DNA of 64,000 bases from NCBI GenBank assembly GCA_902592675.1, contig CACJFJ010000001.1:124001-188000 (forward strand), in the 5' to 3' direction. Origin of the DNA: an uncultured Pelagibacteraceae bacterium. GTDB lineage: Bacteria > Pseudomonadota > Alphaproteobacteria > Pelagibacterales > Pelagibacteraceae. Of this stretch, positions 1-64,000 are shown piece after piece; position 1 is the stretch's first letter, and the number at the start of each line of letters is the position of its first letter. Below the pieces are notes generated by a model. It searched no databases. It saw only the letters and a program-made list of their open reading frames with translations, and was not told the DNA's origin. The position numbers were made by a program, and so were the translations under genes.

Positions 1-1
1 A

Positions 2-637
2 GCTTATATTACTGGAACTATAGGTGGACCTGTTATTAGCTTTTTTAAAAAAAATGGCTTTGCAATTGCAGCAGGAATTTTAGGTTTTGTTTTTTTGTTT
101 AAAATAGGTGAGGCTTTTATGGGAAGAATGTCAATTGTATTCTATAAAGAAATTGGCTTTTCTAAAGGACAAATAGCTATTTATTCAAAAGGATTAGGAT
201 GGATAACAACTGTTGTATTTACTTTATTGGGTGGTGTAATGGCGATGAGAGCTGGAACAATAAAAACAATGTTCTTTGCTGGAGGATTAATGGCTTTAAC
301 AAATCTTTTATTTGCAGTTTTAGCGTGGACAGGAAAATCTGAGATTTTATTTGCAATCGCTGTTATAGCTGATGATATAACGGCTGCATTTGCAACAGTG
401 GCATTTGTTGCATTTATTTCACTTTTGGTTGATAGAACTTACACTGCAACACAATATGCATTACTTGCCTCTATTGGTACTGCTGGAAGAACTACTTTAG
501 CTTCTTCCTCAGGTGCTTTGGTTGATTGGCTAAATGGAGATTGGGGTACATTTTTTGTTTTAACAACTATTATGGTGATACCTTCTTTGGTTTGTTTGTG
601 GCTAATAAAAAATAAAATTAAAATTGGTGCAAAATAA
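2..637 (+). CDS. MFS transporter, AmpG-like (5' end outside window)
   Basis: Open frame extends upstream of the listed start to the window edge (TTG at 95 is internal); multi-TM sequence with AmpG/PAT-family character (VDRTYTATQYALLASIGTAGRT). Confidence 0.7.
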   Translation, partial: AYITGTIGGPVISFFKKNGFAIAAGILGFVFLFKIGEAFMGRMSIVFYKEIGFSKGQIAIYSKGLGWITTVVFTLLGGVMAMRAGTIKTMFFAGGLMALTNLLFAVLAWTGKSEILFAIAVIADDITAAFATVAFVAFISLLVDRTYTATQYALLASIGTAGRTTLASSSGALVDWLNGDWGTFFVLTTIMVIPSLVCLWLIKNKIKIGAK

Positions 638-1373
638 TTTTTACTTTATAAATAATTATTCTAATATTTACAAAAAACCTTCAAAACTATCTGAAGTCAC
701 TTCTCAAATAATTTACGGTGAAAAATTTAAGATTTTAACAAAAAATAAAAATTGGATAAAAATTAAAACTTCATTTGATAACTATAAGGGGTTTATAAAA
801 AACCCAAAATATATAGAAAAATTTACCCCTAGATATAAAGTCAGCTCATTAAAAGCAAAGATTTATAAAAAACCTGGAATTGGAACAAACAGTTGGCTTC
901 CTCTTACATCTAAATTATCTGTATTTGAACAAAACAAAAATTATGTAAAAATTGAAAAAAATAAATGGATCAAAAAGACAGATATTACAAAATTAAATCA
1001 TAAAGAAAAAAATTTTATAAAAATTTTTAAAAAATTTATAAATGTGAAATATGTTTGGGGTGGAAAAACATTTCAAGGAATTGATTGTTCAGCTCTATTA
1101 CAAATATTTTTTTGTTATAATAACTCATTTTATCCAAGGGATACTAAAGACCAGATCAAATACACAAAAAAAAATTTAAAAAAAAGAAAATTCAAAAAAG
1201 GAGATATTATTTTTTGGAAAGGTCATGTTGCAATTTGTTTAAATTCCAAACAACTTATTCATGCATATGGTCCTGAAAAAAAAGTAGTTATTATGCCAAT
1301 TATAGAGACAATTAATAGAATTAAAAAAACTGCGAAGCTAAAAGTAAAAAAAATATCTAAAATAAAATATTAA
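624..1373 (+). CDS. SH3-domain / NlpC-P60 family cysteine peptidase
   Basis: Two SH3-like segments, then YVWGGKTFQGIDCSALLQ catalytic Cys motif and GHVAIC His motif. Confidence 0.85.
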   Translation: MVQNNFYFINNYSNIYKKPSKLSEVTSQIIYGEKFKILTKNKNWIKIKTSFDNYKGFIKNPKYIEKFTPRYKVSSLKAKIYKKPGIGTNSWLPLTSKLSVFEQNKNYVKIEKNKWIKKTDITKLNHKEKNFIKIFKKFINVKYVWGGKTFQGIDCSALLQIFFCYNNSFYPRDTKDQIKYTKKNLKKRKFKKGDIIFWKGHVAICLNSKQLIHAYGPEKKVVIMPIIETINRIKKTAKLKVKKISKIKY

Positions 1374-2266
1374 TTTCTTCCAAAGTCAGGCTTATTAATA
1401 TCTTGTTTCAATTTAATGATCTTTGACCTTACTTTTTTAGTCTGAATAAGTTTTTTCACAATAGACTTATTATTTTTTGAATTAATATCTTTTTTAAATT
1501 GATTTAAATTTTTAATAAATAAGTCAATCGCTTTTGAAATATTCTTTTGATTATTGAAGAATATATCCCTCCACATAATCTCGTTCGAAGCCGCTATCCT
1601 AGAAAAATCCCTTAAACCACCTGCGCTATATTTAATCAAATTATATTTTTGTTTTTTTTCAAAATCCTGAGCAGATTTTACTAAATTATAAGCGACCAAA
1701 TGAGGTAAATGACTAGTAATAGAAAAAATTTTATCATGTTTTTCAGAATTCATAATAACAACTTTAGAACCCATTTTTTTCCAAAAAGATTTCAAAAAAT
1801 TTAAATGTTTCAAATTTGTTTTTTTATCTTTAATCAAAACACACCACTTATTCTCAAATAAATTATGTTTACCATTTTCTGGTCCACTTACTTCAGAGCC
1901 AGCAATTGGATGACTTGAAGTCCAAGAAATGTTTTTTTTTAAATTATTTTCAATTACAAACTTAGATTCTAATTTTGAAGAACCTATATCGGTAATAATA
2001 TGTTCTGGAGAAAGATTTTTATTAATTTTGAGAATCAGTTTTTTGTACTCACTCATTGGAGTACAAAAAATAATGAATTGAGATTTTGAGACTACATCAT
2101 TCAATTTTTTGACTATAGTTCCCGGTAATTTTAAACTTTTTATTTTTGATATATTTTTTTTTGATTTTTCATAAACAAAAATTTCTTTGACAAATTTTTT
2201 TTTATGAATCCTTCTTAATAAAGAAGATCCTAATAGACCACATCCAACTAATAATATATTATTCAT
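1370..2266 (-). CDS. tyrA: Prephenate/arogenate dehydrogenase
   Basis: N-terminal NAD-binding GCGLLGSS; SSHPIAGSEVSGPENG motif; overlaps hisC-type gene (ATGA). Confidence 0.85.
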   Translation of the reverse strand: MNNILLVGCGLLGSSLLRRIHKKKFVKEIFVYEKSKKNISKIKSLKLPGTIVKKLNDVVSKSQFIIFCTPMSEYKKLILKINKNLSPEHIITDIGSSKLESKFVIENNLKKNISWTSSHPIAGSEVSGPENGKHNLFENKWCVLIKDKKTNLKHLNFLKSFWKKMGSKVVIMNSEKHDKIFSITSHLPHLVAYNLVKSAQDFEKKQKYNLIKYSAGGLRDFSRIAASNEIMWRDIFFNNQKNISKAIDLFIKNLNQFKKDINSKNNKSIVKKLIQTKKVRSKIIKLKQDINKPDFGRN

Positions 2267-3348
2267 TTATTAAATATACTTTTCACTACACTCATAAATT
2301 TTAAATTATCTTTTGCAGACCCAATTGATAATCGTAACATGTTTTTAATTTTATAACCCTCTTCAGTCGATCTCAAAATAATACCTTTACTTTTTAATTT
2401 ATCGTTAAAATTCTTTGCTTTGAATTTACATTTTTCAAAATTTAATAATAGAAAATTAGCAGAAACTTCATTTGATGTAATACCATATTTTTGTAAAAAA
2501 AATTTCAATTTTCTAGCATAAAAAATATTATGTTTTACAGAACGGAATATAAATTTATTATCTTTAAGGGATTCTACAGCAGCTTTTTGGGCTACTTCAT
2601 TCACATTAAATGGTGGCTTAATAGTATTTAATGCATCAATAATTTTTTTAGCTCCGTATCCCCATCCAACTCTTAATGATGACAAGCCATAAATTTTTGA
2701 GAATGTTCTTAATATAAAAACGTTTTCTTTATTCTTAAATAAATCTAACCCAGACACATAATTAAAGTTTTTCATATATTCAAAGTAAGCATCATCAATT
2801 ACCAACAAAATATTTTTTTTTAATTTTTTTCTTAATCTAATTAGTTCACTTTTGTTTAAAAAGGTTCCTGTTGGATTATTTGGATTTGCAATAAAAACTA
2901 TCTTAGTTTTTTTGGTAACTTTTTTGATTATTTCTGTTACTGAAATTTTAAATTTTTTTTCTTTTGCAAATATAACGTTTGCACCAACAATTTTTGCATA
3001 AATCCTGTACATCAAAAAACTAAATTGGGGAACGATCACTTCATCTTTGGGCTTTAGAAATAATTGACAAAGCATCTGAATTACTTCATCAGATCCTGAT
3101 CCGCAAATAATCTTTTCCATATCACACTTAAATTTTTTAGATATTTCCATTCTCAATTTTTTTGACTTTGGGTCTGGATATCTAGAAAAACTCAAATTCT
3201 TTTTAGATATAATTTTCTTAACTTTGGGACTTACTCCCAAAGCAGATTCGTTTGCTGAGAGTTTTACAGCTTTCTTTATATTTCTTATACTAGACCTTCC
3301 TGGCTTATAAGTATCTATATTGAATTTTTTAAATCTAATAGCTGTCAT
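2263..3348 (-). CDS. hisC: Histidinol-phosphate aminotransferase
   Basis: ANPNNPTGT, RTFSKIYGLSSLRVGWG PLP-lysine motif, NEVAQKAA. Confidence 0.88.
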   Translation of the reverse strand: MTAIRFKKFNIDTYKPGRSSIRNIKKAVKLSANESALGVSPKVKKIISKKNLSFSRYPDPKSKKLRMEISKKFKCDMEKIICGSGSDEVIQMLCQLFLKPKDEVIVPQFSFLMYRIYAKIVGANVIFAKEKKFKISVTEIIKKVTKKTKIVFIANPNNPTGTFLNKSELIRLRKKLKKNILLVIDDAYFEYMKNFNYVSGLDLFKNKENVFILRTFSKIYGLSSLRVGWGYGAKKIIDALNTIKPPFNVNEVAQKAAVESLKDNKFIFRSVKHNIFYARKLKFFLQKYGITSNEVSANFLLLNFEKCKFKAKNFNDKLKSKGIILRSTEEGYKIKNMLRLSIGSAKDNLKFMSVVKSIFNK

Positions 3349-3421
3349 TTTTTTAATTTTTAAGCTCTTTATAATTAAAATAACAATTTTTTATATAGTA
3401 TTAGTGAATAAATTTTAAAAA

Positions 3422-3450
3422 TTGACATACTAAATAACATCTTGTACAAA
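3422..3450 (+). promoter_or_regulatory. Putative sigma70-type promoter for metX
   Basis: TTGACA (3422-3427), 17-bp spacer, TACAAA (3445-3450), immediately upstream of the riboswitch. Confidence 0.6.
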
Positions 3451-3454
3451 AATT

Positions 3455-3506
3455 CTGCGCTGATTTAACTGAATTGCGAGCGCTTTAAAAAAACCGCTAA
3501 ATAAGT
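3455..3506 (+). ncRNA. SAM-II riboswitch upstream of metX
   Basis: TGCGCTGATTTAACTGAATTGCGAGCGCTTTAAAAAAACCGCTAAATAAG closely follows the SAM-II pattern (GCGCUGAUUUAAC..AUUGC.AGCGC..GCUAAA) and lies in front of a methionine biosynthesis gene. Confidence 0.92.
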
Positions 3507-3540
3507 TTTTTTTCTCTCAATTCAAAAATCTGCTCAAATT

Positions 3541-4659
3541 ATGAATATTAAAGAAAATATAAAAACAATAACTATTAATAAACCACTTAAATTAGATTGT
3601 GGTAAAACAATTAATAATTTTCCTCTTGCTTACGAAACATATGGTAAATTAAATAGAGGCAAAAATAATGCAATTTTAGTTTTTCATGCATTAACGGGAG
3701 ATCAGTTTGTTACTGGAATTAATCCTGTAACTAATAAAGATGGTTGGTGGAGTTATGCTGTTGGTCCTGGTAAATCTGTTGATACAGATAAATATTTTGT
3801 AATTTGTGCAAATGTTATTGGTGGTTGTATGGGTTCTTTTGGACCTAGTCATCAGAATCCTGATACAAAAAAAATATACGGTACTGATTTTCCAGTAATT
3901 ACCATTAATGATATGGTAAATGCACAAGTAAATTTGTTAGATCACTTTGGTATCAAAAAACTTTTTTCAGTCGTTGGAGGATCAATGGGTGGAATGCAAG
4001 TATTACAATTTGTTAGTAATTATCCTGATAAAACTAAAACTGCAGTTCCTATAGCATGTACATCTAGTCATTCAGCACAAAATATTGCATTTAATGAACT
4101 CGGAAGACAAGCAATAGCAGCTGACCACAAATGGCAAGATGGTGAATATTCATCTAAAAATAGTATCCCAGATAAAGGTTTAGCAGTTGCTAGAATGGCC
4201 GCCCATATTACTTATTTATCAAAAAAAGGTCTTCAAGAAAAATTTGGAAGAAAACTCCAAGAAAGAGATGATTTTAAATTTGGATTTGATGCTGACTTTC
4301 AAATCGAAAGTTATTTAAGATACCAAGGGTCTGTGTTCGTGGATCGATTTGATGCTAACAGCTACTTATATATTACCAGAGCAATGGACTATTTTGATTT
4401 AGTAAAACAAAATAATGGCAATCTATCTAATGCATTCAAAAATACTAAAGCAAAATTTTTTGTAATTTCATTTACATCAGATTGGCTTTATCCAACACAA
4501 GAGAATAAAGATATAGTTATTGCATTAAATGCCATTGGTGCAAATGTAGGATTTGTAGAAATTAAATCGGACAAAGGACATGACTCCTTTTTGTTGGATG
4601 TTCCAGATTTTTTAAAAGCTCTTAAAAATTTTTTAGATAAGTCATTTTTGGAGAAATAA
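3541..4659 (+). CDS. metX: Homoserine O-acetyltransferase
   Basis: VVGGSMGGMQVLQ nucleophile elbow, NIGGCMGSFGPSHQNP, C-terminal GHDSFLLD. Confidence 0.93.
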   Translation: MNIKENIKTITINKPLKLDCGKTINNFPLAYETYGKLNRGKNNAILVFHALTGDQFVTGINPVTNKDGWWSYAVGPGKSVDTDKYFVICANVIGGCMGSFGPSHQNPDTKKIYGTDFPVITINDMVNAQVNLLDHFGIKKLFSVVGGSMGGMQVLQFVSNYPDKTKTAVPIACTSSHSAQNIAFNELGRQAIAADHKWQDGEYSSKNSIPDKGLAVARMAAHITYLSKKGLQEKFGRKLQERDDFKFGFDADFQIESYLRYQGSVFVDRFDANSYLYITRAMDYFDLVKQNNGNLSNAFKNTKAKFFVISFTSDWLYPTQENKDIVIALNAIGANVGFVEIKSDKGHDSFLLDVPDFLKALKNFLDKSFLEK

Positions 4660-4661
4660 AT

Positions 4662-5258
4662 ATGAAACCAGAATTTAAAATTATATCAGATTTAATTAAC
4701 GAAAATTCTCAAGTGCTTGATGTTGGGTGTGGTGATGGCATTTTAATGGAATTCCTTATCAAAGAAAAAAAAGTAAATATTAGAGGAATAGAAATTTCAA
4801 AAGCTAAAGTTCAAAATTGTATTGCCAAAGGATTAACAATCATAGAAGGTAATGCAGAAGACGATTTAAAACAATTTCCTAATAGGTCATTTGACTATGT
4901 AATTTTAAGTCAAACTTTACAGGCTTTTCTTAATCCAGAAAAGGTAATTAATGAACTATTAAGGATTGGAAAACAAGCAATCGTCACAATACCAAATTTT
5001 GGTTATTGGAAAATCGGTTTGCATCTTTTGTTAAAAGGTACGATGCCTGTAACAAAAACGCTACCAGATGAATGGTATAATACTGCAAACATACATCTTT
5101 GTACAATAAAGGATTTTGTAAATTTTAGTAAAACCAAGAATTTTAAACTATCAAAATCTATTGCTCTCAAAAGTGATCAACAATCATTTATTACCAATTC
5201 TAATCTTAATATGAAAAATTTGAGTTCAAATCTAGGTATTTTTTTAATAGAAAGTTAA
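4662..5258 (+). CDS. metW: Methionine biosynthesis protein MetW (methyltransferase-like)
   Basis: VLDVGCGDGILMEFL SAM-binding motif; NFGYWKIGLHLLLKGTMPVTKTLPDEWYNTANIHLCT typical of MetW; adjacent to metX. Confidence 0.92.
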   Translation: MKPEFKIISDLINENSQVLDVGCGDGILMEFLIKEKKVNIRGIEISKAKVQNCIAKGLTIIEGNAEDDLKQFPNRSFDYVILSQTLQAFLNPEKVINELLRIGKQAIVTIPNFGYWKIGLHLLLKGTMPVTKTLPDEWYNTANIHLCTIKDFVNFSKTKNFKLSKSIALKSDQQSFITNSNLNMKNLSSNLGIFLIES

Positions 5259-5259
5259 A

Positions 5260-5979
5260 ATGGAAGTAAAAATAATCCCATGTTTAAATGACAATTACTC
5301 TTACTTAATATTTGATGAAAATAAAAAAAATACATGTGTTATTGATCCAAGTGAGTCTGAGCCAATTATTGAAATAATTGAAAAAAATCAATTAAATTTA
5401 AAATATATCTTAAACACTCATCATCATTACGACCATGTTGGTGGAAATAAAAAATTAAAGAAAAGGTATAATTCAAAAGTAGTTGGTTTTAAAAATGATA
5501 AAGATCGAATTCCTGAAATTGATATTCTTGTAGAAAACAACCAAATTTGGAAGGAAGAAAGTTTTGAAGCAAAAATTTATCATATTCCAGGTCATACGAC
5601 GGGACATATAGCTTTTCATTTTTTCAAAGAAAAAAAAATTTTTACTGGTGATACATTGTTTTCTTTGGGATGTGGTAGAATTTTTGAGGGGACATATGAA
5701 CAAATGTATAATTCATTAAATAAAATTAAAGAACTTCCTAAAGATACTGAAATTTATTGTGGACACGAGTATACGTTACAAAATGGAAATTTTTGCTTAG
5801 CAAACGACTCGGGTAATCTTAAATTAAAAGAAAAAATTGCAAAAATAAAAAAACAGCTAGAGAATAACTTACCAAGTATTCCAACAATTTTAGCAGACGA
5901 AATGGAATGTAATATATTTCTAAAAGCTAAAGATTTAAAAAGCTTTTCAAAATTGAGAGATTTAAAGGATAATTTTTAA
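5260..5979 (+). CDS. gloB: Hydroxyacylglutathione hydrolase (glyoxalase II)
   Basis: Metallo-beta-lactamase motif THHHYDHVGG, GHTTGHIAFH, FTGDTLFSLGCGRIFEG, CGHEYTLQN. Confidence 0.93.
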   Translation: MEVKIIPCLNDNYSYLIFDENKKNTCVIDPSESEPIIEIIEKNQLNLKYILNTHHHYDHVGGNKKLKKRYNSKVVGFKNDKDRIPEIDILVENNQIWKEESFEAKIYHIPGHTTGHIAFHFFKEKKIFTGDTLFSLGCGRIFEGTYEQMYNSLNKIKELPKDTEIYCGHEYTLQNGNFCLANDSGNLKLKEKIAKIKKQLENNLPSIPTILADEMECNIFLKAKDLKSFSKLRDLKDNF

Positions 5980-5989
5980 CTTATAAAAC

Positions 5990-6017
5990 TTGACTATAAT
6001 ATCTCTCACACTATATT
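5990..6017 (+). promoter_or_regulatory. Putative promoter of the rplU-rpmA-obg operon
   Basis: TTGACT (5990-5995), 16-bp spacer, TATATT (6012-6017). Confidence 0.45.
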
Positions 6018-6043
6018 GCGTTTATTAAATTTACAAAAATAAT

Positions 6044-6445
6044 ATGTCTTACGCAGTTATACAAACGGGTGGAAAACAGTATAAAGTTAGATCTGGTGAA
6101 ATTCTAAAAATTGAAAAATTACCTAATTCAAAATCTGACACAAAAGTAGAATTTAAAGAAATATTAGCCTATGGTGATGATAAGATAATTGAGGTTGGTG
6201 CTCCAACTGTTCAAGGCGCAAAAGTTGAGGCAAATTTAATCAAAAATAGTAAAAATAGAACTGTTTTAATTTTCAAAAAAAGAAGAAGACAAAATTCAAG
6301 AAGAAAAAATGGACATAGACAGCAATATTCAATGATAAAAATTAACAAAATTTTTTCAAAAGATGGTAAAATTTTATCTGAAGCTGAAAAAATTACAAAG
6401 CCTTCTAAAAAAAAAGAAGAGCCAAAAAAAGAAACAAATAAATAA
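6044..6445 (+). CDS. rplU: 50S ribosomal protein L21 with K/E-rich tail
   Basis: MSYAVIQTGGKQYKV; KRRRRQNSRRKNGHRQQYSMIKI; followed by rpmA. Confidence 0.95.
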   Translation: MSYAVIQTGGKQYKVRSGEILKIEKLPNSKSDTKVEFKEILAYGDDKIIEVGAPTVQGAKVEANLIKNSKNRTVLIFKKRRRQNSRRKNGHRQQYSMIKINKIFSKDGKILSEAEKITKPSKKKEEPKKETNK

Positions 6446-6458
6446 TTGATAAAAGACT

Positions 6459-6713
6459 ATGGCAACAAAAAAAGCAGGCGGATCATCCAGGAACGGACGT
6501 GACAGTGCCGGACGAAGACTCGGTGTAAAGAAATATGGTGGTGAAAACGTAATACCTGGAAATATTATTGTAAGGCAAAGGGGTACCAAAATTTTTCCTG
6601 GTGAAAATGTAGGTATGGGTAAAGATCACTCAATTTTCTCGGTAATCAAAGGTAAAGTAGTCTTTAAGAAAACTAAATCAGATAGAACATTTGTTTCAGT
6701 AAAACCCAATTAA
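6459..6713 (+). CDS. rpmA: 50S ribosomal protein L27
   Basis: [28 protein letters not shown]. Confidence 0.97.
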
Positions 6714-6740
6714 TAGTACAACTTAATATAGCGTTGTATT

Positions 6741-7722
6741 ATGAAATTCTTAGATCAAGTAAAAATTTATGTAAAAGCTGGAAATGGTGGTGATGGCTCT
6801 CCAAGCTTTAGAAGAGAAAAATTCATAGAATTCGGTGGACCAGATGGCGGTGATGGAGGAAATGGTGGTTCAATAATTTTTAAAGCAGAGAGAAATCTTA
6901 ATACATTAATAGACTATAGGTACCAACAGCATCACAAAGCTAAAAGAGGAGAAAATGGTTCCGGTCAAAATCGTACAGGAAAAAGTGGAGATAATTTAGT
7001 TTTAAAAGTCCCGCTAGGTACACAAGTTTTTGAGGAGGATAATAAAACATTAATTTATGACTTTGTTAAGATTGGAGATGAATTTGTTGCCGCTAATGGA
7101 GGTAAGGGAGGTTTAGGAAATACAAGATTTAAAAGTTCAACAAATAGAGCACCAAAAAAATTTACAAAGGGAACCATTGGTGAGGAATTTACAATTTGGC
7201 TACAATTGAAAACCATTGCAGACATCGGAATAATTGGTCTTCCTAACGCTGGTAAATCTAGTTTATTAGCTGCCATAACAAATGCAAATCCTAAAATTGC
7301 CAACTATCAATTTACAACTTTAAACCCAAATCTAGGTGTTGCAAGCTATGATGATAAAGAAATAACAATTGCAGATATTCCTGGTTTAGTTGAAGGAGCT
7401 CATAAAGGCACTGGTCTTGGTATACAATTTTTAAAACATATAGAAAGATGCAAATCTCTTTTACATTTAATTGATATAACAAATAAAGATATCAAGAAAA
7501 GTTATAACCAAGTTAAAAATGAACTTAAAAACTATAGTTCAAAGCTTTCAAAAAAAAGGGAGTTAATTGTTTTAAATAAAACCGATTTGCTAAAAAAAGG
7601 AAATAGAAAAAATCATTGATAATTTCTCAAAAGATACAAAATCTGAAGTAATTTTAATGTCAACATTTGAAAAGAAATTAATCTCAAATATAAAAGCCAA
7701 ACTAATAGCTTATGCTTCTTAG
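6741..7722 (+). pseudogene. obg: GTPase Obg, disrupted by a one-base frameshift at an A7 tract (intact ORF 6741..7619; C-terminal continuation in another frame to 7722)
   Basis: OBG fold plus GTPase motifs (GLPNAGKSS, DIPGLVEGAHKGTGLG, LNKTDLL). After A7 (7592-7598) frame 0 ends at GNRKNH*, while the adjacent frame reads KKEIEKIIDNFSKDTKSEVILMSTFEKKLISNIKAKLIAYAS*. The total span of 982 nt is one base over a codon multiple. Confidence 0.85.
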
Positions 7723-8818
7723 AAATTCAAAAATAATTGTAATTAAGATTGGATCCTCATTACTGGTTGATAATAATCGAAGAATAAGAAAAAAATGGTT
7801 ATTAAGTTTTGCAAAAGATATTAAAAAATTAAAACTTAAGAATAAAAAAATTGTTATCGTCAGCTCAGGTGCAATAGCTCTAGGATGTAAAAAAATGAAC
7901 TATAAAAACACAAACATTAAACTCGATAAAAGCCAAGCAATAGCTTCCGTTGGACAGATAGAATTAATGAATTTATTTTCACAAACATTCTCAAAATTTA
8001 AATTAAACATATCTCAAATTTTATTAACTTTAGAGGATACTGAAGAAAGAAGAAGATCAATTAATGCAAAAAGAACTTTTGAAAATTTATTTCATCTTAA
8101 TTATATTCCAATAGTAAATGAAAATGATACAATTGCTACTTCGGAAATAAAGTATGGAGATAACGATAGATTGGCATCTAGAGTAGCACAAATTACTAAT
8201 GCTGATACTTTAATTTTGCTATCTGATGTTGATGGACTTTTTACAAAAAATCCAAAAATATATAATGATGCAAAACTAATAAAAGAAGTTAAAAATTTCA
8301 ATAAAGATTTAGAAAATATTAATATTAAGGGTATGACAAAATTTGGAAAAGGTGGGATGAATACAAAAATTGAAGCAGCCAAAATATGTAATCTAGCTGG
8401 ATGTAACATGATTATTTCTAACGGTTTATATTTAAATCCAATTAATAAAATTGAAAAAGATAATAATTGCACTTTGTTTGTATCAAAAGTGTCAAAATTG
8501 CATGCAAGAAAAAAATGGATAATAAGTTCAGTTTTTCCAAAAGGAGAGCTCATTATTGATGACGGTGCTAGAAAAGCACTTATTAATGGAAAAAGTTTAT
8601 TAGCTGCAGGTATTAAAAAAGTTTCTGGAAAATTTAATAAAGGTGATCATATTAAAATTTTAGATACAAAACGTAAAGAGTTTGCAAGAGGATTAAGCTC
8701 CTTCTCTTCTGAAGAAATAATTAAAATAATGGGATGCCAATCTAATGAGATTGAAAAAATACTAGGATATGTTTCAAAATCAGAAGTCATTCATAAAGAC
8801 GATATGGTACGGATCTAA
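7712..8818 (+). CDS. proB: Glutamate 5-kinase
   Basis: KIGSSLLV, VSSGAIALG, NENDTIATSEIKYGDNDRLAS, GMTKFGKGGMNTKIEAA; C-terminal PUA-like domain. Confidence 0.95.
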   Translation: MLLRNSKIIVIKIGSSLLVDNNRRIRKKWLLSFAKDIKKLKLKNKKIVIVSSGAIALGCKKMNYKNTNIKLDKSQAIASVGQIELMNLFSQTFSKFKLNISQILLTLEDTEERRRSINAKRTFENLFHLNYIPIVNENDTIATSEIKYGDNDRLASRVAQITNADTLILLSDVDGLFTKNPKIYNDAKLIKEVKNFNKDLENINIKGMTKFGKGGMNTKIEAAKICNLAGCNMIISNGLYLNPINKIEKDNNCTLFVSKVSKLHARKKWIISSVFPKGELIIDDGARKALINGKSLLAAGIKKVSGKFNKGDHIKILDTKRKEFARGLSSFSSEEIIKIMGCQSNEIEKILGYVSKSEVIHKDDMVRI

Positions 8819-10068
8819 TGAAAAAAATATTATTTAAGATAGGTAGAAGGTCAAAAAAGGCATTTAATTATCAAATAAATGAAAAGAAAAAAAATAAGGT
8901 ATTGAATGATTATTCTCGTCTAATAATTAAAAATAAAAATTTAATAATAAAAGAAAATAAAAAAGATATAAAAAATGCTCATAAAAAAAAAATAAAAGAA
9001 AATCTTATAGACAGACTTTTGCTCAGTGAAAGAAAAATTTTCGATATAATTAGATCTATCAAAAAAATTATAAAATTAAAAGACCCCACAAATGTTGTAT
9101 TAAAAAAATGGAAAAGACCAAATGGTCTAAGTATTTCAAAAATAACAATACCTATAGGTGTTATTGGGGTTATTTATGAAAGTAGACCTAATGTTACATC
9201 TGATGTAGCATCACTATGTTTTAAATCAGGAAATCCAGTAATCCTAAAAGGGGGGTCTGAAGCTTTTTACTCAAATCTTATACTTTCAAAACTATTTAGA
9301 AAATCTCTAAAAAAAAATAATGTAAATGAAGATTTTGTTCAATTCATAAATATTAAAAAGAAACAAATAGTCGACATCATGTTAACAAAAATGAATAATC
9401 ACATAGACGTAATAATACCTAGGGGTGGAAAAAACCTTGTTAAAAAAGTTCAAAATATATCAACAATTACAACCATTGGGCATTTAGAAGGTATTTGTCA
9501 TTCGTATGTTGATAAAGATGCAGATTCAAAAATCGCTACGAGGATTATTCATAATGCAAAATTAAGAAATACCGCGATTTGTGGCGCAACTGAAACAATC
9601 TTATTACATGAAAAAATAATAAAACGAATTGGAAATCAAATTTTAAAAAATCTCTCAGAAAATGGATGTAAAATTATAGGAGACAATAAAATCAGAAAAT
9701 TTTACGATAAAGAAATAAAAAAAGCATCTATTAATGACTGGTCGAAGGAATATTTGGCGCCAATCGTTTCTGTCAAATCAGTAAAAAATATTGATGAGGC
9801 CATTCTTCATATCAATAAATATGGAACTATGCATACTGATTGTATTATAACCCAAAATAAAACATCTGCTAAAAAATTTTTAAATGAAGTAAAGAGTTCT
9901 ATAGCGATGCATAATACTTCAACACAGTTTGCTGATGGAGGAGAATTTGGTTTTGGAGGCGAAGTAGGGATTTCGACAAATGTTCTCCCGCCCCGTGGCC
10001 CTGTCGGTTTAAATGAATTAGTCTCATATAAATATCAAATTACAAGTAGTGGAAAGATAAGGAAGTAA
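8818..10068 (+). CDS. proA: Gamma-glutamyl phosphate reductase
   Basis: IGVIGVIYESRPNVTSD, TIGHLEGICHSYVD, FGFGGEVGISTNVLPPRGPVGLNEL. Confidence 0.95.
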   Translation: MKKILFKIGRRSKKAFNYQINEKKKNKVLNDYSRLIIKNKNLIIKENKKDIKNAHKKKIKENLIDRLLLSERKIFDIIRSIKKIIKLKDPTNVVLKKWKRPNGLSISKITIPIGVIGVIYESRPNVTSDVASLCFKSGNPVILKGGSEAFYSNLILSKLFRKSLKKNNVNEDFVQFINIKKKQIVDIMLTKMNNHIDVIIPRGGKNLVKKVQNISTITTIGHLEGICHSYVDKDADSKIATRIIHNAKLRNTAICGATETILLHEKIIKRIGNQILKNLSENGCKIIGDNKIRKFYDKEIKKASINDWSKEYLAPIVSVKSVKNIDEAILHINKYGTMHTDCIITQNKTSAKKFLNEVKSSIAMHNTSTQFADGGEFGFGGEVGISTNVLPPRGPVGLNELVSYKYQITSSGKIRK

Positions 10069-10069
10069 T

Positions 10070-10591
10070 TTGATATCAAAAAAAAATAAAATTGGAATCC
10101 TTGGTGGGTCATTTGATCCAGCTCACAAAGGTCATTTAGCAATATCAAAAGAGGCTATAAAAAAATTTAAATTAAAAAAAATTATTTGGGCTATAACAAA
10201 AAAGAATCCCTTTAAAAATCAGAGTAGTACAAATCTTTTCAAAAGAATAAATTATTGTAAAAAAATAATAGGAAAAAATAATTTCATTAAAATTAAGTAT
10301 TACGAAAACTTGATAAGATCAAATAAAACAATCAAATTAATTAATTATCTAAATAAAAACGAAAATAATGAAGTCTATTTCATAATGGGTGCTGATAATT
10401 TAATAGGTTTTCATAAATGGCAACAATGGGAAAAAATTTCACAAAAATGTAATATTATTGTTTTTGATCGTCATGGGTACAAAAGAAAATCTCTAAATTC
10501 TATAGCATTTAAAAGATTAAATAAGAAAAATTTGAAATTTATAAACTTTAAAAAAGTCAATATTTCTTCTTCTCAATTAAGAAAAATTTGA
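10070..10591 (+). CDS. nadD: Nicotinate-nucleotide adenylyltransferase (TTG start)
   Basis: GILGGSFDPAHKGH nucleotidyltransferase motif; FIMGADNLIGFHKWQQW; ISSSQLR. Confidence 0.92.
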   Translation: MISKKNKIGILGGSFDPAHKGHLAISKEAIKKFKLKKIIWAITKKNPFKNQSSTNLFKRINYCKKIIGKNNFIKIKYYENLIRSNKTIKLINYLNKNENNEVYFIMGADNLIGFHKWQQWEKISQKCNIIVFDRHGYKRKSLNSIAFKRLNKKNLKFINFKKVNISSSQLRKI

Positions 10592-10608
10592 TAATCTTTA
10601 ATTAATTA

Positions 10609-10959
10609 ATGGATAATATTTCAAATCTAAAAAAAATTATTATTAACACACTAGATACAAATAAAGCACAAGATATAATAAGTATTGATCTTAAAGATAA
10701 AAGTTCAATGGCTGATTATATGATAATTGCTAGCGGAACTTCATCTAGGCATATTCAATCATTGTCTGAACAAGTTTTAGAAAAATTTAAGAGCAATGGT
10801 CTAAAAAACTCTAAAATTGAGGGAAAAGACAGCAATGAATGGAAGTTAGTTGATGGTATAGATTTAATTGTTCATATTTTTCATCCTGAGAAAAGGAAAT
10901 TTTACGAGCTTGAAAAAATGTGGAGTGAACTTATACCAAAAGAAAAATTGATAATATAA
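10609..10959 (+). CDS. rsfS: Ribosomal silencing factor RsfS
   Basis: SMADYMIIASGTSSRHIQSL, WKLVDGIDLIVHIFHPEKRKFYELEKMW. Confidence 0.93.
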   Translation: MDNISNLKKIIINTLDTNKAQDIISIDLKDKSSMADYMIIASGTSSRHIQSLSEQVLEKFKSNGLKNSKIEGKDSNEWKLVDGIDLIVHIFHPEKRKFYELEKMWSELIPKEKLII

Positions 10960-12092
10960 TGAAAAAAAAACTTTTTACACTTACCTTTTTTTTTATAATT
11001 TTTTTTAAACCTGTAAATTCTGTTGAAAATATTATTTATCAAAAAATTGATTTATTTGGAGAAGTACTAGAAAAAATTAACAAAGAGTATGTTGACGAAA
11101 TAAATCAATCAGAAAGCATGGACTCTGCCATTAATGGTTTGCTTCAATCTTTAGACCCATATTCTGCCTATATGTCGCCTGAGGTGTTTAATGAAATGCA
11201 AACTGAAACAAGTGGTGAATTTGGAGGTCTTGGTATTGAGGTCAGTATGGAGTCAGGTGTTGTAAAAGTAATATCTCCAATTGATGACACACCAGCATCT
11301 AGAGCAGGAATTAAAGCTGGTGATTACATTGTAAAAATTAATGATACTCAAGTGCAAGGAAAATCTTTAAGTGAGGCAGTAGATTTAATGAGAGGTCCTG
11401 TTGGTTCTGGAATAGAATTGACTGTTAGAAGAAGAGGTGAAAGAAAAGCACTTACATTTAATATAATCAGAGAGATAATACAAGTTAAGTCTGTCAAAAC
11501 AGATTTAATTGAAAAAACAATTGGTTATATTAGATTAACATCATTCAATGAAAATAGTGCAGAACAGATTAAAAAAGAAATTAAGAAATTAGAAAAAGAT
11601 AATGAGGTAATATCTTACATTTTAGATTTAAGGAATAATCCTGGAGGTTTACTTTCACAAGCAATCCAAATTTCAGATTTTTTTTTAGATGACGGTGAAA
11701 TAGTTTCAACAAAGAGTAGAAAGGCCTCTGAAAATAGAAAATGGTTTGCTAAACAAGGTGATTTAACAAATGGAAAAACACTGATTGTCCTGATTAATTA
11801 TGGATCTGCATCAGCGTCTGAAATTGTTGCTGGTGCTTTAAAAGATCATAAAAGAGCAATCGTACTAGGTGAAAATAGTTTTGGCAAAGGATCTGTTCAA
11901 TCAATAATCCCTTTAAAAAATAAAGGTGCGATAAGACTTACAGTGGCTAAATATTATTTACCCTCTGGAAAATCTATTTCTGAAGTAGGTGTATCACCAG
12001 ATATTGAAATCAGTGAGCAATCTGACAATTTTAGAATTAAAACAGAAACCGATAATCAATTAAAATACGCTATTAAGTTACTCAACGGTTAA
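10959..12092 (+). CDS. ctpA: S41 family C-terminal processing peptidase
   Basis: Signal peptide, PDZ domain, YGSASASEIVAGALKDHKRAIVLGENSFGKGSVQ catalytic Ser/Lys region. Confidence 0.93.
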   Translation: MKKKLFTLTFFFIIFFKPVNSVENIIYQKIDLFGEVLEKINKEYVDEINQSESMDSAINGLLQSLDPYSAYMSPEVFNEMQTETSGEFGGLGIEVSMESGVVKVISPIDDTPASRAGIKAGDYIVKINDTQVQGKSLSEAVDLMRGPVGSGIELTVRRRGERKALTFNIIREIIQVKSVKTDLIEKTIGYIRLTSFNENSAEQIKKEIKKLEKDNEVISYILDLRNNPGGLLSQAIQISDFFLDDGEIVSTKSRKASENRKWFAKQGDLTNGKTLIVLINYGSASASEIVAGALKDHKRAIVLGENSFGKGSVQSIIPLKNKGAIRLTVAKYYLPSGKSISEVGVSPDIEISEQSDNFRIKTETDNQLKYAIKLLNG

Positions 12093-12095
12093 ATA

Positions 12096-12572
12096 ATGTT
12101 AGAAAAATTCAAAGACTTGCCACTTAGAAATGGTGTTGGGATAATTTTACTAAATAGAGAGAATAAAGTTTTTGTAGCCAAAAGAATAGATAATCCTAAA
12201 AATTTTTGGCAAATGCCTCAGGGTGGCGTTGATGAAGGAGAAGATTTTTTAGCTGCTGCTTATAGAGAATTAGAGGAAGAAACGAGTATAAAGAATGTCA
12301 AATTAATAAAAGAGATAGATGGTACAATTTCATACGAATTACCTGATCACTTATTAGGAGTGATTTGGAAAGGAAGATATAAGGGTCAAAAACAAAAGTG
12401 GTTTGTAATGAGATTTTTAGGGAAGGATGAAGATATAAATATTAAAACAAGCAGACCGGAATTTTTAGACTGGAAATGGATTGATTTGAATATGATAACA
12501 GATGTTGTTGTAGACTTTAAGCTACACATGTATAAAGAACTTAAAAACAGAGTAAATAAAATTATTAATTAA
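12096..12572 (+). CDS. rppH: RNA pyrophosphohydrolase (Nudix)
   Basis: FWQMPQGGVDEGEDFLAAAYRELEEETS Nudix box. Confidence 0.92.
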   Translation: MLEKFKDLPLRNGVGIILLNRENKVFVAKRIDNPKNFWQMPQGGVDEGEDFLAAAYRELEEETSIKNVKLIKEIDGTISYELPDHLLGVIWKGRYKGQKQKWFVMRFLGKDEDINIKTSRPEFLDWKWIDLNMITDVVVDFKLHMYKELKNRVNKIIN

Positions 12573-12956
12573 GACTTTTTAAAACTTCAATTTTTTGGTT
12601 AATTAAAAATTTTGATTGATCGTTTATCTCTTGCTTATTAGCATCTTCTTCAGCAGATTTTATAAGCTCATCAATTTTTCTTCTTTCAAATTCTTTTAAA
12701 TTAAAAATTGTACTGGTTAAGATTGAAAGATTATTATCTTTAAACTCAATAATTCCATCATCAACATAAAATTTATCATCCCCTGATTTTGTTTTAACAT
12801 GTATTATACCTGGCTTTAAAAATGAAATTATAGGAATATGATCCTTAAGAATTCCTATTTCTCCCTCAAAAGCTGGAAGAACCGCCTCTAAAACATCCTC
12901 TTTAAATAAAAAAGATTTTTCTGGATTTACTATCTCTATCTTAAATTGTTCGCTCA

Positions 12957-12957
<1 letters not shown>
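12565..12957 (-). CDS. atpC: ATP synthase epsilon subunit
   Basis: Position downstream of atpD; FKIEIVNPEKSFL, AFEGEIGILKDHIPIISFLKPGI. Confidence 0.93.
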
Positions 12958-15253
<2,296 letters not shown>

Positions 15254-15260
15254 ATAATAT

Positions 15261-16796
15261 TTATGATTTGGTTATATTTTTTAGATTATTGATTATTTCT
15301 ATAAGATTTTTCTCTTTATCTTCTTCTAATTTTCCCGTACTTAAAATAGAATCTATAATCTCTGGTTTTTCAGATTTACATCTCTCGATTATTTTGTTCT
15401 CAAAATCAGAAACATTCTTTAAGTCAATATCATCTAAATAACCTTTTACACCGCAAAAAACTGAAATTACTTGTTCTGCAACTGTCATTGGTGAGTATTG
15501 TTTTTGTTTTAAAAGTTCAGTTAATTTAGATCCTCTATTCAAAAGTTGTTGGGTTGAGGCATCTAAATCTGAGCCAAATTGTGCAAAAGCAGCCATTTCT
15601 CTATATTGCGCAAGTTCTAATTTCATTGACCCAGAAACTTTTTTCATTGCTTTAGTTTGTGCAGATGACCCTACCCTTGATACTGATAATCCAACGTTTA
15701 TTGCTGGCCTAATACCTTGGTTAAATAATTCTGTTTCTAAAAATATTTGACCATCAGTTATTGAAATTACATTTGTTGGAATATAAGCGGAAACATCTCC
15801 ACCTTGTGTCTCAATAATTGGTAATGCCGTTAAAGAGCCACCACCATGTTTGTCACTTAATTTTGCTGCTCTTTCAAGCAATCTACTATGAAGATAAAAT
15901 ACATCGCCTGGATAAGCTTCTCTCCCAGGAGGTCTTCTTAATATTAAAGACATTTGTCTATAAGCAACTGCTTGTTTAGATAAATCATCGTAAATTATTA
16001 ACGCATGCATACCATTATCTCTATAATATTCCCCCATTGCACATCCAGTATAAGGAGCTAAAAATTGAAGAGGCGCAGAGTCTGATGCCGTTGCTGCGAC
16101 TATGGTCGTGTATTCCATAGCTCCTGCCTCCTCAAGTGTTTTTTGAATTTGTCTTACTGTTGATCTTTTTTGTCCAATAGCAACATATATACAATAAAGT
16201 TTTTGATTTTCATCACCTGACTCATTAATCTTTTTTTGATTAATAATTGCGTCAACTGCAACTGCTGTTTTTCCAGTCTGTCTATCACCAATTATTAACT
16301 CACGTTGTCCTCTCCCGATTGGTACAAGACTATCAATTGATTTAAGTCCTGTTTGCATTGGCTCACTTACTGATTGTCTTGGAATAATTCCGGGAGCTTT
16401 AACTTCCACTCTACTTTTTTTGACTTTTTTGTCCAAAGCACCCTTTCCATCAATCGGATTTCCTAATCCATCCACAACTCTTCCTAATAACTCTTTACCG
16501 ACTGGAGTGTCTACAATGCTTCCAGTTCTTTTTACCACATCCCCCTCTTTAATATTTTTATCATCACCAAAAATTACTACTCCAACATTTTCGCTCTCTA
16601 AATTTAGAGCCATTCCTTTTGAACCATCTGAAAACTCTACCATCTCACCAGCTTGGACACTATCTAAACCATAAATTCTAGCTATACCATCTCCTACAGA
16701 TAAAACTTGTCCCACCTCAGAAATTTCAGCTTTTTCTCCAAAGTTTTTTATTTGTTCTTTTAAAATTTTTGTTACTTCTGATGGATTTATTTCCAT
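15261..16796 (-). CDS. atpA: ATP synthase alpha subunit
   Basis: [45 protein letters not shown]. Confidence 0.98.
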
Positions 16797-17354
16797 TTAT
16801 ACCTCTATCATTTTATTTTCTATTTGTTTTAATTTATTTTTAATAGAAGTATCAATCATTGTACTTCCAACTTTAACAATCAAGCCACCAATTAGATCGG
16901 TGTCATAAGTATATTTTAATTTTATTTTGGATTTAAAATTATTTGATAATTCTAATGTAATTTTACTAATCTCTTCTTGAGTAAGATCTTTTGCTGATTT
17001 TATCTCTGTTTTAAGTTCTCCTCTCTTTTCTGAGCAAATTTCAATAAAACTTTCAAGGATCTGTTTAACAAAAAAAAATCTTCTTTTCCTAATTAAAAAA
17101 TTTAAAAAGTTTTTGAATAAAACATCTAATTTAGAATTTTCTGATATTATATTTATAACTTTTGTTAAAATATCTTGATTTATAGTTGGATCCTTAATAA
17201 GATTTTTAAATTCTTCATTTTTTGATATCAAACTTAAAAAAGCAATTGAATGGGTCTCCATTTTATCTAATTTATTTGACTCTTCTGCAAGCTCATAAAG
17301 TGCAAGCGAATATCTGTTAGCTGAAGTACTTGAAAATCCTTTAGTCTTGCTCAA
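16797..17354 (-). CDS. atpH: ATP synthase delta subunit
   Basis: First gene of atpHAGDC; ANRYSLALYELAEE; DTDLIGGLIVKVGSTMIDTSIKNKLKQI. Confidence 0.92.
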   Translation of the reverse strand: MSKTKGFSSTSANRYSLALYELAEESNKLDKMETHSIAFLSLISKNEEFKNLIKDPTINQDILTKVINIISENSKLDVLFKNFLNFLIRKRRFFFVKQILESFIEICSEKRGELKTEIKSAKDLTQEEISKITLELSNNFKSKIKLKYTYDTDLIGGLIVKVGSTMIDTSIKNKLKQIENKMIEV

Positions 17355-17392
17355 TTTGTTACCTCTAAAGTGTAGATTGTTTATTATAAAAT

Positions 17393-17458
17393 CTCATTTT
17401 AATTAACATATGACTTTAAGGTCTTCAAGTAACACATTGGTTTAAAATGAGTTTTTTT
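17393..17458. other. Long inverted repeat between priA and atpH
   Basis: CTCATTTTAA (17393-17402) and TTAAAATGAG (17442-17451) are perfect 10-bp arms, followed on + by TTTTTTT. Confidence 0.4.
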
Positions 17459-17463
17459 AGGGT

Positions 17464-19419
17464 CTAATTGAAGCTTATAGGATCAACATCAACTGAAAGT
17501 TTTATTCCATGAGGAAATTTGTAATTAAATATTAATGTTGCCAATGAGTTCTGCAATTTTTGTGTTTTGGGTCCTCTTATTAGAAATCTAACCCTGAATT
17601 TCTTTTTTAATCTAAATAAGGGGGCGCTTACTGGTCCCAAAATTTGTCCATAAATTTTGTTCTCCATAAAATTTTTCAATCTAAAAGCCTCTTTCTCTAA
17701 TTTTTTTTCATTTTCACCTGTAAGAATTAAGGAAATAAATCTCTGAAAGGGAGGTAGTTTATTTTGTTTTCTTATTTGTAACTCTTTTTCTAGAAAAATA
17801 TCAGGATTTTTATTAGTAATGTCTGAAATCATTCTTGTATTGGGATTATATGTTTGAAAATAGACCATAGATGGTTGACCTGTGCGCCCAGCTCGACCTG
17901 AAAGCTGGTGATAAAGTTGTAAATTTTTTTCTGCTCCTCTTAGATCGTGTCCTTGAGAAGAAAGATCTATATCGACTACAACTATACAATTTAAATTTGG
18001 AAAGTGATAACCTTTGGAGATTAATTGCGTACCAACTATTATTTCTACTTCATTTCTTATTATTTTTTCAAGTTTTTCCTTTGAGCTTTTTTTATTCATT
18101 GTATCACTTGAAAAAATTTCAGTTCTTTTTAAAGGAAAATTTTTTTTAACCTCATCAGAAATTCTTTCAACTCCTGGACCACTAAATATGAAATCACATT
18201 TTCCCTCTTTTTTACAACTTCTGATAAGAGATGATTTAAAACCACAATAGTGGCAAAGTAAATTGTTGTTTTTTTTATGGTAAACTAGATTAATAGAACA
18301 ATTAGGACATTCGTAAGTAGTAATGCATTTTTTACATAAAGCACTTGGTGAAAAACCTCTCCTATTTAAAAAAAAAAGAATCTGATCATTTCTTTCCAAA
18401 TGAAAATTCACTTTTTGTATGATTTCTTTAGAAAGCCAAGATTGTTTTTCTAATTTAACTTTATTCAAATTTATTATTTCATAATTAGGCAAAGAGGCAT
18501 TTTTATATCTATATTCTAGTTTCGAGATGCTATATTTTCCCTTCTTAATATTTTGATAAGTTTCAACAGATGGAACAGAGGTAATTAAGTTAATCGGAAT
18601 ATTTTCAAAAGAAGCTCTAGCTATTGCCATATCTCTTGCGTTATACGTAATTCCCTCATCTTGTTTATATGATTGATCATGTTCCTCGTCGACAATTATT
18701 AATCCCAAATTTTTGAAAGGTAAAAATAAAGAAGATCTTGCCCCTATAACTACCTTAATCTTATCCTCCATTATTCCTCTCCAAATAATTTCCTTATTTT
18801 TTTTTGTTATCCCAGAATGCCAAACTGCAGGATTAAAACCAAAAAATTCAATAAATTTTTTTTCAAATTGATTTGTTAGGCCAATTTCAGGTAACATCAC
18901 TAAAATTTGATGGCCTTTTTCTAATTTTTTTTTTAAGGCCTCAAAATATACAATTGTTTTTCCAGACCCAGTTGTCCCTTGTAAAACATGCACATTAAAT
19001 TTCAGATTAAATTTATTGATTATGTCTAAACATTTTTTTTGTTCATTTGTAAGTTTAAAAATATCTTTTGTAATTTTAAATTTATAGTTTTCATAAAACT
19101 TAGAATCGAATTTTTCCACAGGTTTTCCACTCAGTAAAAAAAGCTTCAAAACCATACCTTTTGGAATAACATTATATTCTGCAAACCAATCTAAAAACTC
19201 AACAGTTTTTTTTTTTAATTTAGGTATATTTAATTTTTTTAATACTTTTTTAGTTTTAAATTTTTTTTCATTTTTTTTTTCAAATTGAAACCAAACAAGG
19301 CCTGAGATTTTTGATTTTCCAAAAGGTACCTCAACAAAATCACCAACCTCCAATTTTAAATCACTTTCATAGGTAAATGGGTAATTAAAAATATTAGGCA
19401 AAAGAATTGGGAATTTCAT
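17464..19419 (-). CDS. priA: Primosomal protein N' (PriA helicase)
   Basis: LQGTTGSGKTIVY Walker A, VDEEHDQSYKQDE, zinc-binding Cys cluster, LSGRAGRTGQPS. Confidence 0.95.
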   Translation of the reverse strand: MKFPILLPNIFNYPFTYESDLKLEVGDFVEVPFGKSKISGLVWFQFEKKNEKKFKTKKVLKKLNIPKLKKKTVEFLDWFAEYNVIPKGMVLKLFLLSGKPVEKFDSKFYENYKFKITKDIFKLTNEQKKCLDIINKFNLKFNVHVLQGTTGSGKTIVYFEALKKKLEKGHQILVMLPEIGLTNQFEKKFIEFFGFNPAVWHSGITKKNKEIIWRGIMEDKIKVVIGARSSLFLPFKNLGLIIVDEEHDQSYKQDEGITYNARDMAIARASFENIPINLITSVPSVETYQNIKKGKYSISKLEYRYKNASLPNYEIINLNKVKLEKQSWLSKEIIQKVNFHLERNDQILFFLNRRGFSPSALCKKCITTYECPNCSINLVYHKKNNNLLCHYCGFKSSLIRSCKKEGKCDFIFSGPGVERISDEVKKNFPLKRTEIFSSDTMNKKSSKEKLEKIIRNEVEIIVGTQLISKGYHFPNLNCIVVVDIDLSSQGHDLRGAEKNLQLYHQLSGRAGRTGQPSMVYFQTYNPNTRMISDITNKNPDIFLEKELQIRKQNKLPPFQRFISLILTGENEKKLEKEAFRLKNFMENKIYGQILGPVSAPLFRLKKKFRVRFLIRGPKTQKLQNSLATLIFNYKFPHGIKLSVDVDPISFN

Positions 19420-19437
19420 AGCTCAATCGATTATCCT

Positions 19438-20742
19438 TTACTTGCTAAATCTAGCAATAATTCCTATTTCACCTTCACCTTCCAAAGCAAGTAATATTAA
19501 TTTTGAAGCATTACTATATTTTATATCTCTTATTCTATCTCCAATAAATATTTTCTCTTTATATATTATTTTTTTTAAGTCTTTTGAAAATTTTATCCTA
19601 TAAACACTTTTGCCATTTAAAGATGTTAGTAAGAAATTATCTTGCCACGACTCACTAAAATTCTCTGGCAGGTAAATAATTTCAGAAATTCCTATTGAGG
19701 GTATAAATGAGAAAACCGGCTCTATAAAACCATTTTCACTATGATTTTTTTTGTATTTCAAATTTTTGTCGAAGTACGATTGTCCATATGAAGATATTGG
19801 CCAGCCATAATTTCCCTTAAAAAAAATTCTATTTATTTCATCTCCACCTCTAGGACCATGTTCAGTAGATAAAATTTTATCATTTTTAAAAACCAAAAGG
19901 CCTTGAGGATTTCTATGACCTTTTGAGAAAATTAGATATTCTTTTTTATCTTTACTTTCCAAAGATTTAAATAATACTTTTCCAAAAATTGATTTTTCAC
20001 TTTGAGCATCTCCTCCTATAAAATCTGGGGTTGAACTATCTCCTACGGTGAACAAAATTCCATTTTGATTATTATGAGAATATTTTTGTATTCTTCCACC
20101 TTGTATCATTGATTTTAAGCATTCCTCAGACTTAAAGAATTCTTTAAAATTTAAAAACTTTTCATCGATAATTGCTTCATCAATTTGAAATTTAAAACAC
20201 TTATCCTTATAGCTCGCGTAAGACAAATAAATCTTATTATCACTAATAAAAGAGTCTAAAATCTGATAGGGCTTAATATTAATAGAAATCTTCTTAAAAT
20301 TATTTTTTTTAATATCGCTTTCAAGATTTTCAATTTTATTAATTTGAAAAATATTTCCTTTAATATCAATTATTAAAACTCTTTCGTCCAAAAGTTCTAT
20401 AAAAAAAGATTTTCTTTGGGTATTTTTATTATATATGCCCTCTGTACTTGTTAAAAAATCTAATTTATATCTGTTAAAATTTACTTTAATTGACTGCGTT
20501 TCAGGAATAAACTTTACATTATAATCATTTTGAAACTGCTTAAAAAATTTATCTGAATAAGTAATTTTAATTATAGCCTGAACTTTTAAAGGAGTGTAGG
20601 GCCATAAATATTTATTTATATAAGTTTTTAATTTATTTTGATCAAATATATTTAAATAGACAAAATAGATAATTAATAATGATATAATTATAAAAAAAAT
20701 CAAAACAATTTTTTTTAAATTTTTATAATTAAGTATTTTCAC
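19438..20742 (-). CDS. Membrane-anchored glucose/sorbosone dehydrogenase-like beta-propeller protein
   Basis: N-terminal TM; FSKGHRNPQGLLVFKNDKILSTEHGPRGGDEINRI typical of soluble PQQ aldose dehydrogenase-like proteins. Confidence 0.75.
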   Translation of the reverse strand: MKILNYKNLKKIVLIFFIIISLLIIYFVYLNIFDQNKLKTYINKYLWPYTPLKVQAIIKITYSDKFFKQFQNDYNVKFIPETQSIKVNFNRYKLDFLTSTEGIYNKNTQRKSFFIELLDERVLIIDIKGNIFQINKIENLESDIKKNNFKKISINIKPYQILDSFISDNKIYLSYASYKDKCFKFQIDEAIIDEKFLNFKEFFKSEECLKSMIQGGRIQKYSHNNQNGILFTVGDSSTPDFIGGDAQSEKSIFGKVLFKSLESKDKKEYLIFSKGHRNPQGLLVFKNDKILSTEHGPRGGDEINRIFFKGNYGWPISSYGQSYFDKNLKYKKNHSENGFIEPVFSFIPSIGISEIIYLPENFSESWQDNFLLTSLNGKSVYRIKFSKDLKKIIYKEKIFIGDRIRDIKYSNASKLILLALEGEGEIGIIARFSK

Positions 20743-22143
20743 TTAAGAATGTATCGCTCGATTATCAACAGAGAGTGCTGCTTCTTTAACTGCTTCAGAA
20801 AACGTGGGATGTGCATGACATGTTCTAGCGATATCCTCAGAGCTAGCACCAAATTCCATTGCAACACCTATTTCTGCAATTAATTCTCCAGCATGAGGCC
20901 CGATCAAGTGAGCACCAAGAACTCGATCAGTTTTTGCATCTGCGATAATTTTTACAAATCCCTCAGCCTCATCAATAGCTTTAGCTCTAGAATTTGCCAT
21001 AAAGGAAAATTTGCCTACTTTAAATTTTACATTTTGTTGTTTGAGTTGTTCCTCAGTTTTTCCAATAGAGGCAACTTCTGGTGTGGTATAAATTACACCA
21101 GGAATAGTATTATAATTTACATGTCCAGATTGACCTGCAATATTTTCAGCTACTGCAATTCCCTCATCTTCAGCTTTATGTGCTAACATTGGTCCATCTA
21201 TGACATCACCTATTGCAAATATATTGTTTAAATTTGTTTTAAAATTCTTATCTGTTTTAATTCTATTTTTTTTATCTACTTCAATTCCAATTTTTTGCAA
21301 ATTTAAGTAATTGGTATTAGGTTTCCTGCCAACTGAAATCAATGCTACATCACAATTAAATTCTTTAACACTGCCATTTTTATCTTTTGTAGTAATTATC
21401 GCGCCAGAATTATTTTTTTTTATTCCCTCAACCTTATGGTTCATATGAAAATGAATACCTTGTTTTTTTAGAATTTTCATAAATTCACTTGAGATTTCTT
21501 TATCCATACCGGGTGTGATATGATCTAAAAATTCAATAACATGAACTTCTGCACCTAATCTTGACCAAACAGAACCCATTTCTAATCCAATATATCCGCC
21601 TCCAATTACAATCATTTTGCTTGGAACTTTTTCTAGTTTTAACACTCCAGTTGATGAAACAATAATTTTTTCGTCAAACTCAACACCTGGAAGAGATACT
21701 GGGACTGATCCTGTTGCAATTATAGTTTTATCTGCCTCTATAATGATTTCCTTGTTTTGATCATCTTTAATTAAAATTTTTTTATCTGAGTGAAAGCTTG
21801 CAACACCTTTAAAATATGTGACTTTATTTTTCTTAAATAGAAATTCAACACCCTTCGTTAAAATTGTAACTGCCTTATCTTTATTTTGCATCATTTTTGA
21901 TAAATTTAATTTTATATCACCTACCTCAATTCCTTTACTTTTTAAATTTTTGGCTTTTTTAAACTCATCAGATAAATTTAATAAACTTTTTGAGGGGATA
22001 CATCCAACATTCAAACAAGTTCCACCTAGCGTTCCACGAGACTCTACACATGCAGTTTTTAAGCCTAGTTGAGCCAGCCTAATAGCACAAACATAGCCAC
22101 CAGGACCTCCACCAATAACAACTGCTTGAAATTGATCTTTCAT
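20743..22143 (-). CDS. lpdA: Dihydrolipoyl dehydrogenase (E3)
   Basis: GGGPGGYVCAIRLAQLG, GGTCLNVGCIPSK redox motif, HAHPTFSEAVKEAAL. Confidence 0.96.
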   Translation of the reverse strand: MKDQFQAVVIGGGPGGYVCAIRLAQLGLKTACVESRGTLGGTCLNVGCIPSKSLLNLSDEFKKAKNLKSKGIEVGDIKLNLSKMMQNKDKAVTILTKGVEFLFKKNKVTYFKGVASFHSDKKILIKDDQNKEIIIEADKTIIATGSVPVSLPGVEFDEKIIVSSTGVLKLEKVPSKMIVIGGGYIGLEMGSVWSRLGAEVHVIEFLDHITPGMDKEISSEFMKILKKQGIHFHMNHKVEGIKKNNSGAIITTKDKNGSVKEFNCDVALISVGRKPNTNYLNLQKIGIEVDKKNRIKTDKNFKTNLNNIFAIGDVIDGPMLAHKAEDEGIAVAENIAGQSGHVNYNTIPGVIYTTPEVASIGKTEEQLKQQNVKFKVGKFSFMANSRAKAIDEAEGFVKIIADAKTDRVLGAHLIGPHAGELIAEIGVAMEFGASSEDIARTCHAHPTFSEAVKEAALSVDNRAIHS

Positions 22144-23445
22144 TTAAATATCTAAAAACAACCTTCTAGGATCTTCTAAGTTTTCTTTTACCATTTTTAA
22201 AAATGATACTGAGTCTTTTCCATCAATGATCCTATGATCGTAAGACAAAGCTAGGTACATAATTGGTTTTATTTTAATTTCACCATTAACTGCTATAGGT
22301 CTATCTACTATGTTGTGCATTCCAAGAACACCTGACTGAGGTAAATTTAATATTGGTGTTGATAACATTGAGCCGTAAACTCCTCCATTGCTTATTGTAA
22401 AGGTTCCACCTTGAAGATCTTCAATTATAAGTTTTCCATCTCTCGCTTTTTCTGAGATTTCTTTAATATTTTTTTCAATATCCGCAAATGAAAGTTCATC
22501 TGCATTTTTAAGAACAGGAACAACTAGGCCCTTTTCCGTACCTACAGCAAAACTTATATTGTAATAATTTTTATAAATTATCTCATCCCCCTCTATTTCC
22601 GCATTAACTGCAGGGAAATTTTTTAGGGCGACTACACAAGCTTTAACAAAAAAAGACATAAAACCTAGCTTGACTCCATATCTATTTTGAAAATCATCTT
22701 GATTATCTTTTCTCATCTGAATAATATTTGACATATCGACTTCATTAAAAGTTGTAAGCAACGCTGCATTTTCTTGAGCTTGTTTTAATCTTTTTGCAAT
22801 AGTCTGTCTTAACCTAGTCATTTTTATTTTTTCTTCATGACCATACTTAATCTTTCTCTCTGATGGAGGTGGGTTTATCCCCATCAACTCTATTAAGTCA
22901 CTTTTCAAGACTCTTCCCTGTTTTCCTGAACCTTTTACAGATTTTATATCAATATTATTTTCAGTCGCAATTTTTCTTACTGCGGGCGATAATATTTGAT
23001 CGGACTCTTCATTCGCTCCCTCTTTGGCATCAGTAACTTCATTATCTAAAATTAATGGCTCTTCTTTATAGTCATCATCTATTGATTTTTCTTCATTAAA
23101 GACTTTAGGCTCTTTTTTTTCAACTTGAGTTTCTAGTTTTACAACATTGTCTTTTCCTTCAGGATTTTCTGAAATTTCATTTTCTTTAGTATTATTTAAA
23201 CTTGAATTTTTTTCTATGACTGAACCTAGAAGTGCTCCAACTTCTACAACAGAACCATCTTTTGATGAAATCTTATTTAATATTCCAGTCACAGGCGACG
23301 GCACCTCAAGATTGACCTTATCAGTTTCAAGTTCAACCAAAGGTTCGTCTGCTTCAACTCTATCACCCTCACTCTTTAGCCACCTAGAAACTGTAGCTTC
23401 TGTTATACTTTCACCAAGAACAGGGACTAAAATTTTTTCACTCAT
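22144..23445 (-). CDS. sucB: Dihydrolipoyllysine succinyltransferase (E2 of 2-oxoglutarate dehydrogenase)
   Basis: Lipoyl domain [31 protein letters not shown] catalytic motif. Confidence 0.96.
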
Positions 23446-23450
23446 CTTAT

Positions 23451-26324
23451 TTATTCAAAAACTTTCTTAATAATTTCTTGCTGTTGAGAAATGTGCCTTT
23501 TTGCGTATCCAGTAGCAGGAGATGCATCAGGTTTTCTTCCAATGTAAGCAATATTGTTATTATTAGCCTTAATATTATCTAATGTCCATTGGATATAGTC
23601 TCTTACTGAAAACCAAGCACCCATATTTTTTGGTTCCTCTTGACACCAATAAAATTTAGCATTTTTAGCATATGGTTTAAGTTCTTTTACTAAGCTTTTT
23701 ACAGGGAAAGGATAAAGTTGCTCAATTCTATAAAATACAATGTCGTCTTTCTTTAATTTTTCTCTTGCCTCAAGTAAATCAAAATAAATTTTTCCAGAAC
23801 AAATAATCACCTTTCTAATTTTTTTGGATTTTTTTAATTCTATAAATCCTTTAATTTTTGGATCTAAAGCATGATCCCATAAAACTCTATGAAAAGAATT
23901 TTTTTTGTTAAAATCCTCTAAATCAGAAACACAATGTTTGTGTCTTAGTAACGATTTAGGTGTCATAATAATTAAAGGTTTCCTAAAATCTCTATGCATT
24001 TGTCTTCTCAACGCGTGAAAATAGTTTGCTGGAGTTGTGCAATTCATAACCTGCAAATTATCATTTGAACATAACTGCAAAAATCTTTCCAGCCTTGCAG
24101 ATGAATGTTCTGGTCCCTGTCCTTCATATCCATGCGGCAGCAACATTACCAATCCAGATGCTCTAGACCACTTTCTCTCTCCTGATGCAATAAATTGATC
24201 AATAACAACTTGTGCGCCATTAGCAAAGTCACCAAATTGAGCCTCCCATAATGTAAGAGTATTTGGTTCAACTAAACTATAGCCATATTCAAATCCTAAA
24301 ACAGCAAGTTCAGACAAAAAACTGTCTATAATTTCAAATTTTTTTTGTTTAACTGATATATTATTTAAGGGTATAAATCTGGAATTATCAATTTGATTTC
24401 TTAATACAGAATGTCTTTGACTAAAAGTTCCCCTACCAGAGTCTTGACCTACTAATCTTACTGGATAACCTTCTTCTAATAAAGATCCAAAAGCTAAAGA
24501 CTCTGCTGTAGACCAATCAATTCCTTTTTCATTATCAATACTCAATTTTCTGTTGTCTAAAATTTTAGTGATAGTTTTATGAATATTCATATTCTGAGGA
24601 ATAGTATGAATTTTATCAGAGATTTCTTTTAATTTTTTGATATCTGCACCAGTCGCACCTCTCTTATCTTTACCTTTTTCAGGTCTATACCTAGACCAAG
24701 TGCCCTCGAACCACTCAATTTTTGGCTTATAATTTTTTGCATTTTTATATTGTTCCTCTAATAAATCTTTAAAATTTTTAATTTCATTAATTAAATATTC
24801 TCTTGATATTGACTTATTATTAATTAGTTTTTCTCCATAAACTTTTACAGTTGAAGGATGAGATCTAATTTTTTTATACATAAGAGGTTGAGTAAAAGAG
24901 GGCTCATCACCTTCATTATGACCAAATCTTCTATAACATATTAGATCTATAACTACGTCTCTGTTAAACTTTAATCTGAAATCTGTTGCAATTCTTGCTG
25001 CATAAACAACTGCTTCTGGATCATCTCCGTTCACGTGAATTATTGGTGCCTCAACCATTTTTGCCACATCAGATGGGTAAGGTGAAGATCTTGCAAATCT
25101 AGGACTTGTGGTAAAACCTATTTGGTTATTGACTATAATATGTATTGTACCACCTGTGTTATGGCCTGGAAGACCTGACATAGCAAAACACTCTGCCACA
25201 ACTCCTTGTCCTGCAAAAGCTGCATCACCATGAATTAAAATTGGAATTACTTTTTTTCTATATTTATCCTTATGAAAAAACTGCTTTGCTCTTGTTTGAC
25301 CAAGAACAACAGGGTTGACAGCTTCTAAATGTGAAGGGTTGTCTGTTAAGCTAACATGAACAGAATTTCCATCAAATTCTCTATTAGATGAAGCGCCTAA
25401 ATGATATTTCACATCACCTGTATCATCTTTTGAATTAGAGCTTACTTCACCAGCAAATTCATTAAATATTCTCTTATAAGATTTCTGTAAAACATTAGCT
25501 AATACATTTAATCTTCCTCTGTGTGACATTCCAATCTTAACCTCTTTAACTTTTGATTGGCCACCTATTTTAATAATTTGCTCCAAAGCAGGGATCAGAC
25601 TTTCACCTCCATCAAGACCAAATCTTTTTGAACCAACATATTTAGTATGAAGAAATTTTTCAAAACCTTCAGCTTGAATCAATTTATTAAGAATTGCCTC
25701 TTTACCATTTTGAGTAAAATTAAAATCATCAGTCATTTCGACACGGTCTCGAAACCACTTTCTTTCAGTTGGATTAGAGATATGCATATACTCATATCCT
25801 AATGAGCCACAATATTTTTCTCTTAAAAAATTTAAAATTTCATTAATATTTGCATTTTTTTTATTTATTACTTTGTCCAAGAAAATTTTTTTCTTATAAT
25901 CTTCTTTTTTAAATCCATAAGACTCTGGATGTAATTCATCTAGATACTCTGAACTTAGTAAGCCTAACGGGTCTAATTTTGCAATCAAGTGTCCCCTTTG
26001 TCTATAAGATCTTATCATTGCCACAGCCTTAATAGAGTCTGCGTTTGATTTCATTAAATCTAAATCTGATTGTTGATTGTCATTTTTTTTTAAATTTTCA
26101 AATTTTTTTAATGAAATTTTTTTAGAAGGGCTCCAAGATGGACCATTAATTTCTTTTATAATGATATTTTCCTCTTCTCCTATTTCCTTGAAATAATTAC
26201 TCCAGCTTTCTGGTAATGATGGGTCATTATTAACAAACTTCATATACATTTCTTCAATAAAGGCGCTATTAGATTTGGTAAGAAATGCAGTTTTTTCGTA
26301 CTCAAGATTTTTTGAAGAAGACAT
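23451..26324 (-). CDS. sucA: 2-Oxoglutarate dehydrogenase E1
   Basis: [58 protein letters not shown]. Confidence 0.97.
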
Positions 26325-26359
26325 TATTTTAGATCAATATAAACCTACAAACAAATTTT

Positions 26360-27235
26360 TCAATTAGTCAATTTATCAAAAAGTGTTTTTCCAATTTTTG
26401 ATGGTGAGTTTGCTATAGTAATACCACAATCTTCCATTTTTTTTATTTTGTGCTCAGCACCGCCTTTTCCACCCGATATTATAGCTCCAGCATGTCCCAT
26501 TCTTCGACCTGGAGGAGCTGTAATACCTGCAATAAATCCTACCATTGGTTTCTTAATTTTATGATTTTTAACAAATTCTGCTGCTTCTTCTTCAGCAGTT
26601 CCTCCAATTTCACCTATCATTAAAATTGATTTAGTTTCTTCATCGTTCAAAAATAAATCTAAACAATCTATAAAGTTTGTACCATTTATTGGATCTCCAC
26701 CAATTCCAATACATGTTGACTGACCAAGTCCATTTTCAGTTGTTTGTGCAACCGCTTCATATGTCAATGTGCCAGATCTAGAGACAATACCAACTGATCC
26801 TCTCTGATGAATATTTCCAGGCATAATACCAATCTTGCACTCATCAGGAGTTATAATTCCTGGGCAGTTAGGACCAATTAACCTTGAATTTGATTTTAAT
26901 AATTTTTGTTTTACTTTGAGCATGTCTTGAATAGGAATACCTTCTGTGATGCATACAATGAGTTCAATTGATGCTTCAATTGCTTCAATAATTGCAGCTG
27001 CTGCAAATTTTGCAGGAACATAAATCATTGTAGCATTAGCACCTTCAGATTCTTTTGCTTCTTTTACTGTATTAAAAACAGGGAGTCCTAAATGTTTTTG
27101 TCCACCTTTTTTTGGTGTGACTCCACCAACTAATTTTGTTCCATATTTAATTGCTTGCTCGGAATGAAATGTTCCATGTGATCCAGTAAAACCTTGGCAA
27201 ATTAATCTAGTATTTTTATTAACTAAAACTGACAT
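26360..27235 (-). CDS. sucD: Succinyl-CoA ligase alpha subunit
   Basis: [46 protein letters not shown]. Confidence 0.97.
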
Positions 27236-28395
27236 TTATTTAATTGCCTCCACAATTTTTTTAGCTGCATCATCAAGATTTTCCGCAGAAATTAATTTTA
27301 AACCAGAGTTATCTAATATTTCTTTGCCTTCCTTAAAATTTGTACCTGCAAGTCTTACTACAAGTGGAACACTAATATTTATTTCTTTAGCTGCATCTAC
27401 CACACCTTGTGCAAGAACATCACATCTCATAATCCCGCCAAAAATATTGATTAATATTCCCTTAACATTTTTATCTGATAAAATTATTTTAAAAGCAGCT
27501 GAAACTTTCTCTTTTGAAGCACCTCCACCAACATCTAAAAAATTTGCTGGTTCTTCGCCATATAACTTAATTATATCCATAGTTGCCATAGCCAATCCCG
27601 CACCATTTACCATACAGCCAATGCTTCCATCTAATTTAATATAAGCTAAATCATGTTTACTTGCTTCAATTTCTGCTGGGTCTTCTTCGTTTAGATCTCT
27701 AAGTTCTAAAATTTCTGGATGTCTAAATAAAGCATTGCTATCAAAGCTAACTTTTGCATCTAAACAAACAATTTTTTTTTCTTTAGTTAATATTAGTGGA
27801 TTTATTTCGACCATATTTGCATCTGTTTTAATAAACATTTTATAAATTGATTTTATTAAATAAATCGCCTCATTTTTAGAATTACCTTCTAGGTTAAAAA
27901 TTCTGATAATTTTTTCACACACTTCATTTGAAATTTTTTCATTTAATTCGACTTTAGTTGTTAAAATTTTATTTGGAGATTTAGCGGCTACTTCCTCAAT
28001 ATCCATTCCACCTTGATCACTTGTAATAAATGCAATTTTTGACGTAGCTCTATCGACTAGACAAGAAAGATAAAATTCCTTTTCAATATTCGATGACTCT
28101 TCAACATAGAGTCTTTTTACTTCTCTTCCTTCTGGCCCTGTTTGATGAGTGATTAATTTTTTTCCTAAAAGCTCTTTAGCTGATTTCTCAAGTTCATTTA
28201 AATTATCTAAAATTTTTACACCACCAGCTTTTCCTCTACCACCAGCATGAATTTGTGCCTTCAAGACATATTTATCAGTTTTTAACGATTTACACTTTTC
28301 TAAAAGTTCTTCAACAGTAAAACCAAACACCCCTTCTGGTACCACTGCACCAAATTGTTTTAAAATTTGTTTAGCTTGATGCTCGTGTATATTCA

Positions 28396-28396
<1 letters not shown>
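27236..28396 (-). CDS. sucC: Succinyl-CoA ligase beta subunit
   Basis: MNIHEHQAKQILKQFG; KAQIHAGGRGKAGGVK; GGGASKEKVSAAFKIILSD. Confidence 0.97.
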
Positions 28397-29367
<971 letters not shown>

Positions 29368-30861
29368 TTATTTCATTGTTGGCATCACGAATTCGGCATT
29401 TGAACGAATTCCAGAAGGCCACCTTGAAGTTATAGTTTTTAATTTAGTATAAAATTTTATACCTTCCATGCCATGCATAGCACTGTCACCAAATAAAGAT
29501 CTTTTCCAGCCTCCAAAACTATGGAAAGCCATTGGAACTGGTATTGGAACATTTATTCCAACCATACCAACTTGAATTTTGCTGGCAAACGTTCTTCCAG
29601 CATCACCGTCTCTAGTATAAATACTAACTCCATTTCCATATTCATGGTCATTTATTAATTTTGTAGCTTCCTCAAAAGTCTTTACTCTAACAACAGATAA
29701 AACAGGTCCAAATATTTCCTCTTTATAAATTCTCATTTCTTTTTTTACATGGTCAAACAAACAACCACCGATATAAAATCCATTTTCATATCCTTGTAAT
29801 TTTAAATTTCTTCCATCAACTAATAATTTTGCTCCTTCCTTTACTCCTAAATCGACATAACCTTTAACTTTTTCTAAATGCTCTTTAGTTACTAGAGGCC
29901 CCATTTCAGAATTTTTATCCATTCCAGGACCAACTTTTAAAGCCTCTGCCTTTTTAGATAATCTTGATACTAATTCGTCTCCAATATCTCCAACTGCAAC
30001 TGCAACTGATTGAGCCATACACCTTTCACCTGCTGACCCATAAGCAGCTCCCATTAAGCCATTTACAGCACCATCTAAATCACAATCAGGCATTACTACT
30101 AGATGGTTTTTTGCACCGCCTAAAGCTTGAACTCTTTTTTCATTTTTTGCAGAATTTTCATATATATATTTTGCAATAGGTGTCGAACCAACGAAACTTA
30201 CTGCCTTAATATCCCTATTTGTAAGAATTGCATCTACAGTTTCTTTGTCTCCGTTCACAACATTAAAAACACCTTCTGGTAAACCTGCTTCTTTTAAAAG
30301 TTCTGCTAATCTTATTGAACATGATGGATCTTTTTCAGAAGGTTTTAATATAAAAGTATTTCCACATGCAATAGCTATAGGAAACATCCACATTGGAACC
30401 ATAGCTGGAAAATTAAATGGTGTAATTCCTGCAACAACTCCTAAAGGTTGTCTTATTGACCAACTATCAACGTTAGTTCCAACATTTTCCGAAAATTCTC
30501 CTTTAAGCAAATGCGGAATACCACATGCAAATTCAACAACTTCAAGTCCTCTAGTTAAAGATCCTTTTGCATCTTCATAAACTTTACCATGTTCTGCAAC
30601 AATTAACTGTGTCAGTTCATCTGAATTTTTTTCTATTAATTCTTTAAATTTAAACATTATTCTTGCTCTTTGGAGAGAAGGTTTTAATGACCACTCATCA
30701 AAGGCTTTTTTAGCAATTACAACTGCTTGATCTAAATCAGATTTAGACGCTAATCTTACTTCTTTTTCCTGCTCTCCAGTTGCAGGATTAAATACTTTAC
30801 CTTTTTTGTCAGAAGTTCCAGGAATTATTTTTCCACCTACAAAATGTTCAATTAATTTCAT
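29368..30861 (-). CDS. mmsA: Methylmalonate-semialdehyde dehydrogenase (CoA-acylating)
   Basis: ALGGAKNHLVVMPDCD; YGSAGERCMAQSVAVAVG; ALDH length and family-specific motifs. Confidence 0.92.
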   Translation of the reverse strand: MKLIEHFVGGKIIPGTSDKKGKVFNPATGEQEKEVRLASKSDLDQAVVIAKKAFDEWSLKPSLQRARIMFKFKELIEKNSDELTQLIVAEHGKVYEDAKGSLTRGLEVVEFACGIPHLLKGEFSENVGTNVDSWSIRQPLGVVAGITPFNFPAMVPMWMFPIAIACGNTFILKPSEKDPSCSIRLAELLKEAGLPEGVFNVVNGDKETVDAILTNRDIKAVSFVGSTPIAKYIYENSAKNEKRVQALGGAKNHLVVMPDCDLDGAVNGLMGAAYGSAGERCMAQSVAVAVGDIGDELVSRLSKKAEALKVGPGMDKNSEMGPLVTKEHLEKVKGYVDLGVKEGAKLLVDGRNLKLQGYENGFYIGGCLFDHVKKEMRIYKEEIFGPVLSVVRVKTFEEATKLINDHEYGNGVSIYTRDGDAGRTFASKIQVGMVGINVPIPVPMAFHSFGGWKRSLFGDSAMHGMEGIKFYTKLKTITSRWPSGIRSNAEFVMPTMK

Positions 30862-30903
30862 GAATACGATCTTTTAGAGTAAAAATTCTTATTAGTCTAT
30901 TGT

Positions 30904-31683
30904 TTATATATTAGCCGTTGCTAACATTTTTTTTATCTCAGCTATAGCTTTTGCAGGATTTAAACCTTTTGGACATGCACTTGTACAGTTAAGAATTGTA
31001 TGGCAACGATACAACTTAAGTTCATCTGCAACCTTTTTTAATCTTGTTTGCCTTTCTTCATCTCTGCTATCTATAATCCATCTGTACGCTTGAAGTAATA
31101 CTGCCGGACCTAAATATTTATCTCCATTCCACCAGTAGCTAGGACATGATGTTGAGCAGCAGGCACACATAATACATTCGTATGCACCATCTAATTTTGC
31201 TCTATCTTTTTTTGATTGAATTATTTCTTTAGTTTCTGATTTGGAATTTGATTTTAACCAAGGTTCAATCGATTGATATTGTTTGTACAAACCATCTAAA
31301 TCACCAATTAAATCTTTTTTTACTTTTAAATGAGGTAATGGATAAATATTAATATCACCATCTATTTCAGCATGTGGGGTGGTACAAGCTAAACCATTTT
31401 TGCCATCCATATTCATTGCACAAGAACCACAAACTCCATGAGCACATGATCTTCTATATGCCAATGTAGGATCTATCTCATTTTTAATCTTATTTAAAAT
31501 ATCTAATACTTTAGATGGACAATTGCTCATATCAACTTCATATGTATCAATTCTGGGATTTTCTCCAGAAGAGGGATCCCATCTGTATATATTTACTTTC
31601 CTTAAATTTTTTGAGCCAGTTTGATCTTTAAAATATTTACCTTTTTTTACTTTAGAATTTCCAGGTAAATTAATTTGAGCCAT
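30904..31683 (-). CDS. sdhB: Succinate dehydrogenase iron-sulfur subunit
   Basis: [53 protein letters not shown]. Confidence 0.97.
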
Positions 31684-33458
31684 TAATAAACTCTTTCCTG
31701 TGGCGGAAAATATTGAACTTCATTGGTTAAAGTAGATTTGTGAACCTCTCTATAGCTTATTTTCGTGTTTTTACCATCACACCAAGCAAGTGTATGCTGC
31801 ATAAATCTTTCATCATCTCTCTTAGGAAAATCTTCTCTTGCATGTGCTCCACGACTTTCTTTTCTATTATATGCAGAGTCAACAGTAACAACAGCTTGTC
31901 TAATTAAATTATCAAATTCTAGGGTTTCTACTAAATCAGTATTGAATATTAACGATTTATCTTTTACAGATAAATTATCTAAACCACCATAAGTTTTTTT
32001 AATTTCATCAACACCCTCTTTAAGAGTTTTTTCGGTTCTAAAAACTGCACATTTAGACTGCATTGTTTTTTGCATTGAAAGTCTTAATTCTGCAGTTCCA
32101 ACTTCTCCGTTAGAATTTCTAATTTTATCAAATCGATCTAAACATTTCTGAGTTTCTGTTTCACTTATTTCCTCATGTGGTGTTCCTGGCTTAATAAGTT
32201 CTGCAGCTCTTTTGGCTGCTGCTCTTCCAAAAACAACTAGATCAATTAATGAGTTTGAACCAAGTCTATTTGCACCATGAACTGAAACACAAGCTGCCTC
32301 TCCAATCGCCATCAATCCTGGTACAGTTTTTTCTGAACCGTTTACTGTTAAAACTTCTGCTTTATAGTTTGTTGGGATACCGCCCATATTATAATGGACA
32401 GTCGGTACAACTGGAATTGGTTCTTTTGTAACATCTACGTTTGCAAATAATCTTGCTGCATCAGTTATACCCGGTAATCTACTCTCAATAATATCTTTAT
32501 CTAAATGACTTAAATTTAAGTGAACATGGTCTTGATCTCTTCCAACACCTCGTCCCTCATTAATTTCAATAGACATTGATCTGCTTACTACATCTCTCGA
32601 TGCTAAGTCTTTTGCTTTTGGTGCATATCTTTCCATAAACCTTTCACCCTTAGAATTTGTTAAATATCCTCCTTCACCTCTTGCACCTTCTGTTATTAAT
32701 GTGCCATGTCCATAAATTCCTGTTGGATGAAATTGAACAAATTCCATGTCTTGTAAAGGTAATCCTGCTCTTAAAACCATTGCATTACCATCTCCAGTAC
32801 AAGTATGGGCAGATGTTGCTGAATAATAAACTTTACCATAACCACCTGTAGCAATAATTACAGTGTGAGCTCTAAATCTATGAATGGTTCCATCATTTAA
32901 ATTCCAAGCAATTAGTCCCTTGCAAGCTCCATCTTTCATTAATAGATCTAATGCAAAATATTCAATAAAAAATTCTGTTTTATGTTTTAGCGCTTGTCCA
33001 TACAAAGTATGTAAAATTGCATGACCAGTTCTATCGGCAGCAGCACAAGTTCTTTGTACAATTCCATTACCATAATTTTTAGTCATACCACCAAATGGTC
33101 TTTGATAAATTTTTCCATCCTCTGTTCTACTAAAAGGCACTCCATATTTCTCTAATTCGATAACTGCTTTAGGTGCTTCTTTACAAAGATATTCAATACT
33201 ATCTTGATCTCCTAACCAATCTGCACCTTTTACTGTATCATACATGTGCCAACGCCAATCATCCTCACCCATATTACCAAGGGCAGCTGAAATACCCCCT
33301 TGTGCAGCAGAAGTATGACTTCTAGTAGGAAAAACTTTTGAAATACATGCTGTCTTTAGTCCTGCCTCACTTAAACCAACCGCAGCTCTTAAACCTGAAC
33401 CACCAGCACCTAAGACTACAACATCATATTCGTGATCTATAATTTTATAAGAACTCAT
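31683..33458 (-). CDS. sdhA: Succinate dehydrogenase flavoprotein subunit
   Basis: [58 protein letters not shown]. Confidence 0.97.
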
Positions 33459-33799
33459 AACCTAGATATTAATATAATTGTAATTAGTGGAATTACCACT
33501 GCCGATGCATATAAAAGTCTGTTTGCGACATTTTTGATTTGATCATTTTTAATATAATCCTCAAAAACCTCGCTAATACTTAGTGCTGAGAAAAAATAAG
33601 CATTAATAATGAATAAACTAAACAAAAGCTTTGATAACGGACCTGTAAAAAAATTTATAACAACAAAGTAGCCTTTATCATAAATTGTAATAAAATTTAA
33701 AATAAACCATATCATTAATGGAACTAATGTTGCCCCACTAACTTTTAGAAAAATCCATTTTTTAGTTGCATTTATCATTTTAAAAAAAATTTTTTCCAA
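33455..33799 (-). CDS. sdhD: Succinate dehydrogenase membrane anchor subunit
   Basis: Three predicted TM segments, located between sdhC and sdhA. Confidence 0.85.
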
Positions 33800-34163
33800 T
33801 TAAATAGAAAGCTACTGTTAAAATTATCGATCCAAATATTACAATCAATCCAGTTATCTTTGTCGTTCTAAGTTCAAAACCATAGCCTAAATCCATGATC
33901 AAATGTCTTATCTCGCTTAAAACTTGAAAAGAAAAAGACCATGTGAGTCCTAAAATTAAAAATTTACCAATTAATGAACTTAAAAATAAATTTATAATTT
34001 CATAATTGCTTTCACCAAAAACAAGTAGTGAAGCTAATAAGCAAATAAATGTAATTGCAATTATATTTATAATTCCTGTAATTCTATGAGATATAGATAC
34101 TAACGATGAAATGTGCCATTTATAAATTTGAATATGTGGAGATAACGGTGCTTTATTTTCCAT
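33780..34163 (-). CDS. sdhC: Succinate dehydrogenase cytochrome b556 subunit
   Basis: PLSPHIQIYKWHISSLVSISHRITGI; HLIMDLGYGFE heme-ligand region. Confidence 0.93.
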   Translation of the reverse strand: MENKAPLSPHIQIYKWHISSLVSISHRITGIINIIAITFICLLASLLVFGESNYEIINLFLSSLIGKFLILGLTWSFSFQVLSEIRHLIMDLGYGFELRTTKITGLIVIFGSIILTVAFYLIGKNFF

Positions 34164-35160
34164 AAAAATTATTTTTAATTAATGTTTCAGCAATTTCTAC
34201 AGCGTTCAAAGCCGCGCCTCTTAAAAGATTATCAGAAACAATCCACAAATTTAATCCATTCTCAATTGTCTTATCCTCTCGAATTCTTGATATAAATGTC
34301 TCGTCTTTACCTTCTGCTTCTAATGGAGTTGAATATCCGCCATCAGCTCTTTCATCAATTACTTTACAACCATCAAAATTATTTAACGCTTCTCTAACTT
34401 TTTCAAGAGAAAATGGTTTTTCAAATTGTAAATTTACCGACTCTGAATGTGAAACAGAAATAGGTAGCCTTACGCACGTTGCTGTTAGATCAATTTTACT
34501 ATCTAAAATTTTTTTTGTTTCATTAGTCATTTTTAATTCTTCTTTTGTATAACCATCATCTGAAAATACATCTATATGCGGAATAGCATTAAAAGCTATC
34601 TGTTTTGTAAAATTTTTAGATTTTACATCTTTACCATCTAAAACTAATTTAGTTTGTTCGATCAATTCATCCATGGGTGCTTTACCACCTCCTGATACTG
34701 ATTGGTATGTGGAAACTACTATTCTTTTAATTACAAAAAGGTCGTGCAAAGGTTTTAAAGCAATCACTAATTGTGCTGTTGAACAATTTGGATTGGCTAT
34801 AATATTTTTTTTTATTTGATCTAAATGATTTGGGTTAACTTGTGGAACAATTAAAGGAACATCTGGATCCATTCTATAAAAGCTTGAATTATCAATCACT
34901 AGACAATGCTTTGCAGCTTTCTCTGCAAATTTTTCTGAGATTTTTCCACCAGCTGCAAAAAAAGCTATTTTTACTTTAGAAAAATCAAAATTTTCTAAAT
35001 CAAAAACCTCATGTTCTTTATACTTAAAACTAATCTTTTTACCGGCACTCTTAGACGAGGCAACTAAATACAGATTATCAATAGATAGCTCCTTTTTTTC
35101 AAGAACTTCTAAAGTTTTTCTTCCAACATTTCCTGTTGCTCCTACAATTGCAATATTCAT
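34153..35160 (-). CDS. asd: Aspartate-semialdehyde dehydrogenase
   Basis: VGATGNVGRKTLEVLE; NPNCSTAQLVIALKPLHD; STYQSVSGGGK. Confidence 0.95.
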   Translation of the reverse strand: MNIAIVGATGNVGRKTLEVLEKKELSIDNLYLVASSKSAGKKISFKYKEHEVFDLENFDFSKVKIAFFAAGGKISEKFAEKAAKHCLVIDNSSFYRMDPDVPLIVPQVNPNHLDQIKKNIIANPNCSTAQLVIALKPLHDLFVIKRIVVSTYQSVSGGGKAPMDELIEQTKLVLDGKDVKSKNFTKQIAFNAIPHIDVFSDDGYTKEELKMTNETKKILDSKIDLTATCVRLPISVSHSESVNLQFEKPFSLEKVREALNNFDGCKVIDERADGGYSTPLEAEGKDETFISRIREDKTIENGLNLWIVSDNLLRGAALNAVEIAETLIKNNFYGK

Positions 35161-35175
35161 GATGTAAGTTTTATA

Positions 35176-36285
35176 CTAGATGAAAGGCAAATCGCAAACT
35201 TTTACAGCTAAAGAATTTCCTTCAATTTCTAATAATCCTGTTACGGATGCTCTGCAATAAGGCTCATTTATCATTGCTATTCCTATAACTTTTTTAAAAT
35301 GTGGCGAATAACAAGCTGATCTTAAATCCCCAATAATATTTCCTTTATCATCTTTAAGTTTTAAAGATTTGGTTAAGTTAATTTTATTAGTATCGATGAG
35401 AACTCCCATTAATTTTCTTTTAATACCATCTTTTTTTATTTTCTTTAATTTTTCCTTACCTAAAAAAGATATTTCAGAATCTAAATTTACATATTTATCA
35501 AAGCCACATTCAAAAGGATTGTCATTATTATCAAAATCATTTCCATAAGATAAAAGGCCACTTTCAATTCTTTCAATGAGATTTGGACAACCAGGTTTTA
35601 AATTAAATTCTCCACCTATTTCAAAAAAATGATCATAAAGATCCAAACCAGATTGAGTGTTTTCTACATAAACTTCAAACCCTCCTTGTTTAGACCAGCC
35701 AGATCTAGCAATTAAATGTTTAACACCTCTAAAATCAAAATAATCAAAACCAAAAAATTTTAATTCATTTATTTTTTTTCCAAAAACCTTTTCCATTAAA
35801 CTAAATGATTTTGGTCCTTGTATTGCAATTATATCAACATTAGGTTCAAAAATTTGGACATTAAATTTATTTCCAGATGCAAGACCTTTTGCAAAAAATA
35901 TTACATCTGAGTCAGCAATAGATATCCACCATCTATCTTCAGCTAATTTTAAAATTACAGGATCGTTTACTAAGTTCCCGTTATCATCAATAATTGGACA
36001 ATAATAACATCTTCCTATTTTTGACTTTGATAAATCTCTACAAGTCATCAGCTGAACAAGTTTTGCTGCATCTTCACCAAAAATTTCTACTTGTCTTTCA
36101 GCTGCCACGTCCCAAACTTGAACTTCTTTTTTTAAATGGTTGCATGAATCTTCTATAGATCCAAATGCAGCAGGCAACAACATGTGATTATAAACTGTAT
36201 ATGCTGTAACGCCTTGTTTTTCTATTCTTGAGGTATAAGGAGTGCTTCTTATTCTTCTTGATTTTGCAATTGGATAATTTTTCAT
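35176..36285 (-). CDS. dmdA: Dimethylsulfoniopropionate demethylase
   Basis: 369-aa GcvT-fold protein beginning [47 protein letters not shown] and ending VCDLPFI, recognised as Pelagibacter DmdA; followed by dmdB/dmdC homologues. Confidence 0.95.
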
Positions 36286-37058
36286 GAATTTAAAAATTTT
36301 AGGATCTTTTCACGCATTTCAAAAGCTTTTTCAATCATAATCATGTGTCCACATCCATTAATTACATGAGTCTCTGAATTTTCTAATAAACTCGAAAATT
36401 TTTTTCCTACTTCTAAATTAACCATTTTATCTAATTCTCCTAAAATTAATAATGTAGGCAAGTTTATTGTTTTTGCAGCCTGAGAACCATTTGAATAATT
36501 ATTACATGCATTTAAATCGACTGCTAATATTTCACTTATATCTCTTGGTGACTGAATTATTTTTTCTACAGGATTTCCACCTATAAATTTTTTCGAACCC
36601 TCATAACCCCATTTCATCATTAATTTGACAGCATCAGAGTCTCCATTTTGTGCTAAGTCTATTAAATCAGGATGAACAGGCATTTTGTTGGAACCTCCAA
36701 CAAAAACTAATTTCTTTAATCTTTCTTTATATTTGAAAGCATACTCAAGTATCTCTAAGCAACCTTGAGAATGACCAATCAAAGTTAGGTTTTTTAAATT
36801 TAATTTTTTGAATAATTTTTCTAACCAATCAGCAATTTTTTCAATACTATCTAAGCAAGGCCCATCTGAATTTCCATGTCCAGGTAAATCTACTGATAAT
36901 ACATTAAAATTTTTATTTGAAAAAAATTGTTCAGTTAGAGACCAAACTATATGTGAAAGTCCACTACCATGCAAAAATACAATGGTTTCTTTCTGAGGAT
37001 CTATTCCTTGGCCTGCATCTGATGCGTGGATATTTTTATTTTCTATTTGGAATATCAA
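36282..37058 (-). CDS. Alpha/beta-fold hydrolase within the DMSP cluster
   Basis: [12 protein letters not shown] oxyanion region, [11 protein letters not shown] nucleophile elbow, LGELDKMV Asp, [10 protein letters not shown] His; 4-bp overlap with dmdA. Confidence 0.85.
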
Positions 37059-37066
37059 TTATTTAC

Positions 37067-38683
37067 CTAAAATTTTTTTCTAAGCTCAAACTTCTGAATT
37101 TTACCAGTTGAAGTTTTGGGTAAATCACAAAAAATTACTTGTTTTGGCACCTTAAATCCAGCAAGAGTTTCTTTGCAAAAACTTATTAGTTCTTTTTCTG
37201 TTACAGGTTTATCTTTAACCATTTCAATAAAAGCACAAGGTACTTCGCCCCATTTATCATCTGGTTTAGCCACTACTGCTGCGATAGATACTGAAGGATG
37301 TTTTGCTAAAGTATTCTCTATTTCAATCGAAGATATATTTTCACCTCCTGAGATTATAATGTCTTTAGACCTGTCTTGAATTTTAACATATCCGTCAGGA
37401 TGCATTACAGCTAAATCTCCAGAATGAAACCAACCTCCATTCATAGCTTTGGATGTTGCATCTTTATCTTTAAAATATCCCTTCATGACAATATTTCCTT
37501 TGATCATGATTTCTCCAATTGTTTTTCCATCTTTAGGCACTTCAGTCATTGTTTCCGGGATCATAACTGCTATACCCTCAGTGTTTGGATACCTCACTCC
37601 TTGTCTTGCTTTAATTTCATTTTGTTTCTCTTCATCAAATTCATTCCAAGCATCATTCCAAGCACATTGAGTAACATGTCCATAAGTTTCTGTTAATCCG
37701 TAAACATGCATCACTTCAAAACCTAGCTCATTCATTTTTTTAAATATAATACTTGGTGGTGGTGCTCCAGCAGTAAGCACATAAACTTTTTGTTTTAATT
37801 TTTTTCTATCAGTCTCTGGTGCACCGGTAATCATGTTTAATACTATTGGTGCTCCACCAAAATGAGTTACATCATATTTATCAATTAATTCAAATATTTT
37901 TTTAACATCAATATTTCTAAGACATATGGTTCTTCCATTTAACATGGGTATTGTCCACGGGTACCCCCAACCATTACAATGAAACATGGGAACAATAGTT
38001 AAAAAATTTAATCTATTTGGCATATTCCAAGCAACTGCACTTCCAGTAGACATTAAGTATGATCCCCTGTGATGATAAACAACACCCTTTGGATTTCCTG
38101 TAGTACCAGATGTATAACTCAATGAAATTGCTTGCCATTCATCTTCAGGCATTTTCCAATCATAATTTTCATCACCAGTATTCAAAAAACTTTCATATTC
38201 TAATTCACCAATTTTCTCACACTTAGATTGATCTGCAAGTTTGTCATTAATATCGATTATTATAATTTTTTTTTTTAAGGTACTTAAGGCCTTTTTAACC
38301 TCTACATGAAGTTGTCTGTCAACAACTAATACTTTTGCTTCACTGTGATCTAAAATATAAGCGATTGTTTTAGCATCTAGTCTAATATTGATAGTATTTA
38401 ACACTGCTCCTGTCATTGGCACTGAATAATGACCTTCAAAAATTTCAGGGGTATTAAAAGCTAAAAAGGAAACTGTATCACCTTTTCTGACACCAATTTT
38501 ATTAAGTGCACTAGCAAATTTAACTGTCCTTTTATAAACCTGATCCCAAGTATATTTACGGTCCTCATAAATAACTGCTTCATAATTTGGATAAATTTCT
38601 TTAGCTCTTTTCAGGAAAGTCAAAGGAGTTAATGGAACATAATTTGCATTATTTTTATCCAAATTAGTATCGTAATGACTCAT
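37067..38683 (-). CDS. dmdB: Acyl-CoA ligase, probable 3-methylmercaptopropionyl-CoA ligase
   Basis: SLSYTSGTTGNPKGVVYHHRG AMP-binding motif; GGWFHSGDLAVMHPDGYVKIQDRSKDIIISGGENISS; location next to dmdA and dmdC. Confidence 0.85.
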   Translation of the reverse strand: MSHYDTNLDKNNANYVPLTPLTFLKRAKEIYPNYEAVIYEDRKYTWDQVYKRTVKFASALNKIGVRKGDTVSFLAFNTPEIFEGHYSVPMTGAVLNTINIRLDAKTIAYILDHSEAKVLVVDRQLHVEVKKALSTLKKKIIIIDINDKLADQSKCEKIGELEYESFLNTGDENYDWKMPEDEWQAISLSYTSGTTGNPKGVVYHHRGSYLMSTGSAVAWNMPNRLNFLTIVPMFHCNGWGYPWTIPMLNGRTICLRNIDVKKIFELIDKYDVTHFGGAPIVLNMITGAPETDRKKLKQKVYVLTAGAPPPSIIFKKMNELGFEVMHVYGLTETYGHVTQCAWNDAWNEFDEEKQNEIKARQGVRYPNTEGIAVMIPETMTEVPKDGKTIGEIMIKGNIVMKGYFKDKDATSKAMNGGWFHSGDLAVMHPDGYVKIQDRSKDIIISGGENISSIEIENTLAKHPSVSIAAVVAKPDDKWGEVPCAFIEMVKDKPVTEKELISFCKETLAGFKVPKQVIFCDLPKTSTGKIQKFELRKKF

Positions 38684-38684
38684 T

Positions 38685-40448
38685 CTAATTAAATTTGAAA
38701 TTCATTAAATTTGTACTACCAGAGATACCTGACTTATAATGTTGTTCAACCCTTGGTAATACTTTGTCAAAGTAAAATCTTGCAGTATTTATTTTATCAT
38801 CATAGAAGTTTTTATTTTCATTATAATCTTCGAAGCTTACCTCCAAAACCTTAATCCATGCATACGCAATAGAAACATAACCTAAAGTTTTTAAATAATC
38901 GTTTGCAGCTGCACTCACGTCATCTTTTTCTGTTTTTGCTCTATCCATCATCCAATCACTAAATTTTTTCAATACACTCAGATGATTATTAAATTCCGAT
39001 ACAAATGGTTTAATTTTTTCATTGTTAGAATTACATTCAGATTTTACCTTGTCTAAAAACTTATTGATAATACTCCCGTTTTTATTTGATAATTTTCTGA
39101 AAACTAGATCAGCAGCTTGAACTGAGTTAGTCCCCTCATATATGGGTGTAATTCTGTTATCTCTATATAATTGTTCTATTCCTTGATCTTTTGTATACCC
39201 ATAGCCCCCATGAATTTGCATTGCATCACTGGTTATTTCCATAGCCAAGTCTGTAAATAATGATTTAACCACAGGAGTCATCAGAGAAACATAATCAGAC
39301 GCCTCTTGACGAACTTTTTCATCTGGATGATACAAACTAACTTCAGTCTGTTGAGATAACCAGAAACATAAAGCTCTCTCACCTTCGATAATTGATTTCA
39401 TATTTAATAATGTTCTTCTAATATCTGCATGTTCAATAATAAAATCAGCTCCATTTTTTGATTTCGTCTTATTTGTTTTTCCTTGTTTTCTTTCTTTTGC
39501 ATATGATAGAGAGTTTTGGTAAGCAATTTCTGAAATACCTAGTCCTTGAATACCAACAACTATTCTCTCAAGATTCATCATCGTAAACATAGCACTCAAA
39601 CCTTTTTCTTTATCACCAATCATATATCCAGTGGCATCATCAAAATTTAAAACGCAAGTGGCTGATCCTTTTATACCCATCTTATTTTCTATGGATCCTG
39701 TTGAAATCCCATTTCTAGGTCCTATAGTTCCATCATCTTTAACAATAAATTTAGGTACTAAAAATAAACTTATTCCTTTTGTTCCATCAGGAGAATCATC
39801 AGCTCTTGCTAAAACTAAATGAATTATATTTTCAGTAAGATCATGATCGCCAGAAGTAATGAAGATTTTTTGACCAGTTAATTTATAGGTTCCATCAGAT
39901 TGTTTTTTTGCTTTAGTTTTAAGTAAACCTAGGTCAGTTCCACACACCGGCTCTGTTAAGCACATAGTGCCACTCCATTTACCTTCAACTATTTTTGGTA
40001 AATATTTATTCTTAATATCGTCTGTAGCATGATGATTTATACAATTATAAGCACCAATACTCAGTTCACTATAAAGTTTAAATGAAAGACTAGCTGAGGA
40101 TAACATTTCATCAAAAAAAGCACTTACGGTTTTTGGCATACCTTGTCCTCCATATTTTGGATCACAAGATAATGAAGTCCATCCATCCTCAATATATTTT
40201 GTATATGCTTCTTTATAACCAGGAGGAGTTCGTACAACCCCATTTTCTAAAACTGCTGGATTTTCGTCTCCAGCTTTTGCAAGGGGTAATATAAGATTTT
40301 GATTTATCTTTGCTGCCTCTTGTAAGATATCTTTTACAAGGTCTGGGCTTACATCTTTATATTTTTCTAATTCATTATAATTCTTGTTGTTTCTCAATTT
40401 TTCAAAAAGAAACATCATATCTTCAACTGGTGCTGTGTAGCTTGGCAT
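38685..40448 (-). CDS. dmdC: Acyl-CoA dehydrogenase, probable 3-methylmercaptopropionyl-CoA dehydrogenase
   Basis: MCLTEPVCGTDLGLLKTKA; QIHGGYGYTKDQGIEQLYRDNRITPIYEGTNSVQAADLV; 587-aa long-form ACAD adjacent to dmdB. Confidence 0.85.
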   Translation of the reverse strand: MPSYTAPVEDMMFLFEKLRNNKNYNELEKYKDVSPDLVKDILQEAAKINQNLILPLAKAGDENPAVLENGVVRTPPGYKEAYTKYIEDGWTSLSCDPKYGGQGMPKTVSAFFDEMLSSASLSFKLYSELSIGAYNCINHHATDDIKNKYLPKIVEGKWSGTMCLTEPVCGTDLGLLKTKAKKQSDGTYKLTGQKIFITSGDHDLTENIIHLVLARADDSPDGTKGISLFLVPKFIVKDDGTIGPRNGISTGSIENKMGIKGSATCVLNFDDATGYMIGDKEKGLSAMFTMMNLERIVVGIQGLGISEIAYQNSLSYAKERKQGKTNKTKSKNGADFIIEHADIRRTLLNMKSIIEGERALCFWLSQQTEVSLYHPDEKVRQEASDYVSLMTPVVKSLFTDLAMEITSDAMQIHGGYGYTKDQGIEQLYRDNRITPIYEGTNSVQAADLVFRKLSNKNGSIINKFLDKVKSECNSNNEKIKPFVSEFNNHLSVLKKFSDWMMDRAKTEKDDVSAAANDYLKTLGYVSIAYAWIKVLEVSFEDYNENKNFYDDKINTARFYFDKVLPRVEQHYKSGISGSTNLMNFKFN

Positions 40449-40474
40449 AAAATTAGTTTAAAATAATTAATTGA

Positions 40475-41581
40475 TTATTGCAATTTTGAAATTATCGCAT
40501 CACCCATTTGGGATGTGGAAACTTCCTTTGTTCCATTGGATAAAATGTCCTTTGTTCTCAATCCATCATTTAATATGTCTTGCACTGCTTTTTCTAGTGC
40601 TTCCGCCTCTTTATCTAAATCTAAAGAATACCTTAAAGCCATAGCAAAACTCAATATTGTTGCAATAGGATTTGCAATACCTTTTCCAGCAATATCTGGC
40701 GCAGATCCATGAATAGGTTCATACATGGCTCTCATCTCACCATCTTTATTTTTAGCTCCCAATGATGCAGAGGGTAAAAGACCCAATGAGCCTGTCAACA
40801 TAGATGCTTGATCTGATAACATATCTCCAAATAAGTTATCTGTTACAATCACATCGAATTGTTTTGGATTTCTAAGTAGTTGCATTGCACAGTTATCGGC
40901 AAGCATATGGCTTAATTCTACGTCTTTATATTCTTTATCATGTAGAGCTTGTACTTCTTCTTTCCAAAGTTGACCCGCTTCCATCACATTTGATTTTTCA
41001 CATGAAGTAACTTTATTAGACCTTTTTTTTGCTAAATCAAAAGCGATTCTTGCTACTCTAACTATTTCACTACTTGTATAAGTGTGAGTATTTATTCCTT
41101 TTCTTTCACCGTTTTCTATAGGTTTGATTCCCCTTGGTTCTCCAAAATATATTCCTCCTGTTAATTCTCTTACGATCATAATATCTAAACCAGAAACGAT
41201 TTCTGGTTTTAGAGTTGATGAATCAACTAATTGTTTAAAACATATTGCTGGCCTTAAATTTGCAAAAAGCTTTAATTCTTTTCTTAACTTTAAAAGTGCT
41301 CTCTCAGGTTTTTTTGAAAACTCAACATTATCCCATTTAGGTCCACCTACAGCGCCCAACATAACTACTGCACTCTCTAATGCTTTATAGAAAACTTCAT
41401 CAGTTATTGGAGTACCATGTTTGTCGTAAGAACACCCACCTGCTAGATCCTCATCTATCTCAAAATCTAAAGATTTTTTATCATTAAACCAATTAATTAT
41501 CCTTTTCACCTCATTAATAACTTCAGGTCCTATTCCATCTCCGGGAAGTAATAATATTTTTCTTTTTTTGACTTTAATCAT
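40475..41581 (-). CDS. leuB: 3-Isopropylmalate dehydrogenase
   Basis: [57 protein letters not shown]. Confidence 0.96.
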
Positions 41582-42179
41582 TAATAATCCACGGCTTTTG
41601 ATTTTTTAAATTTTTTTCAAAATTTTCAATTTTATCGGATTTTTTTAAAGATAACGCTATATCATCTAAACCTTCTAAAAGGCACTTTTTCTTAAATTTA
41701 TCAACCTCAAATATTACCTCATTATTTCCATAAATTATTTTTTCTTCATTTAAGTCTACAGAAATTTCTTCTTTTCTATTTGCATATTCTGACAACTCCT
41801 TAATTTTATCTTCATTAAGAAGAATCGGTAAAATTCCATTTTTAAAACAATTGTTAAAAAATATATCAGCAAAACTTGAACTAATTACACATGTAATACC
41901 AAAATCTAATAATGCCCATGGAGCATGTTCTCTAGATGACCCACAACCAAAATTTTTTCCTGCTATTAATATTTTTGAATTATTAAAAGGATTTTGATTT
42001 AAAATAAAATCATTAATAGCCTTTCCTTTTTCATCATATCTCATTTCATAAAATAAATTTTTACCAAGACCTGTTCTTTTAATTGTTTTTAAAAACTGTT
42101 TTGGGATAATCATATCTGTATCAATATTTACTATTGGTAAATATGCGGGAATACTTTTTAATGTTGTAAATTTTTGCAT
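41574..42179 (-). CDS. leuD: 3-Isopropylmalate dehydratase small subunit
   Basis: [40 protein letters not shown]. Confidence 0.96.
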
Positions 42180-43582
42180 TAGTTTTGATACTTTCTTACA
42201 TCGTCTAAATTTCCTGAAATCGCTGCTGCAGCTGCCATTCCTGGACTTACAAGATGAGTTCTTCCACCTCTACCTTGTCTTCCTTCGAAATTTCTATTTG
42301 AAGTCGAGGCACATCTTTCCTCTGGTTTTAATTTATCTGCATTCATTGCTAGACACATTGAACAACCTGGCTCTCTCCATTCAAATCCAGAATTAACAAA
42401 TATTCTATCTAAACCTTCCTGTTCAGCCTGCTCTTTAACTAATCCAGATCCAGGTACTACCATTGCATGTACATGTGACGCAATTTTTTTATCTTTTAAA
42501 ATTTTTGCTGCTTCTCTTAAATCCTCAATTCTTCCATTAGTGCAGCTACCAATAAAAACCTTATCTATCTTTATATCTCTAGCTGCCATATCTGGCTTAA
42601 GACCCATATATTTTAAAGCTCTTTCTATCGAATTCTTTTTATCTTCATCTTTCTCAGAATTTGGATTTGGAACTTTGCCATCAATTGTAATAACATCTTG
42701 AGGTGAAGTTCCCCAAGTTATCATTGGCAAAATTTCTTTAGCTTCTAAACTAATTTCTTTATCAAATGTTGCATTATCGTCTGATTTTAAATTTTTCCAA
42801 TATTCAAGAGCTTTGTCCCATTTTTCACCTTTTGGTGACATTGGTTTTCCATCTAAATATTTAAATATTTTTTCGTCTGGTGCAATTAATCCTGCTCGAG
42901 CTCCACCCTCAATAGTCATGTTACATATAGTCATTCTTTGTTCAACACTTAACGATCTAATTAAATCACCAGAATATTCAACGACACATCCAGTACCACC
43001 AGCAGTTCCTATTTTTCCAATTATTTGTAAAATTACATCTTTTGAAGTAACACCTAATGGAAGTTTTCCATTAACATTTATTCTAAAATTTTTTGCTTTT
43101 TTTTGGACTAATGTTTGTGTTGCCAAAACATGTTCTACCTCAGATGTTCCAATTCCAAAAGCTAAGGCTCCAAATGCACCATGAGTAGCTGTATGACTAT
43201 CTCCGCAAACAATTACAGTACCTGGTTGTGTGAATCCTTGTTCAGGACCAATAATATGAACAATACCCTGCCTCTTGTCATCCATGCCAAAAAGTTGAAT
43301 TCCAAATTCCTTACAATTATTTTCTAAAGTATCAACTTGAATTTTAGACTCCTGATCTGCAATTCCATTTGTTCTATCTGTAGTTGGGACATTATGATCT
43401 GCTACTGCCAAAGTCAGTTTTGGATGTCTTACCTTTCGATTAGAATTTCTCAAACCCTCAAATGCTTGAGGGCTGGTAACTTCATGAACAAGATGTCTAT
43501 CTACAAAAAGTAAAGCTGTCCCATCTAGTTGCTGGTCAACCAAGTGATCATTCCAAATTTTGTCGTATAATGTTTTAGGCAT
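42179..43582 (-). CDS. leuC: 3-Isopropylmalate dehydratase large subunit
   Basis: [66 protein letters not shown]. Confidence 0.97.
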
Positions 43583-43593
43583 TGAAAAAAAAA

Positions 43594-44178
43594 TTATTTT
43601 TTTTCTGGTGAGCTTTCTTTTTTCTTTTCAGCTTCTTCCTTATTTACTTTTACTTTTGGAGTTTCTTCTTTGTTAGTTTCTGTCGCTGGTGCAACTTCTA
43701 CTTTAGAAACTTCCTCTTTTTTATTATCTGGTGCTGGAGTAACTGGTGCTAAATTTTCTTCAGTTACTGATTCTGGTTTAACATCAATATCGATACCAAT
43801 CTTCTTTCTTATTTTTTCTGCAATTCTAGCTGATTTACCAGTTCTGTCTCTTAAATAATATAATTTTGCTCTTCTAACTTTTCCTGAACGAATAACTTTG
43901 ATTGAGTCTATTACAGTTCCAAATAATGGAAATGTTCTCTCAACACCTTCTCCAAAAGAAATTTTTCTAACAGTAAATGAAGAGTTCAAATCTCTATTTT
44001 TTTTTGCGATACAAACACCTTCAAAATATTGAATTCTTTCTTTTTTTCCTTCAGTAATTCTCACACCAACTTTTACCACATCACCCGGAAAGAACTCTGG
44101 TAGTTTCTTCTCAGAAAGAATTTTTTTAATATTGTGCTGGTTTATTTCTTCAATTGTTTTCATTTTAATATTTAGCAA
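43594..44178 (-). CDS. rplS: 50S ribosomal protein L19 with long low-complexity C-terminal extension
   Basis: [56 protein letters not shown]; ~75-aa E/K/P/T/A-rich tail. Confidence 0.95.
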
Positions 44179-44179
44179 T

Positions 44180-44866
44180 TTAATCTTTCTTATATTTTTG
44201 CCATAAATCTGGTCTTCGGTCGCGTGTTATAGCCTCAGATTGAGACAAACGCCAGTCTTTAATTTTACTATGATCTCCCGATAATAAGACATCTGGAACC
44301 GATTTTTCCTCCCAAATCTGTGGTTTTGTGTATTGAGGATACTCTAAAAGACCGTTTTCAAAAGTTTCATCAGAAGCTGATTTATCATTTCCCAAAACAC
44401 CTGGCAATAGTCTCAAAACACTATCGAGAATTACAAGAGCTGCTGTTTCTCCACCTGATAACACATAATCCCCTATACTTATTTCTTCGATATTTCTTGT
44501 AGATAAAATCCTTTCATCAACTCCTTCAAAATGTCCACAAATCAAAGAAAATGATTTTTCCTTTGATAAATCTTGAGCAAGCGTTTGATCAAATTTTTTT
44601 CCCTTTGGTGAGAGATAAAAAATCCTTTCTCCATTCTTAACATTTTGATCAATAGAGTTTGCCAACACATCAGGCTTAAGTAACATTCCTGAGCCACCAC
44701 CATATGGAGTATCATCTACCGTCTTGTGTTTATCTTTCGCAGCATCTCTAATATTTATCACATTTAGGCTCCATAAATTTTTAGCTAATGCTTTACCGTA
44801 CAGACCTTTGTTCAAAGGACCTGGAAAAACTTCTGGATAAAGAGTAAATAATTGAGCTTGTAACAT
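44180..44866 (-). CDS. trmD: tRNA (guanine-N1)-methyltransferase
   Basis: [49 protein letters not shown]. Confidence 0.96.
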
Positions 44867-44880
44867 ATGTAAAATTTAAA

Positions 44881-45390
44881 CTATTTTTTTTCCTCCTTAG
44901 GAGCTTCTGCTTTAGGAGCTTCTTCCTTTTTAGCTTCTGCTTTAGGAGCTTCTTCCTTTTTAGCTTCTGCTTTAGGAGCTTCTTCCTTTTTAGCTTCTGC
45001 TTTAGGAGCTTCTTCCTTTTTAGCTTCTGCTTTAAGAGCTTCTTCCTTTTTAGCTTCTGCTTTAGGAGCTTCTTCAGCACCTTCTTTTTTTCTATCTTTT
45101 TTAGGAACTGCCTTTTGAGGATTATTGCCGTTAGCAGGCATAGGCATCAATTCATTTTCACCTAAAATCCTAGCCACTCTTGTTGTAGGTTGTGCACCTT
45201 GACCCAACCAGTATTTAATTCTTTCAGCTTCTAATCCAATTCTTTCCTTTTTTTCTTTTGGCAGTAATGGATTGAAAAAACCTACTTTCTCAATAAATCT
45301 TCCATCTCTTGCGAAACGACTGTCTGCAACTACGACCTTGTAAACAGGTCTCTTCTTTGTACCACCTCTTGATAATCTAAGTTTTAACAT
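44881..45390 (-). CDS. rpsP: 30S ribosomal protein S16 with repetitive C-terminal tail
   Basis: [26 protein letters not shown]16 core, then [10 protein letters not shown] decapeptide repeats. Confidence 0.95.
44901..45075. repeat. 30-bp in-frame tandem repeat in rpsP (five full units plus partial flanking units)
   Basis: Unit tttaggagcttcttcctttttagcttctgc at 44911, 44941, 44971, 45001 and 45031 (the last with one G->A), partial copies at both ends. Confidence 0.97.
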
Positions 45391-45404
45391 TTACTCTCCT
45401 TTTT

Positions 45405-46763
45405 TTATTTTAATTGATTAAATAATTCTGGAGGTATTCCTTTATCAGACATACCCTTCAGATTTCCTTTTGACATCTTTTTCATCATTTCAGACATCAT
45501 TTTAAATTGTTTTAACAATTTATTGATAGTGGCTGGATCAGTTCCAGAGCCATTAGCAATTCTTTTTTTTCTTGAACCGTCAATTATTTTTGGGTTTTCT
45601 CTCTCTTTTTTAGTCATTGATAAAATTATAGCCTCATTTTTTGTAATGACACTCTCATCGATACCAGCAGCATCCATTTGAGATTTTACTTTTGAGACAC
45701 CTGGCATAAAAGACATGATCCCCTCTATTCCACCCATTTTTTTCATTTGCCTCAATTGTGTTAAATAATCTTGCATCGAAAATTGTCCTTTTTTTAAATT
45801 TTCCTCTGTCTTTTTAATATTTTCTTCTCCTAAATCTTGAGCTGCTTTTTCAACAAGAGATACTATGTCTCCCATTCCAAGAATTCTGTTTGCAATTCTA
45901 TCTGGGTGAAATACCTCAAGATTTTCAATTTTCTCACCTATACCTAAAAACTTAATTGGAACCTGTGAAATAAATTTCATACTAACTGCAGCTCCGCCTC
46001 TAGCATCACCGTCTGCTCTAGTTAAAATTATTCCAGAAAGATTAACTGTGTTTTTAAATTCTTTTGCCACAGATGCTGCAACTTGTCCAGTGAGTGAATC
46101 AGCAACTAAAAAAGTCTCTGCAGGCTTAATTGTATTCTCAATTTGTTTAATCTCACTCATCATTTGTAAATCTATTTGTGTTCTACCAGCAGTATCAAAT
46201 AAAATAATATCTGCACCATTCAGATTGGCAGCGCTAATAGCTCTTTGACAAATGTCAGCAGGTTGTTGACCCTCAATTATTGGAAGAGTTAAGATGTTGT
46301 TTTGCTCGCCTAAAGATCTTAATTGTTCTTGGGCAGCTGGCCTATAAATATCTAAACTAACCATCATTACTTTCTTTTTTTTTGTATTTTCCAAATATCT
46401 TGCAAGTTTAGCAGTTGTAGTGGTCTTACCAGAACCCTGAAGTCCAACTAGCATCATTGGCACTGGCGGTACAGCATTAAGATTTACATCATTATTTTTT
46501 TCACCTAGCAAGTTTACCAATTCATCATAGACAATCTTAACGACCATATCTCCCGGAGATGTTGATCTTATTATTTCTTGACCTAAAGCTTTTGGTTTTA
46601 CTTTCTCAATAAAATCTTTGGCAACATCAAGTGATACGTCTGCTTCTAATAAAGCTTGTCTTATACCTCTTAATCCCTCATCAACTTGATTTTCATCAAG
46701 TGATGGTGCTTTTTTTAAAGAGGAAAAAACTTCCTCGAATTTATTTGTCAAATTTTCAAACAT
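45405..46763 (-). CDS. ffh: Signal recognition particle protein (SRP54); start re-set to MFENL
   Basis: MFENLTNKFEEVFSSL start; GLQGSGKTTTTAKLA; DTAGRTQIDLQMM; M-domain. Confidence 0.95.
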   Translation of the reverse strand: MFENLTNKFEEVFSSLKKAPSLDENQVDEGLRGIRQALLEADVSLDVAKDFIEKVKPKALGQEIIRSTSPGDMVVKIVYDELVNLLGEKNNDVNLNAVPPVPMMLVGLQGSGKTTTTAKLARYLENTKKKKVMMVSLDIYRPAAQEQLRSLGEQNNILTLPIIEGQQPADICQRAISAANLNGADIILFDTAGRTQIDLQMMSEIKQIENTIKPAETFLVADSLTGQVAASVAKEFKNTVNLSGIILTRADGDARGGAAVSMKFISQVPIKFLGIGEKIENLEVFHPDRIANRILGMGDIVSLVEKAAQDLGEENIKKTEENLKKGQFSMQDYLTQLRQMKKMGGIEGIMSFMPGVSKVKSQMDAAGIDESVITKNEAIILSMTKKERENPKIIDGSRKKRIANGSGTDPATINKLLKQFKMMSEMMKKMSKGNLKGMSDKGIPPELFNQLK

Positions 46764-46783
46764 ATTTATTACACGCATTAGTA

Positions 46784-46864
46784 ATCGCACTAGTGGGCGA
46801 ACCCTCGCTGACTAGTGTCGATCTCTTTGTTTCCAAAGACACCGCAAATTTAACGTTTTTGCGG
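46784..46864 (-). ncRNA. Candidate structured ffh leader or small RNA (three consecutive hairpins)
   Basis: Minus-strand hairpins: CCGCAAA/TTTGCGG; TCTTTG-GAAA-CAAAGA; ATCG-a-CACTAGT.../...ACTAGTG-CGAT with an internal GGGTTCGCCC. Confidence 0.6.
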
Positions 46865-46878
46865 AAACTGCCACAAAC

Positions 46879-46884
46879 TATAAT
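46879..46884 (+). promoter_or_regulatory. Candidate -10 element (TATAAT) in the ffh/dapF divergent intergenic region; the overlapping minus-strand TATTAT could serve ffh
   Basis: CTATAATAG reads TATAAT on + and TATTAT on -; located at the outer edge of the hairpin cluster. No strong -35 found for either direction. Confidence 0.4.
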
Positions 46885-46924
46885 AGAGGTTCAAAAAGTC
46901 AATAAATAAGTTAAATAACTATAT

Positions 46925-47749
46925 ATGAACATTAAAGCATTTAAAATGAACGGATTAGGTAATGACTTTGTAATTATAGATAATAGACAGAAAATTACCC
47001 ATTTAACTAAGGATCAAATAATTAAGATTTGTGATAGAAATTTTATTGGCTGTGATCAATTAATATTTATTGAAAATGATGAAGCAGCTGATGCAAACTT
47101 AAAATTCTTTAATTCTGATGGTGGAGAGTCGGGTGCATGTGGCAATGGAACAAGATGTATTGCGGGTTTCATTTCAAGAGAAACTAATAATAAAACTATA
47201 ATATTGAATACATTTTCTGGAAATTTAAAGTCTGAAATTTTAGGAAATAATATAGTTACAACAGAAATTGGTAAAGCTAAAACAGATTGGAATGAAATAC
47301 CTTTATCAGAAAAATTAAATACAAAAAATTTAAATATTAAAATACACGATAAAAATAACAAAGAATATTTTGGTGGTACTACAGTAAATGTTGGAAACCC
47401 ACATATCATTTTTTTTGTTAATGAACTTGATAATTTTGATATAAAAAAAATTGGTCCAGGTATTGAAAATCATAGTTTTTTTCCAGAAAAATGTAATGTC
47501 ACTATTGCTCAAGTAATAAAGAAAGATTTGATTAAGGTTAAAGTTTGGGAAAGAGGAGCCGGATTAACCAAAGCATGTGGTACAGCTGCTTGTGCAACAG
47601 CATTTGCTGGTAAATTAAATAATTTAACAGAAAATAAGACAGATATAGAGTTTTCGACAGGCAAACTATCTATTTTGATTGATAAAAAAAATTCAATACA
47701 CTTGAAAGGTCCTATATCAAATATAAATGAAATTGAGATCAAACTATAA
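46925..47749 (+). CDS. dapF: Diaminopimelate epimerase
   Basis: MNGLGNDFVIID; SGACGNGTRCIAGF; ERGAGLTKACGTAACATA. Confidence 0.96.
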   Translation: MNIKAFKMNGLGNDFVIIDNRQKITHLTKDQIIKICDRNFIGCDQLIFIENDEAADANLKFFNSDGGESGACGNGTRCIAGFISRETNNKTIILNTFSGNLKSEILGNNIVTTEIGKAKTDWNEIPLSEKLNTKNLNIKIHDKNNKEYFGGTTVNVGNPHIIFFVNELDNFDIKKIGPGIENHSFFPEKCNVTIAQVIKKDLIKVKVWERGAGLTKACGTAACATAFAGKLNNLTENKTDIEFSTGKLSILIDKKNSIHLKGPISNINEIEIKL

Positions 47750-48666
47750 TGGGAATTTTTGATAAATTTAAAATAGGTTTTCAAAAAAGTGCCTCTGCAC
47801 TTACATCTGGTATCAAACAAATAATAATTAAAAAGGAAATAGATGATGAAAATTTAAATAAAATTGAGGAATTTTTAATTCAATCAGACGTGGGTGTAGA
47901 AGCTGCATCTGAAATTAAAGAAATTATTTCAAATAAAAAGATCGACCCAAACAAAGATCTGACCAGTGAAATAAACCATATCTTGAAAGAATATATTATT
48001 TCCTTAATGAAACCTTTGGAGAATAATTCTTTTTTTGAAAAAAAAGAGAAACTTAATGCAACTTTAGTTTCAGGAGTAAATGGAGTTGGAAAAACTACAA
48101 CTATTGGTAAAATTGGTAAAATTTTAAAAACTAATGGAAATAAAGTTATGTTTGCAGCCTCAGATACTTTTCGAGCTGCAGCAATTGAACAATTAGAAAG
48201 TTGGGCAAATAAAGTTAATGTTCAAATTACTAAATCTTCTCAAGGCTCTGATCCTGCTTCAGTTGCGTATAAAGCTGTTGAAGAAGCAATAAACAATAAT
48301 TTTCAACAAGTATTAATTGATACGGCTGGAAGACTTCAAAACAAGAAAAATTTAATGGAGGAATATAAAAAGATTGCCAACGTTACAAAAAAGATCGATC
48401 CAGATGCACCACATAACGTTATATTAGTTTTAGATGCTACATCGGGACAAAATGTAATTAATCAAGTTGAAGAATTTAATAAGATGATTCCTATAACAGG
48501 TATTGTCATGACTAAATTAGATGGAACAGCGAAAGGTGGCATACTTTTAGCTTTAGCTAAGAGATATAAACTTCCTATTATCGCATTAGGCCTTGGTGAA
48601 AAAGAAGATGATCTTCAACTGTTTGATGCTAAAAAGTTTGCTGAAGCATTTACTCAAGTTAATTAA
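47749..48666 (+). CDS. ftsY: Signal recognition particle receptor
   Basis: SGVNGVGKTTTIGKIGKIL; AASDTFRAAAIEQLESWA; DTAGRLQNKKNLMEEYKKI. Confidence 0.96.
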   Translation: MGIFDKFKIGFQKSASALTSGIKQIIIKKEIDDENLNKIEEFLIQSDVGVEAASEIKEIISNKKIDPNKDLTSEINHILKEYIISLMKPLENNSFFEKKEKLNATLVSGVNGVGKTTTIGKIGKILKTNGNKVMFAASDTFRAAAIEQLESWANKVNVQITKSSQGSDPASVAYKAVEEAINNNFQQVLIDTAGRLQNKKNLMEEYKKIANVTKKIDPDAPHNVILVLDATSGQNVINQVEEFNKMIPITGIVMTKLDGTAKGGILLALAKRYKLPIIALGLGEKEDDLQLFDAKKFAEAFTQVN

Positions 48667-49222
48667 TTAAATTACTAGAAATTAAAGGTTTATAGATATA
48701 ACATTTGTAATTATCATTAAATTTATAGTGTCCGCAATCTTTAGAAAATGATGAAATTATAAAGTCAAATTTACCTGTAGTAGGGTAAAGCTCTAATTTT
48801 TTTTTAGTGATATCATATTTAAAATTTGCATTTAAACTTTTTACCGCACTAATCATTATTAATGTTTTGTCATCTTTTAGTAAATAATATGCAAAGTCAT
48901 CAGGAAATACAGGAAAATTATATTCCTGTAGAAAATATTTTGCTTGAGATGGAAACCAATCATGTGAGATTAAAGGAGATGACGACTTAGTTGAATAATT
49001 GTAAATATAAAGGTCTTTTGGATAATCATTTATATAATTACTTTCCTCACCTCTGGCTAAAATAGATTTTTCTCTACCTTTAAAATACAAGCTAAATTCT
49101 CTGTTATGAGAGTCCATGTTGTCTATATGAAATAAATCATCTGGTTGAAAAAAATTATCTTGAGAGAAAGCCTTAGTTGTCAAAATAAAAAATAAAATGA
49201 ATAAAAAAAATAATCTTTCCAT
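48659..49222 (-). CDS. Hypothetical secreted protein
   Basis: N-terminal signal-like segment MERLFFLFILFFILTTKAFSQ; no family recognised. Confidence 0.6.
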   Translation of the reverse strand: MERLFFLFILFFILTTKAFSQDNFFQPDDLFHIDNMDSHNREFSLYFKGREKSILARGEESNYINDYPKDLYIYNYSTKSSSPLISHDWFPSQAKYFLQEYNFPVFPDDFAYYLLKDDKTLIMISAVKSLNANFKYDITKKKLELYPTTGKFDFIISSFSKDCGHYKFNDNYKCYIYKPLISSNLIN

Positions 49223-49271
49223 TATCTTTTGTTAAAATTAAATTCTGAGGTATATTTGTTGAGATTGTGGC

Positions 49272-50090
49272 TTAATTTAAACTTTTCAAAAAAGAGTTAA
49301 GAGCTTTTACAAGGTTTTCATCATACTCCATCATATGATTGTCATGTTTTGTGAAATAAGAATATTTTGGCTCATTTGCTTTTTCATACATTTTTTTTCC
49401 CATAAAAAATGGAACTATTTGATCAACTTCACCATGCATTATTAAAATTGGAACTTTTATATTATGAATTTTACTTTTATTATCAAATTTATCTTTTAAC
49501 AATAAACTCACAGGTATGTATGGATAAAATATTTTGGCTGCATCAATCATAGAAGTAAAAGGAGTCTCCAATATAACACCAGCAAAATTTTTATTTTGTG
49601 ACAAATGGGTTGCAACACCAGTTCCTAGAGACTCACCATAGATAACAATGTTTTCCTGTCTAACACCTTTTCTAACTAGCCAATTTATTCCACTTCTCCC
49701 GTCTTTATAAAGGCCTTCCTCAGATGGTTTTCCTTCATTACCACTAAACCCTCTCCAGGCAATTATTAAAAAGTTAACGTCCATTTTATGGAAATGGTTT
49801 AACTTATGAATTCTATTTTCAAGAGAACCAGCATTTCCATGAAAAAATAAAACCGTTTTATATTTTTGTAAGTCTTTTTCATGAAACCAACCTATTAACT
49901 CAATATTATCTTCTGTCTTAATTTTTACTTTTTCAATAGGGACTGAAATTTGATCACCAGAATAATTATTTTCACCAGGATGATATAATAAATTTCTCTG
50001 ATAAAAATATAAAAAAACTAAGATTAAAAGATAGACAAAAATAACTATTTGAAAAAATAACAACAAAATATTCCTAAACTTTTTTAACAT
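49272..50090 (-). CDS. Membrane-anchored alpha/beta hydrolase (BEM46-like)
   Basis: N-terminal TM; FFHGNAGSLENRI; IYGESLGTGVATHLS; MHGEVDQIVPF. Confidence 0.8.
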   Translation of the reverse strand: MLKKFRNILLLFFQIVIFVYLLILVFLYFYQRNLLYHPGENNYSGDQISVPIEKVKIKTEDNIELIGWFHEKDLQKYKTVLFFHGNAGSLENRIHKLNHFHKMDVNFLIIAWRGFSGNEGKPSEEGLYKDGRSGINWLVRKGVRQENIVIYGESLGTGVATHLSQNKNFAGVILETPFTSMIDAAKIFYPYIPVSLLLKDKFDNKSKIHNIKVPILIMHGEVDQIVPFFMGKKMYEKANEPKYSYFTKHDNHMMEYDENLVKALNSFLKSLN

Positions 50091-50979
50091 TTTTTTTCTT
50101 TGCTAAGTATACGCCAAAAAACACCAGGATTGTTCCAATGAAATGATAATTTTCAAATTTTTCATCAAATAAAAAATAACCATAAATTGCTCCATAGACT
50201 GTAAAAACATAAAGAGTGAAGCCTGTTAAAGATGCACCTAATTTTTTTTGAGCAACAGTGTAGAGTGTAAAGGCAATTATTCCTGGCGAGATAGCAGCAA
50301 AAATTACCCAGAAATAAAATTCAGGTATAAAAACTGTATGTTTATAAAATATTTCCTCACCTATATAGAATGGTAATAAACTTAAAGCTCCAAAAAAAGA
50401 TATTAAAGTAAATCTTTCAAAAATTTTTAGTTCTGAATTCCAGTAAAACAAATAAATTGAATATAATGCCCATCCAATAGCTGCAGCCAACATCCATAAA
50501 TCACCAATAGTAAATTGTAAATTAATTAATAAATCTAAATTTCCCTTTATGATGATTGTAAATACTCCTATTAAACATGCAATTAATCCAATTATTTTTG
50601 TAAAATCTATTTTTTCATAAAAAAAAAAGTATGAAATCAAAATTATGAATATAGGTGAAGATGTATAAATAATTCCCATATTTGTTACAGTTGTAGTTTC
50701 ACCTGCCAAAAACGGAAAGGCTCCGCATACTCCACATCCCATTGCGCCCAAAAAAAATAATTTTTTATATTCTTTTTTAATGATCTTAAAATTTTTTTTT
50801 AATGTTATGTATGTAAAAGGTAACAATATTAAAAAAACTAGTGTCCATCGCCAAAAAGCTAATGATATCGGAGGTACAAACTCGACACCACCTCTCGCTA
50901 CAACAAGATTACTAGCCATAAAAATTGGCTGAATAAATAATAAGGAAAATGAAAAAAAATTTTTCTTCGAGTTGTTCAA
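50074..50979 (-). CDS. DMT/EamA family transporter
   Basis: Multi-TM; FWRWTLVFLILLPFTYITL; paired EamA-like repeats. Confidence 0.85.
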   Translation of the reverse strand: MNNSKKNFFSFSLLFIQPIFMASNLVVARGGVEFVPPISLAFWRWTLVFLILLPFTYITLKKNFKIIKKEYKKLFFLGAMGCGVCGAFPFLAGETTTVTNMGIIYTSSPIFIILISYFFFYEKIDFTKIIGLIACLIGVFTIIIKGNLDLLINLQFTIGDLWMLAAAIGWALYSIYLFYWNSELKIFERFTLISFFGALSLLPFYIGEEIFYKHTVFIPEFYFWVIFAAISPGIIAFTLYTVAQKKLGASLTGFTLYVFTVYGAIYGYFLFDEKFENYHFIGTILVFFGVYLAKKKNVKKV

Positions 50980-50990
50980 TTTACAATAAA

Positions 50991-51167
50991 TTAACTTTTA
51001 TCAAAGAAAGCTTCGTAGATCATCATTATGATAGCAGCGCCCATTAACAAATAAACTGGTATTACATCTAAAAAACCAATCATCATTGATCTAGTAAGAG
51101 TGGTCGCTAGACCAATTAAAAAGAAAACAGCAAATGACAAACCTATTATTGTTGTTATTTTATTCAT
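50991..51167 (-). CDS. Small two-TM membrane protein (start at MNKITTII)
   Basis: 58-aa hydrophobic ORF between an amidase and an EamA transporter. Confidence 0.5.
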   Translation of the reverse strand: MNKITTIIGLSFAVFFLIGLATTLTRSMMIGFLDVIPVYLLMGAAIIMMIYEAFFDKS

Positions 51168-51171
51168 ACAA

Positions 51172-52500
51172 TTATTCCTGACACTCCTTTTCAAGCCAAT
51201 TAGCAATACCTAAAAATCTATGATCATCGTATTTGTTGCCAATTAATTGAACTCCTAATGGTAGATTATTTTCACCTTCAAGTAAAGGCAGTGATATACA
51301 AGGCGTACCTAGATATGACCAGACTTTGTTAAATTCTGCTGTTCCTGTACTTTTTAATCCCTTAGGTGCAACTCCTGGACTAGATGGGGATAGAACTCCA
51401 TGATAATCTTCGAACACTTCCTCATAAGACTCATAACTTCTTTTCATGAAATCAATTGCCTCAGCATATTCTTTTGCAGTGTATTTATTTCCATTAGAAA
51501 TTGCATCCTGCATATACTTTGAAAGTTTTTTTTTAAATTTTTGAAAATAAACAGAAAAATTATTGGCTAAGTCTGTTTCATGAATAATTTTGTGATATTT
51601 GTGTATATCCTTAAAATATGAGGGAGTATCAAATATCTCTATATTTTTTTTAAAAGATTTTATAAAATATTCAAAAGACTCTCGCGATTTTTTATCAATT
51701 ATTTTCCAATGATCAGTTTTATAAAAAATAAACTTGGGCTCAAAAATTGGACCTTTCTTCGTTTCAGTTAAAATATTTTCTGTAGAATAATGGATTGTAG
51801 CTGAATCATATTTGTCTTTCTTTATTAAAACCTTTGCCAACATAGCTACATCTTCAACTTTACGACCAAACATACCAATTTGATCTAAGCTGTATGAGGT
51901 TCTTAGAACTCCATTTCTTGAAATAAGTCCATAGCTTGGTTTATAACCAACTACACCACAATAAGACGCTGGTCTTATTACAGATCCTCCTGTTTGAGAG
52001 CCAATAGAGGCTGGTGCCATAAAGGCAGCAACCGAAGCTGCTGATCCACTTGATGAACCACCTGGTGTTCTATCTTTGTCGTGAGGATTAGTTGTAGCTG
52101 GAGGTCCTAAGTAGGCAAGCTCTGAGGTTGCTGTTTTACCCATAACAATCGCTCCTGATGCGTGAAGCAAGTCAATTATTTCAGCATTTTGGGAATACGA
52201 TTTTCCTTTTCTGATTACAGTTCCACACTCAGTCGGCATATCAACAGTTCCTATGATATCTTTAACTGCTATAGGCACTCCATGTAGTGGTCCTACTGGC
52301 TTTCCTGATCTTCTATGATCATCAGCCTCAGCTGCTTTTTCTAATAAAACTTTTTTATCAAAATGTGCCCAAGCTTTTACATCTTTTTCAAACTTATTTA
52401 CTCTTTCAATATATTTTTCACAAACCTCGACTGATGTAAGTTGGGCATCTTTTATTTTTTTTGCCAGATCCTCAAGACTTAAAGAAAAAATATCTGTCAT
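51172..52500 (-). CDS. Amidase (GatA/amidase signature family)
   Basis: GVPIAVKDIIGTVDMPTECGT; TPGGSSSGSAASVAAFMAPASIGSQTGGSVIRPASYCGVVGYKPSYG Ser-cisSer-Lys signature. Confidence 0.92.
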   Translation of the reverse strand: MTDIFSLSLEDLAKKIKDAQLTSVEVCEKYIERVNKFEKDVKAWAHFDKKVLLEKAAEADDHRRSGKPVGPLHGVPIAVKDIIGTVDMPTECGTVIRKGKSYSQNAEIIDLLHASGAIVMGKTATSELAYLGPPATTNPHDKDRTPGGSSSGSAASVAAFMAPASIGSQTGGSVIRPASYCGVVGYKPSYGLISRNGVLRTSYSLDQIGMFGRKVEDVAMLAKVLIKKDKYDSATIHYSTENILTETKKGPIFEPKFIFYKTDHWKIIDKKSRESFEYFIKSFKKNIEIFDTPSYFKDIHKYHKIIHETDLANNFSVYFQKFKKKLSKYMQDAISNGNKYTAKEYAEAIDFMKRSYESYEEVFEDYHGVLSPSSPGVAPKGLKSTGTAEFNKVWSYLGTPCISLPLLEGENNLPLGVQLIGNKYDDHRFLGIANWLEKECQE

Positions 52501-52506
52501 TTAAAA

Positions 52507-53868
52507 TTAATTTGCGAATAATGTCTCTGGTAACCAAAGTGCTATTCCAGGAAATAAATACATTAAAACCATCGCTAAAATTACAATACCTAAGAAAGGC
52601 ATTATTCCTGCAAAAATTTGCATAAGTTCAACATTCTTTGATTGAACTCCTTTCAAATAATAAGCTGACATTGCCATGGGGGGTGTAAGAAATGAGGTTT
52701 GTAAGTTTAAAGCGATTAGCATTGCAAAAAAATATGGGTTAACTCCAAAAAATTCAACTAATGGTAAAAAAATTGGCACAAATATAATTAATATCTCGGT
52801 CCATTCTAGAGGCCATCCTAATAAAAATATAATTAATTGGGTAATAACTAAAAATTGCCAAGGTTGTAAATTTAAAGATTTAAAAAAATGCTCAAAAACT
52901 TCATGGCCACCTAAGTATGAAAATACTGAGGCAAAAGTCCAGGATCCAATAAATAACCACATGATCATAGCTGTTGTTTTTGCTGTAAGAAAAACTGACT
53001 CCTTAAAATTTTTCCACTTCAGAGTTTTGTAAAAATATGAAAGCACTAATGAACCAAATGCACCGACAGCAGCTGCCTCTGCTGGAGTTGCTATACCTGC
53101 TAATATTGTTCCTAAAACTAGTATTATTAGAGAAAATAATGGTAAGAAAGAAACCAAAACCTCTTTCATAATTACCGCAGTAGGAGGTATCTCTTCAGCT
53201 GCAGGTTTTGGAGCTATCGAGGGATTCATCCAGGCCCTAAATATTGCATAACCAATATAAAGTCCTGCTAACATTAATCCTGGGAAAATTGCAGCTGCAA
53301 ATAACCGTAAAGGCGACAATTGAGCAATAACAGAATAGACTATTAACATAATGCTAGGTGGAATCAAAATTCCTAGACAACCACCAGAACAGATAATTCC
53401 AGATGCAAATTTTTTATCGTATCCAGCTTTAATCATAGCTGGCCAAGCAAGAAGACCCATTAACGTTACTACTGCTCCAATGATACCTGTTGCAGTTGAG
53501 AAGAGTGCACAAGTGATTAATGCAGCTACTGCCATTGAAGCTGGAAGTTTGTGAGATGCTAATCTTATTGCAAAAAATAATTTTGCAACAATTCCAGCTC
53601 TTTCGACTAAATATCCCATAAACAAAAAGAGAGGGACTGCAGTCAACACATTGTTGTCCATTACAGTATAAGTATTTTGAACAAAGAGTTGAAATATCCT
53701 GTTATCAAATAGATGCTCCATCTTGGTTGGATCAAAATAAGCGTAATATCCAAAACCTAACCCCATCGCCATTAAAGTGAAAGCAATAGGAAAACCTAAT
53801 AAGACGGCAAATAGAAATATCCCCATCATCATAATTGCTACTTCTGGATTTGTTAAACTAAATAACAT
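52507..53868 (-). CDS. dctM: TRAP transporter large permease (DctM)
   Basis: Multi-TM; GGCLGILIPPSIMLIVYSVIAQLSPLRLFAAAIFPGL; FLLGWPLEWTEILIIFVPIFLP. Confidence 0.93.
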   Translation of the reverse strand: MLFSLTNPEVAIMMMGIFLFAVLLGFPIAFTLMAMGLGFGYYAYFDPTKMEHLFDNRIFQLFVQNTYTVMDNNVLTAVPLFLFMGYLVERAGIVAKLFFAIRLASHKLPASMAVAALITCALFSTATGIIGAVVTLMGLLAWPAMIKAGYDKKFASGIICSGGCLGILIPPSIMLIVYSVIAQLSPLRLFAAAIFPGLMLAGLYIGYAIFRAWMNPSIAPKPAAEEIPPTAVIMKEVLVSFLPLFSLIILVLGTILAGIATPAEAAAVGAFGSLVLSYFYKTLKWKNFKESVFLTAKTTAMIMWLFIGSWTFASVFSYLGGHEVFEHFFKSLNLQPWQFLVITQLIIFLLGWPLEWTEILIIFVPIFLPLVEFFGVNPYFFAMLIALNLQTSFLTPPMAMSAYYLKGVQSKNVELMQIFAGIMPFLGIVILAMVLMYLFPGIALWLPETLFAN

Positions 53869-54451
53869 CTTCTTTGTTTCCTTGTTGTGAAGTTCTCATT
53901 AATACTTTTTCAGTTTCTTCAGCATCACGTTCTGTCCCTCTTTCAGGCCAACTACCTGTTTGAATACAAATGATACATCTAAATACCTCTCCAATTCCTT
54001 GAAGTGTTAAAAGTGTTCCAGATAATGGTATTAAAGATTTTGCCATATAAATTTGAATTTGTGCAGGACTATTCCAACTTGTTTCTTTAATTTTCCATGC
54101 TAACGCTGCATACTCGTAACCATAAAAAGCTAAAGCAATAACACCAGGGAAAAAGAATATAAAATATAAAACAACATCTATCCAAGCTTGTGTTCTTTGA
54201 GAAAATAATCTGTATATTACGTCTCCTCTAACATGTGCTTCGGTGCATAAAGTATAAGCTCCTGCCATCATAAAAATTGCGCCGTACATCTGAAGACTAA
54301 AATCAAAATTCCATAAGGTTGGTGCATTTAAAGCGTAAGCCATAAAAACTTCATAGCATGTTCCACCCATCAAAATAACTATACACCATGAGAATGCTTT
54401 GCCCATTGAGACACTCAAACGATCAGCAAATTTTATGTAAGATCTCATCAT
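53858..54451 (-). CDS. dctQ: TRAP transporter small permease (DctQ)
   Basis: Four-TM small permease overlapping dctM; AHVRGDVIYRLFSQRTQAWIDVV. Confidence 0.87.
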   Translation of the reverse strand: MMRSYIKFADRLSVSMGKAFSWCIVILMGGTCYEVFMAYALNAPTLWNFDFSLQMYGAIFMMAGAYTLCTEAHVRGDVIYRLFSQRTQAWIDVVLYFIFFFPGVIALAFYGYEYAALAWKIKETSWNSPAQIQIYMAKSLIPLSGTLLTLQGIGEVFRCIICIQTGSWPERGTERDAEETEKVLMRTSQQGNKEDVI

Positions 54452-54490
54452 AGATATAGACTCTTATTGAATTGTTGTGAATTAATCAAA

Positions 54491-54514
54491 TAAAAAAGGG
54501 GGCCGAAGCCCCCT
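54491..54514 (-). terminator. Intrinsic terminator/attenuator between dctP and dctQM
   Basis: Minus strand reads AGGGGGC-TTCG-GCCCCCT then TTTTTT: GC stem, UUCG loop, U-tract. Confidence 0.9.
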
Positions 54515-54536
54515 CATTAAAATTTTTAAAAGTTAA

Positions 54537-55691
54537 TTATATCTTAACTTTTCCAATTGGACCAAACTCATTTTCATATGCAAGTTTGTAATTAGGCTGA
54601 TTCATCAGCAAGTACTTCATTACTCTCTTCGCATAAGCTTTTTGAGAATCAACAACTTTCTTAAAGAAAGGATCTTTCTTATTGAAATCACCGATTACTT
54701 TGTCCCAACCTTTTAATTGTTGAGCCAAAATCTCATCTGAAGTTTGGTAAACATTCACTTTATGCTCATTCATCAACTTAGCTAAGTCAGCTGAGTATCT
54801 TACTAAAGCTTTAAAGTAGTTGTCACTGTTTGCAGCATAAGCAGCATTTTTCAATATTGCTTTATGCGCAGGTGATAAACTATTAAATGTTTTTTTGTTA
54901 ACTGGTATCTCAAACATCTCTTGAGATTGGTGGAAGCTTCCTAAGTGATAGTGCTTAGAAACGTCTTGCATACCAAACTGAGAGTCTGAAGTTGGGTTGT
55001 TAAACTCAGCAGCTTCAATCAAACCAGTTTTCATAGCTGGCTGAATTTCACCACCTGGTAATTGTCTAACTACCATTCCCATTGCAGTTAAAACGTTAGT
55101 CGCTAGACCAACTGTTCTGTACTTCATACCTTTAACATCAGATACTTTAGTTACGTTCTTTTTGAACCAACCAAAAGGCTGTGCTGGCATAGGCATATGG
55201 AAAAAACCAATATAATCGAAACCAACTTTTGCAAGTGTTTCATCATACAGTTTTCTTCCTCCACCATACTCCATCCATCCCATAACTTCTTGAGATGACA
55301 TACCATATGAAGGACCAGTTCCAAATAATGATGCAGCTGGATTTTTACCATACCAATATGCTGTCACCCAGTGACCCATATCAACTACACCAGAACTTAC
55401 TGCTTGTCCGATTTCTGAAGTCTTTACAACTGCTCCAACTGGTTGAAGATCAATCTGAAGCGAACCTCCAGACATTTCTTTTACCATGTTGCAATAGTCT
55501 CCAGCCATTTCAAAAAAGATATTTGCTCCACTAGGCCATGCAGCTTGCATCTTTAAAGTTGTTGCAGCATTTGCCTTAACGTATGGCATTGCAACAGCGG
55601 CTGCAGCTATAGCTCCAGTCTTAGCAGCAGTTTTAAAGAACTTACGTCTTGAAGATGTTTTTATCTTCAATGATTTGTTTTCTTTAGTCAT
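54537..55691 (-). CDS. dctP: TRAP transporter substrate-binding protein (DctP, TakP-like) with twin-arginine-like signal
   Basis: SSRRKFFKTAAKTGAIAAAAVAMPYVKANA signal; WPSGANIFFEMAG; KGMKYRTVGLATNVLTAMG; PGGEIQPAMKTGLIEAAEF. Confidence 0.9.
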   Translation of the reverse strand: MTKENKSLKIKTSSRRKFFKTAAKTGAIAAAAVAMPYVKANAATTLKMQAAWPSGANIFFEMAGDYCNMVKEMSGGSLQIDLQPVGAVVKTSEIGQAVSSGVVDMGHWVTAYWYGKNPAASLFGTGPSYGMSSQEVMGWMEYGGGRKLYDETLAKVGFDYIGFFHMPMPAQPFGWFKKNVTKVSDVKGMKYRTVGLATNVLTAMGMVVRQLPGGEIQPAMKTGLIEAAEFNNPTSDSQFGMQDVSKHYHLGSFHQSQEMFEIPVNKKTFNSLSPAHKAILKNAAYAANSDNYFKALVRYSADLAKLMNEHKVNVYQTSDEILAQQLKGWDKVIGDFNKKDPFFKKVVDSQKAYAKRVMKYLLMNQPNYKLAYENEFGPIGKVKI

Positions 55692-55827
55692 TATTACTCC
55701 TATTAAAGTTAATTAACTCTATTAATTTAAACATAGATTCAGATTAGAGTCTTTCTAAAAATTAAAGTCTGACGAAAAAAAAGCTTAGATGTCGCAGAAA
55801 TTAAATTAAATTCAATCCTAGGTAGAA

Positions 55828-56781
55828 TTAATTTACTTTATTTCTACAATCCCCTGTATCAAAAAATTCCACGATATTATCAATCGCTAAATTTGCCATT
55901 GCAGTTCGTGTTTCTTTAGTAGCGCTTCCTAAATGAGGTAAGATAAAAGCACTTTTATGATTTAAATAACCTGAGTTTAAATTTGGCTCGTTTTTATAAA
56001 CATCTAAACCAACCGCATAAACTTTTCTTCTATTTAATGCATCTATCATTGCATCATCATCAACAATGTCTCCTCTAGCAATATTAGTAACTATGGCTCC
56101 TTTAGGTAAATACTCAATGGTGTCTTTATTTATCAAATCAATTGTCTCTTTTGATGCTGGACAACAAATTGATAGTACTTCAGATTGTTCAAGTAAATCT
56201 CTCAAATTTTGATGATATATAGCTCCATCCTCTTTTTCGTCATTAAGCTTAGACCTATTATGATAATGAATAATCATTCCCAAAGATTTTGCCACTTTAG
56301 CAATTTTTTGTCCTATTCTTCCCATGCCTAAAATACCTAATTTTGTTCCAGTTAATTGTTTTCCAATCAAATAATCAGCTGACCACTTCCAGCCACCTTG
56401 TCTTGCGCTCTCAATTCCCTCTGACGCTCTTCTGCATGCACCTAGAATTAAAAGAACTCCAATCTCTGCAGTTGCATCTGTTAGCACATCAGGAGTATTT
56501 GTGACAGCTATACCTCTTTTTTTTGCTGCATCTAAATCAATATTTCCAAAACCCACTGCAAAGTTTGAGATTATTTTTACAGATTCAGGAAGCTTATTAA
56601 TAGTATCTGAGTCAAGCTTCTCAGTTAAAGATGATAGAATACCATCACATCCATTACTTAATTCAATAATTTTTTTTTGAGAATAAAGTTCGTCATTTGA
56701 ATTTAAAATTGCTTTAAAATTTGTTTCGGCTTTATCTTCGCATGATCTAAGTAATCTTCTAGTAACCAAAATTTTTTTCAT
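55828..56781 (-). CDS. D-isomer-specific 2-hydroxyacid dehydrogenase (glyoxylate/hydroxypyruvate reductase-like)
   Basis: GTKLGILGMGRIGQKIAKVAKSLGM; IARGDIVDDDAMIDAL; LPHLGSATKETR. Confidence 0.92.
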   Translation of the reverse strand: MKKILVTRRLLRSCEDKAETNFKAILNSNDELYSQKKIIELSNGCDGILSSLTEKLDSDTINKLPESVKIISNFAVGFGNIDLDAAKKRGIAVTNTPDVLTDATAEIGVLLILGACRRASEGIESARQGGWKWSADYLIGKQLTGTKLGILGMGRIGQKIAKVAKSLGMIIHYHNRSKLNDEKEDGAIYHQNLRDLLEQSEVLSICCPASKETIDLINKDTIEYLPKGAIVTNIARGDIVDDDAMIDALNRRKVYAVGLDVYKNEPNLNSGYLNHKSAFILPHLGSATKETRTAMANLAIDNIVEFFDTGDCRNKVN

Positions 56782-56785
56782 TTTT

Positions 56786-58159
56786 CTAATTTAAATCAAA
56801 TATTTTACCTGGATTCATTATATTATTTTGGTCAATGCTTTTTTTTATAGTTTTCATTAATGGAATACAGTCACCATGTTCCTGTATTAGATAAGATTTT
56901 TTATGAAGTCCTACTCCATGTTCACCTGTTATTGTTCCATTCAATTCTAGAGTTTTTTTAATTAATAAATCGCTAAAATCTCTAATTTTGTCATACGTCC
57001 CTACTTCCTTTGGATCATAAGGCAAAATTACATGAAAGTTTCCATCCCCTAAGTGACCAACCATTGGAGCCCTTAGACCTAATTTTTTTGTTTGTTCCTC
57101 TGCATAATTTACACATTCAGTTATATTTGAAATAGGTAAACATACGTCGGTTGAATACACTCTGCCGTTATTTATCAAAGCTTTTACAGAATAATAAACA
57201 TCCCATCTCGCTTTCCAAAGTTTGTTTCTTTCCTCTAAATCTTTTGCCCATTTGAATGAACTTCCATTATTATCTTTGCTTATTTCTTCAACTATCTTTA
57301 TGTTTTCTTGATTGGATGTTTCCGATCCATGAAATTCAAAAAATAAAGTTGGTACCGCTTCTACATTTTTCAATTTTGAGTAATTTATACTAATTTCCAT
57401 TTGCTCTTTATTTAGCATCTCAATTCTTGCAATAGGTACACCGTACTGAATTACTTGCTGAGCAGTTAGCACTGCTGCCTCCAAAGATGAGAAATGGCAT
57501 ACAGCACTCATAATGCTTTCAGGAATTGGAGATAGTCTTAGTTGAATTTCTGTGATTATGCCTAAAGTCCCCTCAGATCCTATAAAGAGATTTGTTAGGT
57601 TATAACCAGCCGAAGTTTTTTTAGTTCTGCTCCCAGTTTGAATAATGTCCCCATTAGGCAGGACAACTGTAAGTCCAGTAATCACTGTTTTCATGGTGCC
57701 ATATTTGACTGCCATTGTGCCCGAAGCTGAAGTTGATGCCATGCCACCTATTGCAGCGTTCGCGCCAGGATCAATTGGAAAAAAAACTCCATCTTCTCTT
57801 AGATATTCATTTAACTGTTCTTTAGTTACACAGGCTTGAACCCTACAATCAAAATCAGCTGTATTTACACTTAAGATCTTATTCATTTTTTCTAGAGAAA
57901 TAGTGATACCTTTGTCATTGCCAACAACATTACCCTCTAACGAAGTTCCGGTTCCAAAAGGAACCACAGGAATTTTGTGATCATTGCATAAACTTAATAT
58001 TTTCGAAACCTCTTCATTTGTCTCCGGAAAAACTACTGCTTTTGACAATACAGGATCATAAGTGTCCTCACCTCTCGCATAATTTGCTCTGGTAGACTCT
58101 GATGTTGAAAATCTTCCATTAAAGATTTTTTTTAGTTCTGCTTGTACTAGATCATTCAT
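56786..58159 (-). CDS. FAD-linked oxidase, GlcD/D-lactate dehydrogenase family
   Basis: VVPFGTGTSLEGNVVG; AIGGMASTSASGTMAVKYGTM; GTITGEHGVGLHKKSYL. Confidence 0.88.
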   Translation of the reverse strand: MNDLVQAELKKIFNGRFSTSESTRANYARGEDTYDPVLSKAVVFPETNEEVSKILSLCNDHKIPVVPFGTGTSLEGNVVGNDKGITISLEKMNKILSVNTADFDCRVQACVTKEQLNEYLREDGVFFPIDPGANAAIGGMASTSASGTMAVKYGTMKTVITGLTVVLPNGDIIQTGSRTKKTSAGYNLTNLFIGSEGTLGIITEIQLRLSPIPESIMSAVCHFSSLEAAVLTAQQVIQYGVPIARIEMLNKEQMEISINYSKLKNVEAVPTLFFEFHGSETSNQENIKIVEEISKDNNGSSFKWAKDLEERNKLWKARWDVYYSVKALINNGRVYSTDVCLPISNITECVNYAEEQTKKLGLRAPMVGHLGDGNFHVILPYDPKEVGTYDKIRDFSDLLIKKTLELNGTITGEHGVGLHKKSYLIQEHGDCIPLMKTIKKSIDQNNIMNPGKIFDLN

Positions 58160-58196
58160 TTTAAGATATTAGTAAAAATTAAATAAAAAATACAGC

Positions 58197-59363
58197 TTAT
58201 TTAGTCAACATTTTCTTTATGTTTTCTAAAGCTTGAGAAATATTATCTCTAGAAGCAGCAAAACTAAATCTAACGTAATTTTGGCAAGTTTCACCAAAAG
58301 CTGACCCTGGTACGATTGCTACTCCAGCTTCATGCATGGACTTTCTTGCAAATTCAGCACCATTCATTCCAGTTCCTATTACTTTAGGAAATGCATAAAA
58401 AGCTCCTCCTGGTAAACTGCATTCTACACCTGGTAAATCGTTTAAACCCTTATGAATTAATTCTCTTCTTTGAGTGAATTTTTCCATCATTTGATCAATA
58501 GAGTCATCTGGTCCATCTAATGCAGCAATTCCAGCAAATTGAGCTGCAGCATTTACACAAGAAACACTATTAATTAATAATTTATTAACATGTTCTATAA
58601 GATGTTGTGGCCAAAAACTCCAACCAAGCCTCCAACCAGTCATTGAATAAGCTTTACTCCACCCCTCTAACACTATCAGCCTTTCTCTCAACTCTGGATA
58701 ATTAAAAAATGATGGCATCTCTTTTCCATCAAAAATTTGTCTACTGTAAATTTCATCACTTAGTATCGTTACATGAGGGTGTTTTTTAAGACCATCAGCT
58801 AAAAAATCAATATCACTTCTATCAACAAAACTTCCAGTTGGATTATTAGGATTAATTAAGATCAGCAATCGAGTTTTTTCAGTGATTAAAGATAATATTT
58901 TATCTGGATTAAATTTAAGATCTTTATCTTCTGTTAAATCATAAGGAACTGATTTTGAACCAGTATAATTTATCATCGACTCATAAATTGGAAAAGCTGG
59001 TGTAGGATGAATTATCTCTGCACCTGGTTCTCCAAAACATTGTATAGCATAATGCATTGTTGGCTTACCTCCAGGCATAATAAGAATTCTTTCAAAATCA
59101 ACATCAACATTATAACGTCTTTTTATCCATCTTGTTACAGCCTGGCGACATTCAGGAATACCATTTGACATTACATATCCATGGTGTCCATCATCTAGTG
59201 CTTTCTTGGCTGCTTCAACTACATGTTTGGGAGTTTTAAAATCTGGTTGTCCCAATCCTAAATGTATCATGGGTTTTCCCTGAGCTTCTAATTTTTTTGC
59301 CTCTGCTAATACACTAAACGCTGACTCAGTTCCTAATCTTTCTAAACTTTTAGCTAATTTCAT
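58197..59363 (-). CDS. Class I/II pyridoxal-phosphate aminotransferase
   Basis: LINPNNPTGSFVDR; SDEIYSRQIF; EGWSKAYSMTGWRLGW. Confidence 0.92.
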   Translation of the reverse strand: MKLAKSLERLGTESAFSVLAEAKKLEAQGKPMIHLGLGQPDFKTPKHVVEAAKKALDDGHHGYVMSNGIPECRQAVTRWIKRRYNVDVDFERILIMPGGKPTMHYAIQCFGEPGAEIIHPTPAFPIYESMINYTGSKSVPYDLTEDKDLKFNPDKILSLITEKTRLLILINPNNPTGSFVDRSDIDFLADGLKKHPHVTILSDEIYSRQIFDGKEMPSFFNYPELRERLIVLEGWSKAYSMTGWRLGWSFWPQHLIEHVNKLLINSVSCVNAAAQFAGIAALDGPDDSIDQMMEKFTQRRELIHKGLNDLPGVECSLPGGAFYAFPKVIGTGMNGAEFARKSMHEAGVAIVPGSAFGETCQNYVRFSFAASRDNISQALENIKKMLTK

Positions 59364-59374
59364 TTTTTTCCCCC

Positions 59375-60526
59375 CTATTTTCTATAGATTAATTTTGAAC
59401 TATTCAACTCTTTTAAACTCTTGCAGCCCATTAAAACCATATTTCTATTTATCTCATCATGCATATTTTGTAATAAATGTTCTACTCCTCGTTGACCTCC
59501 TGCAGCTAATGAAAACAAAAACATTTTACCAAAACTACAAGCTTTAGCACCTGCAGCGACAGCTTTTAAAACGTGAGTTCCTCTTCTCACACCTCCATCT
59601 AAAATAATTTCCAATTTATCTCCCACTGCATCAGATATAGCTTTAACTTGATCAAAAGGAGATCTAGACCCATCAAGTTGTCGGCCCCCATGATTAGAAA
59701 TCATTATAGCAGTACACCCAATATCAATTGCTTTTTTTGCATCTTCAACTGACATAACTCCTTTAAGTGCAAAAGGTCCGTTCCATTTTTTTGCACAGTA
59801 CTCGGCATCTTTCCATCCCATTAACGGATCATACTGCTCATTAATATATTCGATTACTGACTTTGCAATATTTGTTCCTTTGTCAGTTTTTTTTTTAACA
59901 TTTGAAAGCTCAAATTTTTTTCCTTTTAAATAATTAAATACCCATGTTGGTCTCATCGCAAAACTCATTAGACTTTGAATTGTTAATTTTGGTGGTGTTG
60001 TAAATCCTGTTCTATGATCTTTTTCTCTGTTACCTGCAACTAATGTATCTACTGTCAGGCACATCGCGTCAAATCCTGATCTTCTTGATCTATCAATCAA
60101 ATCGTCCGTTATTGATTTGTCTTTATGAACATAAAGTTGAAACAATTTTGGACCGCTAGAAATATTCGAAATCTCCTCAATAGAGTTATTACTCATGGAT
60201 GACATACTATAAAAAGTTCCAAATTTTTCTGCTGCTCTTGCTGAAGCTTTATCACCGTCAATGTGATAAAGTCTTTGCATAGCAGCTGGTGAAAGAAAAA
60301 TTGGCATATCTATTTTTCTTCCAAATAAAGTTGTTGATAGATCTGGTTTACCAACATTTGAAAGAACATTAGGAACTAAGTCACACTCATTAAATGAATC
60401 TGTATTTCGTTTTAAAGTAGTTTCGTCATCTGACCCACCATCTATGTAGTGAAAAATCGGTGAGGGTAATTTTTTCTTAGCTAGTTTTCTAAAATCATCG
60501 AAATTATAGCAGTTTTTTAAGCTCAC
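59375..60526 (-). CDS. FMN-dependent alpha-hydroxyacid dehydrogenase/oxidase, copy 2
   Basis: LSPAAMQRLYHIDGDKASARAAEKFG; MISNHGGRQLDGSRSPFDQ; ILDGGVRRGTHVLKA. Confidence 0.92.
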   Translation of the reverse strand: MSLKNCYNFDDFRKLAKKKLPSPIFHYIDGGSDDETTLKRNTDSFNECDLVPNVLSNVGKPDLSTTLFGRKIDMPIFLSPAAMQRLYHIDGDKASARAAEKFGTFYSMSSMSNNSIEEISNISSGPKLFQLYVHKDKSITDDLIDRSRRSGFDAMCLTVDTLVAGNREKDHRTGFTTPPKLTIQSLMSFAMRPTWVFNYLKGKKFELSNVKKKTDKGTNIAKSVIEYINEQYDPLMGWKDAEYCAKKWNGPFALKGVMSVEDAKKAIDIGCTAIMISNHGGRQLDGSRSPFDQVKAISDAVGDKLEIILDGGVRRGTHVLKAVAAGAKACSFGKMFLFSLAAGGQRGVEHLLQNMHDEINRNMVLMGCKSLKELNSSKLIYRK

Positions 60527-61677
60527 TATCTTCTGAATCTTAAATTATTTCGACTTAAATCGCTTATTTTTGTGCAGCCCATAAGTTTCATATCACGTTC
60601 TAATTCAGATCTGTACTTTTCTAATGCTCTCTCAACTCCAGCTTGGCCAGCAGCTGCTAGAGCATAAAGATAAAGTCTACCACCTGAACATGCTTTCGCA
60701 CCTAATGATAATGCTTTTAACATATGAGTTCCTCTATGAATTCCACCTTCACAAATAACATCAAGCTTGTCACCGACTGCATCAACAATTTCTGCAAGTT
60801 GATCAAAAGGCGCTCTAGATCCATCTAATTGTCTTCCGCCATGATTTGATACCATTATACCTGTGCATCCTATGTCTACTGCTCTTTTTGCATCCTCTAC
60901 ACTCATAATTCCTTTAAGAGCGAAATGACCTCCCCATTTAGAACAAAGATTTTCAGCATCTTTCCAATTCATAGATTGATCCAACATAGTTGAAAAATAA
61001 TTTCCAATTGATGAATTAACATCGGTACCTTCTTTCACAAAATCTTGAAGATGGGGCAGTTCAAACTTACCTTTAGTCAAATAGTTTATTCCCCACATCG
61101 GCTTCGTAGCAAAACTATATAAACTTGCTAGAGTTAACTTTGGTGGAGAGGTAAATCCCGTCCTTAAGTCTCTCTCTCTATTTCCTCCAGTAATAGTATC
61201 AACTGTTAAAGCCATCACATCAAAATTTGCAGCTTTTGCTCTTTCCAGACAAGAGTCGTTTAAACCTCTATCTTTATGAAAATAAAACTGAAACATTTTA
61301 GGTGTATCAATCATTGAAGAAATTTCCTCAACACTAACAGTGGCTAAAGCAGAAACACCGAACATAGTATTAAATTTTTTTGCAGCTTTTCCAACCGCTC
61401 TTTCTCCATCGTAATGGAAAAGTCTTTGTAAAGCTGTTGGTGATAAGTAAAAAGGTAAATCTAATTTTTTTCCGAATATTGTAGTAGACAAATCAACTTC
61501 TTCAACGCCCCTTAAAACATTGGGTACCAAATCTACATCATCAAATGCGCTAGTGTTTCTAGCATATGTAATTTCATCATCTGCTGCCCCATCAATATAA
61601 TGAAAGATAGGTGATGGCAGCTTTTTTTGAGCTAATTTTCTAAAATCACTGAAATTGTGACAATCTTTTAAATTCAT
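60526..61677 (-). CDS. FMN-dependent alpha-hydroxyacid dehydrogenase/oxidase, copy 1
   Basis: LSPTALQRLFHYDGERAVGKAAKKFN; MVSNHGGRQLDGSRAPFDQ; tandem paralogue of 59375..60526. Confidence 0.92.
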   Translation of the reverse strand: MNLKDCHNFSDFRKLAQKKLPSPIFHYIDGAADDEITYARNTSAFDDVDLVPNVLRGVEEVDLSTTIFGKKLDLPFYLSPTALQRLFHYDGERAVGKAAKKFNTMFGVSALATVSVEEISSMIDTPKMFQFYFHKDRGLNDSCLERAKAANFDVMALTVDTITGGNRERDLRTGFTSPPKLTLASLYSFATKPMWGINYLTKGKFELPHLQDFVKEGTDVNSSIGNYFSTMLDQSMNWKDAENLCSKWGGHFALKGIMSVEDAKRAVDIGCTGIMVSNHGGRQLDGSRAPFDQLAEIVDAVGDKLDVICEGGIHRGTHMLKALSLGAKACSGGRLYLYALAAAGQAGVERALEKYRSELERDMKLMGCTKISDLSRNNLRFRR

Positions 61678-61685
61678 AAGAAACG

Positions 61686-62207
61686 TTAAAACTTTTTGAG
61701 AAAATTAAACATATAACTATTTGCCCCAGGATTTTTATCTCCTAAACTTGCATTTGACAAATGGTTATAGGATAAACCAAATTGACTATTTTTAGGTAAT
61801 TCTAAAGAAAGTTGTAATTCACTTTTAAATTCTAACGCATGACCCAAATCTTTCCCATTTCCCTCATTATAATAGCCTGGGGTAAAACTTGGAGTAAAAT
61901 TTAATGATCCTATTTTATAATGCGCCTGAACACCTGTATAAAAATACGTTGCATTATCAGCGGTAATCATGGCTCCAGTAACTGGAGATAAATTTCCAAG
62001 AAAAGTATCTCTATTTAAATCTTCATTCTGATGTTGAAAACCAATCAATGTCGATCTTTTCCCATCATCACTAAAATCAAACATTCCAGTATATATGTTA
62101 AATTCTGTATTTTTATTTTTTACATTTTTAATCTCTTCTGCTTGTAATGAAAAAGAGAATAAGAAAAATAAAGTAATAAATAATAACTTTTTTAAATTCA
62201 TAAGCAT
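61686..62207 (-). CDS. Acyloxyacyl hydrolase / PagL-like lipid A 3-O-deacylase family outer-membrane protein
   Basis: Signal peptide; beta-barrel-like repeats; SYNHLSNASLGDKNPGANSYMFNF resembles the PagL H-x-S-N...NPG motif. Confidence 0.7.
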   Translation of the reverse strand: MLMNLKKLLFITLFFLFSFSLQAEEIKNVKNKNTEFNIYTGMFDFSDDGKRSTLIGFQHQNEDLNRDTFLGNLSPVTGAMITADNATYFYTGVQAHYKIGSLNFTPSFTPGYYNEGNGKDLGHALEFKSELQLSLELPKNSQFGLSYNHLSNASLGDKNPGANSYMFNFLKKF

Positions 62208-62214
62208 TAATAAT

Positions 62215-62580
62215 TTAATTTTTTTTTATAATAAATAATTTAAAAATTATTGCACCCCCAATAATAAACATCAAAATTGGCAATAACCAAAGAAAATAAG
62301 TGTTTTTATTAAATTTGGGATCATACAATATCCATTCACCATATTTTTCCTGTAAAAAATCATAAATTTGTTCCTCACTATTACCACTTTCTAATTTCTT
62401 CTTTACGACTAACTTTAAACTATTAGCAAATTCAGAATCTGAGTCGTAAATTGATTGTCCCTGACAAATTAAACAACGAAGATTTTTTGTAATTTTTTTT
62501 TCCAGATTTATATCCTGAGCATAAATTGTATTATAATTAATTACAAAGAAAGTAATAATTAAGTATTTAAAAAGTTTCAT
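62215..62580 (-). CDS. ccmH: Cytochrome c biogenesis protein CcmH/CycL
   Basis: NLRCLICQGQSIYDSDSEFANSLK; C-terminal TM. Confidence 0.92.
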   Translation of the reverse strand: MKLFKYLIITFFVINYNTIYAQDINLEKKITKNLRCLICQGQSIYDSDSEFANSLKLVVKKKLESGNSEEQIYDFLQEKYGEWILYDPKFNKNTYFLWLLPILMFIIGGAIIFKLFIIKKN

Positions 62581-63095
62581 TTTAAAATTTCTTTAATTTC
62601 TAAGATAGAATTTTCGTCAATTGGTCCAATTATTTTTTTTACAATTTTTTTGTCATAGATTAGAAAGGTTTCTGGAACACCATATGCTCCCCAATCAATA
62701 GCTATAGTACCATCCGAGTCTTTTAAAATGATTTTGTATGGACTTTTTAATTCGTCTAAAAATTTTTTTGCATTTAGATGATTATCTTTATAATTAAGTC
62801 CTATTATATCTATTAATTTTTCTTTTTTTAAATTCATTAAGAACCTATGTTCCTCTCTGCATGGAACACACCAAGAAGCCCAAATGTTTAATAAGTAAAA
62901 TTTATCTTTAAAAAAAATATCATTAGAGTTTATAGTTTTGTTATTTTCAAAATTTATTGCTTGAAATTCTGGTATATCTATTTGAGCTTGAACATTGGGA
63001 GTATAAATATTTGAATTTTTTAAACCTTTGTAAAAAACAAAAAAAATTATTAAAAAAACAAATATCAAAAAAAATGGATAAATCTTAATTTTCAT
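62577..63095 (-). CDS. ccmG: Thiol:disulfide interchange protein CcmG/DsbE
   Basis: LLNIWASWCVPCREEH; IDWGAYGVPETFLI. Confidence 0.92.
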   Translation of the reverse strand: MKIKIYPFFLIFVFLIIFFVFYKGLKNSNIYTPNVQAQIDIPEFQAINFENNKTINSNDIFFKDKFYLLNIWASWCVPCREEHRFLMNLKKEKLIDIIGLNYKDNHLNAKKFLDELKSPYKIILKDSDGTIAIDWGAYGVPETFLIYDKKIVKKIIGPIDENSILEIKEILK

Positions 63096-64000
63096 ATCTT
63101 TTTTTAAAAAAACTTATCAAACCTCCAAAAGAAATTAGTATTACTGAAATCCAAATCCATAACATAAAAGGTTTAATTTGATATCTAATATTAAAATACT
63201 CTTTATTTTGAACTGAATTCATGGTCATAAATTTGTCAGTTAATAAATTTGTTTTTATATCAGCTTCACTAGTGACAATATTTGGTTGATTATAAATTCT
63301 TAATTCAGGGCTCATAATTGAATAATTCCCATTTGAATCAATAATTTCAAATTCCCCAATAATTGCTTTATAATTTTGTTCATCCTTTTGATTTATATTT
63401 TTAAAATTAATTTTAAATTTATCAGAAATAAAAGTTTCACCAATTTTCAAGTTCGTAATTATTTCGCTAGAAAAAATATTATTAAATAAAATGCTTAATA
63501 TTAATAAACTAAATCCGAAATGAGCAATATTTTGAGACAAATTGCTAAATCTTTTTTTAAAAAAGTCCCTGACTGTTATAAAAAATAAGAAAAATGCAGC
63601 AGTTAACAAAATTGTATTTGTAAAAAAATTTATACTTAAATTTTTTACAATTATGACTGTTAATATAAAAGAAATAAGCAAAAACAAAATCAAATATAAT
63701 TTATTTTTTAAATCTGATTTAATCCACTTTAGTTGTGGACCTATTGCCATGAATATTAAGAAAGGAATTAAAAAAGGTATAATGAGTTTATGAAAAAAAG
63801 GTGGTCCAACAGATATTTTTTCTGAAGTTATAACCTCTAAAAAAATGGGATATACAGTTCCAATTAAAACAACAACAAGAAAATACATCATAAACCAATT
63901 GTTTATTAAAATTGCAGTTTCTTTACTCACCCAATTTAAATTGATTAGAATTTTATTTTCATTTTTTTGAAAAAAGAAGAAAACAAAAAATGACAAAAAT
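63085..64000 (-). CDS. ccmF: Heme lyase CcmF, C-terminal portion (5' end outside window)
   Basis: LIGTVYPIFLEVITSEKISVGPPFFHK; IAHFGFSLLILSILFNNIFSSE; MLWIWISVILISFGGLISFF. Confidence 0.92.
   Translation of the reverse strand, partial: FLSFFVFFFFQKNENKILINLNWVSKETAILINNWFMMYFLVVVLIGTVYPIFLEVITSEKISVGPPFFHKLIIPFLIPFLIFMAIGPQLKWIKSDLKNKLYLILFLLISFILTVIIVKNLSINFFTNTILLTAAFFLFFITVRDFFKKRFSNLSQNIAHFGFSLLILSILFNNIFSSEIITNLKIGETFISDKFKINFKNINQKDEQNYKAIIGEFEIIDSNGNYSIMSPELRIYNQPNIVTSEADIKTNLLTDKFMTMNSVQNKEYFNIRYQIKPFMLWIWISVILISFGGLISFFKKRYEN

Follow-up and report, generated by a model that had tools for sequence, protein, structure and literature searches.

What kind of RNA precedes ffh in Pelagibacteraceae, and to which product might it respond? 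The question arises from a 64,000-nt stretch of DNA from an uncultured member of this family (hereafter the window), in which a sequence-only reading had marked three minus-strand hairpins, in the spacer that separates the divergently oriented dapF and ffh, as a candidate structured RNA, either an autoregulatory ffh leader or a stand-alone small RNA. Below we identify the motif at the core of this element, compare its structure across SAR11 and the class, and weigh what it may do in genomes with and without a detectable SRP.

Identity and genomic setting

The element is not new to science. An Rfam scan at gathering thresholds finds RF01793 ("ffh") at 46780-46832 on the minus strand, over its full length (1-52) and at 54.1 bits, where the gathering score is 35, with no other Rfam family above threshold at the element's position. 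Hairpin c is the RF01793 "ffh motif", an already known alphaproteobacterial RNA element, and the proposed novelty falls with this match. Meyer et al. 2009 (PMC2704228) found the motif between ffh and dapF in Ca. Pelagibacter ubique HTCC1062 and described it as one hairpin, supported by covariation, whose bulge has two conserved cytosines. They also reported it from Rhodobacterales, Sphingomonadales, and Rhizobiales. Ffh has been its assumed partner since then. In our samples RF01793 is present in 222/247 genomes from the window's order and 106/385 from its class.

The window's element agrees with the published motif in hairpin c, in the ffh-dapF spacer, and in the genus of discovery, and shows the same defining traits: a bulged hairpin with covariation, conserved CC in the internal loop (SAR11 alignment), and a position upstream of ffh. 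It differs in extent, since the RF01793 model is a 52-nt single hairpin that lacks hairpin a and represents b′ by its 3′ arm only, treated as unpaired, whereas here we find a complete b′ helix together with hairpin a (Table 1). Furthermore, the original report ties the motif to ffh, while we also find it without ffh, before rpsP. As far as could be found in the open-access literature, to which our search extended, neither the larger architecture nor the competition of a with b′ nor survival after SRP loss has been described.

Table 1. Features of the ffh leader and neighboring genes (window coordinates)
Feature	Position	Strand	Remarks
dapF	46925-47749	+	
-35-like TTGACT	46897-46902	-	TTGAC kept in 103/103 SAR11 leaders examined
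-10-like TATAGT or TAGTTT	46882-46877 or 46880-46875	-	Candidates from sequence and register with f2 promoters
Hairpin a	46842-46864	-	CCGCAAA 46864-46858 / TTTGCGG 46848-46842; 3′ arm GCGG shares CGG with helix b′
Hairpin b′	46819-46844	-	CGGU-g-UCUUUG-GAAA-CAAAGA-g-AUCG; found by RNAalifold
Hairpin b as first described	46824-46839	-	TCTTTG 46839-46834, GAAA, CAAAGA 46829-46824; inner part of b′
Stem c as first described	46822-46811 / 46794-46784	-	ATCG-a-CACTAGT / ACTAGTG-CGAT
Hairpin c	46788-46817	-	7-bp stem, 2x2 internal loop CA/CC, then GCGA/UCGC
Spacer to ffh	46764-46787	-	Most relatives: conserved unpaired UG(C/U)UG(G) element; here UACUAAUGCGUG
ffh	45405-46763	-	SRP54_N, SRP54 GTPase, and SRP_SPB domains
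rpsP (ribosomal protein S16)	44881-45390	-	C-terminal tail of tandem repeats
trmD	44180-44866	-	rimM absent between rpsP and trmD
rplS (ribosomal protein L19)	43594-44178	-	

The SAR11 loci examined share one layout: a promoter is followed by hairpins a and b and then by motif c, and the ffh start codon comes roughly 20 nt later. In the window 24 nt separate the end of stem c from the ffh start codon (ATG, 46763). The TTGAC of the -35-like element is also present in many other alphaproteobacteria, and TAGTTT is the -10 candidate in register with the promoters of the sister family f2 (TTGACA-17-TAnTTT). Judged from these elements, transcription probably starts at about 46866-46872. The TATTAT (46885-46880) that had been put forward as a -10-like element fits poorly, as its spacer to TTGACT would be only 11.

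The suggestion that the element is something other than the SRP RNA holds. RF00169, the bacterial small SRP RNA that works with Ffh, is encoded in the same genome but as a separate gene (contig C8, 40600-40692, 34.9 bits), the Rfam scan yields no RF00169 match within the window, and no GGAAGCAGC-type strand, as in the symmetric loop of SRP RNA, is present in the motif.

Structure and conservation of the leader

All three inverted repeats are present on the minus strand where they had been described. The 127-nt stretch 46764-46890 has a folding energy of -37.6 kcal/mol, compared with -26.25 ± 3.37 for shuffled sequences (z = -3.4; 1/200 shuffles as good), and the stretch 46771-46871 gives z = -4.2 (0/200 as good). 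The block is also GC-richer than its surroundings, as had been noticed (0.40 in subwindows across 46750-46899 vs. 0.22-0.25 just upstream). In an alignment of 38 diverse SAR11 leaders, 9 pairs of hairpins a, b, and c show two-sided compensatory changes, and 0/500 shuffles reach the count of compensatory cells or the covariation score. Covariation in homologous spacers, proposed beforehand as a check, is thus found, and together with the fold energies it bears out that the ffh leader contains a structured RNA.

The comparative fold departs from the first description. RNAalifold, applied to the 38-leader alignment, pairs the CGGU in hairpin a's 3′ arm with the AUCG that lies between b and c, so that hairpin b caps a longer helix, b′. 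Hairpin a is 94.6% paired in SAR11, with two-sided changes, b′ is 98.8% paired, and b′ and c together reach 99.5%. In 30 leaders b′ has C-G as its outermost pair and in 8 it has U-A, and the same column in hairpin a forms G-C in 30 and A-U in 8; three positions (5′ arm of a, 3′ arm of a/5′ arm of b′, and 3′ arm of b′) shift jointly from G/C/G to A/U/A. On a tree of 103 loci built from ffh fragments, the A state of the linker position appears on two separate branches, each time with a change in its b′ partner; for hairpin a the three-way change is read from the alignment, its tree reading having used an unreliable loose pattern. A three-way covariation with two events on the tree is suggestive rather than proof.

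These data do not support the switch that had been proposed within stem c. The fold GGG-UUCG-CCC lacks support because the GGG is not conserved and is missing in relatives that keep the CCC. Nor does the 4-bp extension of stem c (AUCG/CGAU) stand, its pairs being broken in up to 12/38 SAR11 relatives. The alignment supports a different predicted competition, in which hairpin a and the extended helix b′ would contend for the shared CGG. A pseudoknot in which ACAGCAA, the loop sequence of hairpin a in many relatives, would pair with a UUGCUG preceding the start codon was also considered and rejected, as native combinations barely beat swapped ones (means -5.36 vs. -4.84 kcal/mol, spread 3.3).

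Across the class, we fitted 72 distinct sequences to the structure. In this structure-fitted alignment two-sided changes occur at 10/10 pairs of b′ and 9/11 of c (19/21 together), with 275 compensatory cells vs. 75 ± 7.5 in shuffles (0/500 as high); hairpin c is 99.9% paired and hairpin a 85.9%, the latter again with two-sided changes. In most class copies a b′-type hairpin ends 1 nt before stem c and is built from many different sequences, for example CGGUCCCCCGCC..GGGGGAUCG (L131), UGGUUUU..AAAAUCA (L139), GCCCCC-GAG-GGGGC (L157), and CAAUCC..GGAUUG (L172). On held-out copies from f51, the family treated below, a b′+c model beats an a+b+c model by 6 to 9 bits (51.7 vs. 42.7 at L170, 55.8 vs. 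47.7 at L180, and 53.8 vs. 47.1 at L184); hairpin a of f51 is a separate AT-rich hairpin that does not share the CGG. Conversely, some copies with a CCGG-type hairpin a score higher when a is included (59.5 vs. 53.2 at L071). Because of these model scores, we regard b′+c as the common core and hairpin a as a competitor in some lineages only.

The GNRA loop of b is mostly maintained within the genus but not beyond it. The internal loop CA/CC, GUCAGCG, and CGCCCAC are conserved far beyond what stability alone needs. Across the class, 8 to 283 nt separate the motif from the first start codon.

Retention in an apparently SRP-less family

The marine alphaproteobacterial family f51 (OCS116/PS1-type; 18 genomes, mostly single-cell or metagenome assemblies, 6/18 at least 90% complete) apparently lacks the SRP. 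The SRP GTPase domain PF00448, common to Ffh and FtsY, has no match over the cut-off in the 18 f51 genomes, where one weak partial match falls below it, and is found in 14/14 controls. The Ffh M-domain PF02978 (SRP_SPB) has no match in 4 f51 genomes, with matches in five other genomes and 14/14 controls; the window's Ffh protein as a query has no match in four f51 genomes; and SRP RNA is found in 0/18. Gene order tells the same story. In relatives (L200, L201) ftsY-mtaB-dapF diverges from motif-ffh-rpsP-trmD-rplS, and on f51 contigs without any N mtaB-dapF diverges from motif-rpsP-trmD-rplS, ffh and ftsY being gone from their ancestral places. At L132, L145, and L149 the motif is likewise followed by rpsP. 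Other f51 loci include L170-L173, L184, L188, L194-L197, and L202. Our search of the open-access literature returned no report of SRP loss in the PS1/OCS116 group, and a marine alphaproteobacterial family without detectable SRP is notable in its own right.

The motif is retained in 14/18 f51 genomes, directly before rpsP, and within the family 4 pairs, in both hairpins, carry two-sided changes, with 98% of cells pairing. This retention and the compensatory changes indicate that the RNA is under selection in f51 without the SRP. Since f51 keeps the RNA without detectable Ffh, FtsY, or SRP RNA, neither Ffh nor 4.5S RNA can be its required partner, and the element is probably not a sensor of the protein-targeting pathway. 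The comparisons show the conserved structure of b′ and c, their tie to the locus in a cis position, and retention of the RNA independently of Ffh, FtsY, and 4.5S RNA. The family is a natural experiment against an Ffh partner, and points to a ribosomal-protein operon whose regulation is otherwise unreported.

Possible functions of the leader

Common to the lineages downstream of the RNA is rpsP-trmD-rplS, and the arrangement, a structured RNA upstream of a ribosomal-protein operon (with rpsP and rplS downstream), is that of a ribosomal-protein leader. In all testable motif-bearing genomes of the class (77/77, those with motif and rpsP on one contig) rpsP lies downstream on the same strand, at a median of 1.6 kb, although this link alone proves little because synteny was counted in motif-bearing genomes. 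We tentatively favor, with slightly more doubt than confidence, the reading that the fuller RF01793 element acts in cis as a 5′ leader for the (ffh-)rpsP-trmD-rplS operon and that its partner is more likely one of the operon's ribosomal products. A sigma70-type promoter would start the mRNA, and its first ~100 nt would fold into hairpin a at the 5′ end and then, with 1 nt between them, b′ and c; the conserved UGYUUGG-like stretch would come next, before the opening gene of the ffh-rpsP-trmD-rplS transcript. Binding of b′/c by such a ribosomal product would lower translation. In SAR11 and some other groups a and b′ would be mutually exclusive through the shared CGG, so strand exchange could set two states.

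By analogy, our best guess for the partner in this putative cis control of the operon is S16 first and L19 second: structured RNA precedes rpsP-rimM in Flavobacteria, with inferred S16 feedback (PMC7247131), and no other control of the trmD operon has been reported (PMC10931766). The Flavobacteria leader resembles ours in being a structured RNA before rpsP(-rimM); it belongs to another phylum, and in ours ffh usually comes first. Against this reading, a search with the core pattern finds a single occurrence in the genome, at the ffh locus, with no second copy (for example in rRNA) and no similarity to an rRNA site of S16 or L19. The narrower proposal that the ffh motif is an S16-TrmD-L19 feedback leader of Alphaproteobacteria, with adjacent b′ and c and a SAR11 a/b′ strand-exchange switch, which outlived the loss of the SRP pathway, is possible but doubtful.

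Several alternatives compete with a ribosomal partner. A serious rival, though rather unlikely in our estimate, is a general mRNA leader without any ligand, whose 5′ hairpins guard against decay, are cut by RNase, or aid initiation, and which is kept wherever the operon goes. In its favor, hairpin a would begin only a few nt from where transcription is inferred to start, the element has moved from ffh to rpsP with an altered downstream context, and the start-codon distance varies widely over the class; the excess conservation of the CA/CC loop, GUCAGCG, and CGCCCAC argues against it. Autoregulation by Ffh (or the SRP), with Ffh binding its own mRNA leader, was suggested by the discoverers of the motif and agrees with an element that stands directly before ffh in nearly all genomes, but those authors saw no resemblance to the portion of 4.5S RNA that Ffh binds (PMC2704228), and the retention and compensatory changes in f51, where the element precedes rpsP, make this form of the earlier proposal quite improbable.

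We also find it hard to credit, though somewhat less so than Ffh autoregulation, that the element acts in trans as a small RNA cut or terminated from the ffh leader. Rfam types RF01793 as an sRNA, its transcript is reported from small-RNA metatranscriptomes (PMC2704228), and a Mesorhizobium huakuii sRNA candidate has been annotated as RF01793; however, a processed leader fragment would equally show as small RNA, the same operon always lies downstream, and there is no intrinsic terminator on the minus strand at the element, with at least 5 U in the 9 nt after stem c in 1/38 SAR11 copies. The same U-run count weighs on a transcription attenuator, in which hairpin c would be a terminator competing with upstream pairing: 17/60 non-SAR11, non-f51 copies do have at least 5 U in the 9 nt after hairpin c, but the GC-rich hairpin followed by a U-run that defines an intrinsic terminator or attenuator is wanting in SAR11, the window included, and the internal loop is conserved, so we give this explanation very little credence.

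Some further observations concern the surrounding sequence. At L075, L081, and L076, long inverted repeats or repeat elements lie between motif and ffh. The rimM gene, missing from the window at 44866-44881, is retained in f51 (L172, 5203-5706). The C-terminal tail of the window's S16 consists of 5.8 copies of a 30-bp tandem repeat (44902-45075), with a ten-letter protein unit, and one f51 S16 (L172, 5722-6237) has a different repeat tail, rich in Ala, Pro, and Glu. Finally, RF02800 (Rickettsia sRNA47) matches the window at 11628-11940 on the minus strand (62.4 bits), antisense within a protease-like gene (10959-12092, plus strand), and this match probably reflects conserved coding sequence rather than an sRNA.
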